Assembly (NCBI RefSeq): GCF_010672455.1
Contig: NZ_JAAHGO010000001.1
Location: forward strand, 269,766 to 332,827
Direction of reading: 5' to 3'
Length of the DNA: 63,062 bases
Origin: Okeania sp. SIO2C9
GTDB lineage: Bacteria > Cyanobacteriota > Cyanobacteriia > Cyanobacteriales > Microcoleaceae
Position numbers and translations under genes: made by a program. The stretch's first letter is position 1. Each line of letters begins with the position of its first letter. Of this stretch, positions 1-63,062 are shown one piece after another. Under the pieces are notes generated by a model. The model was not told where the DNA came from. It worked only from the letters and a program-made list of their open reading frames with translations, and did no database searches.

Positions 1-1
1 A

Positions 2-172
2 CAAGTAGTTTCTCAAGGTATTGCTAAAACTCAAGCAGTAGCTAATGGTGATACTTCAGCTTCAGATAATAGTTTAGATTCTGGTGATAGTGGTGATGAT
101 GGGATAATTTTGATTGATGTTGATGATAATAATCCAAATTTAGGTTTTTTGGCATCTGATAGTTTTGGTTGA
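2..172 (+). pseudogene. 3' end of zinc-ribbon family gene, copy 1 (window-truncated)
   Basis: The open frame enters from the left edge and ends in the family's signature tail ASDSFG followed by TGA at 170-172. It matches the last 57 codons of the copy ending at 2169 almost residue for residue, including the Asp/Ser/Gly-rich stretch before the tail. Only the C-terminal end is in the window, so whether this copy is intact cannot be judged. Function unknown; four further, all damaged, copies follow in tandem. Confidence 0.6.
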
Positions 173-206
173 TACAAGTTTCATCTAGTTAAACTACAAC
201 TAATAT

Positions 207-504
207 AGAAATATCTTTATCTGTAATATTTTTAGCATTGATATTACTTTTTATTTGGGGTAGTCAATCAAAGCAGTGTTAACCTAATCAAATACCCCAA
301 TCATTTTTGTTCAGGCAAGGTGAAATTACCCAATGGTTGAGTCGTTGGGAAGAAATTAATGGTGAGGTGACAAATATTTTACCTTCCTCCAGAGAAACCA
401 GTAGACCTATAGAAATTAATTCTGAAGTTACAGCTTATAGTTTTGACAGAGTTATTGTGTGTAATACAGCCAAAATTGCTCAGTTTTTAGTAGTCAGAGA
501 TTAA
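207..504 (+). pseudogene. Zinc-ribbon family gene, copy 2 (internal fragment)
   Basis: Only the middle of the family protein survives: remains of a hydrophobic segment (about 207-280), then a readable stretch from 307 containing the family block QWLSRWEEINGEVTN and the start of the C-terminal domain (TAYSFDRVIVCNTA). It runs into a stop at 502-504 where the normal coding sequence continues for about 120 more residues. The zinc ribbon is missing. The shared upstream block follows directly (about 505-618), leading into copy 3. A decayed fragment. Confidence 0.6.
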
Positions 505-618
505 CAGTTTGAAGACAAAGAAGTATGAATATCAATATATAAAATATATAAGATTATTTTGGAAGTGTTTAAAAATATTTTCCTTGATTAAATCAACTTT
601 TAACTGAGGAGTAAATAT

Positions 619-2169
619 ATGAAATTTCTAATATGGGAGACATAGAATAATTTAAAAACAAGAACAGAAAATGGAGGTAGCTGTAAAAATTGTAATCATC
701 TTTTTGTTTTCAACCCTCAAGTAGGAAGTAAATTTACAGATATATTTTTCAACAATTATATTCAAACTATTTCCTCTGAAAATACTTGATTTTTTACTCC
801 TAAGCAATTCTGGTATTTGCTAGAGAGGCGTTTAGTACCTCAAACAATACCCATAGGATGTTTGGCACCTTTATCTATGATTATTCTTCTTCAATTTAAT
901 ATATTTTTAGGACTTTCTTTTCAAATTTTAGGCTGGATTAAAGGAAGTATATTATACAATTATGAATCTGAAAATATAACAGTCTTCCATAGGTGTCTAC
1001 AAATTAGTCGTGGATTGATTGTACTGAGTATTTTGAGTTTTATTTTTTATATAATACCAGTTAAAGTATTGATATTTTTTTGGCTTTTTATTGGATTTGA
1101 AATATTGATAATGTATTTGGGGATGGAACAATTCAATAAATTAGATAATTTAAGGATTAAATCACCCCTCTCATTATATTATCAGCAAAGCGACATTAAC
1201 GAGTGGTTGAAACTTTGGCAAGAAATTAATGGTGAGGTGACAAATGTTCTACCTCCTTCCAAAGATAATGAGTGAACCTATACAAATTAATTCTGAAGTA
1301 GAAGTTATAGCTTATAGTTTTGACAGAGTTATTGTGTGTGACACTGCCGAAATTGCTCAATTTTTAATAGCTAATAATTTCCACTTTGAAAATAACTGCG
1401 CGGTACTAAGTATTGATGGATATCCCGAGAATATTTTTAGTACAGTAATGCAAATGTTAAAACAAAATCCAGATTTAAAAGTCTATGCTTTTCATAGTGC
1501 TACCCCCCGTGGAGTTACGATGATCGATGAGAAGTTACAGCTTATAGTTTTGACAGAGTAATTGTGTGTGACACTGCCGAAATTGCTCAATTTTTAATAG
1601 CTAATAATTTCCACTTTGAAAATAACTGCGCGGTACTAAGTATTGATGGATATCCCGAGAATATTTTTAGTACAGTAATGCAAATGTTAAAACAAAATCC
1701 AGATTTAAAAGTCTATGCTTTTCATAGTGCTACCCCCCGTGGAGTTACGATGATCGATGAACTGCGAAATAGTCCTAATTGGTTTGGCAGAAATAATCTA
1801 ATTATTTATGATTTAGGATTATTACCACGTCATGTATTTGCTAGTAAGAATATGTGGATTATCAAGTCGGATGAATCAGCAAGACAAGCGCAACAAATAC
1901 CTACAGCAGTTAAGTCAACTTTATCAACAAATGAATTACCATGGTTAGAGGCAGGATTTTGTGTAGAATTAGAATCTTTTTCTCCTCGTAAATTACTACA
2001 AGTAGTTTCTCAAGGTATTGCTAAAACTCAAGCAGTAGCTAATGGTGATACTTCAGCTTCAGATAATAGTTTAGATTCTGGTGATAGTGGTGATGATGGA
2101 ATAATTTTGGTTGGTATTGATGATGATAATCGAAATGTAGGTTTTTTCGCATCTGATAGTTTTGGTTGA
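619..2169 (+). pseudogene. Zinc-ribbon family gene, copy 3 (frameshifts, stops, internal duplication)
   Basis: Aligns along its length with the 407-codon model given by copy 5 (3542-4765). An ATG at 619 follows the family leader and a GGAG ribosome site. The zinc-ribbon region holds stops (about 645 and 788) and has lost the first Cys pair. Two hydrophobic segments follow (about 850-1130). One extra base near 1264 shifts the frame, and a 230-bp direct duplication (1301-1530 = 1531-1760) shifts it again. The last open stretch, 1564-2169, keeps the C-terminal domain ending ASDSFG. The C-terminal domain (DTAEIAQFLI, VYAFHSA.PRG) is unrecognised; a remote Toprim or Rossmann resemblance is only a guess. 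Confidence 0.7.
1301..1760 (+). repeat. 230-bp tandem duplication inside copy 3
   Basis: GAAGTTAYAGCTTATAGTTT begins at 1301 and again at 1531, and both units end with TGATCGATGA (1521-1530, 1751-1760). The units are nearly identical, so the duplication is recent. 230 is not a multiple of 3, so it changes frame. Confidence 0.85.
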
Positions 2170-2214
2170 TACAAGTTTCATCTAGTTAAGTTACAATTAA
2201 TTGGGATTGGAGTA

Positions 2215-2365
2215 GTCATTTCAGTTATCAGTTATCATATCAGTTATCAGTTATCAGTACTTCTACCTGTTTGCGCAGCATTCCGTAGGAAAGTCAGAGA
2301 CTTGAAGTATTGAATTTTATTTTTTTTATCCCCTTGAAAGGAGAGACTTGAGACCTTATTTTTTG
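2215..2365 (-). mobile_element. TTAC-type short element, subfamily A (copy A1)
   Basis: On the minus strand the element starts CAAAAAAT 3' of TGAC and ends in CTGATAA heptamers and CTGAAATGAC. The plus strand reads GTCATTTCAG, heptamers, a CCCCTTGAAAGG-type hairpin, then TTTTTTG. The same site in the next tandem gene unit is empty at 3419/3420 (AAAGTA joined to GTCAGTAATC), which shows insertion without target duplication. Confidence 0.75.
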
Positions 2366-2482
2366 GTCAATAATCAACAGTTTGAGGACAAATAAGTAGG
2401 AATATTGATATATAAGATTATTTTGGAAGTATTTAAGAATATTTTCCTTGATTAAATCAACTTTTAACTAAGGGGTAAATAG

Positions 2483-3364
2483 ATGAAATGCGTGAAATGT
2501 AACACAGATAATAATTTACAGGAAAGAACAGAAGCTGGAGGTAGATGTAAAAATTGTAATCATCCTTTTGTTTTTGACCCACAAGCAGGAAGCAAATTTA
2601 CAGATAAATTTTTCAAGAATTATATTCAGAATATTTCCTCTGAAAATACCTTTTTTTTTACTCCTAAGCAGTTGTGGTATTTGATAGATAAGCGTTTGGG
2701 AAGTAAAAATATTACTCCATTTAAATATTTATTTGGTTTGAATTTTTTATTGACAATAGTAGGTGGTATTGGTGGAGCAATGGGCTTCTATTTTTTATTA
2801 CCTATTATTGCATTTGTAATCTTGATTACATACCTTATTTGGGGAAGTCAAGCCAAGCAGTTTAAAACTGAAAATAGAATAAATTTTGCCAGATAAATAC
2901 AAGTTATTGGTGGATTAATTCTACTTAGTTTTGTAGTTTGGTTTTTTAAATTTTCTACTCTTACAAATACACCACTCATATTATTTATATTTGGAAGTGG
3001 TTTAGGAATATTCTTAATTTATTTCGGTACGCGACAACTAAGCATTCAACATAAAATACCCCAATCATTTTTGTTCAAGCAAAGTCAAATTATACAATGG
3101 TTGAGACGTTGGCAAGAAATTAATGGTGAGATGACAAATGTTTTACCAGCTTCCAAAGAAATGAGTGAACCTATACAAATTAATTCAGAAGTTACAGCTT
3201 ATAGTTTTGACAGAGTTATACCAAATTCAAAAAAGGTCGCTACAGTATTAATCTCAAAACTCCTACCAACAAAATAAAGCACTGTAACAGTATTTTTTGA
3301 AAATGGTATTATTGTGTGTGACACTGCCGAAATCTCTCAATTTTTATCTGATAGTTCTGGTTAA
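2483..3364 (+). pseudogene. Zinc-ribbon family gene, copy 4 (stop, MITE insertion, deletion)
   Basis: Starts MKCVKCNTDNN behind a conserved leader and GGGG-type ribosome site. A CxxC-x17-CxxC zinc ribbon lies at residues 3-26, then a KQLWYLIDKRL block and hydrophobic segments. An in-frame TAA at 2894-2896 replaces one codon just before the second hydrophobic segment; reading resumes in the same frame from 2897 to about 3219. There an 89-91 bp inverted-repeat element interrupts the conserved FDRVIVCDTA block. After the element only DTAEISQFL and the tail remain, so most of the C-terminal domain is deleted. A protein of 137 residues (zinc ribbon plus membrane part) could still be made. Confidence 0.7.
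3219..3309. mobile_element. Small MITE with ATACCA ends inside copy 4
   Basis: The insert breaks GAGTTATTGTGTGTG of the other copies. Its ends, ATACCAAATTCAAAAAA and (reverse complement) ATACCATTTTCAAAAAA, are imperfect inverted repeats that continue to a shared TACAGT. TTAT, or minimally TA, flanks both sides, as with Tc1/IS630-type TA insertion. One end recurs alone near 5366. Confidence 0.65.
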
Positions 3365-3541
3365 TAGCAGTTTCATCTAGTTAAGCTATAACTAATTAGG
3401 ATTAAAGTAGTCAGTAATCAACAGTTTGAAGGCAAAGAAGTAGGAATATTGATATATAAGATTATTTGATATAAGATTATTTGGGAAGTGTTTAAGAATA
3501 TTTTTTTTGATTAAATCAACTTTTAACTAAGGAGTAAATAG

Positions 3542-4765
3542 ATGAAATGCGTAAAATGTAAAACAGATAATAATTTAAAAGAAAGAACAGAAGCTGGAGG
3601 TAGATGTAAAAATTGTAATCATCCTTTTGTTTTTGACCCAAAAGCAGGCAGCAAATTTACAGATATATTTTTCAACAATTCTATTGAGACTATTTCCTCT
3701 GAAAATACCTTGTTTTTTACTTCTAAGCAGTTGTGGTATTTCATAGATAAGCGTTTGAGGAAAAAAGGAGATATTGGTCTAGTTGTTTCCTTATTTTTAT
3801 CATTTTTTTTATTACCATTTATAATGCGTGTTAGTGTAGAAATGGAGTTCAATATTTTACCATTTCTTATAATATTTGTACCCCTGATTTTATACTTTAT
3901 TTGGGCAACTCAATATAAGAATTATCAACCTAAAAGCAGAAGAAGTTTTGCCATAGCTATACAAATTATTGGAGGATTAATTCTAGTTGCTGTTTTAGTT
4001 TAGTTTTTTAAATTCTCCACCGTAACAAGTACAGCATTTTTGTTAGGTATTGGTTTAGGAATATTCTTAATTTATTTTGGTACGCGACAACTAACTATTC
4101 AATATAAAATACCTCAACCACTTTGGTTTCATCAAAATGAAATTACCCAATGGTTGAGTCGTTGGGAAGAAATTAATGGTGAGGTGACAAATGTTTTATC
4201 TCCCTCCAAAGAAATGAGCGAAACTATGCAAATTAATTCTGAAGTTACAGCTTATAGTTTTGACAGAGTTATTGTGTGTGATACTGCCGAAATTGCTCAG
4301 TTTTTAATAGCTAATAATTTCCACTTTGAACATAATTGCGCTGTACTAAGCATTGATGGGTATCCCCAGAATATTTTTAGTACAGTAATGCAAATGTTAA
4401 AACAAAATCCAGATTTAAAAGTTTATGCTTTTCATAGTGCTAACTCCCGTGGAGTTACTATGATAAATGAACTGCGAAATAGTACTAATTGGTTTGTGGG
4501 AAATAATCTAATTATTGATGATGTAGGATTATTGCCACGTCATGTATTTGCTAGTAAGAATATGTGGATTTTAAAGTCAGATGACTCAGCAGAAAAAGGG
4601 CGAAAGATACCAGCAGAAGTCAAGCAAACTTTATCAAAAGATGAACTAGAATGGTTAGAGGCAGGATTTTATGTAGAATTAGAATCTTTTTCTCCTCGTA
4701 AATTACTACAAGTAGTTTCTCAAGCAGTTACTAATGGTGATACTTCAACTGATAGTTTTGGTTAA
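3542..4765 (+). pseudogene. Zinc-ribbon/membrane family gene, copy 5 (single in-frame TAG)
   Basis: The best-preserved copy: one frame from ATG 3542 to TAA 4763-4765, broken only by TAG at 4001-4003, where copy 4 has TGG (Trp). Zinc ribbon CVKC-x17-CKNC at residues 3-26; conserved FTSKQLWYFIDKRL near 60-73; transmembrane segments near 80-145 and, after the TAG, near 155-180. A cytosol-type domain of about 220 residues follows (SRWEEINGEVTN, DRVIVCDTAEIAQFL, VYAFHSANSRG, LLPRHVFASKNMW) with tail TDSFG. I do not recognise the family. A lone nonsense codon could be recent decay, two separate products, or readthrough; the damage in sibling copies favours decay. Confidence 0.7.
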
Positions 4766-5366
4766 ACACTGTAGGTTTGGTTAAGTGAAACGCAACCCAA
4801 CAAAAACATATATATCTATATCTATATCTATAATTGTGAGGTTTTCCTGTGGATAAGCTACTCTAATACAGTTTGACTAAAGTAGGTTTTTTCACATCTG
4901 ATAGTTTTGGTTAAATATTGTAGGTTGAGTTAAGTGAAGCGCAACCCAACAAAAACATATATATCTATATCTATAATTGTGAAGTTTATCCGGTGGATAA
5001 GCTAATACTATTTGACTAAAGTAGGTTTTTCCTATCTGATAGTTTTGGTTAATGTAGGTTGGGTTAAGTGAAACGCAACCAAACAAAAACATATATCTAT
5101 ATCTATAATTGTGAGTTTTATCTTGTGGATAAGCTAATACTATTTGACTAAAGTAGGTTTTTCCTATCTGATAGTTTTGGTTAATGTAGGTTGGGTTAAG
5201 TGAAACACAACCAAACAAAAATATATATCTATATCTATAATTGTGAGTTTTATCTTGTGGATAAGCTAATACTATTTGACTAAAGTAGGTTTTTCCTATC
5301 TGATAGTTTTGGTTAATGTAGGTTGGGTTAAGTGAAACACAACCAAACAAAAATATATATCTAATA
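4751..5366. repeat. Tandem repeat of 132-149 bp seeded by the gene 3' end
   Basis: GATAGTTTTGGTTAA recurs at 4751, 4900, 5038, 5170 and 5302 (steps 149, 138, 132, 132). Each unit carries the last codons of the zinc-ribbon gene family, a GTTGGGTT...AACCCAAC-type inverted repeat, a TATATCTATATCTATAATTG block and GTGGATAAGCTAATAC. Long minus-strand frames across it arise because 132 is divisible by 3 and are not credible genes. Confidence 0.85.
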
Positions 5367-5458
5367 TCAAATTCAAAAAAGGTCGTTACAGTAAAAAAGA
5401 GGGTAGGGAGTAGGAAGTAGAATAGCCTTTTGTCCCTACTAATGATAGAAATTATATT

Positions 5459-5684
5459 AGGACTTGCTGATTAAATATCAAAGCATTAACAGATAAAAGT
5501 TTTAGCCTTTTCAGAGTAAAAAAAAGTGCAATTTTTTCAGCTTGAGAGACCAAAAATTTAGGATGAAAGGCTCACTATAGCAGAAAAATAAAGGGATAAA
5601 ATATCCGACTACCTCCTCTAAATTTCCCGTTACTCCTGACTTCTGACTCCTACCTCTACCATAGATACTTTTTCAGCAAACCCT
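5459..5684. mobile_element. MITE with AGGGTTTGCTGA-type termini
   Basis: The left end (AGGACTTGCTGATTAAATAT) and right end (TTTTTCAGCAAACCCT) form an inverted repeat. Relatives with the same ends and body lie at about 49973-50213 and 55733-56544. No coding capacity. With flanking STRR fragments it fills most of the gap between the tandem array and the asparagine synthetase homologue. Confidence 0.65.
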
Positions 5685-5693
5685 ATTTATAAG

Positions 5694-5738
5694 AAGAGGT
5701 AATTCTAAATTCTTAATTCTTAATTCTTAATTCTTGAA
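5694..5738 (+). repeat. Subfamily-B element right-end remnant, overlapping the gene end
   Basis: GAGGTAATT followed by TTAATTC heptamers and closing TTCTTGAA is the right end seen in subfamily-B elements (for example 43495-43623). Here it supplies the final codons and stop of the asparagine-synthetase-like gene. Confidence 0.55.
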
Positions 5739-7464
5739 GATTAACTTGCAGCCAAATTTCTAAACTTACTAATAACCATAATTTAATACCATAACGTTTC
5801 CAAGTATCTCCACGATAATTTAACCAATCTTTGATTAAATCTTGATTGAAATAAGGAGCGATCGCTGCTTTTTTACTTAACAATAAATTCTTGGTTCGAC
5901 GTTGCCATTTTTGTCTAAACCAAAAGTTAACAGGTACCATCATTCCACTTTTTGGACGAGTTAATATTTTCTCTGGTAATAAGTCTGCCACTGCTCGTTT
6001 TAATACTGCTTTTTCATCAGCACCAGATAATTTATATTCTGATGGAATTTCTAAACTTAGTTCCACAATTCTTTGGTCAAATAATGGGGAAAGTCCGATT
6101 AAACTAGCTGCCATAGTCATGTTATTTACCTTAGTTAAAATATGGTCTGCTCCCTTAAATTTAATATTGAGTAACATCAAGCGGTTTAAATAATCAGCAT
6201 CAGAATTTAAGTCAGACTCAAATATATAAGGTTCTGTTTTTACAGCTTCCCAAATCTCCGGTTTTAATAGCTTAGATAAATCTGCAAAACATTTATGAAA
6301 AGAACTTAGATAAGACGAAACAATATCCGGATTTCCTGACTGCAAACCACCATAAATATTATTTAATAACATCGGTTTATTTTTCGGTCCGCCAAAACAA
6401 GGGTCGCCACCTTCACCATTCAGAATAACCCCTACATTTTCTGCTGCTAAATTTCCTAAAAGATAGTTAGGAACTGTTAACGGGTCGCCAATAGGGTCAT
6501 CTAAATTTGCCATAGTAATTGGCAGTTTATTCCACATATCATCCGGTGTAATTTCTAGGATGTGATGTTGAGTTTTACAATGTTCAGCAACTAAACTGGA
6601 AAATTCTAATTCGTTGGGTAATTCTGCACCAAAATGTATGGAATAAGTATGTACTGGATAATCATGATTTTTTGCTGCTAATGCCACAATACAACTCGAA
6701 TCTAAACCACCCGATAAATAAGCTCCCACTGGTTGATTATTTGGTAAATATTCAGGAATAATTTTATCTAGAAGAGAACGTAAATTTTTACTATGATATT
6801 CTAAAGGTCGATCAGCATTTTTAACTTGTGCTTGTGGTTGCCAATAAGACATTGGTGATGAAATTTTCAAATCATTAGTAAAACGGATAAAACTTCCCGG
6901 TCTTAATTCTTTTACTTCCTGCCAAAGAGTACGTTCCCCAGGCACAAAAGCACAACAAAGATAATCCCGTAAAGCAATTAAATCTAAATCATTAGAATGA
7001 TAGGGAGAAAGAATTTTTAACCGAGGAGAAATCCAAATAGTTGAGTCAGTAGCAGTGTAATATAAAGTCCTTCCACCCACGCGATCGCGCCCAATCCATA
7101 ATTCTTTTTCTTCAGTATCCCAAATTGCTAAAGCAAAAATTCCTTCTAACAACAAAAAAGTTTTTACCCCATAACTTTGCCATAATTCAGCAACTATTTG
7201 AGTATCAGTAAGAGAGGTAGAAATATCTAAAAGTTTTTGTAATTGTGACAGATTAGTTAAGAAAATATCGCCCACAACAACAAACCTTTCATTAGAGCTA
7301 AAAGTCGGTTGAGCTTGATGAATCAAAAAATGGCGATCGCTCCAAGAAATATCTACCTTTATCTGGTCTATTTTTCCCCAAGCAAGATGCCAATTAGGGG
7401 TAACTAAATTTTTGGTTTTAGCAACAGGTGATTGTCTATTTAATGATAAAAAATTAAACTTCAT
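5713..7464 (-). CDS. Asparagine-synthetase-like protein without N-terminal Cys
   Basis: 583 residues. An N-terminal Ntn/GATase-like half (about 20-150; FALAIWDTEEKELWIGRDRVG) precedes an ATP-PPi synthetase half with PP-loop SGGLDSS at 251-257, LNGEGGDPCFGG, and a C-terminal SPLFDQRIVELS block typical of AsnB. The protein begins MKFNFLSLN, not MCGI, so the glutaminase nucleophile Cys is absent, as in beta-lactam synthetase and lasso-peptide cyclase relatives. It may therefore use ammonia, or form another amide. The last residues (LQELRIKN) and stop are encoded by TTAATTC heptamers (5700-5738), so the 3' end has been remodelled by a repeat. No biosynthetic partners adjoin it. Confidence 0.85.
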   Translation of the reverse strand: MKFNFLSLNRQSPVAKTKNLVTPNWHLAWGKIDQIKVDISWSDRHFLIHQAQPTFSSNERFVVVGDIFLTNLSQLQKLLDISTSLTDTQIVAELWQSYGVKTFLLLEGIFALAIWDTEEKELWIGRDRVGGRTLYYTATDSTIWISPRLKILSPYHSNDLDLIALRDYLCCAFVPGERTLWQEVKELRPGSFIRFTNDLKISSPMSYWQPQAQVKNADRPLEYHSKNLRSLLDKIIPEYLPNNQPVGAYLSGGLDSSCIVALAAKNHDYPVHTYSIHFGAELPNELEFSSLVAEHCKTQHHILEITPDDMWNKLPITMANLDDPIGDPLTVPNYLLGNLAAENVGVILNGEGGDPCFGGPKNKPMLLNNIYGGLQSGNPDIVSSYLSSFHKCFADLSKLLKPEIWEAVKTEPYIFESDLNSDADYLNRLMLLNIKFKGADHILTKVNNMTMAASLIGLSPLFDQRIVELSLEIPSEYKLSGADEKAVLKRAVADLLPEKILTRPKSGMMVPVNFWFRQKWQRRTKNLLLSKKAAIAPYFNQDLIKDWLNYRGDTWKRYGIKLWLLVSLEIWLQVNLQELRIKN

Positions 7465-7563
7465 ATCTACTAATTTAGATGATAATTATTTAACTAGCTC
7501 TGAGCTAACAGCTTTCAGTTTGGGTTGAAAAATCCCATTTTAATTGTATTTCTCTGTTGTGTA

Positions 7564-7737
7564 ATACTAAATCTTACGAATTCTTACTACATTTCCTTGA
7601 GAGTAGGGAGTAGGGTTAAAAGACATAATATATCTTGGTTTAATACCGATAATTGTTACAAACATTGCTGAACCATTATTATTACTTAATAACTGAAGTC
7701 GCATCGGAAGTATCGCATTATTTTTGGGAATTAGTAT
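7564..7737. mobile_element. MITE with ATACYAAAT / ATTRGTAT ends, copy 1
   Basis: A block of about 174 bp, nearly duplicated at 7910-8097. The shared core includes CATAATATATCTTGGTTTAA, GTTACAAACATTGCTGAA and GCATCGGAAGTATCGCATTA. Short inverted ends (ATACTAAAT... and ATTAGTAT) sit next to TA. Non-coding. Confidence 0.55.
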
Positions 7738-7909
7738 CAGTATAAATCACTCGCTGTTTGCGGAGCATAACTTTAGGAAATGCTGACTGTTAAATTGCTG
7801 TTTGCGGAGCATTGTCAGGAAACCCTCTTTAAGATCCACATCCAGATAAAAGGAATATCCAGGTAATTTCAAATTTAAAGTAGAGCGACCAATAGTTTAT
7901 TTTTTAGTA

Positions 7910-8097
7910 ATACCAAATCTCACGCATTCTTGCTACATCTCCTTGAAAGTAGGGAGTAGGGAGTAGCGAGTAGGGTTCAAATGCATAATATATCTTGGTT
8001 TAATGCCGATAATCGTTACAAACATTGCTGAAACATTATTATTACTTAATAACTGAAGTCGCATCGGAAGTATCGCATTATTTTTGGGAATTGGTAT
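7910..8097. mobile_element. MITE with ATACCAAAT / ATTGGTAT ends, copy 2
   Basis: Second copy of the element at 7564-7737, with more GGAGTAG heptamers inside. Ends ATACCAAATCTC and GGGAATTGGTAT are imperfect inverted repeats. The stretch 8100-8570 beyond it holds only CTGCGCAAAC-type repeats and CTACTCC heptamers; I see no gene there. Confidence 0.55.
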
Positions 8098-8570
8098 AAG
8101 CATTCAGCTATTAGCATTTCCTACGGAATGCTGCGCAAACAGCTATCAGATGCATGAAAGAAAGAATCAAACAATGACCAAGGTTAGCTGAAAGGACTTC
8201 CTGCGGAATGCTGCGCAAACATATTTCACTCCTTGAATACTAATTCCTTCTTCCAAGATAATGACTTAATAACTCATAACTCATAACTGATAGCTGACCG
8301 CTGAATGCTTACATTTTTTAATTGTGTTACATTGGATGTAGTGAGGAAAAATTTTTGCTCAATCTCAAGATAATGTAATGGACTTTGAGCAGAAAACCTA
8401 TAGCTTAATTCCATATGAGTTTTTTGAAGATTAAGTGGCATTATTTTTTGACTTTTAATAAACATCTCCAATAATAAAAAATCAAATCAACTATCCCACA
8501 GAAATTATCAATTTTTTCCCCCTACTCCCTACTTCCTACTACCTACTCCCTCTGTTCTGGAGATGTCTAA

Positions 8571-8709
8571 TATAGCAATCCTAAATTGGTTGTGGCAATT
8601 TTTATAATAGTTAACTTGAACTGAAAAACTTTAAAATTCTGAGGACTGAGGACTGAGGACTTACTCCTAACTGCCACCAAAATATTACAACTTAAATAGG
8701 ATTGCTATA
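8571..8709. mobile_element. MITE with ATAGCAATCCTA termini (empty-site copy)
   Basis: Begins ATAGCAATCCTAAATTGG and ends CTTAAATAGGATTGCTAT: inverted repeats flanked by TA-rich DNA. A second copy at 51602-51920 has the same sequence with a subfamily-B element inserted after AAAATATTAC. This copy preserves the uninterrupted site at 8688/8689 (TTAC joined to AACTTAAATAGG). Confidence 0.75.
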
Positions 8710-8792
8710 TTAAATTTCATTGTCAAAATTTTTCTATGACCATTGATTACATCTATTTTTTATTAGTAGAGAAAATTTATCAATAACATGAG

Positions 8793-8996
8793 TTCAACAA
8801 TGAATAATGAATAATGAATAATGAATAATTACCTCTCTATGAATTGAAGAGGATTGACAAAGAGATGAAAATTTTTCTTCACAGGAGTCGATTGGATATG
8901 GCTCCTTTGACCTCGCCATCCCATCCTAGGTCATGCTGCGCAAACGACCGCTTATTATCCCCTATCCAAGGGGAGGCGCATACCCACAATTTTTCG
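8793..8996 (-). mobile_element. TTAC-type short element, subfamily B (B1)
   Basis: Minus strand: TTAC, then CGAAAAATTGTGGGTATGCG, hairpin CCCCTTGGATAGGGG, GGATATGG region, hairpin CCTCTTC...AGAGGTAA, TTATTCA heptamers and closing TTGTTGAA. A Trp/Ala-rich short frame across it is a by-product of the repeat. Confidence 0.75.
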
Positions 8997-9162
8997 GTAA
9001 AGTAGTCTTTTCCTTCACTGTTGCCTATTGTTTATTCCCCAAAACCTAGAATTTTGTAGCTGACGCTTTTTAGGAATTGCTATAATCTAAAATATGTAGA
9101 TAAGATCGAGTCTAATAACTAGATTTAGTATCAGATCATAAAAATACAAATATTTAAAGACT

Positions 9163-12100
9163 ATGGTATCTAGAAATCAAGATTTATCGATCGAGAATAC
9201 TAGAAAAAATTCCCTGCGCAACGTTTTTATTGTGCCTTTTATTTTACAAATATTAACAACATTTACATTAATTGGTTATCTTTCTTTTAGAAATGGAGAA
9301 AAAGCAGTTAATCGATTAGCAAGTCAATGGGAACATGAAGTTACAAACCGTGTCGAAGACCACCTAAATCATTACCTAGAATACCCTCACATTATTGTTC
9401 AAAGTAATCTAAATGCTATTCAACTCCAACAACTAAATACCACCAATATTGATACCTTAGCCTTTCATTTCATTAAACAAATTCAATTGTATAAATTTGT
9501 TTCTGCTATTTATTTTGCAGGTGACTATAAAAATGGAGAATATGCTCAAGGTAGACGAAATATAGATGGTACTCTAAATATAAAAGTATTTGAAGATTTT
9601 CCCAATCGTGTCGATTATCTCGTAAATAAAGAAGGTCAACGTATTAAAAAGCTGCAAACTAGAGATTTTTATCCCCAAACAAGACCTTGGTATCAAGCTG
9701 CAATAAAAGCACAGAAACCAACCTGGAGTAAAATTTATAACTTTGTTGGCCATGGTGAACTAGGCATTACATTTTCAGCACCTGTGTTAGACAAAACTGG
9801 AGAATTCAGGGGAATAATTGCCGTAGATTTGATTCTGAGTGATATTAGCGATTTTCTTAGACAACTAGAAGTTCCCCCTAGTAGTCAAGTTTTTCTGTTA
9901 GAAACTTCTGGAGATTTGATTGCTAGTTCCACACCGGAAAAGCCCTATTTTTTATCAGAAGAAAGTCAAATGCCACAAAGAATAAAAGCAGTAGCTAGTC
10001 AAAATAAATTAACTCAAGCAGCTGCCAAATATTTGAGCCTAAAAGTAGACAACCTTTCCGAAATTAAAACAACTCAAGAACTGAAATTTAAAGTTAATGG
10101 CCAAGCTCATTTTCTGCATATTGCTCCACTAGAACTTCAGCAAGGTTTAGACTGGATACTTGTAATAACTGTCCCGACTTCTGGTGTGATGGGAGAGATT
10201 CATGCTAATACACGCACCACCATATTACTTTGTATTGGAGCTTTAGCTGTAGCAATTGTAGTAGTAATTATGACAGTACGTTTAGTTACCGCACCTATTC
10301 TCAAACTTAATTCTGCTGCCAAAGAAATTACTGAAGGTAAATGGGAAACTCAACTCCACATTGACCGTAACGATGAAGTGGGAGAACTGACTCACTCTTT
10401 TAATTGTATGGCAAACCAACTCAAAAATTCCTTTAAATCTCTAGAAGCAAACAACCAACAACTCAAGGAACTCGATCGCCTCAAAGACGAATTTTTAGCC
10501 AACACTTCTCACGAACTGCGAACCCCCCTCAATGGTATTATCGGTATCGGTGAATTCCTTCTAGAAAGCAATACAGAAAATTTGAATCAAGTCACCACTG
10601 GCAACTTAACGATGATAGTTTCTAGCGCTCGTCGTCTCTCCAATCTTGTCAACGACATTCTTGACTTTTCTAAAATCAAACACCACACACTAGCATTAGA
10701 CTTTAAACCTGTTGATGTTTATGGAGTGGTAGAAGCAGTAGTCATCTTAAATCTTTTACTTAGCAAAAAGAAAAATCTCAAACTAATAAATGCGACTCCT
10801 AAAGATTTACCCCCCGTCTATGCTGATGAAAACCGTCTACAACAAATCCTATATAACCTAATCGGTAATGCTATTAAATTTACTGAGTCTGGTCAAGTCA
10901 AAGTCTCAGCAGAATTAGTTGACAACAATATGACAAACTCCGCTCGACAACCCTGCACCCAAAACCGAGATATAGATAAATCTAAGCAACTGATAATAGT
11001 CGTCTCCGATACTGGTATCGGTATTCCCACTGATAAACTAGAGCGCATCTTTGAATCCTTTGAGCAAGGAGAAGGTTCCACAGTCAGAAAATATGGAGGT
11101 ACAGGTTTAGGGTTAGCAGTCACGAAACAATTAGTTGAACTCCATAGTGGTCAGATATGGGTTGAATCTGAGGTCGGTGTCGGTTCTCATTTTCGCTTTA
11201 CCCTACCCATTTCTCAAAAACCTGTAACCTATCCCCCATCTCTTCCTACTCATAAAATCAACAGTATTCGTCATCCGGTCGAACAAGTAGAAATACCCGT
11301 AGAAACTGAACCCAACAAATGTTATTTAGCTGATGGTGATTTCCACATTTTAATTGTTGATGATCAACCAATAAACATTCAAGTTCTCAACAATCACTTA
11401 ACAGCAAATAACTACAAAGTTACCCAAGCATTAAACGGAAAAAGTGCTTTAGCTGCTTTAGATAGAGAAGGAAATATAGACTTAATTTTGCTAGATGTAA
11501 TGATGCCTGATATATCTGGTTATGAAGTTTGCGCTAAAATTCGGGAAAAATATCCTGCCCAAAGTTTGCCAATTTTAATGTTAACAGCTAAAAATCAAGT
11601 AGCTGATTTAGTAATGGGTTTTCAATTTGGTGCTAATGATTATTTGACTAAACCTTTTGCCAAAGATGAATTATTAACTAGAGTTAAAACTCATCTTCAA
11701 TTATCAAAAATTACTAATGCTTATGGACGTTTTGTCCCCCACGAATATGTAAAATTACTCTCTAAAGAAAATATTATTGACGTTAATTTAGGCGATCGAG
11801 TTTGTAAGAAAATGGCAATTTTCTTTTCTGATATTCGTTCTTTTACTACTCTATCTGAGAAGATGACAGCTCAAGAAACTTTTGCTTTTGTTAATGGTTA
11901 TTTAGAACAAGTGGCCCCAGAAATTCGCGATCGCCATGGTTTGATTATTAAGTTTATGGGAGATGGCATTATGGCAGTATTTCCTAATGGTGTTGATGAT
12001 GCTATACAGTCATCTATTTCTCAGCTTCATAAATTACATAAATATAATCAAACTCTACAAACTAAAGGTTTATTTCCCATTAAAATTGGCGTAGGAATTC

Positions 12101-12579
12101 ATTGGGGTCACATGATGGTGGGTATAGTGGGAGAGAAAACTCGGATGTCGGGAGATGCAATTTCTGATAATGTTAATTTGACAGCTCGTCTGGAAGGTTT
12201 GACTAAGTATTATGGAGTTTCTTTGTTAATTTCTGAATCAGCTTTTCAGAGTTTAAAAAATCCAGAAAAATATCAAATTAGGTTTTTAGACCGGGCATCT
12301 GTTAAGGGTAGAGATGAACCTATTAATGTTTATGAAGTGATGAATGCTGAAATTGATGAAGTGCGAGAATTAAAGTTAAAAACTCAGGCAGATTTTGAAA
12401 GTGCTACAAAATATTTTTGCTCTGGAGATTTCGTTTCAGCTAAACATTATTTTGACAAAGTATTAGCAGTTAATTCTTCAGACCAAACAGCTAAACTTTA
12501 TTTAGATAGAATTGATAAATTAACATCTACTGGTATTCCAAAAAACTGGAATGGAGTTTGGGCATTTACTCAGAAGTAA
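9163..12579 (+). CDS. Hybrid sensor: dCache-HAMP-histidine kinase-receiver-adenylate cyclase
   Basis: 1138 residues in the inner membrane. Transmembrane helices lie near 21-41 and 352-373, bracketing a periplasmic dCache-type ligand domain (about 60-340, with RPWYQAA and SAPVLD). A HAMP region (373-425) follows, then HisKA with SHELRTPLN (His450), HATPase_c (NLIGNAIKF, DTGIGIP, GGTGLGLAV), a receiver (Asp778 in LLDVMMPD) and a class III cyclase (889-1030). Its metal aspartates are in FFSDIRSFT (Asp890) and FMGDGIMAVF (Asp934); Lys930 and Asp998 fit ATP rather than GTP. The layout resembles cyanobacterial CyaC. It stands alone, with nearest neighbours on the other strand. Likely links an external small molecule to cAMP through phosphotransfer. 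Domain calls sure; ligand unknown. Confidence 0.92.
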   Translation: MVSRNQDLSIENTRKNSLRNVFIVPFILQILTTFTLIGYLSFRNGEKAVNRLASQWEHEVTNRVEDHLNHYLEYPHIIVQSNLNAIQLQQLNTTNIDTLAFHFIKQIQLYKFVSAIYFAGDYKNGEYAQGRRNIDGTLNIKVFEDFPNRVDYLVNKEGQRIKKLQTRDFYPQTRPWYQAAIKAQKPTWSKIYNFVGHGELGITFSAPVLDKTGEFRGIIAVDLILSDISDFLRQLEVPPSSQVFLLETSGDLIASSTPEKPYFLSEESQMPQRIKAVASQNKLTQAAAKYLSLKVDNLSEIKTTQELKFKVNGQAHFLHIAPLELQQGLDWILVITVPTSGVMGEIHANTRTTILLCIGALAVAIVVVIMTVRLVTAPILKLNSAAKEITEGKWETQLHIDRNDEVGELTHSFNCMANQLKNSFKSLEANNQQLKELDRLKDEFLANTSHELRTPLNGIIGIGEFLLESNTENLNQVTTGNLTMIVSSARRLSNLVNDILDFSKIKHHTLALDFKPVDVYGVVEAVVILNLLLSKKKNLKLINATPKDLPPVYADENRLQQILYNLIGNAIKFTESGQVKVSAELVDNNMTNSARQPCTQNRDIDKSKQLIIVVSDTGIGIPTDKLERIFESFEQGEGSTVRKYGGTGLGLAVTKQLVELHSGQIWVESEVGVGSHFRFTLPISQKPVTYPPSLPTHKINSIRHPVEQVEIPVETEPNKCYLADGDFHILIVDDQPINIQVLNNHLTANNYKVTQALNGKSALAALDREGNIDLILLDVMMPDISGYEVCAKIREKYPAQSLPILMLTAKNQVADLVMGFQFGANDYLTKPFAKDELLTRVKTHLQLSKITNAYGRFVPHEYVKLLSKENIIDVNLGDRVCKKMAIFFSDIRSFTTLSEKMTAQETFAFVNGYLEQVAPEIRDRHGLIIKFMGDGIMAVFPNGVDDAIQSSISQLHKLHKYNQTLQTKGLFPIKIGVGIHWGHMMVGIVGEKTRMSGDAISDNVNLTARLEGLTKYYGVSLLISESAFQSLKNPEKYQIRFLDRASVKGRDEPINVYEVMNAEIDEVRELKLKTQADFESATKYFCSGDFVSAKHYFDKVLAVNSSDQTAKLYLDRIDKLTSTGIPKNWNGVWAFTQK

Positions 12580-12581
12580 TG

Positions 12582-12662
12582 AAGAAGGAAGAAGTAAGAA
12601 GTAAGAAGGAAGAAGGAAGAAGGAAGAAGTAAGAGGGAAGAAGGAAGAAGGAAGAAGGAAGA
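12582..12662 (+). repeat. GGAAGAA heptamer array (STRR) directly after a stop codon
   Basis: Repeats of GGAAGAA and the variant GTAAGAA begin three bases after the cyclase stop, purine-rich on the coding strand. The same heptamer follows pstA, pstB and other genes in this window, always in the same sense. The gap then holds a GGGGCGAATGGCATTCGCCC palindrome (12699-12718) and an AGCGCTTTTCA-type dispersed repeat. Confidence 0.8.
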
Positions 12663-12768
12663 GGACTTACGCAAATTAACCTTGAAAACACCATGTGTAG
12701 GGGCGAATGGCATTCGCCCTGCCAGGGTTTTGGTTATAGCGATGTGGTTTATCAATCTGAAAAGCGCT

Positions 12769-12959
12769 TTCAACAATGAATAATGAATAATGAATAATGA
12801 ATAATGAATAATTAATAATGAATAATTAATAATGAATAATTAATAATTAATAATTAATAATGAATAATTACCTCTCCTTGAAAGAAGAGGATTGACTAAT
12901 AATGAAAATTTTTCTTTCTTATCCCCTGAAAAGGGGAGGCTTTAAACCACAATTTTTCG
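12769..12959 (-). mobile_element. TTAC-type short element, subfamily B (B2)
   Basis: Plus strand reads TTCAACAATGAATAATGAAT, heptamers, TTACCTCTCC...AGAGG hairpin, ATCCCCTGAAAAGGGGA hairpin and TTTTTCG next to GTAA. Its heptamer array has drifted from TAATGAA to TAATTAA units. A lone subfamily-A right end (CTGATAACTGAAATGAC, 13020-13042) lies between it and the NACHT gene. Confidence 0.75.
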
Positions 12960-13048
12960 GTAAGCGACAGCACAACCTAACAAAAGTAAAAATCTGACCA
13001 AAAAATATAGAGAGAGGTACTGATAACTGATAACTGAAATGACGTGGA

Positions 13049-16000
13049 CTAATTATCTAGTCGTCGCAATTTCTTTTTTGCCCACTCCCGCAGTTGTTCG
13101 TCTGGGTCATTTTCTACTCTGTCTTGTAATAGTGGGAGGATTTGCGGATGGTCTGGGTAATGTTTGACTATTGCTTCTAGTGCTGTTTGTCGAGGGTTGC
13201 CTTGAAACTCATTTTCACGTTGAAAGGGGTCATTGAGGGTAATGTGATAAAACAATTCTAAAACTCCCGACTCATTTTTCCAACCAGTAGCAATTTGTCG
13301 CACCGCTTCAAGTCGTACATACCAATTCTCATCAGACACTACCCATTGTTTGAGTAATTCTAAAGTTTCCGGTTGATTTTTCCAACCAGTAGCAATTTGT
13401 CGCACCGCTTCAAGTCGTACATACCAATTCTCATCAGACTCTGCCCACTGTTTGAGTAACTCTAAAGTTTCCGGTTGATATTTCCAACCAGTAGCAATTT
13501 GTCGCACCGCTTCACGTCGCACAGTCGAACTATCATCAGACTCTACCCATTGTTTGAGCAATTCTAAAATTCCCGGCTGATTTTTCCAATCAGTAGCTAT
13601 TTGTCGCACTGCTTCTCGTCGCACATCGCAATTCTCATCAGACTCTACCCATTGTTTGAGCAATTCTAAAATTCCCGGCTGATTTTTCCAACCAGTAGCC
13701 ATTTGTAGCACCGCTTCAACTTGTACACTCGAACTATTACCAGACTCTAAACTTTGTTTGAGTAATTCTAAAATTCCCGGTTTATCTTTCCAACCAGTAG
13801 CTATTTGCAGCACCGCTTCAACTCGTACATCCCAATTCTCATTAAACTCTACCCATTGTTTGAGTAATTCTAAAATTCCCGGTTTATTTTTCCAGCCAGT
13901 AGTTAGTTGTCGTATCGCTTCAACTCGCACACTCGAACTATTACCAGACTCTACCCATTGTTTGAGTAAATCTAAAGTTCCCGGTTCATGTTTCCAACGA
14001 GTAGCAATTTGTCGCACTGCCTCCCGTTGCACATCCCAATTCTCATTAGACTCTACCCATTCCTTGAGTAACTCTAAAATTTCTGGTTTGTCTTTGTATA
14101 AAGTAGCAATTTGCCGTACCGCTTCTCGTCGTATATCCCAACTAGAATCAAACACTACCCGTTGCTTGAATAACTCTAAAATTTCTGGTTTGTCTTTGTA
14201 TAAAGTAGCAATTTGTCGTACTGCTTCCCGCCCGGCAACCCAATTATTACAATATACTAGCTGTTGTTTGAGCCAAGTATAGGTTAAAGGGTCATCCCTC
14301 CAGGTTGCAGCCACTACTGCCACAGCTTGAGTACGAATTTTATGAACTAAGGCTGCATTTTTCTGATAAATTTCTTCAGAGCTAATGTTGTAAGATTTGT
14401 AAGAATAACCACGGTCATACTCAGCCAAATCTTTTAACCTATTTAATAACCGAGACACCACATCACCAATACCATGACGACTCCTAACTTCAGACAAACA
14501 CTTGCCAGCCAAAAATAAATTATTAAACTCTTCTGCTTTCCCATCTTGCTCTATCAAATAACTAATAATTTCTCCCACAAACTTCGCATCAATCATCCCC
14601 GCAATTAACCGCAACACCTCATGCCATTTTTCATCCTGCCAATGCTTACCAAAAACATCCTCAATTAATTCATCTTTAGAAATTTTCTGTTCCTTTTCAA
14701 ACTGCAAAACAAAACTCCAAGCACAAAAATATTCCAAAAAAGTTCGATGCACAAAAGCATAATATTCAGCTCCAACAAAACACAAAACAAAATTCCGACT
14801 CCGCAACTGTTCCATCAACGCCCTAGCCACACCTCTAGCATCATTAATATCTACACTTTTTAGATACTCCCAAATAATCCTTTCTAAATCATTTCCTAAA
14901 ATCAAATTACCAGCCAAACCAGCAATATTTCCCTGCATAAAAAAAGCTACTCGACGCAAAATTGCTTGCTTATCTTTATAGTCAATAGTAATCGGGTCAA
15001 TCTTCGCATCAACTAACGCTCTTTCCATATCCCATTGATGTAACAAAACCCGCGAAGCTTGATTATAAAGTTCAGCTCTATCTCTCGGTAATTCTTGATG
15101 ACGATTCAAGATAGCCATCATAGTTAATAACAGAGGATTTCCTGCCAATTCTTTAATAGCTCGAGAATCCTTCATTGCCCGTTTCAACCTTTCCCTTTTC
15201 CTCTCCCTTTCCGCCTCATCTTGATAAGTCAGATTATGCCAACGTTGAATAAAATCCTCAACTTGTTCCTCTTGCAAATCCTGCAACATAAAATGGTAAA
15301 ACTCAGCATCCCGGAGTTTTTGTGGCTTATAACCAATCACCCGCGAAGTAACAATAACCCGCACATTTTTATAGACATTAGTAAACCGATGAATATCAGT
15401 AATTATTTCCTCTCGTTTTGCTGGCTCAAAAACTTCATCCAATCCATCAAACATCACAATAGCATCGCCATTTTGTAATTTTGCATCGAGTTCCTGTTGA
15501 GGTAATTGACAAATTATTCCGCTACCTTTTTCCAGAAAATCCAGAAAATTCTTGCATTTATTAGCATCATAGTTCCGAACATAAGTCCGCAGTTCAATTA
15601 ATATAGGAATTGGCTGTAAATATAAATCTTTCCGAGGTAATTCTGCCCATTGGAGAGCGATATATTGTAATAAAGTAGACTTACCAGAACCGGGGTCGCC
15701 CAGAATCACTAAATATTGATAATTACTATTTTCTATTAACTCTAAAACCGAGCGAGTATGCTGTTCAAAATATCTCCGTCTGAGACCTTCCAATTGTTCT
15801 TGAGAAAAATCTTCTCCAAACTGCCCAGTCTCTTTTAATCGCTGCCGATATTCTTTAGGAATTTCATGTACTTGAGGCAGAAATTCCTGAGATTCCCGGA
15901 CATTTTGAGGAATAAACATTCCCCATAATTTCAATTGATTATAAGCATAACCACTCGTATCTAAACTTTCTAATTTCAGATTTCCATATTGTTCAACAAT

Positions 16001-16564
16001 TCCTTCTCGATATCTTTTGAAGTCAAAATCTGGCTTAATTTCAGTTTGATTTGCCAATTTATCCAGATTTTCTGAATCCAATATTTTCCGTAATTCATCA
16101 GACTCTCGAATAATTTTTTTCACCCTTCTCTGATATTGCTTGGCAACTAATTCCCAGTCAAAATCATCTGGTAAAGGTGGATTAATTTCGTTCCAAGTAA
16201 TAGCTAGTTTATTAGTATCTAAAATTTTTATATCATTATCAAAAGCTTTAATCAAAACTTCTAAAATCAACTGATTTTTAATAAATTGTTTTAAAGGTTG
16301 GTCGTATTGCTTTAATTGACCTTCATTCAATTCAGCATTTTCTAATTCTTGCTTTACCAAATATAAAAAATATTTAATGGCTTGTGCCGTAGCTTTTTGT
16401 AAAATTTTTCCATTTGTTATGCCACCAATAGCATCAGAAATACCTTGTTTAAAAAAATCTTTAACATAGTCTTCAGCAGTACCCTTAGCTAATTCTCCAA
16501 TAACTTCCTGAGCAATAAATTTAACCGCTTCACTACCCCCCCAAGCAATTAACCATTCAATCAT
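13049..16564 (-). CDS. NACHT ATPase with C-terminal HEAT repeats (NLR-like)
   Basis: 1171 residues. An N-terminal helical region (1-270, starting IEWLIAWGGSEAVKF) precedes a NACHT domain: Walker A GDPGSGKST at 289-297, Walker B IVMFDGLDE near 369-377, VIVTSR at 403-408 and GNPLLLTMMA at 475-484. A helical spacer follows, then about ten 34-residue HEAT-like repeats (about 790-1110; consensus EAVRQIATGWKNQPETLELL), closing with a conserved cap (NPRQTALEAI...). Repeats 8 and 9 are almost identical, also at DNA level (102-bp period), implying recent expansion or conversion. Bacterial NACHT proteins of this build include antiphage NLR relatives; STAND switches of other purpose are also common in cyanobacteria. 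No effector domain (nuclease, TIR) is recognisable. A NACHT-less paralogue lies at 30366-33050. Confidence 0.88.
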   Translation of the reverse strand: MIEWLIAWGGSEAVKFIAQEVIGELAKGTAEDYVKDFFKQGISDAIGGITNGKILQKATAQAIKYFLYLVKQELENAELNEGQLKQYDQPLKQFIKNQLILEVLIKAFDNDIKILDTNKLAITWNEINPPLPDDFDWELVAKQYQRRVKKIIRESDELRKILDSENLDKLANQTEIKPDFDFKRYREGIVEQYGNLKLESLDTSGYAYNQLKLWGMFIPQNVRESQEFLPQVHEIPKEYRQRLKETGQFGEDFSQEQLEGLRRRYFEQHTRSVLELIENSNYQYLVILGDPGSGKSTLLQYIALQWAELPRKDLYLQPIPILIELRTYVRNYDANKCKNFLDFLEKGSGIICQLPQQELDAKLQNGDAIVMFDGLDEVFEPAKREEIITDIHRFTNVYKNVRVIVTSRVIGYKPQKLRDAEFYHFMLQDLQEEQVEDFIQRWHNLTYQDEAERERKRERLKRAMKDSRAIKELAGNPLLLTMMAILNRHQELPRDRAELYNQASRVLLHQWDMERALVDAKIDPITIDYKDKQAILRRVAFFMQGNIAGLAGNLILGNDLERIIWEYLKSVDINDARGVARALMEQLRSRNFVLCFVGAEYYAFVHRTFLEYFCAWSFVLQFEKEQKISKDELIEDVFGKHWQDEKWHEVLRLIAGMIDAKFVGEIISYLIEQDGKAEEFNNLFLAGKCLSEVRSRHGIGDVVSRLLNRLKDLAEYDRGYSYKSYNISSEEIYQKNAALVHKIRTQAVAVVAATWRDDPLTYTWLKQQLVYCNNWVAGREAVRQIATLYKDKPEILELFKQRVVFDSSWDIRREAVRQIATLYKDKPEILELLKEWVESNENWDVQREAVRQIATRWKHEPGTLDLLKQWVESGNSSSVRVEAIRQLTTGWKNKPGILELLKQWVEFNENWDVRVEAVLQIATGWKDKPGILELLKQSLESGNSSSVQVEAVLQMATGWKNQPGILELLKQWVESDENCDVRREAVRQIATDWKNQPGILELLKQWVESDDSSTVRREAVRQIATGWKYQPETLELLKQWAESDENWYVRLEAVRQIATGWKNQPETLELLKQWVVSDENWYVRLEAVRQIATGWKNESGVLELFYHITLNDPFQRENEFQGNPRQTALEAIVKHYPDHPQILPLLQDRVENDPDEQLREWAKKKLRRLDN

Positions 16565-16617
16565 AATTATTTCATCTGTTATGTGTTAGTTATTTTTCAT
16601 TATATAGCGCTACGGGA

Positions 16618-16697
16618 ATGGGGAGATGGGGAGATGGGGAGATGGGGAGATGGGGAGGTAGGGAGATGGGGAGATGGGGAGATGGGGAGATGGGGAG
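16618..16697. repeat. ATGGGGAG octamer microsatellite
   Basis: About ten units of ATGGGGAG, one degenerate (GTAGGGAG), upstream of the NACHT gene start (16564). Could alter promoter spacing by slippage. The remaining sequence to 16920 holds no gene. Confidence 0.8.
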
Positions 16698-16920
16698 TGT
16701 GGGAGAAATTAAAAAATATATATCTTCACCATTACCATGTAGGACTACTAATATGTTTATAGCTATAAGTAGGTAGGCGCGAATAAATGTCACTACGTAA
16801 CGAAATGTTTATGTTATTCAAACCCTTGAGATTGCTTCCTTCCACTCCGTTCCAGTCGCAATGACGTGGTTGTAAATTTTCTCACCTACCTACTTACTTC
16901 AATCTCCTCAACTCCCTTAC

Positions 16921-17087
16921 CGAAAAATTGTGGGTATGCGCCTCCCCTTTTAAGGGGATAATAAGCGGTCGAGGGATGGCGAGGTATCCTCGCCATATCC
17001 AATCGACTCCTGTGAAGAAAAATTTTCATCTCTTTGTCAATCCTCTTCTTTTCAAGGAAAGGTAATTATTCATTATTCATTGTTGAA
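16921..17087 (+). mobile_element. TTAC-type short element, subfamily B (B3)
   Basis: Preceded by TTAC (16917-16920); begins CGAAAAATTGTGGGTATGCG, hairpin CCCCTTTTAAGGGG, AAGCGGTCG, GGCGAGG...CCTCGCC hairpin, GGAAAGGTAATT, ATTATTC heptamers, and ends CATTGTTGAA. It lies 125 bp upstream of the racemase and may have replaced part of its promoter region. Confidence 0.75.
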
Positions 17088-17212
17088 CTCCTTACCTGAT
17101 GAAAATCACTCGAATTTCATTTTTAGATCACCACCACCACCAGAAATTAGAAACATGATTAAACTATAGAAGTTAAAAACAAAAATCAAAAAATACGAAA
17201 AACCAAATTATT

Positions 17213-18019
17213 ATGAAACAAGCAATTCGACAACAAGCAATGCCAGGAATTATTGGTGGATTAGGGCCACTAGCACATATTGAATTTGAACGTCGTCTAA
17301 TTGCTTTAAATGCAGAACGAGGTGCAACCTCCGACAGCGATCATCCCATTTCAATTCTAATTAATGCAACTGATATTCCAGACCGTACTCAAAGCTTACT
17401 GGGAAATGCCCCAAGTTGTACTCCTTCGCTGGTTAAATATGGGAAAATACTACAAATGGCAGGAGCAAATTTTTTGGTAATTACCTGTAATACAGCTCAT
17501 GGATTTTATGAAGCTGTACAATCTCAGTTAGATATTCCCTGGATTCATCTGATGAATATCACTGCACAATTTATTCAAAGTCATTATCCTCATAGTCGCC
17601 GAGTAGGCGTCTTATCAACAACAGGAACATTACAAGCTAAACTCTATCATAATAGTTTAAGTGCTTTAGGATTAACTGCGATCGCGCCCCCCTTAAACTC
17701 TCCATTACAAAGAGATCTTATGCATGCAATTTACAATCCTGTTTGGGGAGTTAAAGCTACAGGAGTCGAAATTTTCCCACCTGCAATTTCAATTTTAGAA
17801 AATGCTATAACTTGGTTAAAAGACCAAGGAGCAGAATTAGTCATTGCTGGATGTACTGAAATATCAGTAGTGTTGCCAAAACTCAAACTTCATTCACTGA
17901 TTAATATTGACCCCCTTGATATTCTTGCCAATCTGACTTTAGATTTAGCATTTGGTCATCAAGAAATTCCAATCAATAGACACAACTCATCTACTCAAAA
18001 ATTATACCAATTCACTTAA
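17213..18019 (+). CDS. Aspartate/glutamate racemase family protein
   Basis: 268 residues, cofactor-independent Asp/Glu racemase fold. Both catalytic cysteines are present: Cys92 in VITCNTAH and Cys214 in IAGCTEI, with the usual GIIGGLGPLA N-terminus. Length is slightly above the usual 230-250 because of a short C-terminal tail. It would interconvert L and D aspartate (or glutamate) in the cytosol. It reads away from a dicarboxylate/amino-acid symporter and a periplasmic amino-acid-binding protein, and lies about 4.4 kb before the poly-gamma-glutamate-type genes, which can use D-glutamate. That link is inference; the substrate cannot be fixed from sequence, and murI-type glutamate racemase is the alternative. 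Confidence 0.85.
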   Translation: MKQAIRQQAMPGIIGGLGPLAHIEFERRLIALNAERGATSDSDHPISILINATDIPDRTQSLLGNAPSCTPSLVKYGKILQMAGANFLVITCNTAHGFYEAVQSQLDIPWIHLMNITAQFIQSHYPHSRRVGVLSTTGTLQAKLYHNSLSALGLTAIAPPLNSPLQRDLMHAIYNPVWGVKATGVEIFPPAISILENAITWLKDQGAELVIAGCTEISVVLPKLKLHSLINIDPLDILANLTLDLAFGHQEIPINRHNSSTQKLYQFT

Positions 18020-18175
18020 AAAATGTCACAAATAGTTGGTAATTCATAAAGTCAAAGGTAGTCCTGCATAGATAGTAATGGTAAAAGGATAGTACGGGAG
18101 CAAGATGCTCCCACTACCGTGTCTCATAACAAAAATAATTACAATGCACTACCATTAATAATGCAGCACCACCAA

Positions 18176-18225
18176 GTCATTTCAGTTATCAGTTATCAGT
18201 TATCAGTTATCAGTACCTCTAGTTA
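18176..18225 (-). repeat. Subfamily-A right-end remnant
   Basis: GTCATTTCAG followed by five CAGTTAT-type heptamers and TACCTCT, without the matching left end. It lies between the convergent racemase and symporter genes, together with a short AT-rich stretch. Confidence 0.55.
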
Positions 18226-18272
18226 AAGTCATATGATAAGTATTTAACCGGATTTGATATGACTTTAGTGAA

Positions 18273-19610
18273 TTAGACTATCAAACTTTGAGTGTGAGAA
18301 TTTAATCCAGGCGATCGCTTATAATCAGCAACTGCTGCTGTAGCTGCAATTCCTGTGTGGACAATCCCCAAAGTCCGGAACGGATCGATAATTGGGTCTA
18401 CCGCAATCAATAGTACCAATATTGCTTCTAGTGGTAATCCCAAAGGTTGTAGCACTAAATCTAATAATGTTAAAGTTAAAATTCCCGTTGCTCCTGCTGT
18501 TGCCATCCCTGCTAAAATGGAAGCAACAATAATAATTACAAAACTAGATAAGTTTAATTGATGCTGATAAAGTTGAGCTACAAATACAGAAGTTGTGGCA
18601 AAATAAGCCACGGGACCGAATCTACAAACAGTAATTGCCAGAGGAATCACCAAATTAACTGTTTGTTTATCAAATTTCAGTAGCTCAGTTAAAGCAGAAA
18701 TGGAAGACGGTAAACAAGTAAAACTACTCCTAGTTGCCAAAGCTAAAATAGTTGGTTCTTTTAAACTAATCAACACTTTCCACAAAGAACAATCTGCCTT
18801 TTGCCAAACAACCAGGGTGCTAACTACATAAATAATAAAAAATATTAAAATTGTAATGATTACAAAATTTTTCATAGCAGCTAAAATACCAAAACCAGTC
18901 GTCGCTATTTGGCTAGCTAAAAGACAACATAAACCCATGGGCAGGAATAAAATTATCCAATCAATTAACTTTTTTGAAGCTTGAAATATAGTTTCTAAAA
19001 TATTAAATACATCTTCCTTATAAGATTGTTTGAGATATCCCATTGCTATGCCAAAAACAATAGCAAAAAACAGTATTTCCAGAGCATTACCCTCACTTAA
19101 AGATGCAAAAATATTCTCAGGAACTAAATTAAATAAAAAAGATATTAAATTTATTTCTGGCTCGACCACTTCTTCAATAATTTCACCAGTAAGAGATACC
19201 TCTAAATCTAATTGGGATTTGTTAACAATTATCCCCAAAGTTGTTAAACTTGAATCATCTAAATTACCTCCAGGATTAGTGAGTAATGTAACAATTACTC
19301 CAATTATACTTACGCTAATAAGTCCTAATGAAAATACAATTAAAATACGTTTGACATATTTATTAGCTTCCTGACTACCTATTAGTCTGCCTACACTCAT
19401 TGTTATTGCCGAAAATAACAAAGGTAAAACACACATTTTCAACAGCTCAAGATAAAGATTTCCAAAAGGAGTTAAAATCGCAGCTATATCTTTTTGAAAA
19501 ATTCCTATATATAATCCTAGTAAAATTCCAGGTATAATATACCATGGATTACGCAAAACTCTAATTAATGAATAAAAATTGAATCCTTTGTTTTTTTTCA
19601 TAATGAACAA
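18273..19610 (-). CDS. Dicarboxylate/amino acid:cation symporter (DAACS, GltP/DctA-like)
   Basis: 445 residues with about eight transmembrane segments and the two re-entrant loops of the DAACS (SLC1-like) family. LATRSSFTCLPSS (about 303-315) is the serine-rich HP1 loop; TAGATGILTL and DPIIDPFRT near 375-420 fit HP2 and the TM8 substrate-binding region. The usual NMDG in TM7 is replaced by a divergent CRFGPVAYF stretch, so cation coupling and specificity may differ. It probably imports glutamate, aspartate or C4-dicarboxylates with Na+ or H+. An acidic loop (EIIEEVVEPE) is predicted outside. The racemase and binding-protein neighbours suit acidic amino-acid use. ATG at 19610 is chosen; a second ATG follows three codons in. 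Confidence 0.85.
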   Translation of the reverse strand: MFIMKKNKGFNFYSLIRVLRNPWYIIPGILLGLYIGIFQKDIAAILTPFGNLYLELLKMCVLPLLFSAITMSVGRLIGSQEANKYVKRILIVFSLGLISVSIIGVIVTLLTNPGGNLDDSSLTTLGIIVNKSQLDLEVSLTGEIIEEVVEPEINLISFLFNLVPENIFASLSEGNALEILFFAIVFGIAMGYLKQSYKEDVFNILETIFQASKKLIDWIILFLPMGLCCLLASQIATTGFGILAAMKNFVIITILIFFIIYVVSTLVVWQKADCSLWKVLISLKEPTILALATRSSFTCLPSSISALTELLKFDKQTVNLVIPLAITVCRFGPVAYFATTSVFVAQLYQHQLNLSSFVIIIVASILAGMATAGATGILTLTLLDLVLQPLGLPLEAILVLLIAVDPIIDPFRTLGIVHTGIAATAAVADYKRSPGLNSHTQSLIV

Positions 19611-19751
19611 TTATAAAAATTTTTTATCTTTTCTGTGACTTGTTTAATACCCCACTTTACTGATAACTGATAACTGAAATGACAGGAGGTAATTAAAATT
19701 GTTTGGGCTCATAAGAGACAAAGTGGCCAGTAGTTGACTATCCCCATGCAA

Positions 19752-20040
19752 TTTAGCCTTCTTCCTTCTTCTTCCTCCTTCCTTCTTACTTCTTCCTTCT
19801 CTCCTAGATAATTAGGCGTTGCTGAATTGAAGTATGAATGCGCGATTGTTTGGTTCTCGCCTTCGCCCCCGCGCATCCCCCGCGCATTGGGGTACTTTTA
19901 GAGTTTTATTCCCCCCAAAATTGGGGGGCTAGGGGGGCAAAATTATACCCAGAATCAGCAACGCCGATAATTAAAGCCTTCTTACTTCTTCTTACTTCTT
20001 CTTACTTCTTCCTTATTCCTTCTTCCTTCTTCCTTCTTCA
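19752..20040 (-). mobile_element. GGCGTTGCTGA MITE (19812-19967) flanked by GGAAGAA STRRs
   Basis: GGCGTTGCTGAATT (from 19812) and its inverted partner TCAGCAACGCC (to 19967) bound about 155 bp that include a CCCCCAAAATTGGGGGG palindrome. Heptamers CTTCTTC/CCTTCTT flank it (19752-19803, 19978-20040). On the minus (coding) strand these are purine-rich, downstream of the binding-protein stop. A subfamily-A end remnant lies at 19648-19682. Confidence 0.6.
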
Positions 20041-21231
20041 ATTAAATTTATCTGCACTAGATGTTTCTAATAACTCAGAATACTCATCCAACAAACTCTT
20101 AACACTATAATGATTATTGGTAATTTGTAGATATAAATTAACAAATTCTAACAAGTGATTGCTAGACCATGGCAGAGCAATTGCTATAGGGTCTTGAGTA
20201 TCTGTTAAGGCAACAGTTTGAAAATTCAAAGCCACATTTGGTTGATTTATAACAATCTTTTTTACTTCTAATTCATCCCGGTATGCTGCTAATATATCTC
20301 CTCGAATAGCACCTTTCACTACCTCTTCCCAACTCGGATATGTCACAATTGTAGCCTTGGGAAATTTCTGTTTAGCAAATCCTTCATAGGAAGAACCATT
20401 AATTACTCCAATCTTGCCTTCAAAATCCCTCAAAAATTCTACTGTCTCTTTATTTTTAGCTGCCTTAGTTAATTGTATTCGGTTGAGTAATAAACCCTGG
20501 CGCATGGTCAAATAAGGATGAGAAAAAGAAATTATTTTAGCTCTATTCAAAGTTTGACTAAGTTTAGAAATCGCTAAATCTGCTTGACCTCGATCGACAA
20601 ATTCAACCACTTCATTAAAAGTTTTAGCACTACGATTAATCTGAAGTTCAACCCCTAAAGCTTCAGCCAAACCTCTGGCAATTTTAATATCTAATCCTTC
20701 CAATTCACCCCTTTTATTCTCAACAAAAAAAGGTGAATTATCATACTCTGTCATCACAACAATTAACTCACCTCGGTCAACAATTTTTTGTATATCCGGA
20801 GAGAGCAACTTTACTGAGGAAGATTTTTGGGGGAAGCTGTTAGTATTTCCTTGAAGCAAAGTCCAAGTTTTTTCATCAACTATTGCCGTTGCTTCTAACC
20901 CCAGACTAATTTGAAAGTTATAAACAGCATCCTGAGTTTGTTCTCCATAAATTCCATCTATCGCTCCAGGATAATAACCTTTTTGTTTTAATCTAGTTTG
21001 TAACTGAATAACATCATATTCTCCGCTATTTTCAGTTACTTGTGAATCTAAAATATTAACAGACTGGATATATTTTGTATTTCTAATCTCAGCAATTTTT
21101 TCAGCTGCTTCCAGGGAAACAGAATTTGCATAATGTTCTGTTTTTATAAAAGTTGTAAAAATAACAATTATTCCGAAAGCAACCAGGGTTAATTTGACAA
21201 TTAAATATATTCTTTTGGAGAATTCATTCAT
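20038..21231 (-). CDS. PG-binding-domain/amino-acid-binding (SBP_bac_3) protein
   Basis: 397 residues. One N-terminal membrane anchor or signal (10-28) is followed by a peptidoglycan_binding_1 domain (about 73-126; LQTRLKQKGYYPGAIDGIYG) and a type II periplasmic binding domain (about 145-385; GELIVVMTEYDNSPFFVE, GLDIKIARGLAEALGV, FSHPYLTMRQGLL). The likely role is binding amino acids, by family probably Glu/Asp/Gln-type, while held to the cell wall. It could feed an ABC transporter encoded elsewhere, or sense. No permease adjoins it, but the acidic-amino-acid symporter is downstream on the same strand. The stop abuts a GGAAGAA heptamer array. Confidence 0.85.
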   Translation of the reverse strand: MNEFSKRIYLIVKLTLVAFGIIVIFTTFIKTEHYANSVSLEAAEKIAEIRNTKYIQSVNILDSQVTENSGEYDVIQLQTRLKQKGYYPGAIDGIYGEQTQDAVYNFQISLGLEATAIVDEKTWTLLQGNTNSFPQKSSSVKLLSPDIQKIVDRGELIVVMTEYDNSPFFVENKRGELEGLDIKIARGLAEALGVELQINRSAKTFNEVVEFVDRGQADLAISKLSQTLNRAKIISFSHPYLTMRQGLLLNRIQLTKAAKNKETVEFLRDFEGKIGVINGSSYEGFAKQKFPKATIVTYPSWEEVVKGAIRGDILAAYRDELEVKKIVINQPNVALNFQTVALTDTQDPIAIALPWSSNHLLEFVNLYLQITNNHYSVKSLLDEYSELLETSSADKFN

Positions 21232-21263
21232 GGAATTATTCCTGACTCCTAACGATATTTAGC

Positions 21264-21426
21264 AATACCACGTCCGGATGATTAAGTATAATAAAAATGT
21301 TCTATTGAAGCGCTCTTGAAGGAATATCCTAAATTTGTGCTCCGTTTCCAGTGTTATCACTTGAATTTACACCTACGACCTAGCACTTAAGAACTTTATT
21401 ATAACTAATTAAACGGACATGATATA
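21264..21426. mobile_element. MITE with ATACCACGTCCG ends (empty-site copy)
   Basis: Starts ATACCACGTCCGGATGATTA and ends TAAACGGACATGATAT; inverted repeats. A second copy (38791-39073) carries a subfamily-A element. Here the same point, 21370/21371 (TTGAATTTAC joined to ACCTA), is uninterrupted. Confidence 0.75.
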
Positions 21427-21429
21427 GTA

Positions 21430-21946
21430 CCAGAATTTTTGATATTTTTTAATACTAACCTTAATTAGGTAAGCATAGATTTTCAAACATCATAATCTGG
21501 CATTGATTATCATAAACAAGTGAACTTGTCAACTTTCCGGACAAAAGTTTTAGGTTAGGTATTTTATCTATGTAGTTGTAGAGATGGCGAAAATTGAATA
21601 ATATCAAATCCGTTTAATAAAAATATATAGCAAATTTTTGAGATTTGGTATTACTTGATAGTCCTGCTCGCGTACGATTCTGTAAACTTAAATAATAACC
21701 AAGGAGGAATATCTTTAGAAATTACTAAGGTGTAAGATTTAGCTAAAAAGTAATCATTTTTGTGACTGTTAGGTTAAATCAAATCCAGTATGATCGCTAT
21801 AAATACAGAAACCGACTTTGTGTTTTGTAGATGTCAGTTTTGTGGGATATCTCATATAAACCCAGTTTTTTATCAGTCTTCAGAGTTGAAGAGCGATCGC
21901 CTGCCGTTGGTTATTGTGAGTGTCAACCTTTGAGTATAGAAGAGTT
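21430..21946. other. Gene-free AT-rich stretch
   Basis: No credible frame. It contains a small ATATCAAATC...GATTTGGTAT inverted repeat (about 21602-21653) and one GCGATCGC site near 21893. A 122-residue frame that starts at 21831 runs straight through the next two repeats and is not supported. Confidence 0.5.
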
Positions 21947-22053
21947 TACAGCGCTTTTCATATTGATGAACCACATCGTTATAATCACGCGCCCTGTAGA
22001 GACGTTCCATGGAACGTCTCTACGGTGGTCTACCGTGCAGGAAAACCGCTGTA
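21947..22053. mobile_element. MITE with TACAGCGSTTTTC termini carrying a palindrome
   Basis: TACAGCGCTTTTC (21947) and GAAAACCGCTGTA (22041-22053) are inverted ends. Inside are the dispersed block TTGATGAACCACATCG, also found reversed near 12730-12765, and the palindrome GAGACGTTCCATGGAACGTC. Non-coding. Confidence 0.65.
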
Positions 22054-22066
22054 AAGAATGGATTAC

Positions 22067-22269
22067 CGAAAAATTGTGGGTATGCGCCTCCCCTTGGATA
22101 GGGGATAATAAGCGGTCGTTTGCGCAGCATGACCTAGGATGGGATGGCGAGGTCTCGGAGCCCTATCCAATCGACTCCTGTGAAAAAAAATTTTCATGAA
22201 TTTGTCAATCCTCTTCTTTTCAAGGAGAGGTAATTATTCATTATTCATTATTCATTATTCATTGTTGAA
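22067..22269 (+). mobile_element. TTAC-type short element, subfamily B (B4)
   Basis: Preceded by TTAC (22063-22066); starts CGAAAAATTGTGGGTATGCG and ends in ATTATTC heptamers and CATTGTTGAA. The interior carries CGTTTGCGCAGCATGACCTA and a GGATGGCGAGG block. It ends 120 bp before the capA start. Confidence 0.75.
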
Positions 22270-22388
22270 AGATGATGATGTTAATGTCTCTGTTGATTCA
22301 TTTGGTGGGCATGAGAAAAAGTATCAGGAATGGCTAGAAACTCAACCGAAGACTAAGGCCGTTGAACCAGTAAAATAAAGTTTAGTTA

Positions 22389-24816
22389 ATGTCTAAAAAA
22401 ATTAATATCAATTTATTAGGGCAAATAATTTTTTGCTTAACAATATTCCTTTTCCTAACTCTATATTTTTATCCCGCACCAGCCAAAGCTTGGTCTCTCC
22501 AGGAATCGTTGAATCCCTTAGTAGCTGAAGAAATGCGTCTGGAGCGTCAGTATCAAAACACCCCCATTCAGATACAGGGCAGAATTGTGGGAACTGAAGA
22601 TATCCCTCTAAGTAATATAAAAGTTCGTCTGGGGGATAAACAGACAGTTACTAATATTTCGGGAGAGTATTTCTTTCCCTCCATACCTCGTCAAAACAAA
22701 CTTTTGGAAATTGATACCCCCGACTATTACCAGGAAATCATTCCTCTAGTTCTAACATTACCCCTGACAACCTCTCAAGTGGAAGTCGCACCTATTCCTT
22801 TAGTAAAACGGATAGACTCGAAAACTCGATTTCTGTTTGGAGGAGACGTAGCAATGGGTAGGCGGTTTCTCGACCCAGAAAAGAAAACCCCCCGCAATAA
22901 AATTCCTCCAAATAACCGTGATGCTCTAATTCAAGCCTCCCATCCCCAAGATGGAAGTGCCAAAGTGCTAGAAGATTTACAACCTCTATTTCAACCTAAT
23001 GTCAGCGATTTTCGCAGTGTAAATTTGGAAACCCCAGTCCTAGATAACCCAAAAACACCCCATTGGGCTAAACCCTATAGTTTTTTTACCGAAAAATTCT
23101 GGGTATGCGCCTCCCCTTTTAAGGGGATAAAAAAAGAGAATATTTCAGATTTCAAGCCTCCTTATTGCAGAGGTACTGATAACTGATAACTGATAACTGA
23201 TAACTGAAATGACCCTCCCCGAATCAGTCCAAGAACTCTATAAATTAGGAGTTAATTATGTAACCCTAGGTAACAACCATCTCTGGGATTATTTAGCATC
23301 TGGGTTAACTACCACTATAGAAAATTTACAACATATTGGTCTGGCCTACAGTGGCGCTGGACTCACCCCAACTACAGCCCAACGCCCCTATCATCTCAAT
23401 TTGGGAGATGCAGAATATGCTCTGTTTTCTTTTTCTTCCATTGCTGGCGATCACTATCCAGAACCCCTACAATTTGTGGCCACAGAAAATCAGGGAGGTG
23501 CCGCAGACCTCCGTGACATGACAAAAGTAGAAGCCTTAATTGCCCAGGAACGAGACCAAGGACGATTTCCGATTGTCCAACTACACACAGGCACTGAGTA
23601 TACATACACCCCTACATCCTATGTAGAAAACCTGATGGACAAAGTAGCAAGTGCTGGAGCTGGACTGGTCTTGGGACACCATCCTCATGTGGCTCAAGGT
23701 TTAGGGTTTTATCATGGTGTGCCCTTATTTCATAGTCTCGGGAACCTGGTCTTTGATTCCGATCGCCTGGAAACTTTCTTGGAATTAGTAGCTCTGGCGG
23801 ATATCCAAGAACGAGAAGTCACCAAACTCCAGGTTATACCTGTTTATTTAGAAGACTATCGTCCCCAACTCATAGGAGGAGACCTAGCAAATAGATTTAT
23901 TCGTAGAATAGGGGAATTTTCTCGCGATGGAGTACTAGTCTATCCCTATCTCAATCGGGGTTGGGTTTCCCTGAAAGGGGCAGATCAATCTAATCTTAGT
24001 ATCAAAGAATACAGTTTTGATGTTCCTGTTATGGTAAATGAAAATGAATCGGCAGTGGTAGATTTACGGGCGATCGCTCCCAGTGAAGCATCGCTTTATC
24101 AGGTGGAAGTCAGCGCTGGTGAAATATCCCAACTTAGTTTAGGGCGGGATATTATGGCATTTGGTGACGCAGAAGATTGGGACATGGACTCAGAACAACA
24201 GGATATAAATCGTTGGGCGGTATCTGAGAAAGGGAAAACATCCTTTCCTTGTTATCAAGGGTCACATCAAGGCATTACCGGGATTTGTCTAGAGCGATCG
24301 GCTAATAATCGTCAGGTTGCAGTAGTTCCGTTTCGCCAAAGAATGCGAGTATTTGAAGATGCAAGCGATCGGCCGGAGAAAGATTTGACACTGTTGGGAT
24401 ATGTAAGAGGGGAAAATGCAGGTTCAATAGAGCTGAAAGTTCGGTATAGTGCTAGTGAAGGAGAGCAAGCTTTTGGAGATGAGATTGTTTTTACTCACCC
24501 CGGTCATACTTTTGAATGGGAACCTATTGTTGTAGACTGGAACATACCCAAGGATAGGCATCCAGAACAAGTGGTCAATCCAAAAAAAGATAACCCCCGT
24601 GCTGTGATGCTCTGGCTCCGTCACTATCCTCCTGAAAAAGGGAAAGGAATTGCGATGTTTGATGATTTTGCCTGTGTGAGTTGGGAAAAGCCTCTAGAGT
24701 TGAAAAATCTGATTCAACTTAATGTTCCCCACGCCCGCGACTTTTTAAAATTGACAGGTTCTCCTGGTTTAGCCAAACTCCACCTTACCTTTCGGGCTTT
24801 TAAACCTCAATTTTAG
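22389..24816 (+). pseudogene. capA: CapA/PgsA-type poly-gamma-glutamate protein, split by a 124-bp insertion
   Basis: A signal peptide or anchor (about 8-34, ending PAKA) and a carboxypeptidase-regulatory-like beta domain (about 58-140) lead into the CapA metallophosphatase-like domain: FLFGGDVAMGRRF and VNLETPV before the break, then TLGNNHLWDYL, LGHHPHVAQG and HSLGNLVFD after it, and about 270 C-terminal residues. The 5' part (22389-23187) runs into the inserted element and stops. The 3' part is open from 23209. Joining 23089 to 23214 restores YSFFTLPESV in frame, so the gene was one about 765-residue protein. The insertion separates the catalytic motifs, so neither half should be active unless the element is lost. 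pgsB and pgsC follow on the same strand. Confidence 0.8.
23090..23213 (+). mobile_element. TTAC-type short element, subfamily A, inside capA (A2)
   Basis: Inserted after TTAC (23086-23089): starts CGAAAAATTCTGGGTATGCG, hairpin CCCCTTTTAAGGGG, GCCTCC...AGAGGTA, then CTGATAA heptamers and CTGAAATGAC (ends 23213). Flanks join without duplication to give an open frame, so both boundaries are fixed by the host gene. Confidence 0.9.
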
Positions 24817-25041
24817 TAACATAAAAGGCATTCATTGCAGCAAGTATAGCAAGGAACAAGTTGGTGTTTGATATAGATTGATGATGAACTTTAGATAGAG
24901 AAATGTTTTTCCCACTGTTGCCTGCTATAAATTTTCCCAAAGTATTCTGACTCCAGGCTCCTGTATCCTGACTCCTCAAGAGTCAAAGTTAATTTTATTG
25001 ACAGCAAGGTACTTAATATAATTTGGAGGATTCAATTTTAA
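24817..25041 (+). promoter_or_regulatory. capA-pgsB intergenic region with a clear ribosome site
   Basis: 225 bp without a frame. GGAGG at about 25024-25028 sits 13 bp before the pgsB ATG. TTGACA and TATAAT strings occur near 24999 and 25018 but only 13 bp apart, too close for a standard sigma70 promoter; a separate pgsB promoter is possible but unproven. Confidence 0.4.
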
Positions 25042-26364
25042 ATGTTAAAGGAGGCTTTACCTTTTCTATTCACCCTCATAAGCTTAGGGATCTATATCTT
25101 ATACTTGCTAATCTCCTATCAGCAATTTGCTCGAAAACGAGACAAAATTCTCTATCGGGTTCATGTCAATGGCATTCGTGGTAAATCAACTGTGACCCGC
25201 TATGTAGCAGCAATTTTGCGAGAAGCAGGGTATAAAACCTTTGGTAAAATTACTGGTAGTACCGCTCATATTATTCACCCCAATGGCAAAGAGTCTGTTT
25301 GGCAGCGCAAAGGTTATCCTAACGTTAACGAACAAGTAAAAGTAATGCGGAATTTTTTTCGCCAGCAAGCAGAAGCTGTTGTGATGGAATGCATGGCTAT
25401 TAACCCAGTCTATGCACAATGGCTAGAACGAAAAATCATCCGCTCTCATATTGGTATTATCACCAATGTTCGCTATGACCATCCAGAATATCTGGGAGAA
25501 ACTCTAGAGGAAATCGCCAATTCCTTGGCAGTCACCATTCCCCAAAATGGTACTCTGATCACAACTGAATCTAACCCCAAATTACTCAATATTCTCAAAA
25601 CTAAAGCTAAACAGAAAGGCACCAAGTTTATTGTAGCAAATCCTAATCAAGTCAGAACGGAAGACATCAAAGGTTTTAGTGCCGTTGCCATAGAAGATAA
25701 TGTAGCGATCGCTATTGAAGTTGCAAAATTATTAAAAGTTCCTCGTAAACGAGCGCTACCAGCGATGTGGCAAACTCTCAATGATCAGAGTGCCATGAAA
25801 CTGGAATCAATAAACTGGCAAGGTTCTAGAATAATTTGGGCAAATATGTTTGCTGTCAACGACAGAGAAAGCTTTAAGCTACTATGCGATCGTATTTTTG
25901 CTCAATATCCTCAGCACGCCAAAGTTATTTTACTCAATAACCGTTCGGATCGAATACCACGAGTAGCTTTATTTGCCAAACTTGCCCAGAGCTTAAATTT
26001 CAATCAATTTGTCACCCTGGGAAGCTGCGAAGCAGAAGTAAAAAAGTTGTTCGTAGATCGACCAGAGAATTTATTGTTATTGGGTGACTCCACTTCTTTT
26101 AAAGATGCCCCTGCCACCAAATTACTCACCCAAATTACCCAAACAATACAGGAGAAAAATATACTGTTAGTGGGAGCTGTCAACATTCATACTCCCCAAG
26201 CACAAGAACTCCTAAGTTTATTCCAAACTTTAGTCCAAATTCCGACATTGGAAACACCTCAAACAACAAAACAGAAAAAAACAAAACAGAAAAAAGCAAA
26301 GCATAAAAAAACAAAACAGAAAGTATGTTTGAACCGCTCAACACGTCAGAAATTACGCGTCTAG
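25042..26364 (+). CDS. pgsB: PgsB/CapB-type poly-gamma-glutamate synthase
   Basis: 440 residues. One N-terminal membrane segment (about 7-26) is followed by a Mur-ligase-like ATP-grasping core: HVNGIRGKST (P-loop, about 41-50), GKITGST, VVMECMAINP, and TNVRYDHPEYLG. These are PgsB/CapB landmarks. With PgsC it forms the membrane amide ligase that joins glutamates through the gamma-carboxyl. The C-terminus carries an unusual Lys/Gln/Thr-rich tail (KQKKTKQKK) of about 30 residues, coded by A-rich repeats that run into the pgsC start; the two genes overlap by 40 bp. Strong ribosome site GGAGG. The product polymer cannot be proven from sequence. Confidence 0.88.
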   Translation: MLKEALPFLFTLISLGIYILYLLISYQQFARKRDKILYRVHVNGIRGKSTVTRYVAAILREAGYKTFGKITGSTAHIIHPNGKESVWQRKGYPNVNEQVKVMRNFFRQQAEAVVMECMAINPVYAQWLERKIIRSHIGIITNVRYDHPEYLGETLEEIANSLAVTIPQNGTLITTESNPKLLNILKTKAKQKGTKFIVANPNQVRTEDIKGFSAVAIEDNVAIAIEVAKLLKVPRKRALPAMWQTLNDQSAMKLESINWQGSRIIWANMFAVNDRESFKLLCDRIFAQYPQHAKVILLNNRSDRIPRVALFAKLAQSLNFNQFVTLGSCEAEVKKLFVDRPENLLLLGDSTSFKDAPATKLLTQITQTIQEKNILLVGAVNIHTPQAQELLSLFQTLVQIPTLETPQTTKQKKTKQKKAKHKKTKQKVCLNRSTRQKLRV

Positions 26365-27326
26365 CATTACTCATTGGTGCTTATTCTGCCCTTCATTACA
26401 AAAATACTGAAGGCGTAATTCCAGGAGGAATTATTGTTCCAGGACTTATAGTCGTAACACTAATATTATCACCCATTTGGGGTATTACCTTAGTTGCTCT
26501 GACTTTTGTCTTATATGCTCTCTATCAACGCTACTTCCGCTATTTGATCAAGTCGTTCAAACCTAGAACACCTATGTATATCCTGGCAATGATGTCTCTA
26601 TTTTTGGTCTATCCCATTGCTATTTTGTATGATAACTTAGGCTGGATGAGATTTGCCGAGGATGGTCTGACAGGAAGTTTGGTACCAGCCATCATTGCCT
26701 TGAGTTGGACTAAACAAGACCGATTAAAAGTTCTCCAAGGTATTGGTGTCACCACCCTATTTACAGGGGGAATTGTAGCGACAATTTATTGGTTAGGCTG
26801 GTCTTGGCTAGATCTAGACTTTAATATTGTTCATCCTGCTTATGCAGACAAACTGAATATTGAGTTCAATTATCCTCTATTGCAATTTGGCGTAATACTG
26901 CTTTTGGGTTACTTTCTTTACCAAAAGTCATCAGTACGCTCTGGAGGTTATATTGTTCTTTCTGCTGTTGCCGCTTTATTAATGCATCCCCTAAGTGCTG
27001 TTACTTTTTTGGGAGGATGTGTTTTAGTTGGGAGTTTTAGTTCACTGATTTGTCGCTATAGTCTAACAATAGGACTTAATCGTTATGGTCTAGTATTATT
27101 TATGAGTGTAGTCTATGTTTGGGGTGTTGAGTTGTTGTTACTGGCGTTTAATCCAACATTAGTTCCCTTTCGGGGCTTGAATTTATTAGTTGTTATTGCC
27201 ATGATCACACTGGTTAATGATTCCCTGTTGTATAGGAAAAAAGGAGGCTTAAAGTCTATGACAATTCTTGGGTTGGTAGCGATCACCCTCAATTTTCTCA
27301 GTCATCAAGTATCAACGCTCGGTTAA
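26325..27326 (+). CDS. pgsC: PgsC/CapC-type protein, double length
   Basis: 333 residues, at least eight transmembrane segments. The first half (about 10-150) carries the PgsC hallmark YKNTEGVIPGGIIVPG and a KPRTPMYILAMM end. The second half (about 185-333) repeats the plan with a weaker YQKSSVRSGGYIVLS and a basic LNRYGLVLFM end. Classical Bacillus PgsC is about 150 residues, so this looks like a fused tandem duplication, a form I believe occurs in some other Gram-negative homologues. The start lies inside pgsB, implying translational coupling. Partner of PgsB in the synthase complex at the inner membrane. Confidence 0.87.
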   Translation: MFEPLNTSEITRLALLIGAYSALHYKNTEGVIPGGIIVPGLIVVTLILSPIWGITLVALTFVLYALYQRYFRYLIKSFKPRTPMYILAMMSLFLVYPIAILYDNLGWMRFAEDGLTGSLVPAIIALSWTKQDRLKVLQGIGVTTLFTGGIVATIYWLGWSWLDLDFNIVHPAYADKLNIEFNYPLLQFGVILLLGYFLYQKSSVRSGGYIVLSAVAALLMHPLSAVTFLGGCVLVGSFSSLICRYSLTIGLNRYGLVLFMSVVYVWGVELLLLAFNPTLVPFRGLNLLVVIAMITLVNDSLLYRKKGGLKSMTILGLVAITLNFLSHQVSTLG

Positions 27327-27360
27327 TATTTATAGCTTTTAAACAAAAAGGATAAATTCA

Positions 27361-28290
27361 ATGAAGCAATTACTATTGCTCTTAGCTTTGGCAGGAATTT
27401 TGAGTTTAGGAAGTGCGATCGCTACTTTTATTTCTCCCCAACCATTTGCTCTACAGTATCTGTTACAAAAGGGTGAATGTTTAGGATGTGAATTAGAGGG
27501 AGCTAGTATACAAGGACTCAACTTTCATTTTTCTCAACTCAAAGGAGCGAACCTGAAAAATATTCATGGCAAAGGAACTAGCTTTGAGGGAGCCAACTGT
27601 TCTCAAACCCAATGGCAAAAATCTAAACTTCAGTATGCTGATTTTAGAGTGGCTAATTTGACTGATGCTAGCCTCCAAAATGCTGATTTAATGTTGGCAA
27701 ATTTACAAGGTGCCAACCTGACACGAGCTAATCTAAAACACGCTAATCTTCAAGGTGCCAAATTTCAGGCAGCTCAAATGGTCAATGGAAATTTCCAAGG
27801 TGCAAACTTGGCTTATGCAAATTTGGAAGGTGCGAATCTAGCAAATGCTGAGTTAACAAACAGTCGGTTAACAGGAGCAATACTCAGAGGAGCTAACTTA
27901 CAGGGAGCTATTCTAGAAAAAGCTGATTTTGAGAAGGCAAATTTAGCAGGTGCTAACTTACAAGGGGCTAATTTGACCTTGACGAACTTTAAAAAAGCTA
28001 ACTTATCTGATACCTATCTTGGTGGAGCGATTCTAGAGCAAACAAATCTGGAGAATGCTTTTTTGGAAAGAGCTTGTTTAGCTTCCCAGAAATGTACTCT
28101 CAAAACACCTGCAGCATCATCCTATTCCAAAGGAGCTACTCTTAGAGGCGTTAATCTCAAAGGAGCACATTTAGAGGGTGCAAATTTTCAAGGAATGGAG
28201 GGGGAATATATTTCCTGGGAAACAATACAACTGTGCAATACAATTCTACCTAATGGAAGTATCAGCGATCGTGACTGCACAAATCGTTGA
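27361..28290 (+). CDS. Secreted pentapeptide-repeat protein of the pgs cluster
   Basis: 309 residues. A signal peptide or anchor (about 1-24) is followed by an extended A(N/D)LxG quadrilateral beta-helix (about 45-235; GANLQGANLTRANLKHANLQG), a Cys-containing break (CLASQKCTL) and a second short repeat block. It starts 34 bp after pgsC on the same strand with a weak AAAGGA upstream, so it is probably co-transcribed. Pentapeptide proteins act as structural or binding scaffolds; a role in organising or releasing the polymer is inference from position only. Confidence 0.8.
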   Translation: MKQLLLLLALAGILSLGSAIATFISPQPFALQYLLQKGECLGCELEGASIQGLNFHFSQLKGANLKNIHGKGTSFEGANCSQTQWQKSKLQYADFRVANLTDASLQNADLMLANLQGANLTRANLKHANLQGAKFQAAQMVNGNFQGANLAYANLEGANLANAELTNSRLTGAILRGANLQGAILEKADFEKANLAGANLQGANLTLTNFKKANLSDTYLGGAILEQTNLENAFLERACLASQKCTLKTPAASSYSKGATLRGVNLKGAHLEGANFQGMEGEYISWETIQLCNTILPNGSISDRDCTNR

Positions 28291-28499
28291 GATTACAGCA
28301 GTTTCGGAGTTAGTGAGGTACAAAATTTTAGGACTTTAGGCAACAGCTCCGGAAGGCAACAGGCAATAGGGGGAAGAAAAAGCTGATAATATAAGATTTT
28401 AGCTATTGGACAATTCCTGCAATTTGTAAATATGCCAGCGCACATTGCTATATATCACCACCGTATAGAACCCCTGATCGTATCTCTAAAAATTTAGGC

Positions 28500-29427
28500 G
28501 ATCGCTAACCTCTTAAGCATCAGTCGGATCAAACAAAGATTAATCTTGGCTGTTGCATGGTCAAGAGTTCTCTCAAAATTTTTGGTCAAGCTTTTACATC
28601 TTTCCATCCAGGAATTGGTTCTTTCAATTACCCACCTGGCTTTGACGGGAACAAATCCTGTTTTTTCTCTGCCTTTGATGGCTTTGGTGATAATTTAAAC
28701 CGAATCTTGGTCATAATCGCAGGATAAATTTTCTTTAACTCCTGTATGATTTTTTCGGGGTGGTATCCGTTATCAAGTAGAATAGTAATTTTAGGAATGT
28801 TTACAGGTTTGGATTTAAAGTAATCAATGTTATGTGACAACATTTCAATTAATCCCATGTCATCAGAAACTGATGCTTTGGTGCAATGGACAAAAAAGGG
28901 AAAGCCAAGGTGTTCTACTGCTAAGTGTCTCTTAATTCCGTTAGTAGTCTTGTAAAAACAGAATCCCTTCGATTTGACACTAGCATTACAGGTATTTTTT
29001 ACTGCCTGTGAATCAATAATAATTAAAGTTGTCCATCTAGTGCCGCTACGCGGAAGTCAGAAGTCAGAAGTCAGAAGTCAGAAGCATTGATTGGTAAGGC
29101 TTTTAGGATTTTGTAACTGGTCAGTTATTTCCGCCATTCTGCACTAGGTTTTTTTTTACCTGTTGACGTAGTTTAGAATGTAGTGCATCTCTAATCTTCT
29201 CAATTACTCCTGATTCTCGCCACTGAATGTAGCTGCCAAAATACTGTGGAGTAAGGAGGCAAATCCTTGGGTAAATCACACCAATTACAACCATTCTTGA
29301 GTTGGTAGAGGACACCATCCAGTATTTGTCTTTTACTCCATTTTGTGGGACAAGTTTTCTTTTTTTTTGGCAATAATGGTTCAATAATAACCCATTCTTT
29401 GTCTGTTAAACTGCTTGAATATGGCAT
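28500..29427 (-). pseudogene. IS5-family transposase, frameshifted and interrupted
   Basis: The N-terminal piece MPYSSSLTDKEWVIIEPLLP...LKNGCNWCDLPKDLPPYSTV (29200-29427) is the DUF4096 domain. A shift near 29225 moves to WRESGVIEKIRDALHSKL (29121-29384 frame). A roughly 110-bp inverted-repeat insert (about 29035-29145) follows, then DDE-core remains (IIDSQAVKN, GIKRHLAV, LLDNGY) and the end near 28520 (WVIERTNSWMERCKSLTKNFERT in another frame). Not functional. Confidence 0.8.
29035..29145. mobile_element. Small inverted-repeat insert inside the IS5 transposase
   Basis: CTAGTGCCGCTACGCGGAAG on the left and TTCCGCCATTCTGCACTAGG on the right are imperfect inverted repeats enclosing GTCAGAA heptamers. 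The coding sequence on either side is IS5 transposase. Confidence 0.5.
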
Positions 29428-29518
29428 GTACCTAACTCTTGTTTATAATAGGCGATCGCTACTGTACTTAACTTAAGCATATATCTTTTCCTCAAAAGAT
29501 ACGGTTAGGGGTTCTATA

Positions 29519-29990
29519 AGATTTAGCACCTACAAAAACCTCACCAGTAGATAACGTAGCTAATGATTTTACTCCTAAATCTACACCTACTACATCTACT
29601 GATTTCTCAGTAATTTGAGGTATAGTTTCTCAGAGTGAAACTGACAAACCATCTATCTGATTTCCTACTAATAGTTACAGATTTAGGAGATACATTGTCT
29701 GGCAAAATTTCATAAGTTTTCACCCAACCAATTCGAGGTAACTTTATACGATTAAAACCTACTGTTATGGAACCATCAAGAGTAAAACTATCATCTCTAC
29801 CTTTTTTCTTGAATTTAGGCACTCCCGACACTTTGGTGAAGCAACGTTTCCAAGAGTAAAGATAAATGCCTCAAAGCATATTGAGGCGCTGTTGAGCGAT
29901 ACTTCATAGTACCAATAGTTATGTTTGTTTAACCATTGCTACTAAAAGTTTATGCGTATTCGTTTGCAGTAGGAAATTTAAGTTTACTTT
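29519..29990 (-). pseudogene. tnpB fragment (RuvC-I region), truncated by IS5
   Basis: Minus-strand fragments of an IS200/IS605 TnpB: VPKFKKKGRDDSFTLDG...LPRIGWVKTYE and, nearer the IS5 edge, VDVVGVDLGVKSLATLSTGE with the first RuvC aspartate. Frameshifts occur near 29620 and at the 5' side (29835-29990). Everything C-terminal of GEVFVGAKS is gone where the IS5 element begins. Confidence 0.75.
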
Positions 29991-30260
29991 CAGGATTATT
30001 GGAATAGGGAATTAAGAATGTTTCTAGTTAGCCATAGTCCCCAATTCCAGGCATGGCGTGCCACACCTGCGTGTTTCGCTAGTAAGGTTTTTTGCTTATT
30101 ATTTGGATGTAACTCAGTTTTGAATCCTAGTAGCATAAAATCAAACATAGATAGTCTATGATTATCTAGTACAATCTATGATTATGTCAAGCTGTTAATT
30201 ACCCCTTACTTAATGGAAATAAACTGCTAAAAACATTGCTGAACTTTACTTATTATTAAC

Positions 30261-30320
30261 GGTGTGTGACGGCTCAACCATGAGTCTATAGAATACAACC
30301 CACTCATGCCGTCACACACC
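30261..30320. repeat. Long perfect hairpin between tnpB relic and HEAT gene
   Basis: GGTGTGTGACGGC pairs with GCCGTCACACACC (13 bp, no mismatch) and an inner ATGAGT pairs with ACTCAT around a 17-base loop. No T-run follows on either strand, so it is not a simple intrinsic terminator. It is 46 bp beyond the HEAT gene stop. The region 29990-30260 holds AT-rich sequence without a gene. Confidence 0.8.
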
Positions 30321-30365
30321 TTAGTTATACTGCTTTAAACTTGCTGCAGATATAGCCTAGATTCG

Positions 30366-33050
30366 CTAAAATCCTTTTAAAGTTTTCAGAGCAAACTTTT
30401 GTACTTGCTCATCTAAGTCATTTTCGGCTCGATCGCACAATATCTGGAAAATTTGAGTCTTTTCTTGATATTGTTCAAGAATTACCTCTAACGCAGTTTG
30501 GCGCGGGTTATCCTCCCATTCTTCCTGACGTACAAATGGATCTGAATAGGCTCGAACGCCGAAAAATTCAAACATTCCAGGATCGTCATGCCAACCTAAA
30601 GCTAACTGCTGTATTGCCGAACGTCGTACATAAAAATTATCATCAGACTCAGCTAGTTTCTTGAGCATAATAACAGCACAAGGATCGTTTTTTCCGAGCA
30701 GAGCAAATAATTCTAAAGCAGTTTGTCGCACATAAAAACTACGATCGCTCATCGCTACTTTTTTGATAATTGCTATTGTCTCAGGGTCATGTTGCCAACA
30801 AATACCCAACTCAACCACTGCTGTTTGTCGAACGCACACATCCTCATCAGAAATAGCTAATTTTTTAAATAACGCTAATGTCTCAGGGTTATGTTTCCAA
30901 CCGAGAGCTAATTGCTGCATTGCTGCTTGTCGTACTTCTCGTTCATCTGTAGACTCAACCCTTTGTTTGAGAATAGTCAAAGTATCAGGATCATCTTTCC
31001 AACCGAGAGCTAATTGCTGCATTGCTAGCTGTTGTAAATCTGGGCATTGAGCCGATACTGCCAGCTTTTTGAGAGCAGATATGGTCTCAGGATCATCCTT
31101 CCAAGTAGTAGCTAATTGTAGGACTGCTGACTGTTGTAGCTCAGAACAATTGCCAGACACAACCAGTTGTTTGATAATATCTAGAGTGTCAGGATCGTCT
31201 TTCCAGTCTGTAGCTAACTGTTCCATTGTTGCTTGTTGTACATAAGAACACGGATCGTCAACGGCTTGTTGTTTCAACCAAGCTAAGATATTAGGGTCAT
31301 TCTTACCATCATTGCCTAATTTAACGACCGCTGCTACTCGTACATCTGAACATTGATCGGATACAGCAATTTCTTGCAGAGTTGCCAAAGTATCATGGTC
31401 ATTTTTCCAAGTAGTAGCTAATAATTCCATTGCTGCTATGCGTACTTCTGAAAATTTATCGGACAATGCTGCTTGTTTAATAGTAGCGATCGCCTCTGGG
31501 TCATCTTTCCAACCTGTGACTAACATCTCCATTGCTGCAATTTGTACATCGTGGCGATCGTCAGACAAAGCAACTTTTTTGATGACTGCAAAAGTCTCAG
31601 GATCGTCATGCCAAGCAGTAGCTAGTTGTTCAACTGCTAACTTCCTAGCGTGCCAACAGTCATCTTCGACAACAACTTGTTTGAGAATAGTCAAAGTATC
31701 AGGGTCATCTTTCCAACCTATAGATAATTCTCGTATTGCTGCTACTCGTGCATCGGAGTTAGACAGAGCCAATTTTTTCAGCAGAGCTAAAACACAAGGC
31801 TCATCTTTCCACCCAACAGTTAATTGTGCTACTGCTATCTCTCCCACTACCCAACATTCTGGAGACTCCGCCTGTTGTTTGAGAAAAGTCAACACATCTG
31901 GGTCATGTTGCCAAAATGCACCCAACTGTACCACTGCCAGTTCTCGCATCCGCCAACATTCATCTGACTGCACAACCTGTTTGAGAATAGCTACTGTATC
32001 AGAGTTTTTTTGCCAGTTTTCGATCAAATAGCCCATTGCTGCTTTTCGCACTTCTGAAGCTGTGTCTGATATAGCCAATTTTTTCATAATAGTTACTGTA
32101 TCAGAATTTTCCTTCCAATCTTTTAGTAACTGTTCCACTGCTGCCAGTCGGACATGAGAACATTGATCAAATTCTGCCAGTTGTTTGAGGGTTGAAAGCG
32201 TTTCTGGATCGCTTCCCAAATTTTCTGCTAGTTGACTCATCGCAGCTCGTCTTACCTCTGAAGCTTGAGCAGACAAAGCCAACTGTTTCAGAATAGTTCC
32301 GGTATCAATGTCATCTTTTGCCAGTTTGGCTAACTTGAATACTGCTTCTGAAGCTACATAGGGGCTTGGATCTGACATTGCCATTCCTTTGAGCCAAGCT
32401 AAAGTCTTACTATCGTATTTCCCATCTTGATTTAATTTTTCGATGATGATTAAACGTACTCCCCAATGTTTATCTGATTCAGCCCTTTGTCTGAGCCAAG
32501 TGAGAGTATCTAGATCTTGCCAACCTTCAGCTAAAAGTTCTACTGCTGTTTCCCGTAAAGCTTCATCAACATCGGAGACAGCTCGTTGTTTCAAGAATGC
32601 TAGGGTATCTGGCTCATTTTGCCAGTTTTGGGCTAACTGTTTGAGTGCTGCATAACGTACATTTGAGGTACGATATTGATCTGCCAAAATCAGTTGTTTC
32701 AGGAAAGCGATCGTATTTGGATCGTCATGCCAACCTGTAGTTAATTGAGTAAGTATGGGTTCTTGCACCCACCAATATTCGTTGTTAGATACTACAAATT
32801 GTTTGAGAAAAGGTAATATACTAGGATCGTTTTGCCAACCTTGGACAAGATATTCTGTTGCAGCTCTCCGTACATCTGGACATTGATCGGATATAGCTAA
32901 TTGTTTAAGAATAGCTAAAGTATCCGGGTTATTTTTCCATTCTATGGCTAGCTCTTCCAATGCTGCTATTCGCTGTTCTGGGTCTTCGTCAAACACTACT
33001 TGACGTTTCAGGGAAGATAAAGTGTGAGAGTCATTTTTGAGGATTATCAT
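30366..33050 (-). CDS. HEAT-repeat-only paralogue of the NACHT-HEAT protein
   Basis: 894 residues, almost wholly about 25 HEAT-like repeats of 34 residues (consensus VRQAAMQQLALGWKDDPDTLTILKQ). The C-terminal cap (NPRQTALEVILEQYQEKTQI...) matches that of the NACHT protein (13049-16564) closely. There is no NACHT domain; the first ATG (33050) opens inside a repeat-like segment (SLKRQVVFDEDPEQRIAALEELA) and the frame is closed by TGA 27 codons upstream. It could be a stand-alone scaffold or sensor array, or a NACHT protein that lost its N-terminus. Acidic, soluble. Repeats here are more diverged than in the NACHT protein, so expansion is older. Confidence 0.8.
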   Translation of the reverse strand: MIILKNDSHTLSSLKRQVVFDEDPEQRIAALEELAIEWKNNPDTLAILKQLAISDQCPDVRRAATEYLVQGWQNDPSILPFLKQFVVSNNEYWWVQEPILTQLTTGWHDDPNTIAFLKQLILADQYRTSNVRYAALKQLAQNWQNEPDTLAFLKQRAVSDVDEALRETAVELLAEGWQDLDTLTWLRQRAESDKHWGVRLIIIEKLNQDGKYDSKTLAWLKGMAMSDPSPYVASEAVFKLAKLAKDDIDTGTILKQLALSAQASEVRRAAMSQLAENLGSDPETLSTLKQLAEFDQCSHVRLAAVEQLLKDWKENSDTVTIMKKLAISDTASEVRKAAMGYLIENWQKNSDTVAILKQVVQSDECWRMRELAVVQLGAFWQHDPDVLTFLKQQAESPECWVVGEIAVAQLTVGWKDEPCVLALLKKLALSNSDARVAAIRELSIGWKDDPDTLTILKQVVVEDDCWHARKLAVEQLATAWHDDPETFAVIKKVALSDDRHDVQIAAMEMLVTGWKDDPEAIATIKQAALSDKFSEVRIAAMELLATTWKNDHDTLATLQEIAVSDQCSDVRVAAVVKLGNDGKNDPNILAWLKQQAVDDPCSYVQQATMEQLATDWKDDPDTLDIIKQLVVSGNCSELQQSAVLQLATTWKDDPETISALKKLAVSAQCPDLQQLAMQQLALGWKDDPDTLTILKQRVESTDEREVRQAAMQQLALGWKHNPETLALFKKLAISDEDVCVRQTAVVELGICWQHDPETIAIIKKVAMSDRSFYVRQTALELFALLGKNDPCAVIMLKKLAESDDNFYVRRSAIQQLALGWHDDPGMFEFFGVRAYSDPFVRQEEWEDNPRQTALEVILEQYQEKTQIFQILCDRAENDLDEQVQKFALKTLKGF

Positions 33051-33149
33051 AGTGGCCGATTGTAAGTTAATAGTTTTTTTAGCTTTACGTTTAAATTGAA
33101 TACTTGTAGGGAAGTTTCACAGACTTAGTATATCAAAAAATCTTGAAAG

Positions 33150-34645
33150 AGGACTCCCGTTATAATTTCTAATTTAGCGGTGAGACGGGGCGTATAAACT
33201 GGGCGGGAAACCCACGCAGACAGCCCCAATGTGAATTTCAACCAGAAAAATAATTGAGTGATAAAGAAACAAATTTTGTGTTAAGATTATATAATATTTA
33301 GAAATCAGCAAGAACCACAAACTTGATTACTTTAACTTACCAGTACAAGCTTAAACCAACTCAGCATCAAGAGGCAGAAATTAACCACATTCTTGATGTC
33401 TGTAAAAGCGTGTATAATTATGGCTTAAGAGAGCGTAAAGACTGGCTAAATTCAAGAAAGTCACCAATTAATAGTTGTTCAATTGTTTCTGAATATATTA
33501 TCCCTGCTGATACTCCTTACCCTAATTATAATCATCAAGCTAAAAACTTAACAATAGCTAAGAAGACTAACCCTAGATTAAAGTCAGTTAATGCTCAAGC
33601 TTTACAACAAAATTTAAAAACCTTAGATAGAGCTTTTTCTGATATGAAATCCCAGGGCAAAGGCTTCCCTAGATTCAGGAAAAAGTTGAGAAGTTTTATC
33701 TTTCCTGCAATGCTCAAGAATTGCTTAGGCAATAATAGAGTTAAACTACCTCAACTAGGTTGGATCAAGATTAGACAAAGTAGACCATATCCAGACGGTT
33801 TTCAAGCTAAACAAGCTAGGATAATTAAAAAAGCAACTGGTTATTATTTGATGATTACTTTTACTTCATCAGATTTAGTACCAGATAATCCAGTAGGTAA
33901 AAGGTCATTAGGAATAGATGCAGGTATAGAAAGTTTTGTAGCTACTTCAACTGGAAAATTAATCAAATCTCCTAAGTTTTTATTAAGTAAACTGCGCGAG
34001 CTTAAATTGCTGCAAAGAAGGCTTAAGAAGAAAAAAATAGGTTCTAATAATTGGTTAAAACTTCGTATGGAAAATAGCTAGATTACATTAAAAAATAGCT
34101 AATACTAGACGTGATTGGCATTTCAAGATAGCTCATCAACTTTGTGATTTAGGAGATAATATTTTTGTTGAAGATATTAACTTTAAATCCTGGTCTAAAA
34201 GTATTGTTATCAAACAATCTTTAGATTCTGGGATTGGTCAGTTTATCAATGAAATCTTACCTTTTGTTTGCTGGAAACGGGGTAAGTATTATGCCAAAAT
34301 TGACAAAAATTATACATCTCAAGAATGTCCTAAATGTGGTCATATAAACAAGAAAAAACTTTCTGAGAGAAAACATAATTGCAGCAATTGTAATTATCAA
34401 GAAAATCGCGATGTAGCTGCTGCAAAAGTAATAAAAAACAGAGGTTTAGTTGCCGTGGGGCGCACGGTAAAAGAAAAGCGCACCGCCTGCGCTGAGGTTT
34501 CCGAGGGCGTAAAGATGGAGCAAGAAAGCTTGTGGAGATGGTAGTAGCGGGGGTACAACTCAAGTTTATTTGATTTGTTACCTAGTTAAGAATCTGTAAA
34601 ACAAGAATCTCCCGTTATAATCTTTGATTTAACGGTGAGAGCGTC
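33150..34645 (+). mobile_element. IS200/IS605-type element with tnpB and paired hairpin ends
   Basis: Both ends carry a CTCCCGTTATAAT...TTTA.CGGTGAG hairpin (33153-33184 and 34608-34640) around a single tnpB on the plus strand. No tnpA. Left-end DNA (33186-33250) includes GGGCGGGAAACCC palindromes. The region from the end of tnpB to the right hairpin is where an omega RNA would lie by analogy. Confidence 0.65.
33323..34544 (+). pseudogene. tnpB: TnpB (RNA-guided nuclease family), frameshifted
   Basis: The 5' frame from TTG 33323 (ITLTYQYKLKPTQHQ) carries the helix-turn-helix and RuvC-I block LGIDAGIESFVATS. An extra G near 34069 shifts frame and a TAA follows at 34089-34091; the rest is readable to 34544 with VEDINFKSW (RuvC-II Glu), a CPKCGH...CSNC zinc ribbon and NRDVAAAKVI (RuvC-III Asp). 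All catalytic residues are visible, but the product cannot be made in one piece. The TTG start is uncertain. Confidence 0.85.
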
Positions 34646-34969
34646 AATATAAGTTAAATTACTTATAAATTAAATGAATAGATTTTATTGATGAAAATCA
34701 CTACATTTACTCGCGACGCTTGAGGGATCTAACACTTTGTTTTTGTAGTTATAAATTCTTGATTTTCTGGCTTTCCCGATGTTAATCTAGCATTGTGCCG
34801 AGCATCTTTAATTGATTGCTGAAACTTTAGTAATTTATATAACTAAACAGAATAATATATTACTTTGTTTCATACTCAAAGTTATTTTAATTAATAATTA
34901 ACAGTTGAAATAAAGATTATTTATCCTCAATTTTTCCTAAAATATCAATATAAATCTTTAAATATAACC
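34646..34969 (+). other. Gene-free region upstream of proline iminopeptidase
   Basis: AT-rich, no frame above 60 codons and no repeat family member recognised. Presumed to hold the promoter of the downstream gene; no clear -35/-10 pair stands out. Confidence 0.4.
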
Positions 34970-35917
34970 ATGCGAGAACTTTATCCACCCATTCAACCCC
35001 ATCAAACAGGCAATCTCAAAGTTTCCGATATTCACACTATTTATTATGAAGAATGTGGTAACCCCCAAGGTAAACCAGTAGTCTTTTTACATGGTGGACC
35101 AGGTGGTGGAATGATACCTCTTTATCGTCAATATTTTGACCCCAAAAAATGGCGAATTATTCTATTTGACCAACGAGGTTGTGGTGGTAGTACTCCCCAT
35201 GCTGAACTATCTCAAAATACTACCTGGGATTTAGTCAGCGATATAGAAAAATTACGAGTTCATCTCAGTATTGAAAAATGGGTTGTGTTTGGAGGTAGTT
35301 GGGGAAGTACTCTAGCATTAGCTTATAGTCAAACTCATCCAAAAAATTGTATAGGCTTAATTTTACGAGGTATTTTTATGGTGCGCCCCAAAGAAATTTC
35401 TTGGTTTTATCAAGAGGGTGCAAGTAATATTTTTCCTGATGCTTGGGAGGAATATTTAAAACCTATTCCTATAGAAGAAAGAGGTGATTTAGTTAAAGCT
35501 TATTATCAAAGATTAACCAGTGCTGATGAAAAAGTTAGATTAGAAGCAGCACGTGCTTGGTCAATTTGGGAGGGAAGTACCAGTAAATTAATTCCAAGTT
35601 CAAACATATCACAAAAGTTTGGGGATAGTTATTTCGCCTTAGCTTTTGCTAGAATAGAATGTCATTATTTCATTAATAAATGCTTTTTTGAACATGAAGA
35701 ACAGTTATTAAAAAATGTCTATAAAATACGCCATATTCCTGGAGTAATCGTACAAGGAAGATATGATGTTATTTGTCCGATGGTCTCAGCTTGGGAATTA
35801 CATAAAGCTTGGCCAGAAGCTGAATTTATTGTAGTTCCAGATGCCGGACATTCAGTTTCTGAACCAGGAATTATAAATGCTTTAATTAGCGCAACTGATA
35901 AGCTGGCAATTCTATAA
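34970..35917 (+). CDS. pip: Proline iminopeptidase (alpha/beta hydrolase, S33)
   Basis: 315 residues, the usual length. FLHGGPGGG (oxyanion region, about 39-47), DQRGCGGSTP, nucleophile elbow GGSWGS (about 108-113), a helical cap with WEGS, late Asp in GRYDVICPM and His in DAGHS complete the triad. It removes N-terminal proline from peptides in the cytosol. Monocistronic; convergent with the methyltransferase downstream, with a hairpin between them. Confidence 0.93.
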   Translation: MRELYPPIQPHQTGNLKVSDIHTIYYEECGNPQGKPVVFLHGGPGGGMIPLYRQYFDPKKWRIILFDQRGCGGSTPHAELSQNTTWDLVSDIEKLRVHLSIEKWVVFGGSWGSTLALAYSQTHPKNCIGLILRGIFMVRPKEISWFYQEGASNIFPDAWEEYLKPIPIEERGDLVKAYYQRLTSADEKVRLEAARAWSIWEGSTSKLIPSSNISQKFGDSYFALAFARIECHYFINKCFFEHEEQLLKNVYKIRHIPGVIVQGRYDVICPMVSAWELHKAWPEAEFIVVPDAGHSVSEPGIINALISATDKLAIL

Positions 35918-35924
35918 AAAAACA

Positions 35925-35962
35925 GGGGCAGTTTATTTGATAATTGCCCTTATTTATTTGCT
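35925..35962 (+). terminator. Bidirectional hairpin between convergent genes
   Basis: GGGGCAGTT and AATTGCCC form a stem followed by TTATTTATTTG, with an A-run before the stem (AAAAAA) that becomes a U-run on the other strand. Position between two convergent stops fits an intrinsic terminator. Confidence 0.6.
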
Positions 35963-35982
35963 ATTTTACAAAAAAAATTATT

Positions 35983-36765
35983 CTATACAAAACCACCAAA
36001 TATTGCCAGTTTATAATATTTCCAAGGTACAGCTACAGGTATAAAATTAGCTGTTGTTAACATTTCCAAATGGGCAGATAAACTAGCTAATTGCTCTTGA
36101 TTGGAATAACCATGAGTGCTGCTAGTTCCCATCTTGGCAAGAACTTCTGCTAAAGTAGTTCCTTGACTTATTGCCCACTCCTGCTGTATCTCTTTAAACA
36201 CCTCTGCTAATTCTGTAGTTGCAGGCAACACAGGATCGGCATTCCAAAAACAGCCTCCATAATTTAAGCTTTTGTTAATCTTTTGAAATAATTTTAACTT
36301 TATACTATCATTCAGGTGATGAATAGCAAGAGATGATACACAAGCATTAAAACCATCGCCAATAGGGGATAAATCCGCGTTATTTGCCCACTCACCAAAA
36401 TCCACTTCTACTTCAGTCCACCTATTTATATACCCAGCAGCATCAATCTTAGTTTTGGCAAATTCTAGCATCCGTGGAGAATAATCCACTCCTACTATGT
36501 GTGCGTTAGGATATTTATGCAATAGCTTCAAACTTAGTTCCCCAGTACCACAACCAAGTTCCAAAATGCGATCGCAATTTTTTGGTACACAACGCACTAT
36601 GACATCCAACATTTCATCATACCGTGGTAATAAATGTCGAATACCAGTATCAAAATTCATAGGATGACTGAATATCTCTCCTGGAAAAATATTTTGCTTT
36701 TCTAAAGGTAAATCTTGAGAGTCGAAAAAATTTGTCAAGTTGCTTTCTGGATTAAGATTTTCCAT
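35983..36765 (-). CDS. Class I SAM-dependent methyltransferase
   Basis: 260 residues. The SAM-binding motif ILELGCGTGELSLKLL is near 66-81, with the acidic residue of motif II in VGVDYSPRMLEFA and a SSLAIHHLND motif IV region. A C-terminal helical part follows, with SSTHGYSNQEQLASLSAHLEMLT. Substrate not predictable; small-molecule type. Single gene, convergent with pip. Confidence 0.85.
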   Translation of the reverse strand: MENLNPESNLTNFFDSQDLPLEKQNIFPGEIFSHPMNFDTGIRHLLPRYDEMLDVIVRCVPKNCDRILELGCGTGELSLKLLHKYPNAHIVGVDYSPRMLEFAKTKIDAAGYINRWTEVEVDFGEWANNADLSPIGDGFNACVSSLAIHHLNDSIKLKLFQKINKSLNYGGCFWNADPVLPATTELAEVFKEIQQEWAISQGTTLAEVLAKMGTSSTHGYSNQEQLASLSAHLEMLTTANFIPVAVPWKYYKLAIFGGFV

Positions 36766-37230
36766 CAGGATTCATTAATATGAGACTATAGGTTTAACTA
36801 GCTATCAGCTTGGACGTTCCGGAATGCGACCCTTGCCAGCATTTAGCTGGAGCGCTAAAAATTCGAGGGTAACGGTCAACGGTCCCCCACGCTTATTTGA
36901 AAAAATTAGTGGTGCGCCTTTTATGGGGGTTTGTAGACGCGGAGCGGCTTGTCTTGAGTATCCCCCATTATACACCTTGAAAAGTTGACTGCTGATAACG
37001 TAGTTCCTCCTACTAGGAGGCTAGCTGAGTGCTGACTGCTACTTCAAATATCTTAACAAATTCTATCTTTCTAGCTATAATTAATTAAAAACATCAAGTG
37101 TAGTTAACAGGTTTTTAAATTAGATGAGGTACATTAACACCAATCTAGTGAGGATGTAATCTAATAATGTATAAAACCTTAAGAATTTTGGTTGAGGTGA
37201 CGCAACAAATTTTTTTCAGTTTGGGGTATT
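36766..37230. other. Gene-free intergenic region with palindromic debris
   Basis: Between the divergently read methyltransferase and cyclase. Contains ACGTTCCGGAATGC, CGGTCAACGGTC and CTCCTACTAGGAGG palindromes and a TATGGGGGTTTGTAGACGCG block typical of dispersed repeats; promoters of both genes must lie here but none is convincing. Confidence 0.4.
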
Positions 37231-38661
37231 ATGCATAAACTCATTCATAGAGTAAAAACTTTATTCATCCAACAACTCTACAAACGTACAGCATTAGTGT
37301 TAAGCATAATGTTCTGCATAGGTATTATTGCTGGTCTGTGGAATACATATCGTCTCTCATCTAAGCTCATTAAATCACAGGTACTGCAAAATGCCAGCCA
37401 CTACGCTGAGACTATCCAAGCAGCTCGTACACTTTATTCAGAAGTAGTAACTCGTGCTAAAACAGTTGAAGGTATTAGTATCACTCACGACTATAAAATC
37501 ATAGAAGGGGGAATTCCTATACCAGCAACATTTTTGATTGAATTAGGTCAATACATCCAGCTTGAAAATCCAGGAATGTCAGTCCGTCTCTACAGCAACT
37601 ATCCTTTTCCCTCGCGTCAAGCAGAAGGTGGCCCCAGAGACAATTTTGAAGTCAAAGCTATGCGCTATTTAGAAAAAAAACCTAATTCAGAATTTTATCG
37701 ATTTGTCAAGTTTCAGGGGCGTCCTTCATTTCGATATGCTCAAGCAGACATTATGAAACCAAGCTGCGTTAGTTGTCATAATAACCACCCAGATAGTCCT
37801 AAAAAGGATTGGAAAGTCGGAGATGTTAGAGGTGTTTTAGAAATTACTCAACCACTCGATCGCATCATTAAGACAACTAATGCGGGATTACGAGATACAT
37901 TTTTGACCTTGGCAGGATTGTCTGTATTAGGAATTATTGGTATGACTTTAATAATTAGCAAACTTCGACATACTTCAAAAGAATTGGAGAAACGTGTAGT
38001 TGAACGGACAGCAGAATTAGCAACAGAAAAGGAAAAATCAGAATCTCTACTACTAAATATTTTACCAGAACAAATAGCACAGAGACTAAAGCAAGGACAT
38101 CATCAAATTGCTGACGGATTTGCAGAAGTGACGATCCTATTTGCCGATATTGTTGGTTTTACTCAACTCTCAGAAAAAATTCTACCGGAAGATTTAGTAA
38201 TATTGCTCAATAAAATTTTTTCAGAATTTGATAAGTTGAGCGATCGCCACGGGTTAGAAAAAATTAAAACTATCGGAGATGCTTATATGGTTGCTAGTGG
38301 TCTACCTATTCCACGAGCAGACCATGCCAAAGCTGCCGCAGAAATGGCTCTTGATATGCAGCAAGAAATCAGCAAATTTAATTTACAGCACAATTTTGAA
38401 CTCTGTATCCGTATTGGAATTAACACCGGACCTGTTGTTGCTGGGGTCATTGGCACGAAAAAGTATATATACGACCTCTGGGGTGATGCAGTGAATACTG
38501 CTAGTCGCATGGAATCTCATGGAATTCCCGGTACGATTCAAGTTTCTACAAAAACTTATGACCTCTTACATAATCAGTATATTTTTCAGGAGCGCGGTGC
38601 CATAGTAGTTAAAGGTAAGGGTGAAATGAAAACTTATTTATTGATTGGCAGAAAAGTATAG
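37231..38661 (+). CDS. Tll0287-like haem sensor adenylate cyclase
   Basis: 476 residues. TM helix about 19-38, then an extracytoplasmic Tll0287-like (DUF3365) domain to about 215 with c-type haem motif CVSCH at 179-183, a second TM (about 224-243), a coiled-coil linker (ELEKRVVERTAELATEKEK) and a class III cyclase (about 298-470). Metal aspartates are in LFADIVGFT (Asp306) and TIGDAYMV (Asp350); Lys347 and Asp in YDLWGDAVNTASRM fit ATP. It probably couples a redox or gas signal at the haem to cytosolic cAMP. Haem attachment needs the cytochrome c system outside the membrane, consistent with topology. Family assignment firm; signal inferred. Confidence 0.9.
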   Translation: MHKLIHRVKTLFIQQLYKRTALVLSIMFCIGIIAGLWNTYRLSSKLIKSQVLQNASHYAETIQAARTLYSEVVTRAKTVEGISITHDYKIIEGGIPIPATFLIELGQYIQLENPGMSVRLYSNYPFPSRQAEGGPRDNFEVKAMRYLEKKPNSEFYRFVKFQGRPSFRYAQADIMKPSCVSCHNNHPDSPKKDWKVGDVRGVLEITQPLDRIIKTTNAGLRDTFLTLAGLSVLGIIGMTLIISKLRHTSKELEKRVVERTAELATEKEKSESLLLNILPEQIAQRLKQGHHQIADGFAEVTILFADIVGFTQLSEKILPEDLVILLNKIFSEFDKLSDRHGLEKIKTIGDAYMVASGLPIPRADHAKAAAEMALDMQQEISKFNLQHNFELCIRIGINTGPVVAGVIGTKKYIYDLWGDAVNTASRMESHGIPGTIQVSTKTYDLLHNQYIFQERGAIVVKGKGEMKTYLLIGRKV

Positions 38662-38790
38662 ATAGAAAAAAAGAAATCAGGAAAAGGATTAAAAGAAAAA
38701 TAAGGCATCTAATTAAATTCCCATTGCACTGAACATCAGAGAAAATATAAATTGCTTCAGTTCACAGCGATGGTCTCTTGAGTATCCGTA

Positions 38791-39073
38791 ATATCATGTC
38801 CGTTTAATTAGTTATAATAAAGTTCTTAGGTGGTAGGTGTCATTTCAGTTATCAGTTATCAGTTATCAGTTATCAGTGAACCTCCGACTGAAGTCGGAGG
38901 CTTGAAATACTGAACTAAATATTTTTTTCATCCCCTTAAAAGGGGAGGCACATACCCTCATTTTTTGGTAAATTCAAGTCATCACACTGGAAACGGAGCA
39001 GAAATTTGGGATATTCCTTCAAGATCGCTTCAACAGAACATTTTTATTATACTTAATCATCCGGACATGGTAT
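38791..39073. mobile_element. MITE with ATATCATGTCCG ends, filled by a TTAC element
   Basis: The outer ends, ATATCATGTCCG and CGGACATGGTAT, match (reversed) the MITE at 21264-21426. A 129-bp subfamily-A element (38839-38967) lies inside. Body sequences CACTGGAAACGGAGC and AAGAACATTTTTATTA-like blocks agree between the two copies. Confidence 0.75.
38839..38967 (-). mobile_element. TTAC-type short element, subfamily A, nested in a MITE (A3)
   Basis: Plus strand starts GTCATTTCAG after TAGGT and ends TTTTTTG before GTAAATTCAAG. The empty twin (21361-21375, reversed) joins TAGGT to GTAAATTCAAG directly. The insertion is 3' of TTAC on the minus strand, with no duplication. Contains a CCTCCGACTGAAGTCGGAGG hairpin. 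Confidence 0.9.
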
Positions 39074-39261
39074 AAGTACTTTAGTAATGTGAATTGGTTA
39101 TTTCTCTTCAACAGTTTCATGCTGGATACATAGCAGTCGCCATTACTATATTTGACTTATGAAATAGCTGCAAATTTTGGAATATAAATAATCAAACTTC
39201 TTCTTTCTTCCTTCTGCTATATTTGTTATGTTGATGAAAAAATAACCTCAATTTCTCAAAA

Positions 39262-39786
39262 TTAGAGTTTAGGAGGACAGCCCAAACTATCGCGGGTAGC
39301 TACTCCTGTAATAGGATTAATTCCTGAAGCATTTTTACACATTAATTTTACCTGATAGCGGTCTACTATTGCTCCAGAAAAATCTGCTCCTGTCACCACT
39401 GCATTACCAAAGGTGCTACCACTCAACATGGCATCTGTGAAAATAGCATTAGTTAAGTCAGTCTGATCGAAAGTGACTCGATCTGCAAAAGTATCAGTAA
39501 AATCTGCTTCACTTAAGTTTGCCTGAAAAAAGTCTCCTTTAGTAATAATTGTTCGTTGCATATTTGCTCCTTGAAAATTTGCACTCCGCATTTCTGCACC
39601 TGCAAAGGAAGTACCTTGCAAATCTTTATTAGAAAAATCTCGATAGTTTAAATCTGTAAGAGTATAGTTTACGGTATTTTCCTGTGCTTGAGCTGAATCA
39701 ATATGAATTGGCAAAATACCTACGACAGCCAATATTAAGACCAATACTAAAAATCCTATTCTCACCACTATAATAACTGCTCCCAA
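39262..39786 (-). CDS. Lumenal/periplasmic pentapeptide-repeat protein
   Basis: 174 residues. The signal peptide (about 1-34, ending AQA) and pentapeptide coils (about 45-145; DLQGTSFAGAEMRSANFQGANMQ) are followed by a conserved disulphide-type C-terminus (LMCKNASG...GCPPKL). The layout matches the thylakoid-lumen pentapeptide proteins common to cyanobacteria and chloroplasts (TL17/TL15-like). Function in the lumen unresolved. A GGAAGAA-type array (39197-39217, purine-rich on the coding strand) lies downstream. Confidence 0.8.
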   Translation of the reverse strand: MGAVIIVVRIGFLVLVLILAVVGILPIHIDSAQAQENTVNYTLTDLNYRDFSNKDLQGTSFAGAEMRSANFQGANMQRTIITKGDFFQANLSEADFTDTFADRVTFDQTDLTNAIFTDAMLSGSTFGNAVVTGADFSGAIVDRYQVKLMCKNASGINPITGVATRDSLGCPPKL

Positions 39787-40142
39787 AGTTGAGTATAACT
39801 AAATAATAAATATACCAAATTAGAGACCATATTAACGAAGTCAGAAGTCAGAAGTTAGAAGTCAGATAGGGTCGCTTTGGATAGGGCGACGTACAGAAAT
39901 TATTTTTGTCATGGGGATAGATGAGCAACCCTCCAAAAATATTTCGCTAAGGCAGGGTGGCACGACCAAATTATTTTGATAAATATAAAAAATTTGACCT
40001 TTTTGCGGAGACTTTACAGATGCGATCGCGCCTTTTAGAATTTAACCGTATAAAAGTCAATTTATCGCAGTCGCTATTACTGTATTTGATATATCAAACG
40101 CCAAATTTTTAGTTATCTAGGAGAGAAGGAAAAACTTCTTAC
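39787..40142. other. Gene-free intergenic region
   Basis: GTCAGAA heptamers (about 39838-39866), a GGGTCGCTTTGGATAGGGCGAC palindromic block and one GCGATCGC. TTTATCGCAGTCGCTATTACTG (40060-40081) also occurs, changed, near 39133. No gene seen. Confidence 0.4.
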
Positions 40143-40338
40143 CGAATAATTAATAATTAAATAATTCTGGTTTAAAGCCTATCCTTTTAAGGGGAAAAAA
40201 GCGGTTGAGATATAGCAAGGTCTCCTCGCTGTCCGACCATCGACCAACAGAAGAAATAATATTTCCTTATATTCAATTCCGTAGCGGTTAAAACCCGAGG
40301 TAATTATCAATTATCCATTATCCATTATCCATTAATTA
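40143..40338 (+). mobile_element. Degenerate subfamily-B element (B9) downstream of lspA
   Basis: TTAC (40139-40142) then CGAATAATTAATAATTAAAT, CCTTTTAAGG hairpin, AAGCGG, GGTAATTATC and ATTATCC heptamers. It lacks the TTGAA end. It ends about 14 bp from the lspA stop. Confidence 0.5.
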
Positions 40339-40351
40339 ATTCTTCCTTCTA

Positions 40352-40837
40352 CTATTGCGATTTACGTTTTGGTCTTTCACTAAAAAATGTAGCAATGAGT
40401 AGACAAACAATACCAATATTAATCGAAACATCTGCCACATTGAACACGGGAAAATCTATGAGGCGAAAGTGTATAAAATCTACAACATAACCCAAAATGA
40501 ACCTATCAATACCATTACCCAGTGCCCCTCCTAAAATTAAACCGTAGCCCAGTTGTTCCCATTTATTAAATCTAGGCCCCAATAAAGCCCAGGCCATGAG
40601 GCCAAGACTAACTATCAAAGACAACCATCGCAGCCAATATACTCCACCATTGCTAAATAAACTAAAAGCTGCTCCGGTATTAGTAACATAGGTAAAGTGA
40701 AATACACCAGGCCACAAAGCCAGACTTTCTCCAAGTTGAAAATTTTGTACCACCCAAAACTTAGTCAAGTGGTCTAGCAAAATGCTAATAATAGCAGCTA
40801 TCCAGAATAAAAGATTTTTTTTGAAGTGTAATTTCAA
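40352..40837 (-). CDS. lspA: Lipoprotein signal peptidase (signal peptidase II)
   Basis: 161 residues, four transmembrane helices, usual length. The catalytic aspartates are in GNGIDRFILGYVVDFIHF and FNVADVSINIG, with the conserved NTGAAFSLF loop. It cleaves prolipoprotein signal peptides at the lipid-modified Cys in the inner membrane. A clear client in this window is PstS2 (LAAC lipobox). Single gene. Confidence 0.95.
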   Translation of the reverse strand: MKLHFKKNLLFWIAAIISILLDHLTKFWVVQNFQLGESLALWPGVFHFTYVTNTGAAFSLFSNGGVYWLRWLSLIVSLGLMAWALLGPRFNKWEQLGYGLILGGALGNGIDRFILGYVVDFIHFRLIDFPVFNVADVSINIGIVCLLIATFFSERPKRKSQ

Positions 40838-41099
40838 GGTTAGTGATTTATTATATCTATTTCAATTTATCCTGCAATTTAACAAGAATTTTTTAAGATT
40901 GCCATGTTGACATCCTTTCAGTGCTAAACCTTAACTCGTCGGTCGGTTGACATCCGATCAGCTACTGCTACCATCAAATCAAAAATTTAAGAAGAAGACA
41001 GATATTTTTGAGGATAATTAGCTAGAACAATTCACTTGATTATAAGTACTCCAAATCATTGTTGAATAAGGTTTAAAATAGTTTAAGCAAAGTCAAAAA
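40838..41099. other. Gene-free region with GTTGACATCC fragments
   Basis: GTTGACATCC occurs twice (about 40912 and 40945). This matches the outer tip of IS605-type right ends (compare 44505 and, reversed, 55552) and suggests eroded element ends. No gene. Confidence 0.4.
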
Positions 41100-41570
41100 T
41101 CAAAGTTTATAATATTCCGGTAAATGTACCCTGGTCATATTAGTAGTTATTGATTCTCCTATTTTATTTTTAATTTTGTCAAAGTTGAGTTTGTATACAT
41201 TCATGTGTTCATCAATCTTTTTATGAAATATCCACTCTTCATCTATTAATTGTTTCATCCACCTTTGAACTGTTTTTGTAGCCAACATTGTTTTTTTACC
41301 AATATATTTATGAGTAAGAGAAACAAAACGTATTTCATTTTTTTCTTGGATTTGTCTGAGTGAAATATAATCAAAAAAAGTTATTATTGTGGCTCCACTT
41401 TTTTTTCTTAAACTAAAATACTCTAAATATGGATTAAAGATTGAACCTAGACTTTCTGAATCTCTAATTATTGAAGGAACAATTGGGTAAACATTCTCTT
41501 CTTCATTATCTATTATATGTATAGTTTCCCATTTGTAAGATTCTAATTCAACTCCGATCTCTAGAAACAT
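41100..41570 (-). CDS. Hypothetical protein, possible winged-helix C-terminal half
   Basis: 156 residues, not recognised. It is acidic at the N-terminus (IIDNEEENVYPIVPS). A middle block (SLTHKYIGKKTMLATKTVQRWMKQLIDEEWIFHKKIDEHMNVY) has the feel of a winged helix: a recognition-like helix followed by a beta wing. No membrane segment. It lies between lspA and bioY on the same strand, with gaps over 100 bp on both sides. Base composition and codon use resemble its neighbours. Real gene likely from length and low shadowing, function unknown. Confidence 0.55.
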   Translation of the reverse strand: MFLEIGVELESYKWETIHIIDNEEENVYPIVPSIIRDSESLGSIFNPYLEYFSLRKKSGATIITFFDYISLRQIQEKNEIRFVSLTHKYIGKKTMLATKTVQRWMKQLIDEEWIFHKKIDEHMNVYKLNFDKIKNKIGESITTNMTRVHLPEYYKL

Positions 41571-41684
41571 ATTAACTATTCTCTATTTTCTTTACATAAT
41601 TTTTAATTTTTTCAGAACAAATAGATAATTTTACAGATACCTTTTACTCAATTATTTCTTACATTTTAATGGAATATTTTATCT

Positions 41685-42281
41685 CTAATAAAATAGTAAA
41701 CGTCGCAGTAAATAAGCCATAACTGCTACAGCACATATAATTCCTAGTTGTCCTGGTAAAGGAAAAATAGAATATCTATAAATAGCTTCAAATAAAGATA
41801 ATGAATCTGCCTCTTTCCAGCTGAAAATACTGCTAATAATTAGATAAGTTAACCCAGTTATATGAACACTTAACAAACCACATAAACAACTAAAAGTTAA
41901 TGACTCTAGTTTGGGATATGCTTGAAAAGCTAAATTTCCACATATCCATGCTCCAGGAATAAAACCCAATAAATAACCAAAACTAGGTTCTTTCAAATAG
42001 CCTATACCACCACCTTGACTAAAGACAGGTAATAAAGTTAGACCTAAAAATATATAAGCAATTTGAGAAATAACAGCAGCATTTTTTCCACCCAAACAAC
42101 CGACAAACAAAACAGCACCAACTTGGTAAGTTACTCCTAAGGAAAAAGTTTTAACTTCTTGTTGTTCCCAAATCCAAGTTGGACTTGCAAAAGAGGCAGG
42201 TAAAAATGTCGCAGCAATTGTCAAGAGTAAACCTGTAATTGCCCAAAGTAATTGAACTGTAATTGTCACGGCAATTAACAA
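41685..42281 (-). CDS. bioY: Biotin transporter BioY (ECF S component)
   Basis: 198 residues, about six transmembrane helices. QVGAVLFVGCLGGKNAAVISQIAYIFLGLTLLPVFSQGGGIGYLKEPSFGYLLGFIPGA holds the BioY pattern (GG.GY....SGYL region). It takes up biotin, alone or with a shared EcfAT module. It is 41 bp downstream of bioB on the same strand, so probably one transcript that pairs synthesis with uptake. Start chosen at the ATG that gives the first helix complete. Confidence 0.88.
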   Translation of the reverse strand: MLIAVTITVQLLWAITGLLLTIAATFLPASFASPTWIWEQQEVKTFSLGVTYQVGAVLFVGCLGGKNAAVISQIAYIFLGLTLLPVFSQGGGIGYLKEPSFGYLLGFIPGAWICGNLAFQAYPKLESLTFSCLCGLLSVHITGLTYLIISSIFSWKEADSLSLFEAIYRYSIFPLPGQLGIICAVAVMAYLLRRLLFY

Positions 42282-42322
42282 TTATTTCTTAGAATATAAA
42301 CAATTATTCTACCATCTCAAAG

Positions 42323-43417
42323 CTAATTAGTTGGAATAGGAGCTTCCCCACCTTTGAGACCTAGAGATTCAAGCATGGCTTGGTCTTTTTCTGGAGGTTG
42401 GCCAAGAGTTGTCAGATAATGGCCAATCAACATAGCATTAATACCAGCTTTAAGGCCCAAGTTTTGCAATTCTCCCATTACAGCCTCTCGGCCGCCAGCA
42501 TAGCGAATAATTTGCTCTGGTAAAATCAGACGGAAAATAGCGATCGCCTTTAAAGCATCGTAGGGGTCTAACTTCGGCAAGTCTCCTAAAGGTGTACCTT
42601 CACGAGGGTTTAATAAATTTAAGGGTACTGATTCAACTTGTAGCTCTCGCAAGGCCAAGGCCAAATCTATCCGGTCTTCCCAAGTTTCTCCCATACCAAT
42701 AATACCTCCTGTGCAAGCCTGAATACCTGCTGCTTTGAGGTTTTTCACGGTTTCTACTCGGTCATTCCAGCTATGAGTAGTTACTATTTCGGGGTAAAAC
42801 TGTTCGGAGGCTTCCAAATTATGGTTATAGCGAGTGACTCCTGCCTCTGCTAATGCTTGAGCTTGTTCTGGTGTTACTTCTCCTAAAGCACAACAAGGCT
42901 TAATATTAGTCTCTGCAATAATTTGCCGTACTGTATCTAGAATTTGCTCAAATTCTGTAGATTTGGGACTGTTATACTTAATACCTCTGCCTTGAGAAAC
43001 CAAGCAAAATCTTTTAGCCCCACCAGCTTCTGCTGCTTTTGCTTGAGCTAATATTTCTTCTGTTGATTTGAGGCCATAAATTGGAGAAGCTTCTCCAGGG
43101 TGATGAGCTGACTGGGAACAGAAGCTACAGTTTTCTGAACAGCCTCCTGATTTGACATTAATGATGCTACATAGGTCTACAACGTTACCACAGCAGGCTT
43201 GACGGACTTGATCGGCAGCTTCACAAAGTAGGAGTATATCTTCTTGTCCTGCAATCTGGGTCAGGGTAATGGCCTCTTCTCGGTTAAGACGATACCCAGA
43301 AATAATTTGCTCGGCTAAGTTTTGTAGCCATGTCTCTAGATGTTGTTTCGTATCTGGTAAAGATAGGAAAGTTTTAGTATTAGTTTCTGTGTTAGTTGAT
43401 AGGGGTGCTTGAACCAC
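42323..43417 (-). CDS. bioB: Biotin synthase (radical SAM)
   Basis: 364 residues. The radical-SAM cluster CSENCSFC (Cys93, 97, 100) sits in a TIM barrel; conserved YNHNLEAS and NLLNPREGTPL regions and the Arg ligand area for the [2Fe-2S] cluster follow. It inserts sulphur into dethiobiotin. A 20-residue N-terminal extension precedes the usual start. bioY follows. Upstream is a subfamily-B element, so the promoter must lie between 43418 and about 43490 or be supplied by the repeat. No biotin repressor site recognised. Confidence 0.95.
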   Translation of the reverse strand: MVQAPLSTNTETNTKTFLSLPDTKQHLETWLQNLAEQIISGYRLNREEAITLTQIAGQEDILLLCEAADQVRQACCGNVVDLCSIINVKSGGCSENCSFCSQSAHHPGEASPIYGLKSTEEILAQAKAAEAGGAKRFCLVSQGRGIKYNSPKSTEFEQILDTVRQIIAETNIKPCCALGEVTPEQAQALAEAGVTRYNHNLEASEQFYPEIVTTHSWNDRVETVKNLKAAGIQACTGGIIGMGETWEDRIDLALALRELQVESVPLNLLNPREGTPLGDLPKLDPYDALKAIAIFRLILPEQIIRYAGGREAVMGELQNLGLKAGINAMLIGHYLTTLGQPPEKDQAMLESLGLKGGEAPIPTN

Positions 43418-43494
43418 AGCTAGCCTTATTAATTACAATATTTTTAATTCTGGGTAATTTTACCATCTTTTCTAGACATTTCTTTAAAATTTAC

Positions 43495-43623
43495 CGAAAA
43501 ATTGTGGTTTAAAGCCTCCCCTTTTAAGGGGATAATAAATAAAAATTGTCCTTTGAATCAATCCTCTTCTTTTCAAGGAGAGGTAATTCTAAATTCTAAA
43601 TTCGCGCATTCTAAATTCTTGAA
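43495..43623 (+). mobile_element. TTAC-type short element, subfamily B (B7)
   Basis: TTAC (43491-43494), CGAAAAATTGTGGTTTAAAG, CCCCTTTTAAGGGG hairpin, CCTCTTCTTTTCAAGGAGAGG hairpin, then CTAAATT heptamers and TTCTTGAA. It shows that the terminal heptamer differs between copies (CTAAATT here, ATTATTC elsewhere) while the closing TTGAA is kept. DNA from 43624 to 44078 has no gene. Confidence 0.7.
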
Positions 43624-44078
43624 TTCTATCCCACATTCCGCACTTCAATTTGTAACATTAAAATTAGTATAAAATCCGTAGTTTGCTTAAGTATTTATAC
43701 TATATAAATTATCTTCATTTACCTCGATCAGGAGTCAAACTCTCAGTGATATTTTAAGTACAAATACTTACCGAATTGTAGTTCTTGATTAGCCACTATG
43801 ATTTTTTTCTTACTTTTTATTTTTAATTTTTGTTTTTATGCTACGTTTTGTCCTGCGGAATTTAGGTTATATCTCTAAGGAATGGAGCAATTGACTACTG
43901 CTGTACAATACCTATACAATTCTGGCAAAACTAGGTAAAACCTGGTAATGCAAGTCTTAGATGTTTGCTTCTTGCTTCAACCTGAGAGGCCGCCCTCGTC
44001 CAGTTCACAAGCGTAAATTCGGGTACAGCCTACCCTATTTTTTTGATTAATTTCTCCATACTGAGATAACACCAGTGC

Positions 44079-45005
44079 TCCCCGCGACTTTAGTCTGGGG
44101 ATTCTAAGCAGATACTAGGCAACACCGATAAATCCATGTTGCTCCGTCTGTTCTTAGCTGACCAAAGATATATTCTCTGGGGACAATTTCCGCGGTGCCC
44201 CTACTGCTTTGTGGCTTACTTTTGTGATGATATTTGCAGCAACCTTACAGTCTGCAGTCTTCACACCAATTATTGCCTGTTCTATACAAACCACGCTTCT
44301 TGATGCAGTCGCTCATGGGGGAAACCCCCTTTGGCGGCGCTGCATCGCTTTATTCTCTTTCCTGTTAGCGAAGCTTGTCTGAAAGACTTAGGTTTCCAAT
44401 CATTGGGTTTTTCACCATAATTAGGTAGATCGTCACCATCTAAAAATGAAGGGGCGAATGGCATTCGCCCCTACAAGTATAACTTTCTTGGTGTTTCTAC
44501 AAATTTGACATCCTCCCGACGTTGCGCATGGCGCGACAACGCGGGATTCCTAAACCTCACGGCTCAGGTCTTTCTGCTTCGTAGCACCTGCTGAGGAGGC
44601 CTTTCCCTCTTTCTGGTCTTACGGTCGCTCCACAGACTGACACTGCTAGCCCAGCAGCCTAATTGTGTTTAGTATAGCAGAACCTTGTAAAAACCGCAAG
44701 ATTGATTGGTTTTCCCATGCGACGCTCCCCTTCGGGAGAGCGCGGGTCTTCAACCAACGTTGAGATAATTCCCATAATTGAGCTATTCTCTGTTTAAGTC
44801 TAGCTGTAGGAATTGGTACAAATTATGAATTATTTTTATGACCATTATCTATTTCATTTTTATGACTTTTATTCCAACCAAAAACAATTGCACCGAGCTG
44901 ATTTTTTAAACAATGATTAATTACTATTCTGGCTGCTTTATTAATACCCAAATCGCGTTTTGCGGTTACGCTTTTCTGTAATTGCAGCTAGTTTAAACAA
45001 AAACT
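44079..45005 (-). pseudogene. tnpB relic with palindrome inserts and a nested IS605 end
   Basis: Minus-strand TnpB remains: C-terminal FLDGDDLPNYGEKPNDWKP, a CSAAKGGFPHERLHQ stretch that is a translated palindrome, then the right-end hairpin CCCCGCG...CTGGGGATTCTAAGC (44079-44110). At 44504-44775 about 270 bp replace part of the gene. On the 5' side RLKQRIAQL- and NKAARIVINHCLKN-like pieces persist to about 45005. Same lineage as the copy at 58840-59888. Confidence 0.75.
44504..44700 (-). ncRNA. Relic TnpB right end / omega-RNA-like segment
   Basis: On the minus strand it reads GCTAGCAGTGTCAGTCTGTGGAGCGACCGTAAGACC (split here: conserved structured block), CAGCAGGTGCTACGAAGCAG, a GGAATCCCGCG...CGGGAGGATGTCAA closing hairpin. 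In cyanobacterial IS605-type elements this is the structured tnpB 3' region that yields guide RNA. No intact tnpB belongs to it here, and expression is unknown. Confidence 0.5.
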
Positions 45006-45067
45006 TATTATTGATCATAGTAAAGGAGTTAAGTTAATTTTAACTTGGCATCTTCACTACTAAAATA

Positions 45068-45174
45068 TTTAACCTATATTTAACCTATATTTAACCTATA
45101 TTTAACCTATATTTAACCTATATTTTGCCTATATTTAACCTATATTTTGCCTATATTTAACCTATATTTAACCT
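45068..45174 (+). promoter_or_regulatory. Array of ten Pho-box half-sites upstream of pstS1
   Basis: TTTAACCT at 45068, 45079, 45090, 45101, 45112, 45134, 45156 and 45167, and variant TTTTGCCT at 45123 and 45145, all exactly 11 bp apart with ATA spacers. The cyanobacterial PhoB-type regulator SphR binds YTTAACCT direct repeats with 3-bp spacers, usually two or three. The last unit ends 65 bp before the pstS1 ATG. Confidence 0.88.
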
Positions 45175-45239
45175 TGATATGTTCAACTTGCATTAACGTT
45201 ATGTCTTGTGTTTAAAGTCAATATCACAAATTAATAGTT

Positions 45240-46325
45240 ATGCCACCTAGTATCAATCTTAGTCAAATAATTCGTAATACTTCCAAAGTATCTTTAGTAG
45301 CCTTAACAATTGGTCTAGCTACTACAATTACCGGAATCAAATATGGCCTTGCTCAACAAAAAGTCAACCTTGTAGGTGCAGGTGCATCTTTTCCAGCTCC
45401 CCTATATCAACGTTGGTTTGCTGATATGAGAGATAGTCGTTCCGATGTTGGGGTAGATTATCAATCAGTTGGTAGTGGTGCTGGTGTCGAAAGATTTACT
45501 CAAGAATTGGTAGATTTTGGTGCTAGTGATGTGGCAATGAAAGATGATGAAATTGCCAAAGTTGGTAGAGGGGTAATGATGCTACCTATGACTGCAGGTA
45601 GCGTTGTCTTAGCTTACAATTTACCAGGTGTATCCGACCTAAAATTATCCAGGGAAGTTTATGTAGATATCCTTTTGGGTAAAATAACAAAGTGGAATGA
45701 CCCCAAAATAGCTGCTGCTAATTCTGGTGTGAGTCTACCAGACCAAGCAATTACTGTAGTTCATCGTTCTGATGGTAGTGGAACTACAGGAGTTTTTACG
45801 AAGCATCTGAGTGCTATTAGTCCAGAGTGGAAGCAGAAGGTAGGCGAAGGAAAAACAGTTCAGTGGCCTACAGGTGTAGGTGGTGCTAAAAATGATGGTG
45901 TAGCTGCTTTAATTCGTCAAACAGAGGGTGGCATAGGTTATGTGGAATTTGGTTTTGCTAAGAGTGCTGGTCTCCCCACTGCAGCTTTGGAAAATAAATC
46001 TGGCAGTTATGTGAAAGCTTCTTTGGAGTCTGCTAAGTCTACTCTAGCAGCAGTGAAGTTACCAGGAAATCTGCGTGCTTTTATTAGCGATCCTGAAGGT
46101 GGTGGTTCTTACCCTATTGTTACTTACACTTGGATGCTGATTTATGGCCAATATGATGATGCAGCGAAAGCTCAGGGTATAGAGAAAATGATTGAGTATG
46201 GCTTAAATGAGGGTCAAAAGGTAAGTGCTGATTTAGGTTATATTCCACTCCCCGACAATGTTCGTCAGACAGTTGCATCTGCTGCTGATAAAATTAGCTC
46301 AGGTTACAAAATAAGTCTCAAGTAA
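45240..46325 (+). CDS. pstS: Phosphate-binding protein PstS (SphX-like), copy 1
   Basis: 361 residues. N-terminal export signal (about 1-38, LVALTIGLATTITGIKYGLAQQ) without a lipobox Cys, then the PstS fold: GAGASFPAPLYQRWF, SVGSGAGVERF (phosphate loop), HRSDGSGTTGVFTKHLS (second phosphate loop) and YVEFGFAKSAGL. It binds periplasmic phosphate for PstCAB. Its Pho array predicts strong induction in phosphate starvation. No Shine-Dalgarno is evident. About 75-80% identical by eye to copy 2 downstream, so a tandem duplicate with a free rather than lipid-anchored end. Confidence 0.93.
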   Translation: MPPSINLSQIIRNTSKVSLVALTIGLATTITGIKYGLAQQKVNLVGAGASFPAPLYQRWFADMRDSRSDVGVDYQSVGSGAGVERFTQELVDFGASDVAMKDDEIAKVGRGVMMLPMTAGSVVLAYNLPGVSDLKLSREVYVDILLGKITKWNDPKIAAANSGVSLPDQAITVVHRSDGSGTTGVFTKHLSAISPEWKQKVGEGKTVQWPTGVGGAKNDGVAALIRQTEGGIGYVEFGFAKSAGLPTAALENKSGSYVKASLESAKSTLAAVKLPGNLRAFISDPEGGGSYPIVTYTWMLIYGQYDDAAKAQGIEKMIEYGLNEGQKVSADLGYIPLPDNVRQTVASAADKISSGYKISLK

Positions 46326-46335
46326 TTGTATGTAT

Positions 46336-46385
46336 TGACTTTTCTCTCGGTTAAAATACGAGAGATTCTAAGCGGATGTTTCAAA
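46336..46385 (-). repeat. Isolated IS605-type right-end hairpin after pstS1
   Basis: TTGACTTTTCTCTCGG, loop, ACGAGAGATTCTAAGCGGAT has the same plan as the tnpB right ends at 44079 and 58840 (hairpin then ATTCTAAGC). No tnpB is attached. Ten bases after the pstS1 stop, so the hairpin could act on that transcript's 3' end. Confidence 0.5.
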
Positions 46386-46553
46386 TCGTGTTAAAGCCAC
46401 GATTCTCCACGTTTCACACTTAACTTTCACCGACAGCACTTAATACCTAAAATATATCTTGGTAAGTAATTAATTTTTCAACTATTCAACCCTTCTTGAA
46501 GATTTAGAGGGGTTGATTTTCCCTATAAAAAACGGCGTTGCTGAAATGTAATG

Positions 46554-46847
46554 TTCAACAATGAATAATTAATAATGAATAATTAATAATTAATAATTAA
46601 TAATTAATAATTACCTCTCCATGAATTGAAGAGGATTGACTAATCATGAAAAATTTTTCTCACAGGAGTCGATTGGATATGGTTCCGAGACCCGCTCTTA
46701 TCAGAGCCGCTCCGCTGTTAGCGTTTGCGGTAGCATTCCGGAACGGAAAGCTTTGCGGTAGCAAACGCCATCCCACCCTTCGGGAAGCTGCGCTAACGAC
46801 CGCTTATTATCCCCTTAAAAGGGGAGGCGCATACCCACAATTTTTCG
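46554..46847 (-). mobile_element. TTAC-type short element, subfamily B, enlarged (B5)
   Basis: Plus strand: TTCAACAATGAATAATTAAT, heptamers, hairpin, GTCGATTGGATATGG, then about 100 bp of extra palindromic DNA (CCGCTGTTAGCG..., GCATTCCGGAACGG, CTTCGGGAAG) and CTTATTATCCCCTTAAAAGG, ending TTTTTCG before GTAA. An internal insertion into the element explains its 294 bp. Confidence 0.7.
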
Positions 46848-46854
46848 GTAAGTA

Positions 46855-47240
46855 GTTGAAGGTAAAATTGAAAAACTTATGTTTTGCGTTGAGACTTAAT
46901 CTAAAAATCATTACCATTCAATAACGCCAATTTTTTCATACCAAATTAAACTGATTTAATATCAGAAATAAGTCTAATTTGTCTGATGAACGAAAAAAAC
47001 TGATGGCTAATTCAGACTTGATGAACTACTACCATAAAAACTTAATATTATAGGGGTTTTCAAATAAATAGACTACAGTGGTCAAAGCATTCTCCTACTC
47101 CCTACTCCCTCTTTTCCAATAATCAAAAATCAAATCAATTTATAGTAGATAAATTATCAATTATTTCCCCTACTGCCTACTCCCTAATCCCTACTCCTTC
47201 TTTTCCGGATAGGTATAATTATTATCAACCATCAAGAACT
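46855..47240 (+). other. Gene-free stretch between the two pstS genes
   Basis: AT-rich with CTACTCC heptamers (47095-47112, 47168-47206). No frame. Leads into the pstS2 Pho box. Confidence 0.4.
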
Positions 47241-47271
47241 ATTAACCTATCCTTAACCTAAATAGGTTAAG
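47241..47271 (+). promoter_or_regulatory. Pho box of pstS2, with an inverted half-site
   Basis: ATTAACCT (47241-47248), 3-bp gap, CTTAACCT (47252-47259), then AAAT and AGGTTAAG (47264-47271), an inverted CTTAACCT. This gives a direct pair plus a perfect CTTAACCT/AGGTTAAG palindrome, 46 bp before the chosen pstS2 start. Confidence 0.8.
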
Positions 47272-47317
47272 CTTTCGTTTATTCTTTTTGGTGTCTAGGT
47301 ATAGAAAGCTAATAATT

Positions 47318-48415
47318 ATGCAATTTGCTATTAATCTTGCTCGAATAGCTCGTACAACTGCAAGAATTTCTGCAGTAGCTTTGACAATTGGTTTAGCTGC
47401 CTGCGGTGGTGGCGGTGACACTGATGGTACAGGTGGAGGTGGAGGTGGTCAAGTCAACCTCGTTGGAGCAGGAGCTTCTTTTCCAGCACCTCTCTATCAA
47501 CGTTGGTTTCAAGAGCTGAGTCAGAGTGACCCTAACTTACAGGTAGATTATCAGTCAGTAGGTAGTGGAGCTGGTGTTGAGAGATTTACTCAAGAATTAG
47601 TAGATTTCGGTGCTAGTGATGTGGCAATGACAGATGAGGAAATTGCTCAAGTTGGTCGGGGAGTCATTTTGCTACCGATGACTGCAGGTAGTATTGTATT
47701 AGCTTACAATTTGCCTGATGTTTCTGGTGTAAAACTTTCTAGGGAAGTTTATGTAGACATATTATTGGGTAAAATTACTAATTGGAATGACCCTAAGATA
47801 GCTACAATTAATCCTGATGTAACTTTGCCAGATCAAACAATTACGGTTGTATATCGTTCTGATGGTAGTGGTACAACTGGAGTTTTCACGAAGCATTTAA
47901 GTGCTATTAGTCCAGAATGGAAAGAGAAAGTTGGAGAAGGTAAAACTGTTCAATGGCCTACAGGTGTAGCAGGTGCTAAAAATGATGGTGTAGCTGCTTT
48001 AATTAGTCAAAGCAAGGGAGCAATAGGTTACGTTGAGTATGGTTTTGCTAAGAGTGCTAGTCTGAATATAGCTTCCCTGGAAAATAGTTCTGGTAATTAT
48101 ATAGAACCTACTGCTGAATCAGCAACTGCCACTTTAGAAGCAGTAGTATTACCTGAAAATCTACGAGCTTTTATTACTGACCCAGAAGGGGAAAATTCTT
48201 ATCCAATTGTGACTTACACTTGGATGCTTGCTTATGGTCAATATGATGATGCAGGTAAAGCTCAGGGATTAGAAAAAATGATTGAATTTGGCTTAAATGA
48301 AGGTCAAAAAATTAGTGGTGAAATAGGTTATATTCCTCTACCTAATAATGTACGTCAAAAAGTTTTAGAAACTGCCGATAAAATTAGCCCAGATTACAAC
48401 ATTACTCTCAAGTAG
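47318..48415 (+). CDS. pstS: Phosphate-binding lipoprotein PstS, copy 2
   Basis: 365 residues from ATG 47318, chosen over the in-frame TTG at 47288 because it gives a clean lipoprotein signal (MQFAINLARIARTTARI... LTIGLAAC, lipobox LAAC). A Gly-rich linker GGGGDTDGTGGGGGG precedes the mature PstS domain with the same two phosphate loops as copy 1 (GAGASFPAP, RSDGSGTTGVF). It is membrane-anchored and a likely LspA substrate. Own Pho box upstream. pstC begins 400 bp later. Confidence 0.93.
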   Translation: MQFAINLARIARTTARISAVALTIGLAACGGGGDTDGTGGGGGGQVNLVGAGASFPAPLYQRWFQELSQSDPNLQVDYQSVGSGAGVERFTQELVDFGASDVAMTDEEIAQVGRGVILLPMTAGSIVLAYNLPDVSGVKLSREVYVDILLGKITNWNDPKIATINPDVTLPDQTITVVYRSDGSGTTGVFTKHLSAISPEWKEKVGEGKTVQWPTGVAGAKNDGVAALISQSKGAIGYVEYGFAKSASLNIASLENSSGNYIEPTAESATATLEAVVLPENLRAFITDPEGENSYPIVTYTWMLAYGQYDDAGKAQGLEKMIEFGLNEGQKISGEIGYIPLPNNVRQKVLETADKISPDYNITLK

Positions 48416-48690
48416 CATCAAATAAATGGCGTTGCATAAATGTGCTTGGGATTTTAATAGTATTGTGTAGTATTGTGTAGTATTGTAGAATGGGCAAGAT
48501 GCCCATTCCCATTCCCGTTCCCGTTCCCGTTCCTGATATTTTCATTGCAGGCAAGGTGTAGAGAATTATAAATTGAGTATATTGTACTAATTTTGAGATA
48601 AAATAACATCAAAATTAACCAGATAAAGCCTCTGATGTTGACTCAATAATTCCTGGAAGATGTATATACCTATATTGAGGTAGATAGAGT
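48416..48690 (+). other. pstS2-pstC spacer, first part
   Basis: GGCGTTGCATAAATG, a MITE-end-like fragment, GTAGTATTGT repeats, and hexamers of CCCGTT (48503-48533). No gene. Confidence 0.4.
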
Positions 48691-48803
48691 TTAATAATTG
48701 ATAATTTATAATTACCTCTTCCTTTTAAAGAGAGGATTGAATAAAAGGAAAATTAATTCATTATTTTTCCTTTAAAGGAGAGGCTTTAAACCTTAATTAT
48801 TCG
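48691..48803 (-). mobile_element. Subfamily-B element (B8) next to the pstC start
   Basis: Plus strand: AATTGATAATTTATAATTAC heptamer-like end, CCTCTTCCTTTTAAAGAGAGG hairpin, CCTTTAAAGGAGAGGC, ATTATTCG before GTAA. The element ends 12 bp before the pstC ATG, so any ribosome site must come from the element or be absent. Confidence 0.65.
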
Positions 48804-48815
48804 GTAAACAATGTT

Positions 48816-49790
48816 ATGGTTGCACAATCTAAAGTTCAAAAAAATAGTCGGTCTCGGACTAAAGAAGAAAGACAGTTTGATGATGGTTTTATTACTGTAA
48901 CTAAAATTTTTGCCTGGGGTATTGCAGCTATTTTAATATTGATAGCTTTAACGGTAGCTTCCCAAGCTATACCAGCTATTAATGAATTTGGCTTTACCTT
49001 TCTATTTAAAAGTGCTTGGAACCCTGTTGCTAATGATGGAAAAGGGGATTATGGCGCATGGCCAATGATTGTAGGAACTTTAATTAGTTCATTCCTCGCC
49101 CTATTTATTGCAGTTCCCCTCGGTCTAGGTACAGCGATATTTTTAAGTGAAGGATTTTTGCCTCCAAAAATTACTACTCCTTTAACTTTTATGGTGGAAT
49201 TATTAGCAGCTATTCCTAGTGTAGTTTATGGTTTATGGGGTATTTATGTTTTACTTCCTTTGCTCAAACCAGTTGAGGCTTTTCTAGGTAATTATTTTGG
49301 CTGGATTTTTATTTTTTCTCTTCCTAAAGGCGTTAGTGCAGGTGGTCCGGGAATGTTCCCTGCAGCGATTGTTTTATCAATAATGATTTTACCTATTATT
49401 ACAGCCATTTCTCGTGATTCTCTTGCTAGTCTTCCTCCCGATCTACGACAAGCTTCTATGGGTATAGGAGCTACTCGTTGGGGTACTATTATTAGGGTAT
49501 TAATTCCCGCAGCTTTTTCGGGAATTGTGGGTGGAATAATGTTAGGTTTGGGTCGAGCTATGGGAGAAACTATGGCTGTAACAATGTTAATTGGTAATGC
49601 TAACTCGATTAAACCTACTCTTTTTGCTCCAGCTAATACTATTGCTTCTTTGATGGCTAACCAATTTGCTGAAGCTTCTGGTTTACAACTTTCTGCTCTG
49701 ATGTATACAGGGATAATTTTGTTTGTTTTAACCCTACTTGTAAATATATTAGCTAATTGGATTGTTAATCGAATTAAAGCCAAGTATTAA
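48816..49790 (+). CDS. pstC: Phosphate ABC transporter permease PstC
   Basis: 324 residues, six transmembrane helices plus an N-terminal cytosolic tail. The EAA-like coupling loop (SLASLPPDLRQASMGIGATRWGTIIRVLIPAAFSGIVGG) and GRAMGETMAVTMLIGN are typical of PstC. It forms the channel with PstA, energised by PstB. Start at ATG 48816; no Shine-Dalgarno because a repeat element ends 12 bp upstream. pstA follows after 480 bp of repeats, an unusual gap for this operon. Confidence 0.94.
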   Translation: MVAQSKVQKNSRSRTKEERQFDDGFITVTKIFAWGIAAILILIALTVASQAIPAINEFGFTFLFKSAWNPVANDGKGDYGAWPMIVGTLISSFLALFIAVPLGLGTAIFLSEGFLPPKITTPLTFMVELLAAIPSVVYGLWGIYVLLPLLKPVEAFLGNYFGWIFIFSLPKGVSAGGPGMFPAAIVLSIMILPIITAISRDSLASLPPDLRQASMGIGATRWGTIIRVLIPAAFSGIVGGIMLGLGRAMGETMAVTMLIGNANSIKPTLFAPANTIASLMANQFAEASGLQLSALMYTGIILFVLTLLVNILANWIVNRIKAKY

Positions 49791-49844
49791 TTCCTGTTAA
49801 ATGAATAAAAATTGATTTGAATCTGAATTAGTAACTACTTTTAT

Positions 49845-50255
<411 letters not shown>

Positions 50256-50269
50256 ATCTTGAATTAATC

Positions 50270-51151
50270 ATGGAAGGCATTACCTATAATCAATCTATTG
50301 TGAGTTTGAAAAGAAACCCAAGCAGACCAAGGGAAATATTCAATAAAGTGATGACTATACTATCAAGTGCTTGTATTTGCATCACTCTTATTCCTCTATT
50401 TGCTGTATTAATTTACGTTTTTATTAAAGGAGTATCTCGTTTAAATTTAGATTTGTTTACTAAGTTACCACCTGCAGCAGGTCAAACTACTGGTGGTATT
50501 GCTAATGCGATTTTAGGCACAATTCTGGTAGTGGCAATTGCTAGTTTAATTGCTGTTCCTTTTGGTGTTTTAGCAGCAGTTTATTTATCAGAATTTAGTG
50601 ATGAGCAAACTGCACGTCCAATTCGATTTGCTACTAATGTGTTGAGTGGTGTACCATCAATTATTGCTGGGGTATTTGCCTATAGTTTACTTGTACTATC
50701 TATGGGGAAATTTTCAGCATTTGCTGGTGGAGTTGCTTTATCGGTTTTGATGTTACCGACTATTATTAGGACTACTGATGAGGCTTTACAAATAGTTCCT
50801 AGGGATATTAGATGGGCATCGGTGGGAGTTGGTGCTTCTAATTATCAAACTGTTTTACAAATAGTTTTACCTGCTGCTTTACCTGGTATTATTACAGGTA
50901 TTACTCTTGCTATTGCTCGTGCTGCTGGAGAAACTGCTCCATTACTTTTTACTGTTGTTTATTCTAATAATTGGCCTCGCGGTCCGTTCGCTCCGACTGT
51001 ACCATCTTTGGCTTATTTGGTATATGAATTTGCTCGTAGTTTTGATGTTGTTTTACAGGAGTTTGCTTGGGCAGGTTCTTTAGTTCTGGTTTTATTGGTT
51101 TTAATTACAAGTATTCTTTCTCGTTGGGCAACTAGTCAAAAAAAGTTTTGA
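50270..51151 (+). CDS. pstA: Phosphate ABC transporter permease PstA
   Basis: 293 residues with six transmembrane helices: IPLFAVLIYVFIKG, then GGIANAILGTILVV. The coupling loop DEALQIVPRDIRWASVGVGASNYQTVLQIVLPAALPGIITG and ARAAGETAPLLFT are PstA signatures. It pairs with PstC. No clear ribosome site upstream (repeat DNA up to 20 bp before the ATG). Followed by GGAAGAA heptamers. Confidence 0.94.
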   Translation: MEGITYNQSIVSLKRNPSRPREIFNKVMTILSSACICITLIPLFAVLIYVFIKGVSRLNLDLFTKLPPAAGQTTGGIANAILGTILVVAIASLIAVPFGVLAAVYLSEFSDEQTARPIRFATNVLSGVPSIIAGVFAYSLLVLSMGKFSAFAGGVALSVLMLPTIIRTTDEALQIVPRDIRWASVGVGASNYQTVLQIVLPAALPGIITGITLAIARAAGETAPLLFTVVYSNNWPRGPFAPTVPSLAYLVYEFARSFDVVLQEFAWAGSLVLVLLVLITSILSRWATSQKKF

Positions 51152-51158
51152 TTACATA

Positions 51159-51211
51159 AGGAAGAAAGAAGAAGGAAGAAGGCAGAAGGCAGAAGGCAGA
51201 AGGCAGAAGGT
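51159..51211 (+). repeat. GGAAGAA heptamer array after pstA
   Basis: GGAAGAA and GGCAGAA units begin 8 bp past the pstA stop, purine-rich on the coding strand. The remaining spacer to 51600 has no gene. Confidence 0.75.
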
Positions 51212-51601
51212 CTAATTTCTTAATTGATAAATGTTTGCTACAAATAGCTTAGGTTATTTCTTAGGAGTCAACCCACACCTAACACCTCCCAGGAGGGGAA
51301 GTCAGGAAGACCGAGTCAGAATGAATAGTTTTGATACCATTTATTAGGTCATAATTTATCTTTTTAGTTCAAGGGACATCTCCTGCACTTGTCTTTTAAC
51401 TTCCCTTATTATTCGTAACATTCTTTTTCCAAATTGGTATTACATATTCTATGTTCCTGATTACCTGAAAAGCGTAAATTTTGTACCTCAATTTAATGAA
51501 TCAAGGCTGTATAATAGCACTATGAAAAGAGAAGAAAAACAGCGATTAAAACCTATAATCTTTATGGGTAAATGATTTAGGTGAAGTTGATAGTTATAAA
51601 G

Positions 51602-51920
51602 ATAGCAATCCTAAATTGGTTGTGACAATTTTTATAATAGTTAATTTGAATTGAAAACCTTTAAAATTCTGTACGTCGCCCTACCAATGGCTCCCCTACC
51701 ACCAAAATATTACCGAAAAATTTTGGGTATGCGCCTCCCCTTTTAAGGGGATAATAAGCGGTCGGGGGATGGCGAGGTCTCCTCGCCATATCCAATCGAC
51801 CAAGAGAAGAAAAATTTTCATGAATTTGTCAATCCTCTTCTTTTCAAGGAGAGGTAATAATTAATAATTAATAATTAATAATTAATAATTAATTGTTGAA
51901 AACTTAAATAGGATTGCTAT
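51602..51920. mobile_element. MITE with ATAGCAATCCTA ends, filled by a TTAC element
   Basis: Same termini and body as 8571-8709 (ATAGCAATCCTAAATTGG, ATAATAGTTAA, CCACCAAAATATTAC ... AACTTAAATAGGATTGCTAT) with a 187-bp subfamily-B element inserted after TTAC 51710-51713. Lies between pstA and pstB. Confidence 0.85.
51714..51900 (+). mobile_element. TTAC-type short element, subfamily B, nested (B6)
   Basis: Starts CGAAAAATTTTGGGTATGCG directly after TTAC and ends AATTAATTGTTGAA before AACTTAAATAGG. The empty site at 8688/8689 reads TTAC-AACTTAAATAGG, so both ends are exact and no bases were duplicated. Two hairpins (CCCCTTTTAAGGGG; GGCGAGG...CCTCGCC) and AATTAAT heptamers inside. Confidence 0.92.
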
Positions 51921-51968
51921 AGCAAATACACAAATAATTTTTAGACTAAATTTAGGAGGTAATATCTC

Positions 51969-52790
51969 ATGCCAGAATTTAAACAAAATATTTCTCTGCA
52001 AAAATCTGCTCCCGCTCTTTCCGCAGAAAATGTAAGCGTTTTTTACGGAGATTTTAAAGCAGTAAAAGATGTTTCTATGGAAATTCCAAAGAATAAAGTA
52101 ACTGCTTTTATTGGACCTTCAGGTTGTGGTAAAAGTACATTATTACGATGTTTTAATCGTCTAAATGATTTGATTAGTATTTTTCATTTAGAAGGTCGTA
52201 TTCTTTATCATAATCAGAATATTTATGACTCAGATATTGACCCTGTAGAAGTACGCCGACGTATTGGCATGGTATTTCAAAAGCCTAATCCTTTTCCTAA
52301 GTCAATCTACGATAATATTGCTTATGGGGTGAGAATTAATGGTCTGGCTCAGTCCAAAGAAGAAATGGATGAGATAGTCGAGCGATCGCTACGACAAGCT
52401 GTTCTCTGGGATGAGGTTAAGGATAAACTGGGACAAAGTGGTTTTGCTCTTTCTGGGGGTCAGCAACAACGTTTATGTATTGCTCGTGCGGTTGCTGTTA
52501 GTCCCGATGTGGTTTTGATGGATGAACCTTGTGCTTCTCTTGACCCTATTTCTACTATTAAGGTTGAGGAGTTAATTAATGAACTTAAGGAAAATTATAC
52601 TATTATTATTGTGACTCATAATATGCAGCAGGCAACTAGGGTAGCGGATGTAACTGCCTTTTTTAATGCTAAAGCTGCTGAGGGTGGTAAACGTTTCGGT
52701 TATTTGGTTGAATTTGACGAAACTCACAATATTTTCCAGAACCCAAAGGAAGAATCTACTCAACAATATGTAAGTGGTCGTTTTGGTTAA
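51969..52790 (+). CDS. pstB: Phosphate ABC transporter ATPase PstB
   Basis: 273 residues. Walker [10 protein letters not shown] (about 50-58), Q-loop [15 protein letters not shown], signature [14 protein letters not shown], Walker [14 protein letters not shown], and H-loop [10 protein letters not shown]. It powers PstCA in the cytosol. A strong ribosome site, AGGAGG (51954-51959), precedes the ATG. The distance to pstA (over 800 bp of nested repeats) suggests that pstB either has its own promoter or depends on long readthrough. Confidence 0.96.
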
Positions 52791-52796
52791 ATATTT

Positions 52797-52838
52797 AAGA
52801 AGGAAGAAGGAAGAAAGAAGAAGGAAGAAGGAAGAAAA
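52797..52838 (+). repeat. GGAAGAA heptamer array after pstB
   Basis: AAGAAGGAAGAAGGAAGAAA and further units begin 6 bp past the stop, purine-rich on the coding strand. 52839-53136 has no gene; it contains GGTATTAAACCC-like inverted bits. Confidence 0.75.
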
Positions 52839-53136
52839 AATGGATGGGGACTCAAACCTCAACCAATTGTCAACACCATGTAGATGATGGGGTATTAAAC
52901 CCAAAATAAAAAGATAAATTTTTATCATTATTTTTTTCTGGGTTTGATACTCATCAAGTCCAGTTTTTTTTATTTAAAAAACTTTAAATTTACAGCACTT
53001 TTGAGGATGGTGAGGTAGACTTGAAGATTAATCTCTATCTTTGCAGTTCAGGCTTCTAGCCTGTAACAAGCAGGATGCTTACCAAAATTACTAAATAAAA
53101 TTTTCTACCTCACTAACTCCGAAATTACTGTAATTA

Positions 53137-53335
53137 AATTTAGGTTTTTTCTGGCTCAATAACCTTCCTCTCTCTTCCCTCTTCCTTCTTCCTTCTTCCT
53201 TTTTCCTTTTTGGAATTAACTAGATTGATATTTATTCATCAAATTTCATTAAATTTAGGTTTTTTTGGCTCAATAACCTTCTTCCCTCTTCCTTCTTCCC
53301 TCTTTCTTCTTCCTTCTTCCCTCTTCCTTCTTCCT
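53137..53335 (-). repeat. Duplicated GGAAGAA array entering the cyclase C-terminus
   Basis: ATTAAATTTAGGTTTTTTCTGGCTCAATAACCTTC-type blocks occur twice (about 53137 and 53248), each followed by CCTTCTT heptamers. The second array lies inside the end of the receiver-cyclase gene, where it is translated as KEEGRGKKEEE. About 100-bp direct duplication. Confidence 0.7.
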
Positions 53336-54746
53336 TACCAAGTTTTTCTCGGCAACGTTCAACATATAGACTGGCAATAGTATCAGTAGAGTTTTGCCTT
53401 TTCACTTGTTTGAAATATTCTAAAGCTGCTCTAAATTTACCTACCTGCCAACCCTTAATTCCTTTCTTAAATATTGATAGGTTGGAAATTTTTTCTGCTT
53501 CAATAATTTTATTTTCAGTCCCCAATAATTCATAAATATTTGTAGCCTTCTGCTTTCCACGAAGCGTCACTTTATCAATCCATCTGTAATAAATTTGCTC
53601 AGAATATAGATTATTATTATTTTGTAACTGAGTGTCTGAATATTCTTCTTTATTAATTCTGCTAAATTTATCTTCTATATATTCTCCTGTTTGACAGTTA
53701 TTTTTACATTTTTCTATCTCTGAAATTACTGGTTCACTTGCAATAATTGAGCAACCATAAGTCTTAGTCAAACTTTCTAAACGTGATGCAGTATTAACTA
53801 CATCTCCAATGACTGTAGAATCCATTCTTTTTTCAGAACCTAAAGTACCAATAACCCCAATACCCGTATGAATACCAATGCCAATTTTTACAGGTTCTTT
53901 AAGATTATATTTTTCATAATTAGCATTAAATTCTTTTAAATTTTCCTGCATCATTACAGCAGCTTTTAACGCATTTAAACTATGACATTTGTGTTTGTCA
54001 AATACTGCCATAATTGCATCCCCTAAGAATTTGTCTATAAATCCTTGATGGGCAGAAATACAAGCGCTCATTTGTTGAAAAAAAGAATTTAACCACTTAA
54101 AAGTATCTCGTGCATTTTGTGATTCAGCTATTGCGGTAAATCCTCTAATATCACAAAATAAAACAGTTAATTCTTCTTCTGCCACATCTCCAAGCTGAAT
54201 AGAATCTAATCCTTGAGACGCTATTCTTGATAAAAATTGCTCTGGTACAAAAAGTCTAAATTTTTCTGAAAGATGTTGATTAATTTTTAATGCTGCTAAT
54301 AATTGAAGATGACTTTGTCGATTCGTCTGTTGAGTATTTTGAGATTTATTAGCTTGAGAACGTATTTGATTTAGCTGCAAAATATTAGCTACTTTTGCCA
54401 GAAGTAAACGAGTATTGAATGGTTTGGTAATATAGTCATCTCCCATCAATTCTAAACCTTTCAATTTGGAATTTTCATCATCCAAAGCTGTTAAAAAAAT
54501 GATGGGAATTGTTTTTGATTGGGGGTTTTGACGGAGACGGTGACAAACTTCAAATCCATCAATTTCAGGCATCATTACATCCAGTAAAATTAAATCAGGA
54601 TGAGAATTGCGGGCAATTTCTAATGCTTCTTTTCCACCATTTGCTGATATAGTGATGTAGCCTTCTGATGTTAATAGTTCTTCTAATAGAATGACATTAT
54701 CTGGCTCATCATCAACTACTAGAATAGATGACTGTTTGTTTGACAT
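53232..54746 (-). CDS. Receiver-adenylate cyclase fusion
   Basis: 504 residues, soluble. A receiver (1-125) with the phospho-acceptor Asp56 in LLDVMMPEIDG and Lys108 in ITKPF; a linker with a FRLFVPEQFLSRIA block; a class III cyclase (about 190-400) with metal aspartates Asp198 (LFCDIRGFT) and Asp242 (FLGDAIMAVF), Lys238 before the latter, and VIGDVVNTASRLES. A short TPR-like end (AALEYFKQVKR) precedes a tail of about 35 residues translated from GGAAGAA heptamers. It would make cAMP when phosphorylated by a kinase; the PAS-GAF hybrid kinase 1.8 kb upstream on the same strand is a candidate partner. Confidence 0.9.
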   Translation of the reverse strand: MSNKQSSILVVDDEPDNVILLEELLTSEGYITISANGGKEALEIARNSHPDLILLDVMMPEIDGFEVCHRLRQNPQSKTIPIIFLTALDDENSKLKGLELMGDDYITKPFNTRLLLAKVANILQLNQIRSQANKSQNTQQTNRQSHLQLLAALKINQHLSEKFRLFVPEQFLSRIASQGLDSIQLGDVAEEELTVLFCDIRGFTAIAESQNARDTFKWLNSFFQQMSACISAHQGFIDKFLGDAIMAVFDKHKCHSLNALKAAVMMQENLKEFNANYEKYNLKEPVKIGIGIHTGIGVIGTLGSEKRMDSTVIGDVVNTASRLESLTKTYGCSIIASEPVISEIEKCKNNCQTGEYIEDKFSRINKEEYSDTQLQNNNNLYSEQIYYRWIDKVTLRGKQKATNIYELLGTENKIIEAEKISNLSIFKKGIKGWQVGKFRAALEYFKQVKRQNSTDTIASLYVERCREKLGKEEGRGKKEEERGKKEEGRRLLSQKNLNLMKFDE

Positions 54747-54822
54747 ATAATTTAGTTAAATTGATTAGATTTCATGAACTAAAATTTTGGGATTTTGAAA
54801 GTAATCTGATAATATGGTGGGA

Positions 54823-54997
54823 GTCATTTCAGTTATCAGTTATCAGTTATCAGTTATCAGTACCTCTGCAATAAAGAGGCTTCAAATATGGCATAAGTTC
54901 TTTTCTCTTAGTCGATTAGATATGGTCAGGATTTATCGCCATCTCTCGACCGCTTTTTATCCCCTTAAAAGGGGAGGCTTTAGACCACATTTTTTCG
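54823..54997 (-). mobile_element. TTAC-type short element, A/B hybrid (A4)
   Basis: Plus strand: GTCATTTCAG, CAGTTAT heptamers, TACCTCTGCAATAAAGAGG hairpin (A-type end), then GTCGATTAGATATGG and CTCTCGACCGC (B-type body) and CCCCTTAAAAGGGG, TTTTTTCG before GTAA. It shows A and B are forms of one family. Confidence 0.7.
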
Positions 54998-55293
54998 GTA
55001 AAATTTCGCAAGTCTTGTATAATTGAAAATTTGTAAATTGAGTATTTTTATGTAGAAAATTTTCATCTAGTACCGAATAAATTTTTGAGATGTCTCTAAC
55101 CAAAAATTGATGCTTTCAAGAATTTTAATTTTGTGGAAAATATGTAGCAATTTTCAAGAACCGTGAGGTGGAAAATTCGTAATTTTTAGGGAGTAGGGGA
55201 GTAGGGAGTAGGGAAACAGGGAATAAAAAATCAAGAAAAACAACTGTACCTTAGTAACTTGAAAAACCCTATATATTGTGAGTAGATATTTAC

Positions 55294-55552
55294 CGAAAAA
55301 TTGGGTTTAAAGCCTCCCCTTGATCGGGGACTTTTTATTTTTATGTTAAGTGAATTGAATATATGCTATAGTTTTATTAGTTGCCGGGGGGCACTCGGAA
55401 ACTCGTGCGCGGACGTGGAGGGAAGCGTTAGACTACCGCCAAGGAAGCAGCACCCTGTGTTAGCGAAAGCTATGCGAAGCAAAGCGTCAACCCGCCGAGG
55501 AGCTATGGCTCAGTAGGAATCCCCGTGCCTTTAGGCCGGGGAGGATGTCAAT
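55294..55552 (+). mobile_element. 259-bp element joining the TTAC left end to a tnpB-type right end
   Basis: TTAC (55290-55293), CGAAAAATTGGGTTTAAAGC, CCCCTTGATCGGGG hairpin, TTGCCGGGGGGCACTCGG, then CAGCACCCTGTG...GAGCTATGGCTCAGTAGG and the closing hairpin GAATCCCCGTGCC...GGCCGGGGAGGATGTCAA. Left end as in the A/B short elements, right end as in IS605 tnpB elements. No tnpB inside. A second left half lies at 59892. Confidence 0.65.
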
Positions 55553-55732
55553 ATTCTTAGTTTAGCTTTTTTCACTAAGCAATATAATTACCTCGATAAT
55601 TATACAATGGGTAGGGGCGAATGGCTATTCGCCCCTACAATCTTAAATGATGCTGAATAACACTGATGCTACCGGATTTGATATTATACCGAACCTGAGC
55701 GGAGGAGTCATGTCATGTCCAGTTGAATAGTT

Positions 55733-56532
<800 letters not shown>

Positions 56533-56544
<12 letters not shown>

Positions 56545-58737
56545 ACTGAGTAAAGATTTAACAGTAGCAATCATATTTTCAATATTCAAAGGTTTACTAA
56601 GATAAGCAGATGCACCAGCATTAATACATATTTCTCGATCGCCACTCATTGCCATAGCAGTTACAGCAATTATCGGTACAGACTTCCATGTGGGATGAGC
56701 TTTTATTCTTCTAATTAACTCTAAACCATCAACTTCTGGTAACTGAATATCCATCAAAATTAAATTAGGTAAATTTGGAGTAGTAACTAGAGAAGAATTA
56801 ATTGTATTCAACATAGTTTTACCATCACTAATCAACTCAACAGTATAGCCCTCCAACTCCAATACTTCAGAAATTAAAAGTTGATTATAAGGTTGATCTT
56901 CAACAATCAAAATCCTAGTAAGTCTTTCAGATTCTAATTCTTTTTCCTCAATATTTTCAACCAATACTTGAGAACTTTCTTCAGGTTCAAAATTAACAAC
57001 TAACTCCTGGCGCATCTCTGTTAATGGCAACCAAACACGAAAAACACTACCTTTACTAACCTGAGAACTTAAAGAAACAGTCCCCCCATGTAATTCAGCC
57101 AATTTTTTTGTCAAAACCAAACCCAAACCCGTACCTTCATGTCTCCTAGATAAAGAAGAATCAACCTGCTGGAAAGGACTAAATAAAAATTTCCATCTAT
57201 CTTCAGCAATACCAATTCCCGAATCTTTTACCTCTAAACATAAATAAGGAGTGCTAGGATTAATCGGAGAACAATCAGGTCGATAATCACCTTGAATTTG
57301 ACTACCATAAGCTAAACGTCCACTAAGTTTAACTTGCCCTCCCTCTGACGTAAACTTAACAGCATTAGATAATAAATTAATAATTATTTGCCTTACCCGA
57401 CGTTGGTCTAAAAAAACTTTAGATAAACGATAATCCAATTCTAGAGATAAAGCTAACCTTTTCTTATCAGCTCGTGGCTGAATCATTTTCAAACAGTCAC
57501 TACAAAGTTCGTGAATATTTACTGACTCTAAATTTAACTCTGCTTTTCCAGCTTCAATTTTGGATAAATCAAGAATATCATTAATTAACTGTAGTAAATG
57601 CTGACCACTTTTTTGTATTAGTCGAACTTGGTTAAGTTGGCGATCGCTCAACTGCCCAGATGTTTGTCGCTGTAGTAAATCAGAAAACCCTAAAATACTA
57701 TTCAGTGGAGTTCTCAACTCATGAGACATAGAAGCTAGAAACTCCGACTTTAATTGAGAAGAATGTTCTAATTCCTCATTAATTTGGCGTAGATGTTCTT
57801 GAGACTGTGCCCTTTCTATGGCCACTCCTAAAGTACGACAAGCTGCAAATAACATATCTTTCTGAGGAGCTTCTTGTAGTTTTTGCAGATTACGAGATTC
57901 TAGAGTTAAAACACCAATAATTGTCCCATCTGTGGCAGGAATGGGAAAAATGCCTAATTGACCAATAGCGGGATTACAAAATCCGGGTATAGCTTGAGGA
58001 TGAGAAGCATAATCTTCAACATACATAGGTTCACCACTTTCAACTACTTGCCACAAAATTCCTTGGCCATAAGGAATACCCTGTTTCAATAAACCTTCCA
58101 TTTCTATTACTGCAGGTTCACCATAAGTGGCAATAAATTGAGAAGTCATTTGATTAGATATTGGCCCTGCTTGACGATTTTCTCCTTCTCCGCTAATAAC
58201 TTTGACATCTCCAAAAGCAGCATTCATTACCTCTACTAAATAATTCAGGGCAAATTGAGCAATTTCTCTTAAACTGTCTGAATATTGCAGTCGTTCGTTA
58301 AGACCCAAGAGAAATCTTAATCTCCTCAATTCAGCATTAAGGCTATTTTGGGACTTTTGATGGGCAGTCACATCTCGAAAAGTGAATAAATGACCCCCGT
58401 CTGATGTGAGAGTGCAGTCCACATTGAGACAAATATCGTTAGCTTGTTTTATATCTAGGAATAAATTTTCTGTTTCTGTGTTGAGTAGACAGTCTTTTAA
58501 TTGTTGACATTGTTTTGTTGACCAATAACCTTGAGCAACTATTTCGGCAAATATAGTATCACAATGAGGCTTTTGAGCAAGCCACTCTGGCAATAATCCC
58601 CAAATTTCAGCAAGTTTTTGATTAAATAAAACTAAGTGATGGGATTTATTAAATAGTGCAATGGCATTATCTATTTGGTTAAGGATAAGTTCTTGTTCTT
58701 CCTTTAACCTCTGTAAATCTATTTCAAAATTCTCCAT
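56533..58737 (-). CDS. PAS-GAF hybrid histidine kinase
   Basis: 734 residues, soluble. A PAS-like domain (about 15-125, TFRDVTAHQ), a GAF domain (about 145-310; SGEPMYVEDYASHPQAI), HisKA with MSHELRTPLNS (His339), HATPase_c (NLLSNAVKF, DSGIGI, HEGTGLGLVL) and a C-terminal receiver (about 605-730) with LILMDIQLPEVDG and VTAMAM. Phosphorelay sensor of unknown signal. The last three residues and TGA (RLG*) come from the terminal repeat of an adjoining MITE, so the true end has been replaced. Same strand as the receiver-cyclase downstream. Confidence 0.9.
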
Positions 58738-58839
58738 TTTTATGACTTATTATTTTTTGCATTGCTAGTTAGACAAGAAGGTAAGTTGAAGTGTATTTAT
58801 ATAACTTTACAAATTTTTCTACTATTGAAGAGTAATATT

Positions 58840-59888
58840 GACTACTCCCCGGAATCAAGTCACGGGGATTCTAAGCAGATACTACGCAACACGGATTTAT
58901 CGGTGTTGCTCCGTTTCTTCGAGCACTGACCAAAGATATACTCTTTGGGGACAATTTCCGCGGTGCCCCTACACAGTCGGCTTAAGTTTAACCCTAGCTT
59001 TCTGCTTACTTTCCTGATGATATTTGCAGCCCCATTACAGTCTGCATTAACACACCAATTATTACTACTTCTATACAAACCACGCTGTCTTGATGCAGTC
59101 GCTCATGGGGGAAACCCCCTTTGGCGGCGCTGCATCGCTTTATTCTTTTTCCTGATGGTTTCCAATCATTGGCCCGTAGGGTCGGTGCTTCCTTGCTCGG
59201 AACCTGAGTCCGAGCACCAGCACCGAGTTTTTCACCATAATTAGGTAGATTGTCACCATCTAAAAATGTAGGGGCGAATGGCCATTCGCCCCTAAAAGTA
59301 TAACTTTCCTCAGTTTCTATCAATATAATTCCATATTCAATACACAATTGAGCTATTCTTTCTTTGAGTCTAGCTGTCGGAATTGGTACAAATTCTGAAT
59401 TACTTTTCTTTCCTAATTCTATTTGATTTTTCTGACCTTTATTCCAACGAAAAACTATTGTACCAATAGAATTTTTTAAGCAATGGTTAATGACTATTCT
59501 GGCTGCTTTATTAATACCGTCACGCATTTGGCGGTTACGCTTTTCTGTAATTGCAGCTAGTTTATTTGACCAAAATCCCAAAGGTTGATTTTCTTTAATA
59601 GTTGATACTTGTTTGTTGTACCAACGATTCATTGATTTTATCTGTTTCCCATCTACAACCCGCGCTTGTACCTACATTCGATACACAGGTCAACCAATTA
59701 TTTAAACCATGGTCTATTCCTAAGACATTTTCTTGATTTAATTGAGGTTTAACTACTACTTCTTTTTCATAGACACGCTTCCCAATAAAAACATTTGTTT
59801 CTCGGTAATATTCTCAGTTCTTTGAGAGTAGACAATGCTCTTATACTAGGCATTGGTATTAAAAAGCTATCTACTCCAAACCAGCGTT
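58840..59888 (-). pseudogene. tnpB with in-frame palindrome inserts, 5' truncated
   Basis: Minus strand from about 59888: VFIGKRVYEKEVVVKPQLNQ, VLGIDHGLNNWLTCVS (RuvC-I), then an open frame 59632-59006 with MNRWYNKQVSTIKENQPLGF, IVFRWNKGQK, ETEESYT (RuvC-II) and FLDGDNLPNYGEK. Within it, EWPFAP and CSAAKGGFPHERLHQ are translated palindromes (GGGGCGAATGGCCATTCGCC; GATGCAG...CTGCATC). The end is in another frame: YRSSNNWCVNADCNGAANII (RuvC-III), stop 58860, right-end hairpin CTCCCCGG...CACGGGGATTCTAAGC. Not functional as it stands. Confidence 0.82.
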
Positions 59889-59891
59889 TAC

Positions 59892-60010
59892 CGAAAAATT
59901 GGGTTTAAAGCCTCGCCCTTGTAGGGCGACTTTTTATTTTATGGGCAAGTGAATTGAATATGTGGTACAGTGTTATTAGTTGCCGGGGGGCACTCGGAAA
60001 CTCTAAACGG
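59892..60010 (+). mobile_element. Left half of a TTAC element fused to psbA debris
   Basis: TTAC (59888-59891) and CGAAAAATTGGGTTTAAAGC, GCCCTTGTAGGGC hairpin, AAGTGAATTGAATATGTGG, TTGCCGGGGGGCACTCGGAA: as in 55294-55400, then similarity stops where psbA sequence begins. Confidence 0.6.
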
Positions 60011-60012
60011 AT

Positions 60013-60276
60013 GACAGCCGTTCCTTACACTTCTTCTTAGGAGCATGGCCAGTAGTAGGAATATGGTTCACCGCTCTAGGTGTATCAACAATGGCCTTTA
60101 ACTTGAATGGTTTCAACTTCAACCAGTCCATCATCGACTCTAGTGGTCGTGTGGTAAATACTTGGGCAGACATCATCAACCGTGCAAACCTAGGTATGGA
60201 AGTAATGCACGAGCGTAATGCTCACAACTTCCCATTAGATTTGGCTGCTGCTGAAGCTCCTTCTATCAATGGTTAA
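60013..60276 (+). pseudogene. psbA: 3' fragment of psbA (photosystem II D1)
   Basis: Reads [56 protein letters not shown] and [21 protein letters not shown], i.e. D1 from about residue 268 to the end. His332/Glu333 and Asp342 with the Ala344 region of the Mn cluster are in place, and a short 9-residue processed tail follows. Nothing N-terminal precedes it: the fragment abuts an IS605-like left end. It cannot be a working D1 gene; full copies must lie elsewhere. Confidence 0.9.
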
Positions 60277-60307
60277 TTTTTAGTTGATTGATTAAATTTT
60301 AATTAGC

Positions 60308-60342
60308 AAAAAAAAACCCTCCCTTTGGGAGGGTTTTTTTTT
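60308..60342 (+). terminator. Intrinsic terminator of psbA fragment
   Basis: AAAAACCCTCCCTTTGGGAGGG followed by nine or more T: 7-bp perfect GC stem, 3-base loop, U-run. The strongest terminator in the window, 41 bp after the psbA stop, evidently carried along with the fragment. Confidence 0.9.
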
Positions 60343-60847
60343 ATTTGTTTGATGGAAAATTTAGGATAAAGGTTTTTCGGTTTTGAGGTGAGTAGTATTT
60401 CTCTTTCAGGAATAATACCTTATCGGTTTCCAAGGAAATATCTTGAATAATTACTTCTTTGTAACCTTTAAACTGTGCATCCATCGGCAGTAATTCAATC
60501 TTGTACTCTAATATTTCTTCTCTATCTATTTTGAGCTGAGATTTTTTACTGCCCTTTGAATGGTTTTGAGGTTGTTTTCTTTCTTTTTCTGATGAGTAGT
60601 TTTGGGAAAATCCTCTTGGTTTTTTGGCTTTAATTTTTGGCTGTTGTTGTTCTCTCTTCAGACGGTTGTTTTCGTCTTTTAAGCGTTGGTTTTCTTCTTG
60701 TAATTCTTTGAGTTGTGTCTGTAATTGCTCTATCAGGTTCAGTAATACCTCTACTGTTTGAGACAACGATTTGTCTGCAATTTCTGTAGGGTTAATTGTT
60801 TGCAGGACTTGCTCTACTAATTTTTGGCTATCATTCTTTTGTCTCAT
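60341..60847 (-). pseudogene. IS66-type transposase, N-terminal fragment
   Basis: 168 residues: a Leu/Gln/Glu coiled coil (VEVLLNLIEQLQTQLKELQEENQRL, about 30-65), a Lys-rich linker, and DREEILEYKIELLP...GYKEVIIQDISLETDKVLFLKEKYYSP. This matches the N-terminus of IS66-like (TnpC) transposases, normally about 450-520 residues. The DDE core is missing; the frame ends at the psbA terminator's T-run, so the fragment was joined there. Confidence 0.75.
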
Positions 60848-60904
60848 ATTTCATATTTGATCACCAACTTTATTCTCCTGTGATTATTCTTTATACTTTA
60901 TTCT

Positions 60905-61308
60905 TTTTTGTGATTGAGCCGATATTCTCGAGGGCGATTCTTGGTCTTGGCAGCTATCATAATTGCCTACCCCATCATATTGAGTGGATACAAAATTACT
61001 AACAAAATTACAAAACCAATATTTGTGAGTTGCACAGCTCTGGCATTAATATTTGGGTCTTTCACTAAATAAATGCACAAAATGTAACAGATGCTCCAGG
61101 AGGTAGCACAGGCTGGAATCCTGTTTCTACTACAGATGAGTCAACTTGTAATGCTTTAGCACTACAGAAAATGAGGAATTTAGTAGCAGCAGGACAAATT
61201 CAAACTGTTACTGGTGCCTCTTCTCAGTATGCAAGAGGAAATGCTGTTTTTAATATTGTCTGTCATAAGGATCGTAAGTATGTTCGGGTTGATATTATAC
61301 CATTTTGA
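60905..61308 (+). pseudogene. Degraded unrecognised gene fragments
   Basis: One piece (to about 61070) reads as membrane sequence (LVLAAIIIAYPIILSGYKIT, FVSCTALALIFGSFTK). The next, ending at 61308, reads TDAPGGSTGWNPVSTTDEST and ASSQYARGNAVFNIVCHKD with no start codon. I do not recognise either. They may be parts of one small secreted or membrane protein broken between them. Confidence 0.35.
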
Positions 61309-61358
61309 AAAAAGAATGTTACAAATGATTAGGAGCGATCACATAATATTAAAAATCT

Positions 61359-61726
61359 ATGTATGGAATACTAACAATTAATATTACGGAGTCAGAAGAA
61401 GTCCTAAAAAAGTTATTGTTACACCAGAAAACGGCCAAACACAGAGAAAGAGTAGAAATTTTATATTTGCTTGTTACTAATCAGGCTGAAACTGTTGGCC
61501 ATCTAGCTGCTTTGACTGGTCACCCCGTGAGGTGACAATTTCCAGGTGGTTAAGTCAATATCGTCAAGGTGGACTAGAAAATTTATTCACAATTAGCACC
61601 AGTCCTGGTCGTCAATCATTAATTTCAGAAACAGTTAAAGATAAATTAAAAGGAGAATTAGAAGACTCAGAAGGTTTTGATAGTTATACCGAAATTCATC
61701 ACTGGATGGGAATTTATTGTTAATGC
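61359..61726 (+). pseudogene. IS630-family transposase, N-terminal fragment
   Basis: ATG 61359: VLKKLLLHQKTAKHRERVEI, LYLLVTNQAETVGHLAALTG, then a frameshift near 61530 into TISRWLSQYRQGGLENLFTI and TSPGRQSLISETVKDKL. This is the helix-turn-helix N-terminus of IS630-type transposases. The DDE domain is absent; a stop follows HHWMGIYC. Confidence 0.8.
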
Positions 61727-61849
61727 TTGATAAATGGCCAATATTTAGGTGGCGTTGGCGGAGCGTTGCGTCAGCAAATCCCCTGTCAGTATCCAATAGA
61801 CTTGTTGGGAAATAAGGTAGAATGAGTTAAGAATAAATTGGCCAGAAAA

Positions 61850-62681
61850 ATGCTAAAGGTTGAACGAGCCCTAAAACAAGACAGGTTACTAAGAGCGTTA
61901 ACAGGATTAAACCGTAAAGCATTTGAATCCTTGTTGAAGTCTTTTCACCAAATATATGAGCAAACATTGCTGGATAAACCTCGTAGCTCGCGCTGTTGGA
62001 GGAGACCGTAAGGCTCGTTTGCGCACTCCTTAGGACAAATTATTCTATATTCTCTTCTACTTTAAATGTTACCCAACTTTTGATTTGGCTAGTATATTGT
62101 TTGATATGGACCGCAGCCTGGCACATCATTGGGCTCATCGTTTACAACCAATTTTAGAAGCTGCCCTAGGAGAAAAAAAGGCGTTACCAGAGCGTCAAAT
62201 CAATTGTGTACAGGCATTTATAGAGCGTTTCCCTGGAGTAGAACGAGTAATAATGGATGGGACAGGACGGCCAGTGCAACGACCAACTCCAATACTAAAA
62301 ACAAAAACTGAATTATTCGGGAAAAAAAAGCGTCATCGATGCGCAAACATCTAGCCGCAGTAGACCAAAACAAGCAAGTCTTGGTATTGAGTCAGGCTAG
62401 AGTTGGCAAGTTACATGACAAGAAATTCCATGACCAACAGAAGCTAATAGGAAATATACCTGTAGAGATTCCAATTGAAGTAGATAGTGGCTTTCAAGGT
62501 CTCCACCCATCAATATGAAAATATCCGTATCCCCCATAAAAAAACAAAGGGAGGAGAATTAACTGAACACCAGAAGTCAGAAAACCGAAATTTAAGTATT
62601 TCAAGAGTGAGATGTGAAAATGCTTTCGCCGGTGTTAAACGTTATGGTGCAGTCAGTCAGATTTATCGTAATCAGGTGTAG
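61850..62681 (+). pseudogene. IS5-type (DDE_Tnp_4) transposase, disrupted
   Basis: ATG 61850 gives MLKVERALKQDRLLRALTGL, NRKAFESLLKSFHQIYEQTL. About 75 bp of foreign palindromic DNA (near 61980-62035) and a lost start of the core follow. The frame 62085-62354 carries the DDE domain (VIMDGTGRPVQRPT), then further frameshifts to TKGGELTEHQKSENRNLSIS and RVRCENAFAGVKRYG (62487-62681), the DDE_Tnp_4 terminal motif. Different subgroup from the element at 28464. Inactive. Confidence 0.75.
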
Positions 62682-62760
62682 TGATTTTGATGACAAATTG
62701 ATGCTAACTGCCAGTGGATTATGGAATTTCTACCTAATGGTAGCATAAAGAATGCAATCA

Positions 62761-63033
62761 CTAACAAATGTTATGAGTTTTTGTTTTCCTTTTTTCCCTA
62801 CTTAAGTTATTTCCCAACAACTCTAATATATTTATTGCTGCGTTGGTATCGCGATCGTGTTTGGCACCACAGTTAAGGCATTCCCACTCTCGCACTTGAA
62901 GGTCTAATTTGCCTCCTTTAAAACCACAATTAGAAATTAAAGTCAGTGAAGAGGTCGCCCCCTCCACTGCTCTCCAGAACGCAGCATGATAGTTTCCCAT
63001 CACTGCGCTCCTCAGTAAAACAGCTATTGTCAT
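62761..63033 (-). pseudogene. TnpB C-terminal fragment
   Basis: ISNCGFKGGKLDLQVREWEC, LNCGAKHDRDTNAAINILEL: TnpB zinc-ribbon remainder and RuvC-III Asp. The preceding residues (AVLLRSAVMGNYHAAFWRAV) are not TnpB and derive from an inserted palindromic sequence. Possibly continues beyond the window's right edge in another frame. Confidence 0.65.
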
Positions 63034-63062
63034 TAGTACGTCACCACAAGCATATCTTCAAT

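What the first reader, a model, noticed from the sequence alone, without database searches (positions are those of the whole stretch)
51602..51920. Filled/empty pair proves mobility of a short TTAC-targeting element without target duplication
Two MITE copies differ by one insertion. Empty: AAAATATTAC then AACTTAAATAGG (8679-8700). Filled: AAAATATTAC, 187 bp (51714-51900), then AACTTAAATAGG. The insert sits exactly 3' of TTAC and duplicates nothing. IS200/IS605 elements (IS608 is the model, with TTAC) move this way through single-strand TnpA chemistry. The element has no terminal inverted repeats but two subterminal hairpins, as that mechanism needs. The target-site readout is direct; the enzyme is inferred.
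Basis: partly seen in the sequence, partly recalled or inferred. Interest (0 to 1): 0.8.

Follow-up and report, generated by a model that had tools for sequence, protein, structure and literature searches.

The report
TTAC-targeting IS200/IS605-type mini-transposons
A 187-base mobile DNA piece in a cyanobacterium really did jump in behind the letters TTAC without copying its target, and its large family shows in nature how such pieces can change their target by changing a short built-in DNA guide.

Summary
Window 51714-51900 is a 187-bp insert right after TTAC inside a larger MITE; the paralogue at 8679-8700 is empty; nothing is duplicated. In relative G001 the same pstA-pstB spacer holds the right part of the host MITE without the insert. 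Ten further loci, in 1.65 of 10.88 Mb read, have an empty copy with TTAC.

Relatives carry Y1 TnpA elements with the same left end, one complete with tnpA and tnpB; the window's own genome shows only distant TnpA (43-44% identity).

New here: guide and target covary naturally. Left end: 140 of 150 listed copies pair at the one position tested (TTAC/AAAG, TGAC/CAAG, TCAC/GAAG, TAAC/TAAG). Right end: CAAT with TGAA (41 of 51), CAAG with TGAC (16 of 18), these two never crossed. One TnpA clade carries both TTAC/AAAG and TGAC/CAAG.

Anomaly: the finding's own copy is variant B (222 copies in this genome). Its guide position reads TGCG or TGTG and does not fit the IS608 scheme, yet 318 of 327 copies in five genomes have TT before AC. 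A heptamer-spaced class with GAAG also follows TTAC. Unexplained.

The parts
51602..51920 (+). host MITE (terminal repeats TAGCAATCC/GGATTGCTA) that carries the insert, in the pstA-pstB spacer
51710..51713 (+). TTAC target, kept as left flank (left cleavage site)
51714..51900 (+). the insert, variant B, 187 bp
51726..51733 (+). GGTATGCG, variant-B left guide region (TGCG at the guide position 51730-51733); does not fit the IS608 scheme
51735..51751 (+). left subterminal hairpin (CTCCCC/GGGGAT region)
51758..51802 (+). middle hairpin, GGTCG...CGACC
51830..51833 (+). CAAT, right guide, predicts cleavage at TGAA
51834..51854 (+). right subterminal hairpin CCTCTTCTT-TTC-AAGGAGAGG
51897..51900 (+). 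TGAA, right cleavage site, element end
8679..8700 (+). empty paralogous site in another copy of the host MITE
8793..8996 (-). variant-B copy after TTAC, ends TGAA
12769..12959 (-). AAAG copy after TTAC, ends TGAA
16921..17087 (+). variant-B copy after TTAC, ends TGAA
22067..22269 (+). variant-B copy after TTAC, ends TGAA
23090..23213 (+). variant-B left end with CAAG right end, ends TGAC
38839..38967 (-). variant-B2 copy (TGTG) after TTAC, CAAG right end, ends TGAC
40143..40340 (+). copy with heptamer spacer in the left end, after TTAC; right boundary not fixed
43495..43623 (+). AAAG copy after TTAC, ends TGAA
46554..46847 (-). variant-B copy after TTAC, ends TGAA
48690..48803 (-). AAAG copy after TTAC; filled in G001, empty in G002 and G004; end decayed to TAAA
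54823..54997 (-). AAAG left end after TTAC, right guide GAAG, ends TGAC (does not fit the scheme)
2215..2365 (-). CAAG left end after TGAC, ends TGAC

Best explanation
The insert is a non-autonomous, IS200/IS605-derived element (PATE-like MITE) that a Y1 HUH transposase (TnpA) moves as single-stranded DNA. Shown by sequence: it inserts directly 3' of TTAC, keeps TTAC as left flank, duplicates nothing, and has a hairpin near each end. In much of its family a tetranucleotide just 5' of each hairpin matches the cleavage site by the IS608 pairing scheme. Inferred: TnpA binds both hairpins on one strand, the guides place TTAC and TGAA in the active sites, the element leaves as a single-stranded circle, and the left guide chooses the next TTAC. 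Also inferred: TnpA acts in trans, supplied by a tnpA+tnpB element of the clade found in relatives and now lost or unassembled here, or by one of the distant TnpA genes that remain.
For: Exact junctions without duplication at the finding and at 10 further loci; orthologous empty sites. Left flank TTAC for 39 of 46 AAAG, 29 of 31 TGCG and 10 of 11 TGTG left ends held. Hairpins, z -5.6. Right guide and end: CAAT/TGAA 41 of 51, CAAG/TGAC 16 of 18, no crossed case between these two. Left guide and target: 140 of 150 listed rows pair at the tested position (shuffle: 139 of 149 observed, mean 85, maximum 103 in 20,000). TnpA clade in relatives with the same left end at 7 of 7 loci read, of 9 matches at 72% identity or more: 4 TTAC/AAAG, 3 TGAC/CAAG. 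That TnpA is named IS200/IS605 family transposase and Y1_Tnp. Complete element G003:C5 with right end GAAT/TCAA, the IS608 pair.
Against: The finding's own left guide (TGCG) does not fit the scheme, nor does that of any variant-B copy. The heptamer-spaced GAAG class shows TTAC, not TCAC, in 12 of 25 rows, TGAC in one. One right end with guide GAAG and one with GTAG finish in TGAC. No TnpA of the clade in the window's own genome. No tnpA element with a CAAT/TGAA right end was seen. No strand bias could be tested in this draft genome.
Confidence: 0.88

Rival explanations
1. REP/RAYT-type element: a palindromic repeat moved by a domesticated, REP-associated TnpA that reads a GTAG tag.
For: Same enzyme superfamily; GTAG-tagged repeats are reported in cyanobacteria (PMC3733652, passages).
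Against: Two unlike hairpins, inserts of 112-441 bp, TTAC target. GTAG stands at the right guide in 4 of 93 assigned rows. The clade TnpA scores 127 bits against IS200/IS605 (cut-off 55) and 27 bits against the REP-associated model (cut-off 80).
Confidence: 0.04
2. Ordinary DDE-type MITE that happens to sit after TTAC.
For: Short, high copy number, nested in another MITE.
Against: No duplication at the accepted filled/empty loci; ends CGAAAAAT... and ...TTGTTGAA are not inverted repeats of each other; the left ends belong to Y1 TnpA elements.
Confidence: 0.02
3. Variant-B copies did not transpose as B: they inserted with a canonical AAAG guide and were later converted to the B sequence by recombination among copies.
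For: B and canonical copies share interiors and right ends; B does not fit the guide scheme, so conversion after insertion would keep TTAC.
Against: 222 B copies in G000 against 20-31 in each of four congeners; eight B2 left ends identical over 52 nt at different sites. Whether the orthologous sites are empty, B or canonical was not surveyed.
Confidence: 0.2

Closest known systems
IS608 (Helicobacter pylori), IS200/IS605 family
   Same: Insertion 3' of TTAC, no duplication, subterminal hairpins, guides AAAG/TTAC; related complete element in G003 has GAAT/TCAA on the right, the IS608 pair. IS608 was retargeted by changing its guide (PMC5934647, passages).
   Different: No genes in the window element; right ends CAAT/TGAA and CAAG/TGAC; natural series of four guide/target pairs; variant B without a fitting left guide; heptamer arrays in the tails.
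PATEs (palindrome-associated transposable elements)
   Same: Gene-less elements with IS200/IS605 ends; reported in archaea and, by citation, in some cyanobacteria (PMC4853749 and PMC7290912, passages).
   Different: Hundreds of copies, modular left and right ends, guide/target covariation.
tnpB-only IS605 element on the same contig (G000:C1:42127)
   Same: TTAC, AAAG, left hairpin of the same design; right pair GAAT/TCAA. A gene-less deletion derivative is at C24:144590.
   Different: Carries tnpB; its right end is unrelated in sequence to the window insert's right end.
Type II MITEs of Anabaena sp. 90 (PMC3542288, passages)
   Same: Short, with three inverted-repeat regions and no recognised parent IS.
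   Different: Their sequences were not compared here; the link is only a suggestion.
TAACTGA heptamer repeats (PMC4679880, abstract and passages)
   Same: The tail of the CAAG/TGAC class is a TAACTGA array; in Okeania 11 of 26 arrays are followed at once by AATGAC.
   Different: Outside Okeania only 2 of 66 arrays are, so the element does not explain these repeats in general.

Membership tests
IS200/IS605-derived non-autonomous element (PATE) | insertion 3' of a fixed tetranucleotide, no target duplication | tested here: met
IS200/IS605-derived non-autonomous element (PATE) | no terminal inverted repeats, subterminal hairpin at each end | tested here: met
IS200/IS605-derived non-autonomous element (PATE) | ends shared with an element that encodes a Y1 TnpA | tested here: met
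   left end only: 7 of 7 loci read in relatives; the insert's right end type was not found on a tnpA element
IS200/IS605-derived non-autonomous element (PATE) | matching TnpA available in the same cell | tested here: inconclusive
   own genome has 20 Y1 matches, none of the clade; best 43 and 44% identity; draft assembly
IS200/IS605-derived non-autonomous element (PATE) | movement as single-stranded DNA, lagging-strand preference | not testable with these tools
   needs biochemistry and a closed genome
IS608-type guide code | right guide pairs with right cleavage site | tested here: met
   finding's copy CAAT/TGAA; family counts
IS608-type guide code | left guide pairs with TTAC (finding's copy, variant B) | tested here: not met
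   TGCG gives T.T and G.T at the two T positions; so the copy is not filed as IS608-type at its left end
IS608-type guide code | left guide pairs with target (canonical classes) | tested here: met
   140 of 150 listed rows at one position; 7 of 7 TnpA loci; the heptamer-spaced GAAG class does not fit
DDE-type MITE | terminal inverted repeats and target duplication | tested here: not met
REP/RAYT | GTAG tag and RAYT-type transposase | tested here: not met

The most novel reading that the evidence does not exclude
The variant-B left end, the largest left-end class counted in this genome, selects TTAC by a second guide mode: instead of the crossed four-base guide of IS608 it offers GGTA (left-end positions +13 to +16), a plain antiparallel complement of TACC across the cleavage site, a helix that the DNA fold proposes unprompted. 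Together with the AAAG, CAAG, GAAG and TAAG classes, one cyanobacterial genus would then show natural reprogramming of a DNA-guided transposon and the replacement of its guide by another kind.
Probability: 0.15. Interest if true: 0.8.

Novelty: new variant of a known kind. Interest (0 to 1): 0.58.

Why it matters
IS608's target was reset in the laboratory by editing its guide (PMC5934647, passages). Here the same change is seen in nature, more than once, within one genus and within one clade of transposase. That gives a ready series of guide/target pairs to test, and one large class (variant B) that keeps TTAC without a fitting guide, so something in the accepted scheme is missing or replaced. 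It may also give a mechanism for cyanobacterial MITEs for which no parent IS was recognised.

Tried and rejected
TAACTGA repeats as a general by-product of this element: rejected.

A matching TnpA in the window's own genome: 20 Y1 matches, several of them pieces of one gene, none with the clade's left end. L035 has a left end of the family, but it is the remnant of a deleted tnpB-only element with another MITE inserted beside it.

First pattern for left ends was too loose and is used for reading only. In one search boundaries were set from profile coordinates, which misplaces CAAAA against CGAAA ends; re-anchors on the hairpin: 185 profile hits, 131 with a hairpin foot, 105 with a boundary set from the body alone, 26 left out, most of them with heptamer spacers.

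One search gave 68 filled/empty rows at 26 loci. I keep 10 loci. Eight are unclear (C13:56150, C13:65014, C2:-5521, C2:109934, C24:59529, C24:184390, C24:690395, C252:-15484), some with an altered tetranucleotide in the empty copy; eight are tandem repeats or alignment noise. The finding's own pair is not among the 26, because the 60 nt left of it differ too much.

Variant B read as guide TATG or CATG with a two-base shift: rejected, because the first base then differs (T in G000, C in a G021 locus) while the target stays TTAC.

GGTA.TACC pairing for variant B: proposed only. Two TGAC-flanked B copies in the held set show no compensating change (listing), so it has no covariation support.

No match of the insert in 72,556 plasmid records, no Rfam family on it at gathering score, no match of a longer heptamer string in viral contigs.

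Corrections on re-check: GTAG right guides are 4 of 93 rows, not 94; G001 keeps only the right part of the host MITE; gene names pstC, pstA, pstB now come.

Full report
Observation. The insert lies at 51714-51900, directly after TTAC (51710-51713), and the right flank AACTTAAATAGG follows at once. The paralogous site at 8679-8700 is empty. The junction cannot be slid and nothing is duplicated. In the 1.65 Mb that I read, the strict host right arm occurs 4 times with no gap and once with a gap of 187.

Orthologues. The site lies between pstA and pstB (named). G001, of the same genus, has the right part of the host MITE at the same place, empty, with one T fewer. G002, G003 and G004 have no host MITE there. 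A second window copy (48690-48803, minus strand) is filled in G000 and G001 and empty at GTTTAC|CTCTATTTACCTC in G002 and, nearly alike, in G004. The simplest reading is that the element moved after these species parted.

More filled/empty pairs. A search with 60-nt left flanks gave 68 rows at 26 loci. I accept 10 loci, each with TTAC in at least one empty copy and no duplication; 8 are unclear and 8 are noise. The clearest is a 181-bp insert inside a tnpB gene, with 12 uninterrupted paralogue rows, 11 of them TTAC and one TTGC. Four of the 10 sit in the right tail of a sister copy, on the other strand, at AATTAC|CTC: the element's own tail offers its target. The base after TTAC in the empty site was C in 8 of 15 pairs that I listed (typed; the list includes three unclear pairs, and the finding itself, which has A). 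IS608 prefers C there (PMC5934647, passages).

Anatomy. The single strand folds with z -5.6: a left hairpin, a middle hairpin and a right hairpin. The right tail and, in some classes, the left spacer are tandem heptamers of varying number.

Scheme used. Guide base 1 pairs with site base 2, guide base 2 with site base 1, guide base 4 with site base 4. AAAG/TTAC, GAAT/TCAA and the pairs A+16:T-3 and A+17:T-4 are in PMC5934647 (passages); the fourth pairing is recalled.

Guides, right end. CAAT predicts TGAA and CAAG predicts TGAC. Observed: CAAT with TGAA 41 of 51, 10 neither; CAAG with TGAC 16 of 18, 2 neither; no crossed case between these two. Against the scheme: one GAAG and one of four GTAG right ends finish in TGAC. 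End words were looked for as set patterns, so this tests association; the boundary itself comes from the filled/empty pairs, where both TGAA and TGAC ends occur.

Guides, left end. The pattern leaves site base 2 and guide base 1 free and fixes the other pairing bases. It matches 344 times in five genomes; 150 rows are listed (G003 25, G000 89, G002 36 of 72; none of G001 or G004). Pairs: T:A 105, G:C 27, C:G 7, A:T 1, together 140 of 150. Exceptions: G.A 5, C.A 2, and one each of A.C, G.G and T.C. With 149 typed rows, 139 pair, against a shuffle mean of 85 and a maximum of 103 in 20,000. The rows are related, so this is no count of events, but the backbone CGAAAAATTGGG carries AAAG, GAAG and CAAG with TTAC, TCAC and TGAC, and the backbone CAAAAAATNAGG carries AAAG, CAAG, GAAG and TAAG, so the guide changed more than once. 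Only one pairing position is tested. Against the scheme: in the heptamer-spaced class with guide GAAG, 12 of 25 rows show TTACCG, one TGACCG and none TCACCG, the rest being cut or decayed; that would need a G.T pair.

Enzyme. A 129-residue TnpA in G021 is named IS200/IS605 family transposase (127 bits, cut-off 55). At 72% identity or more it has 9 matches including itself in G021, G003, G001 and G010, and in G000 only two at 43 and 44%. At the 7 loci of these that I could read, the left end lies at the tnpA 3' end: TTAC/AAAG at L362, L363, L375 and L364, TGAC/CAAG at L361, L369 and L370. Some of the seven are broken genes. The same enzyme clade thus occurs with two targets, each with its guide. 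G003:C5 is complete: left end, tnpA, tnpB, right end GAAT/TCAA, about 1.7 kb; G001:C479 shows no long tnpB frame in the stretch read. A tnpB-only element with a TTAC/AAAG left end lies on the window's own contig at C1:42127, and a gene-less derivative of such an element at C24:144590. A separate IS200 family in the same genomes has CCAA with guide GGGT, again as the scheme predicts, at 7 of 8 loci looked at; that pattern fixed GGGT and read CCAA freely.

Variant B. The finding's copy has GGGTATGCG where canonical copies have GGTTTAAAG. With ACC fixed on the left, 327 such left ends are found in five genomes (222, 20, 31, 23, 31); 318 have TT before ACC (218, 19, 29, 23, 29), with a guide position (TGCG or TGTG) that forms a Watson-Crick pair with neither T. 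Eight B2 left ends are identical over 52 nt. I have no tested explanation. The fold pairs TACC with GGTA, which would be an ordinary antiparallel guide; two TGAC-flanked B copies show no compensating change. Gene conversion after insertion is the main rival and was not surveyed.

Spread. The pattern TTACCGAAAAATT is found in 35 of 39 relatives, but in numbers far above the reversed control only in G001-G004, G010, G011, G016 and G021 (28 to 266 copies).

Context in print. PATEs are known, with a cited mention of cyanobacteria (PMC4853749, passages). I saw no account of natural guide/target covariation within one genus in the listings; the library lacks most subscription journals, and a paper on small mobile repeats in cyanobacteria (Elhai 2008) was not held.

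Organism. Not named by any tool. Two of 19 Okeania loci match the held sequence over 863-1603 bp at 81-86%, so a relative of Okeania is likely.

Noticed in passing
L227-L306: TAACTGA arrays in Okeania often sit in this element's right tail (11 of 26 followed by AATGAC), elsewhere hardly ever (2 of 66); the published repeats in other groups stay unexplained.
   Followed up: partly
window 62936-63012: Rfam group II intron match on the minus strand (RF00029, 51.6 bits) near the window end.
   Followed up: no
window 13152-14369 and 30569-32964: Two regions of 102-nt coding-like tandem repeats, possibly HEAT-type repeat proteins by their 34-codon period (the name is a guess).
   Followed up: no
window 45065-45174: Eleven-base tandem array ATATTTAACCT.
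   Followed up: no
window 45452-45751 and 47542-47841: Two copies, 82% alike, of a stretch upstream of pstC; probably two phosphate-binding protein genes (not tested).
   Followed up: no
G000 C24:144590: Gene-less derivative of a tnpB-only element that keeps the 3' end of tnpB and the right end, where TnpB guide RNAs are usually encoded (recalled); it could supply guide RNA in trans.
   Followed up: no
L032, L143, L149, L150, L156, L158, L163: An unrelated IS200 family in the same genomes whose left flank is CCAA with guide GGGT (7 of 8 loci).
   Followed up: partly
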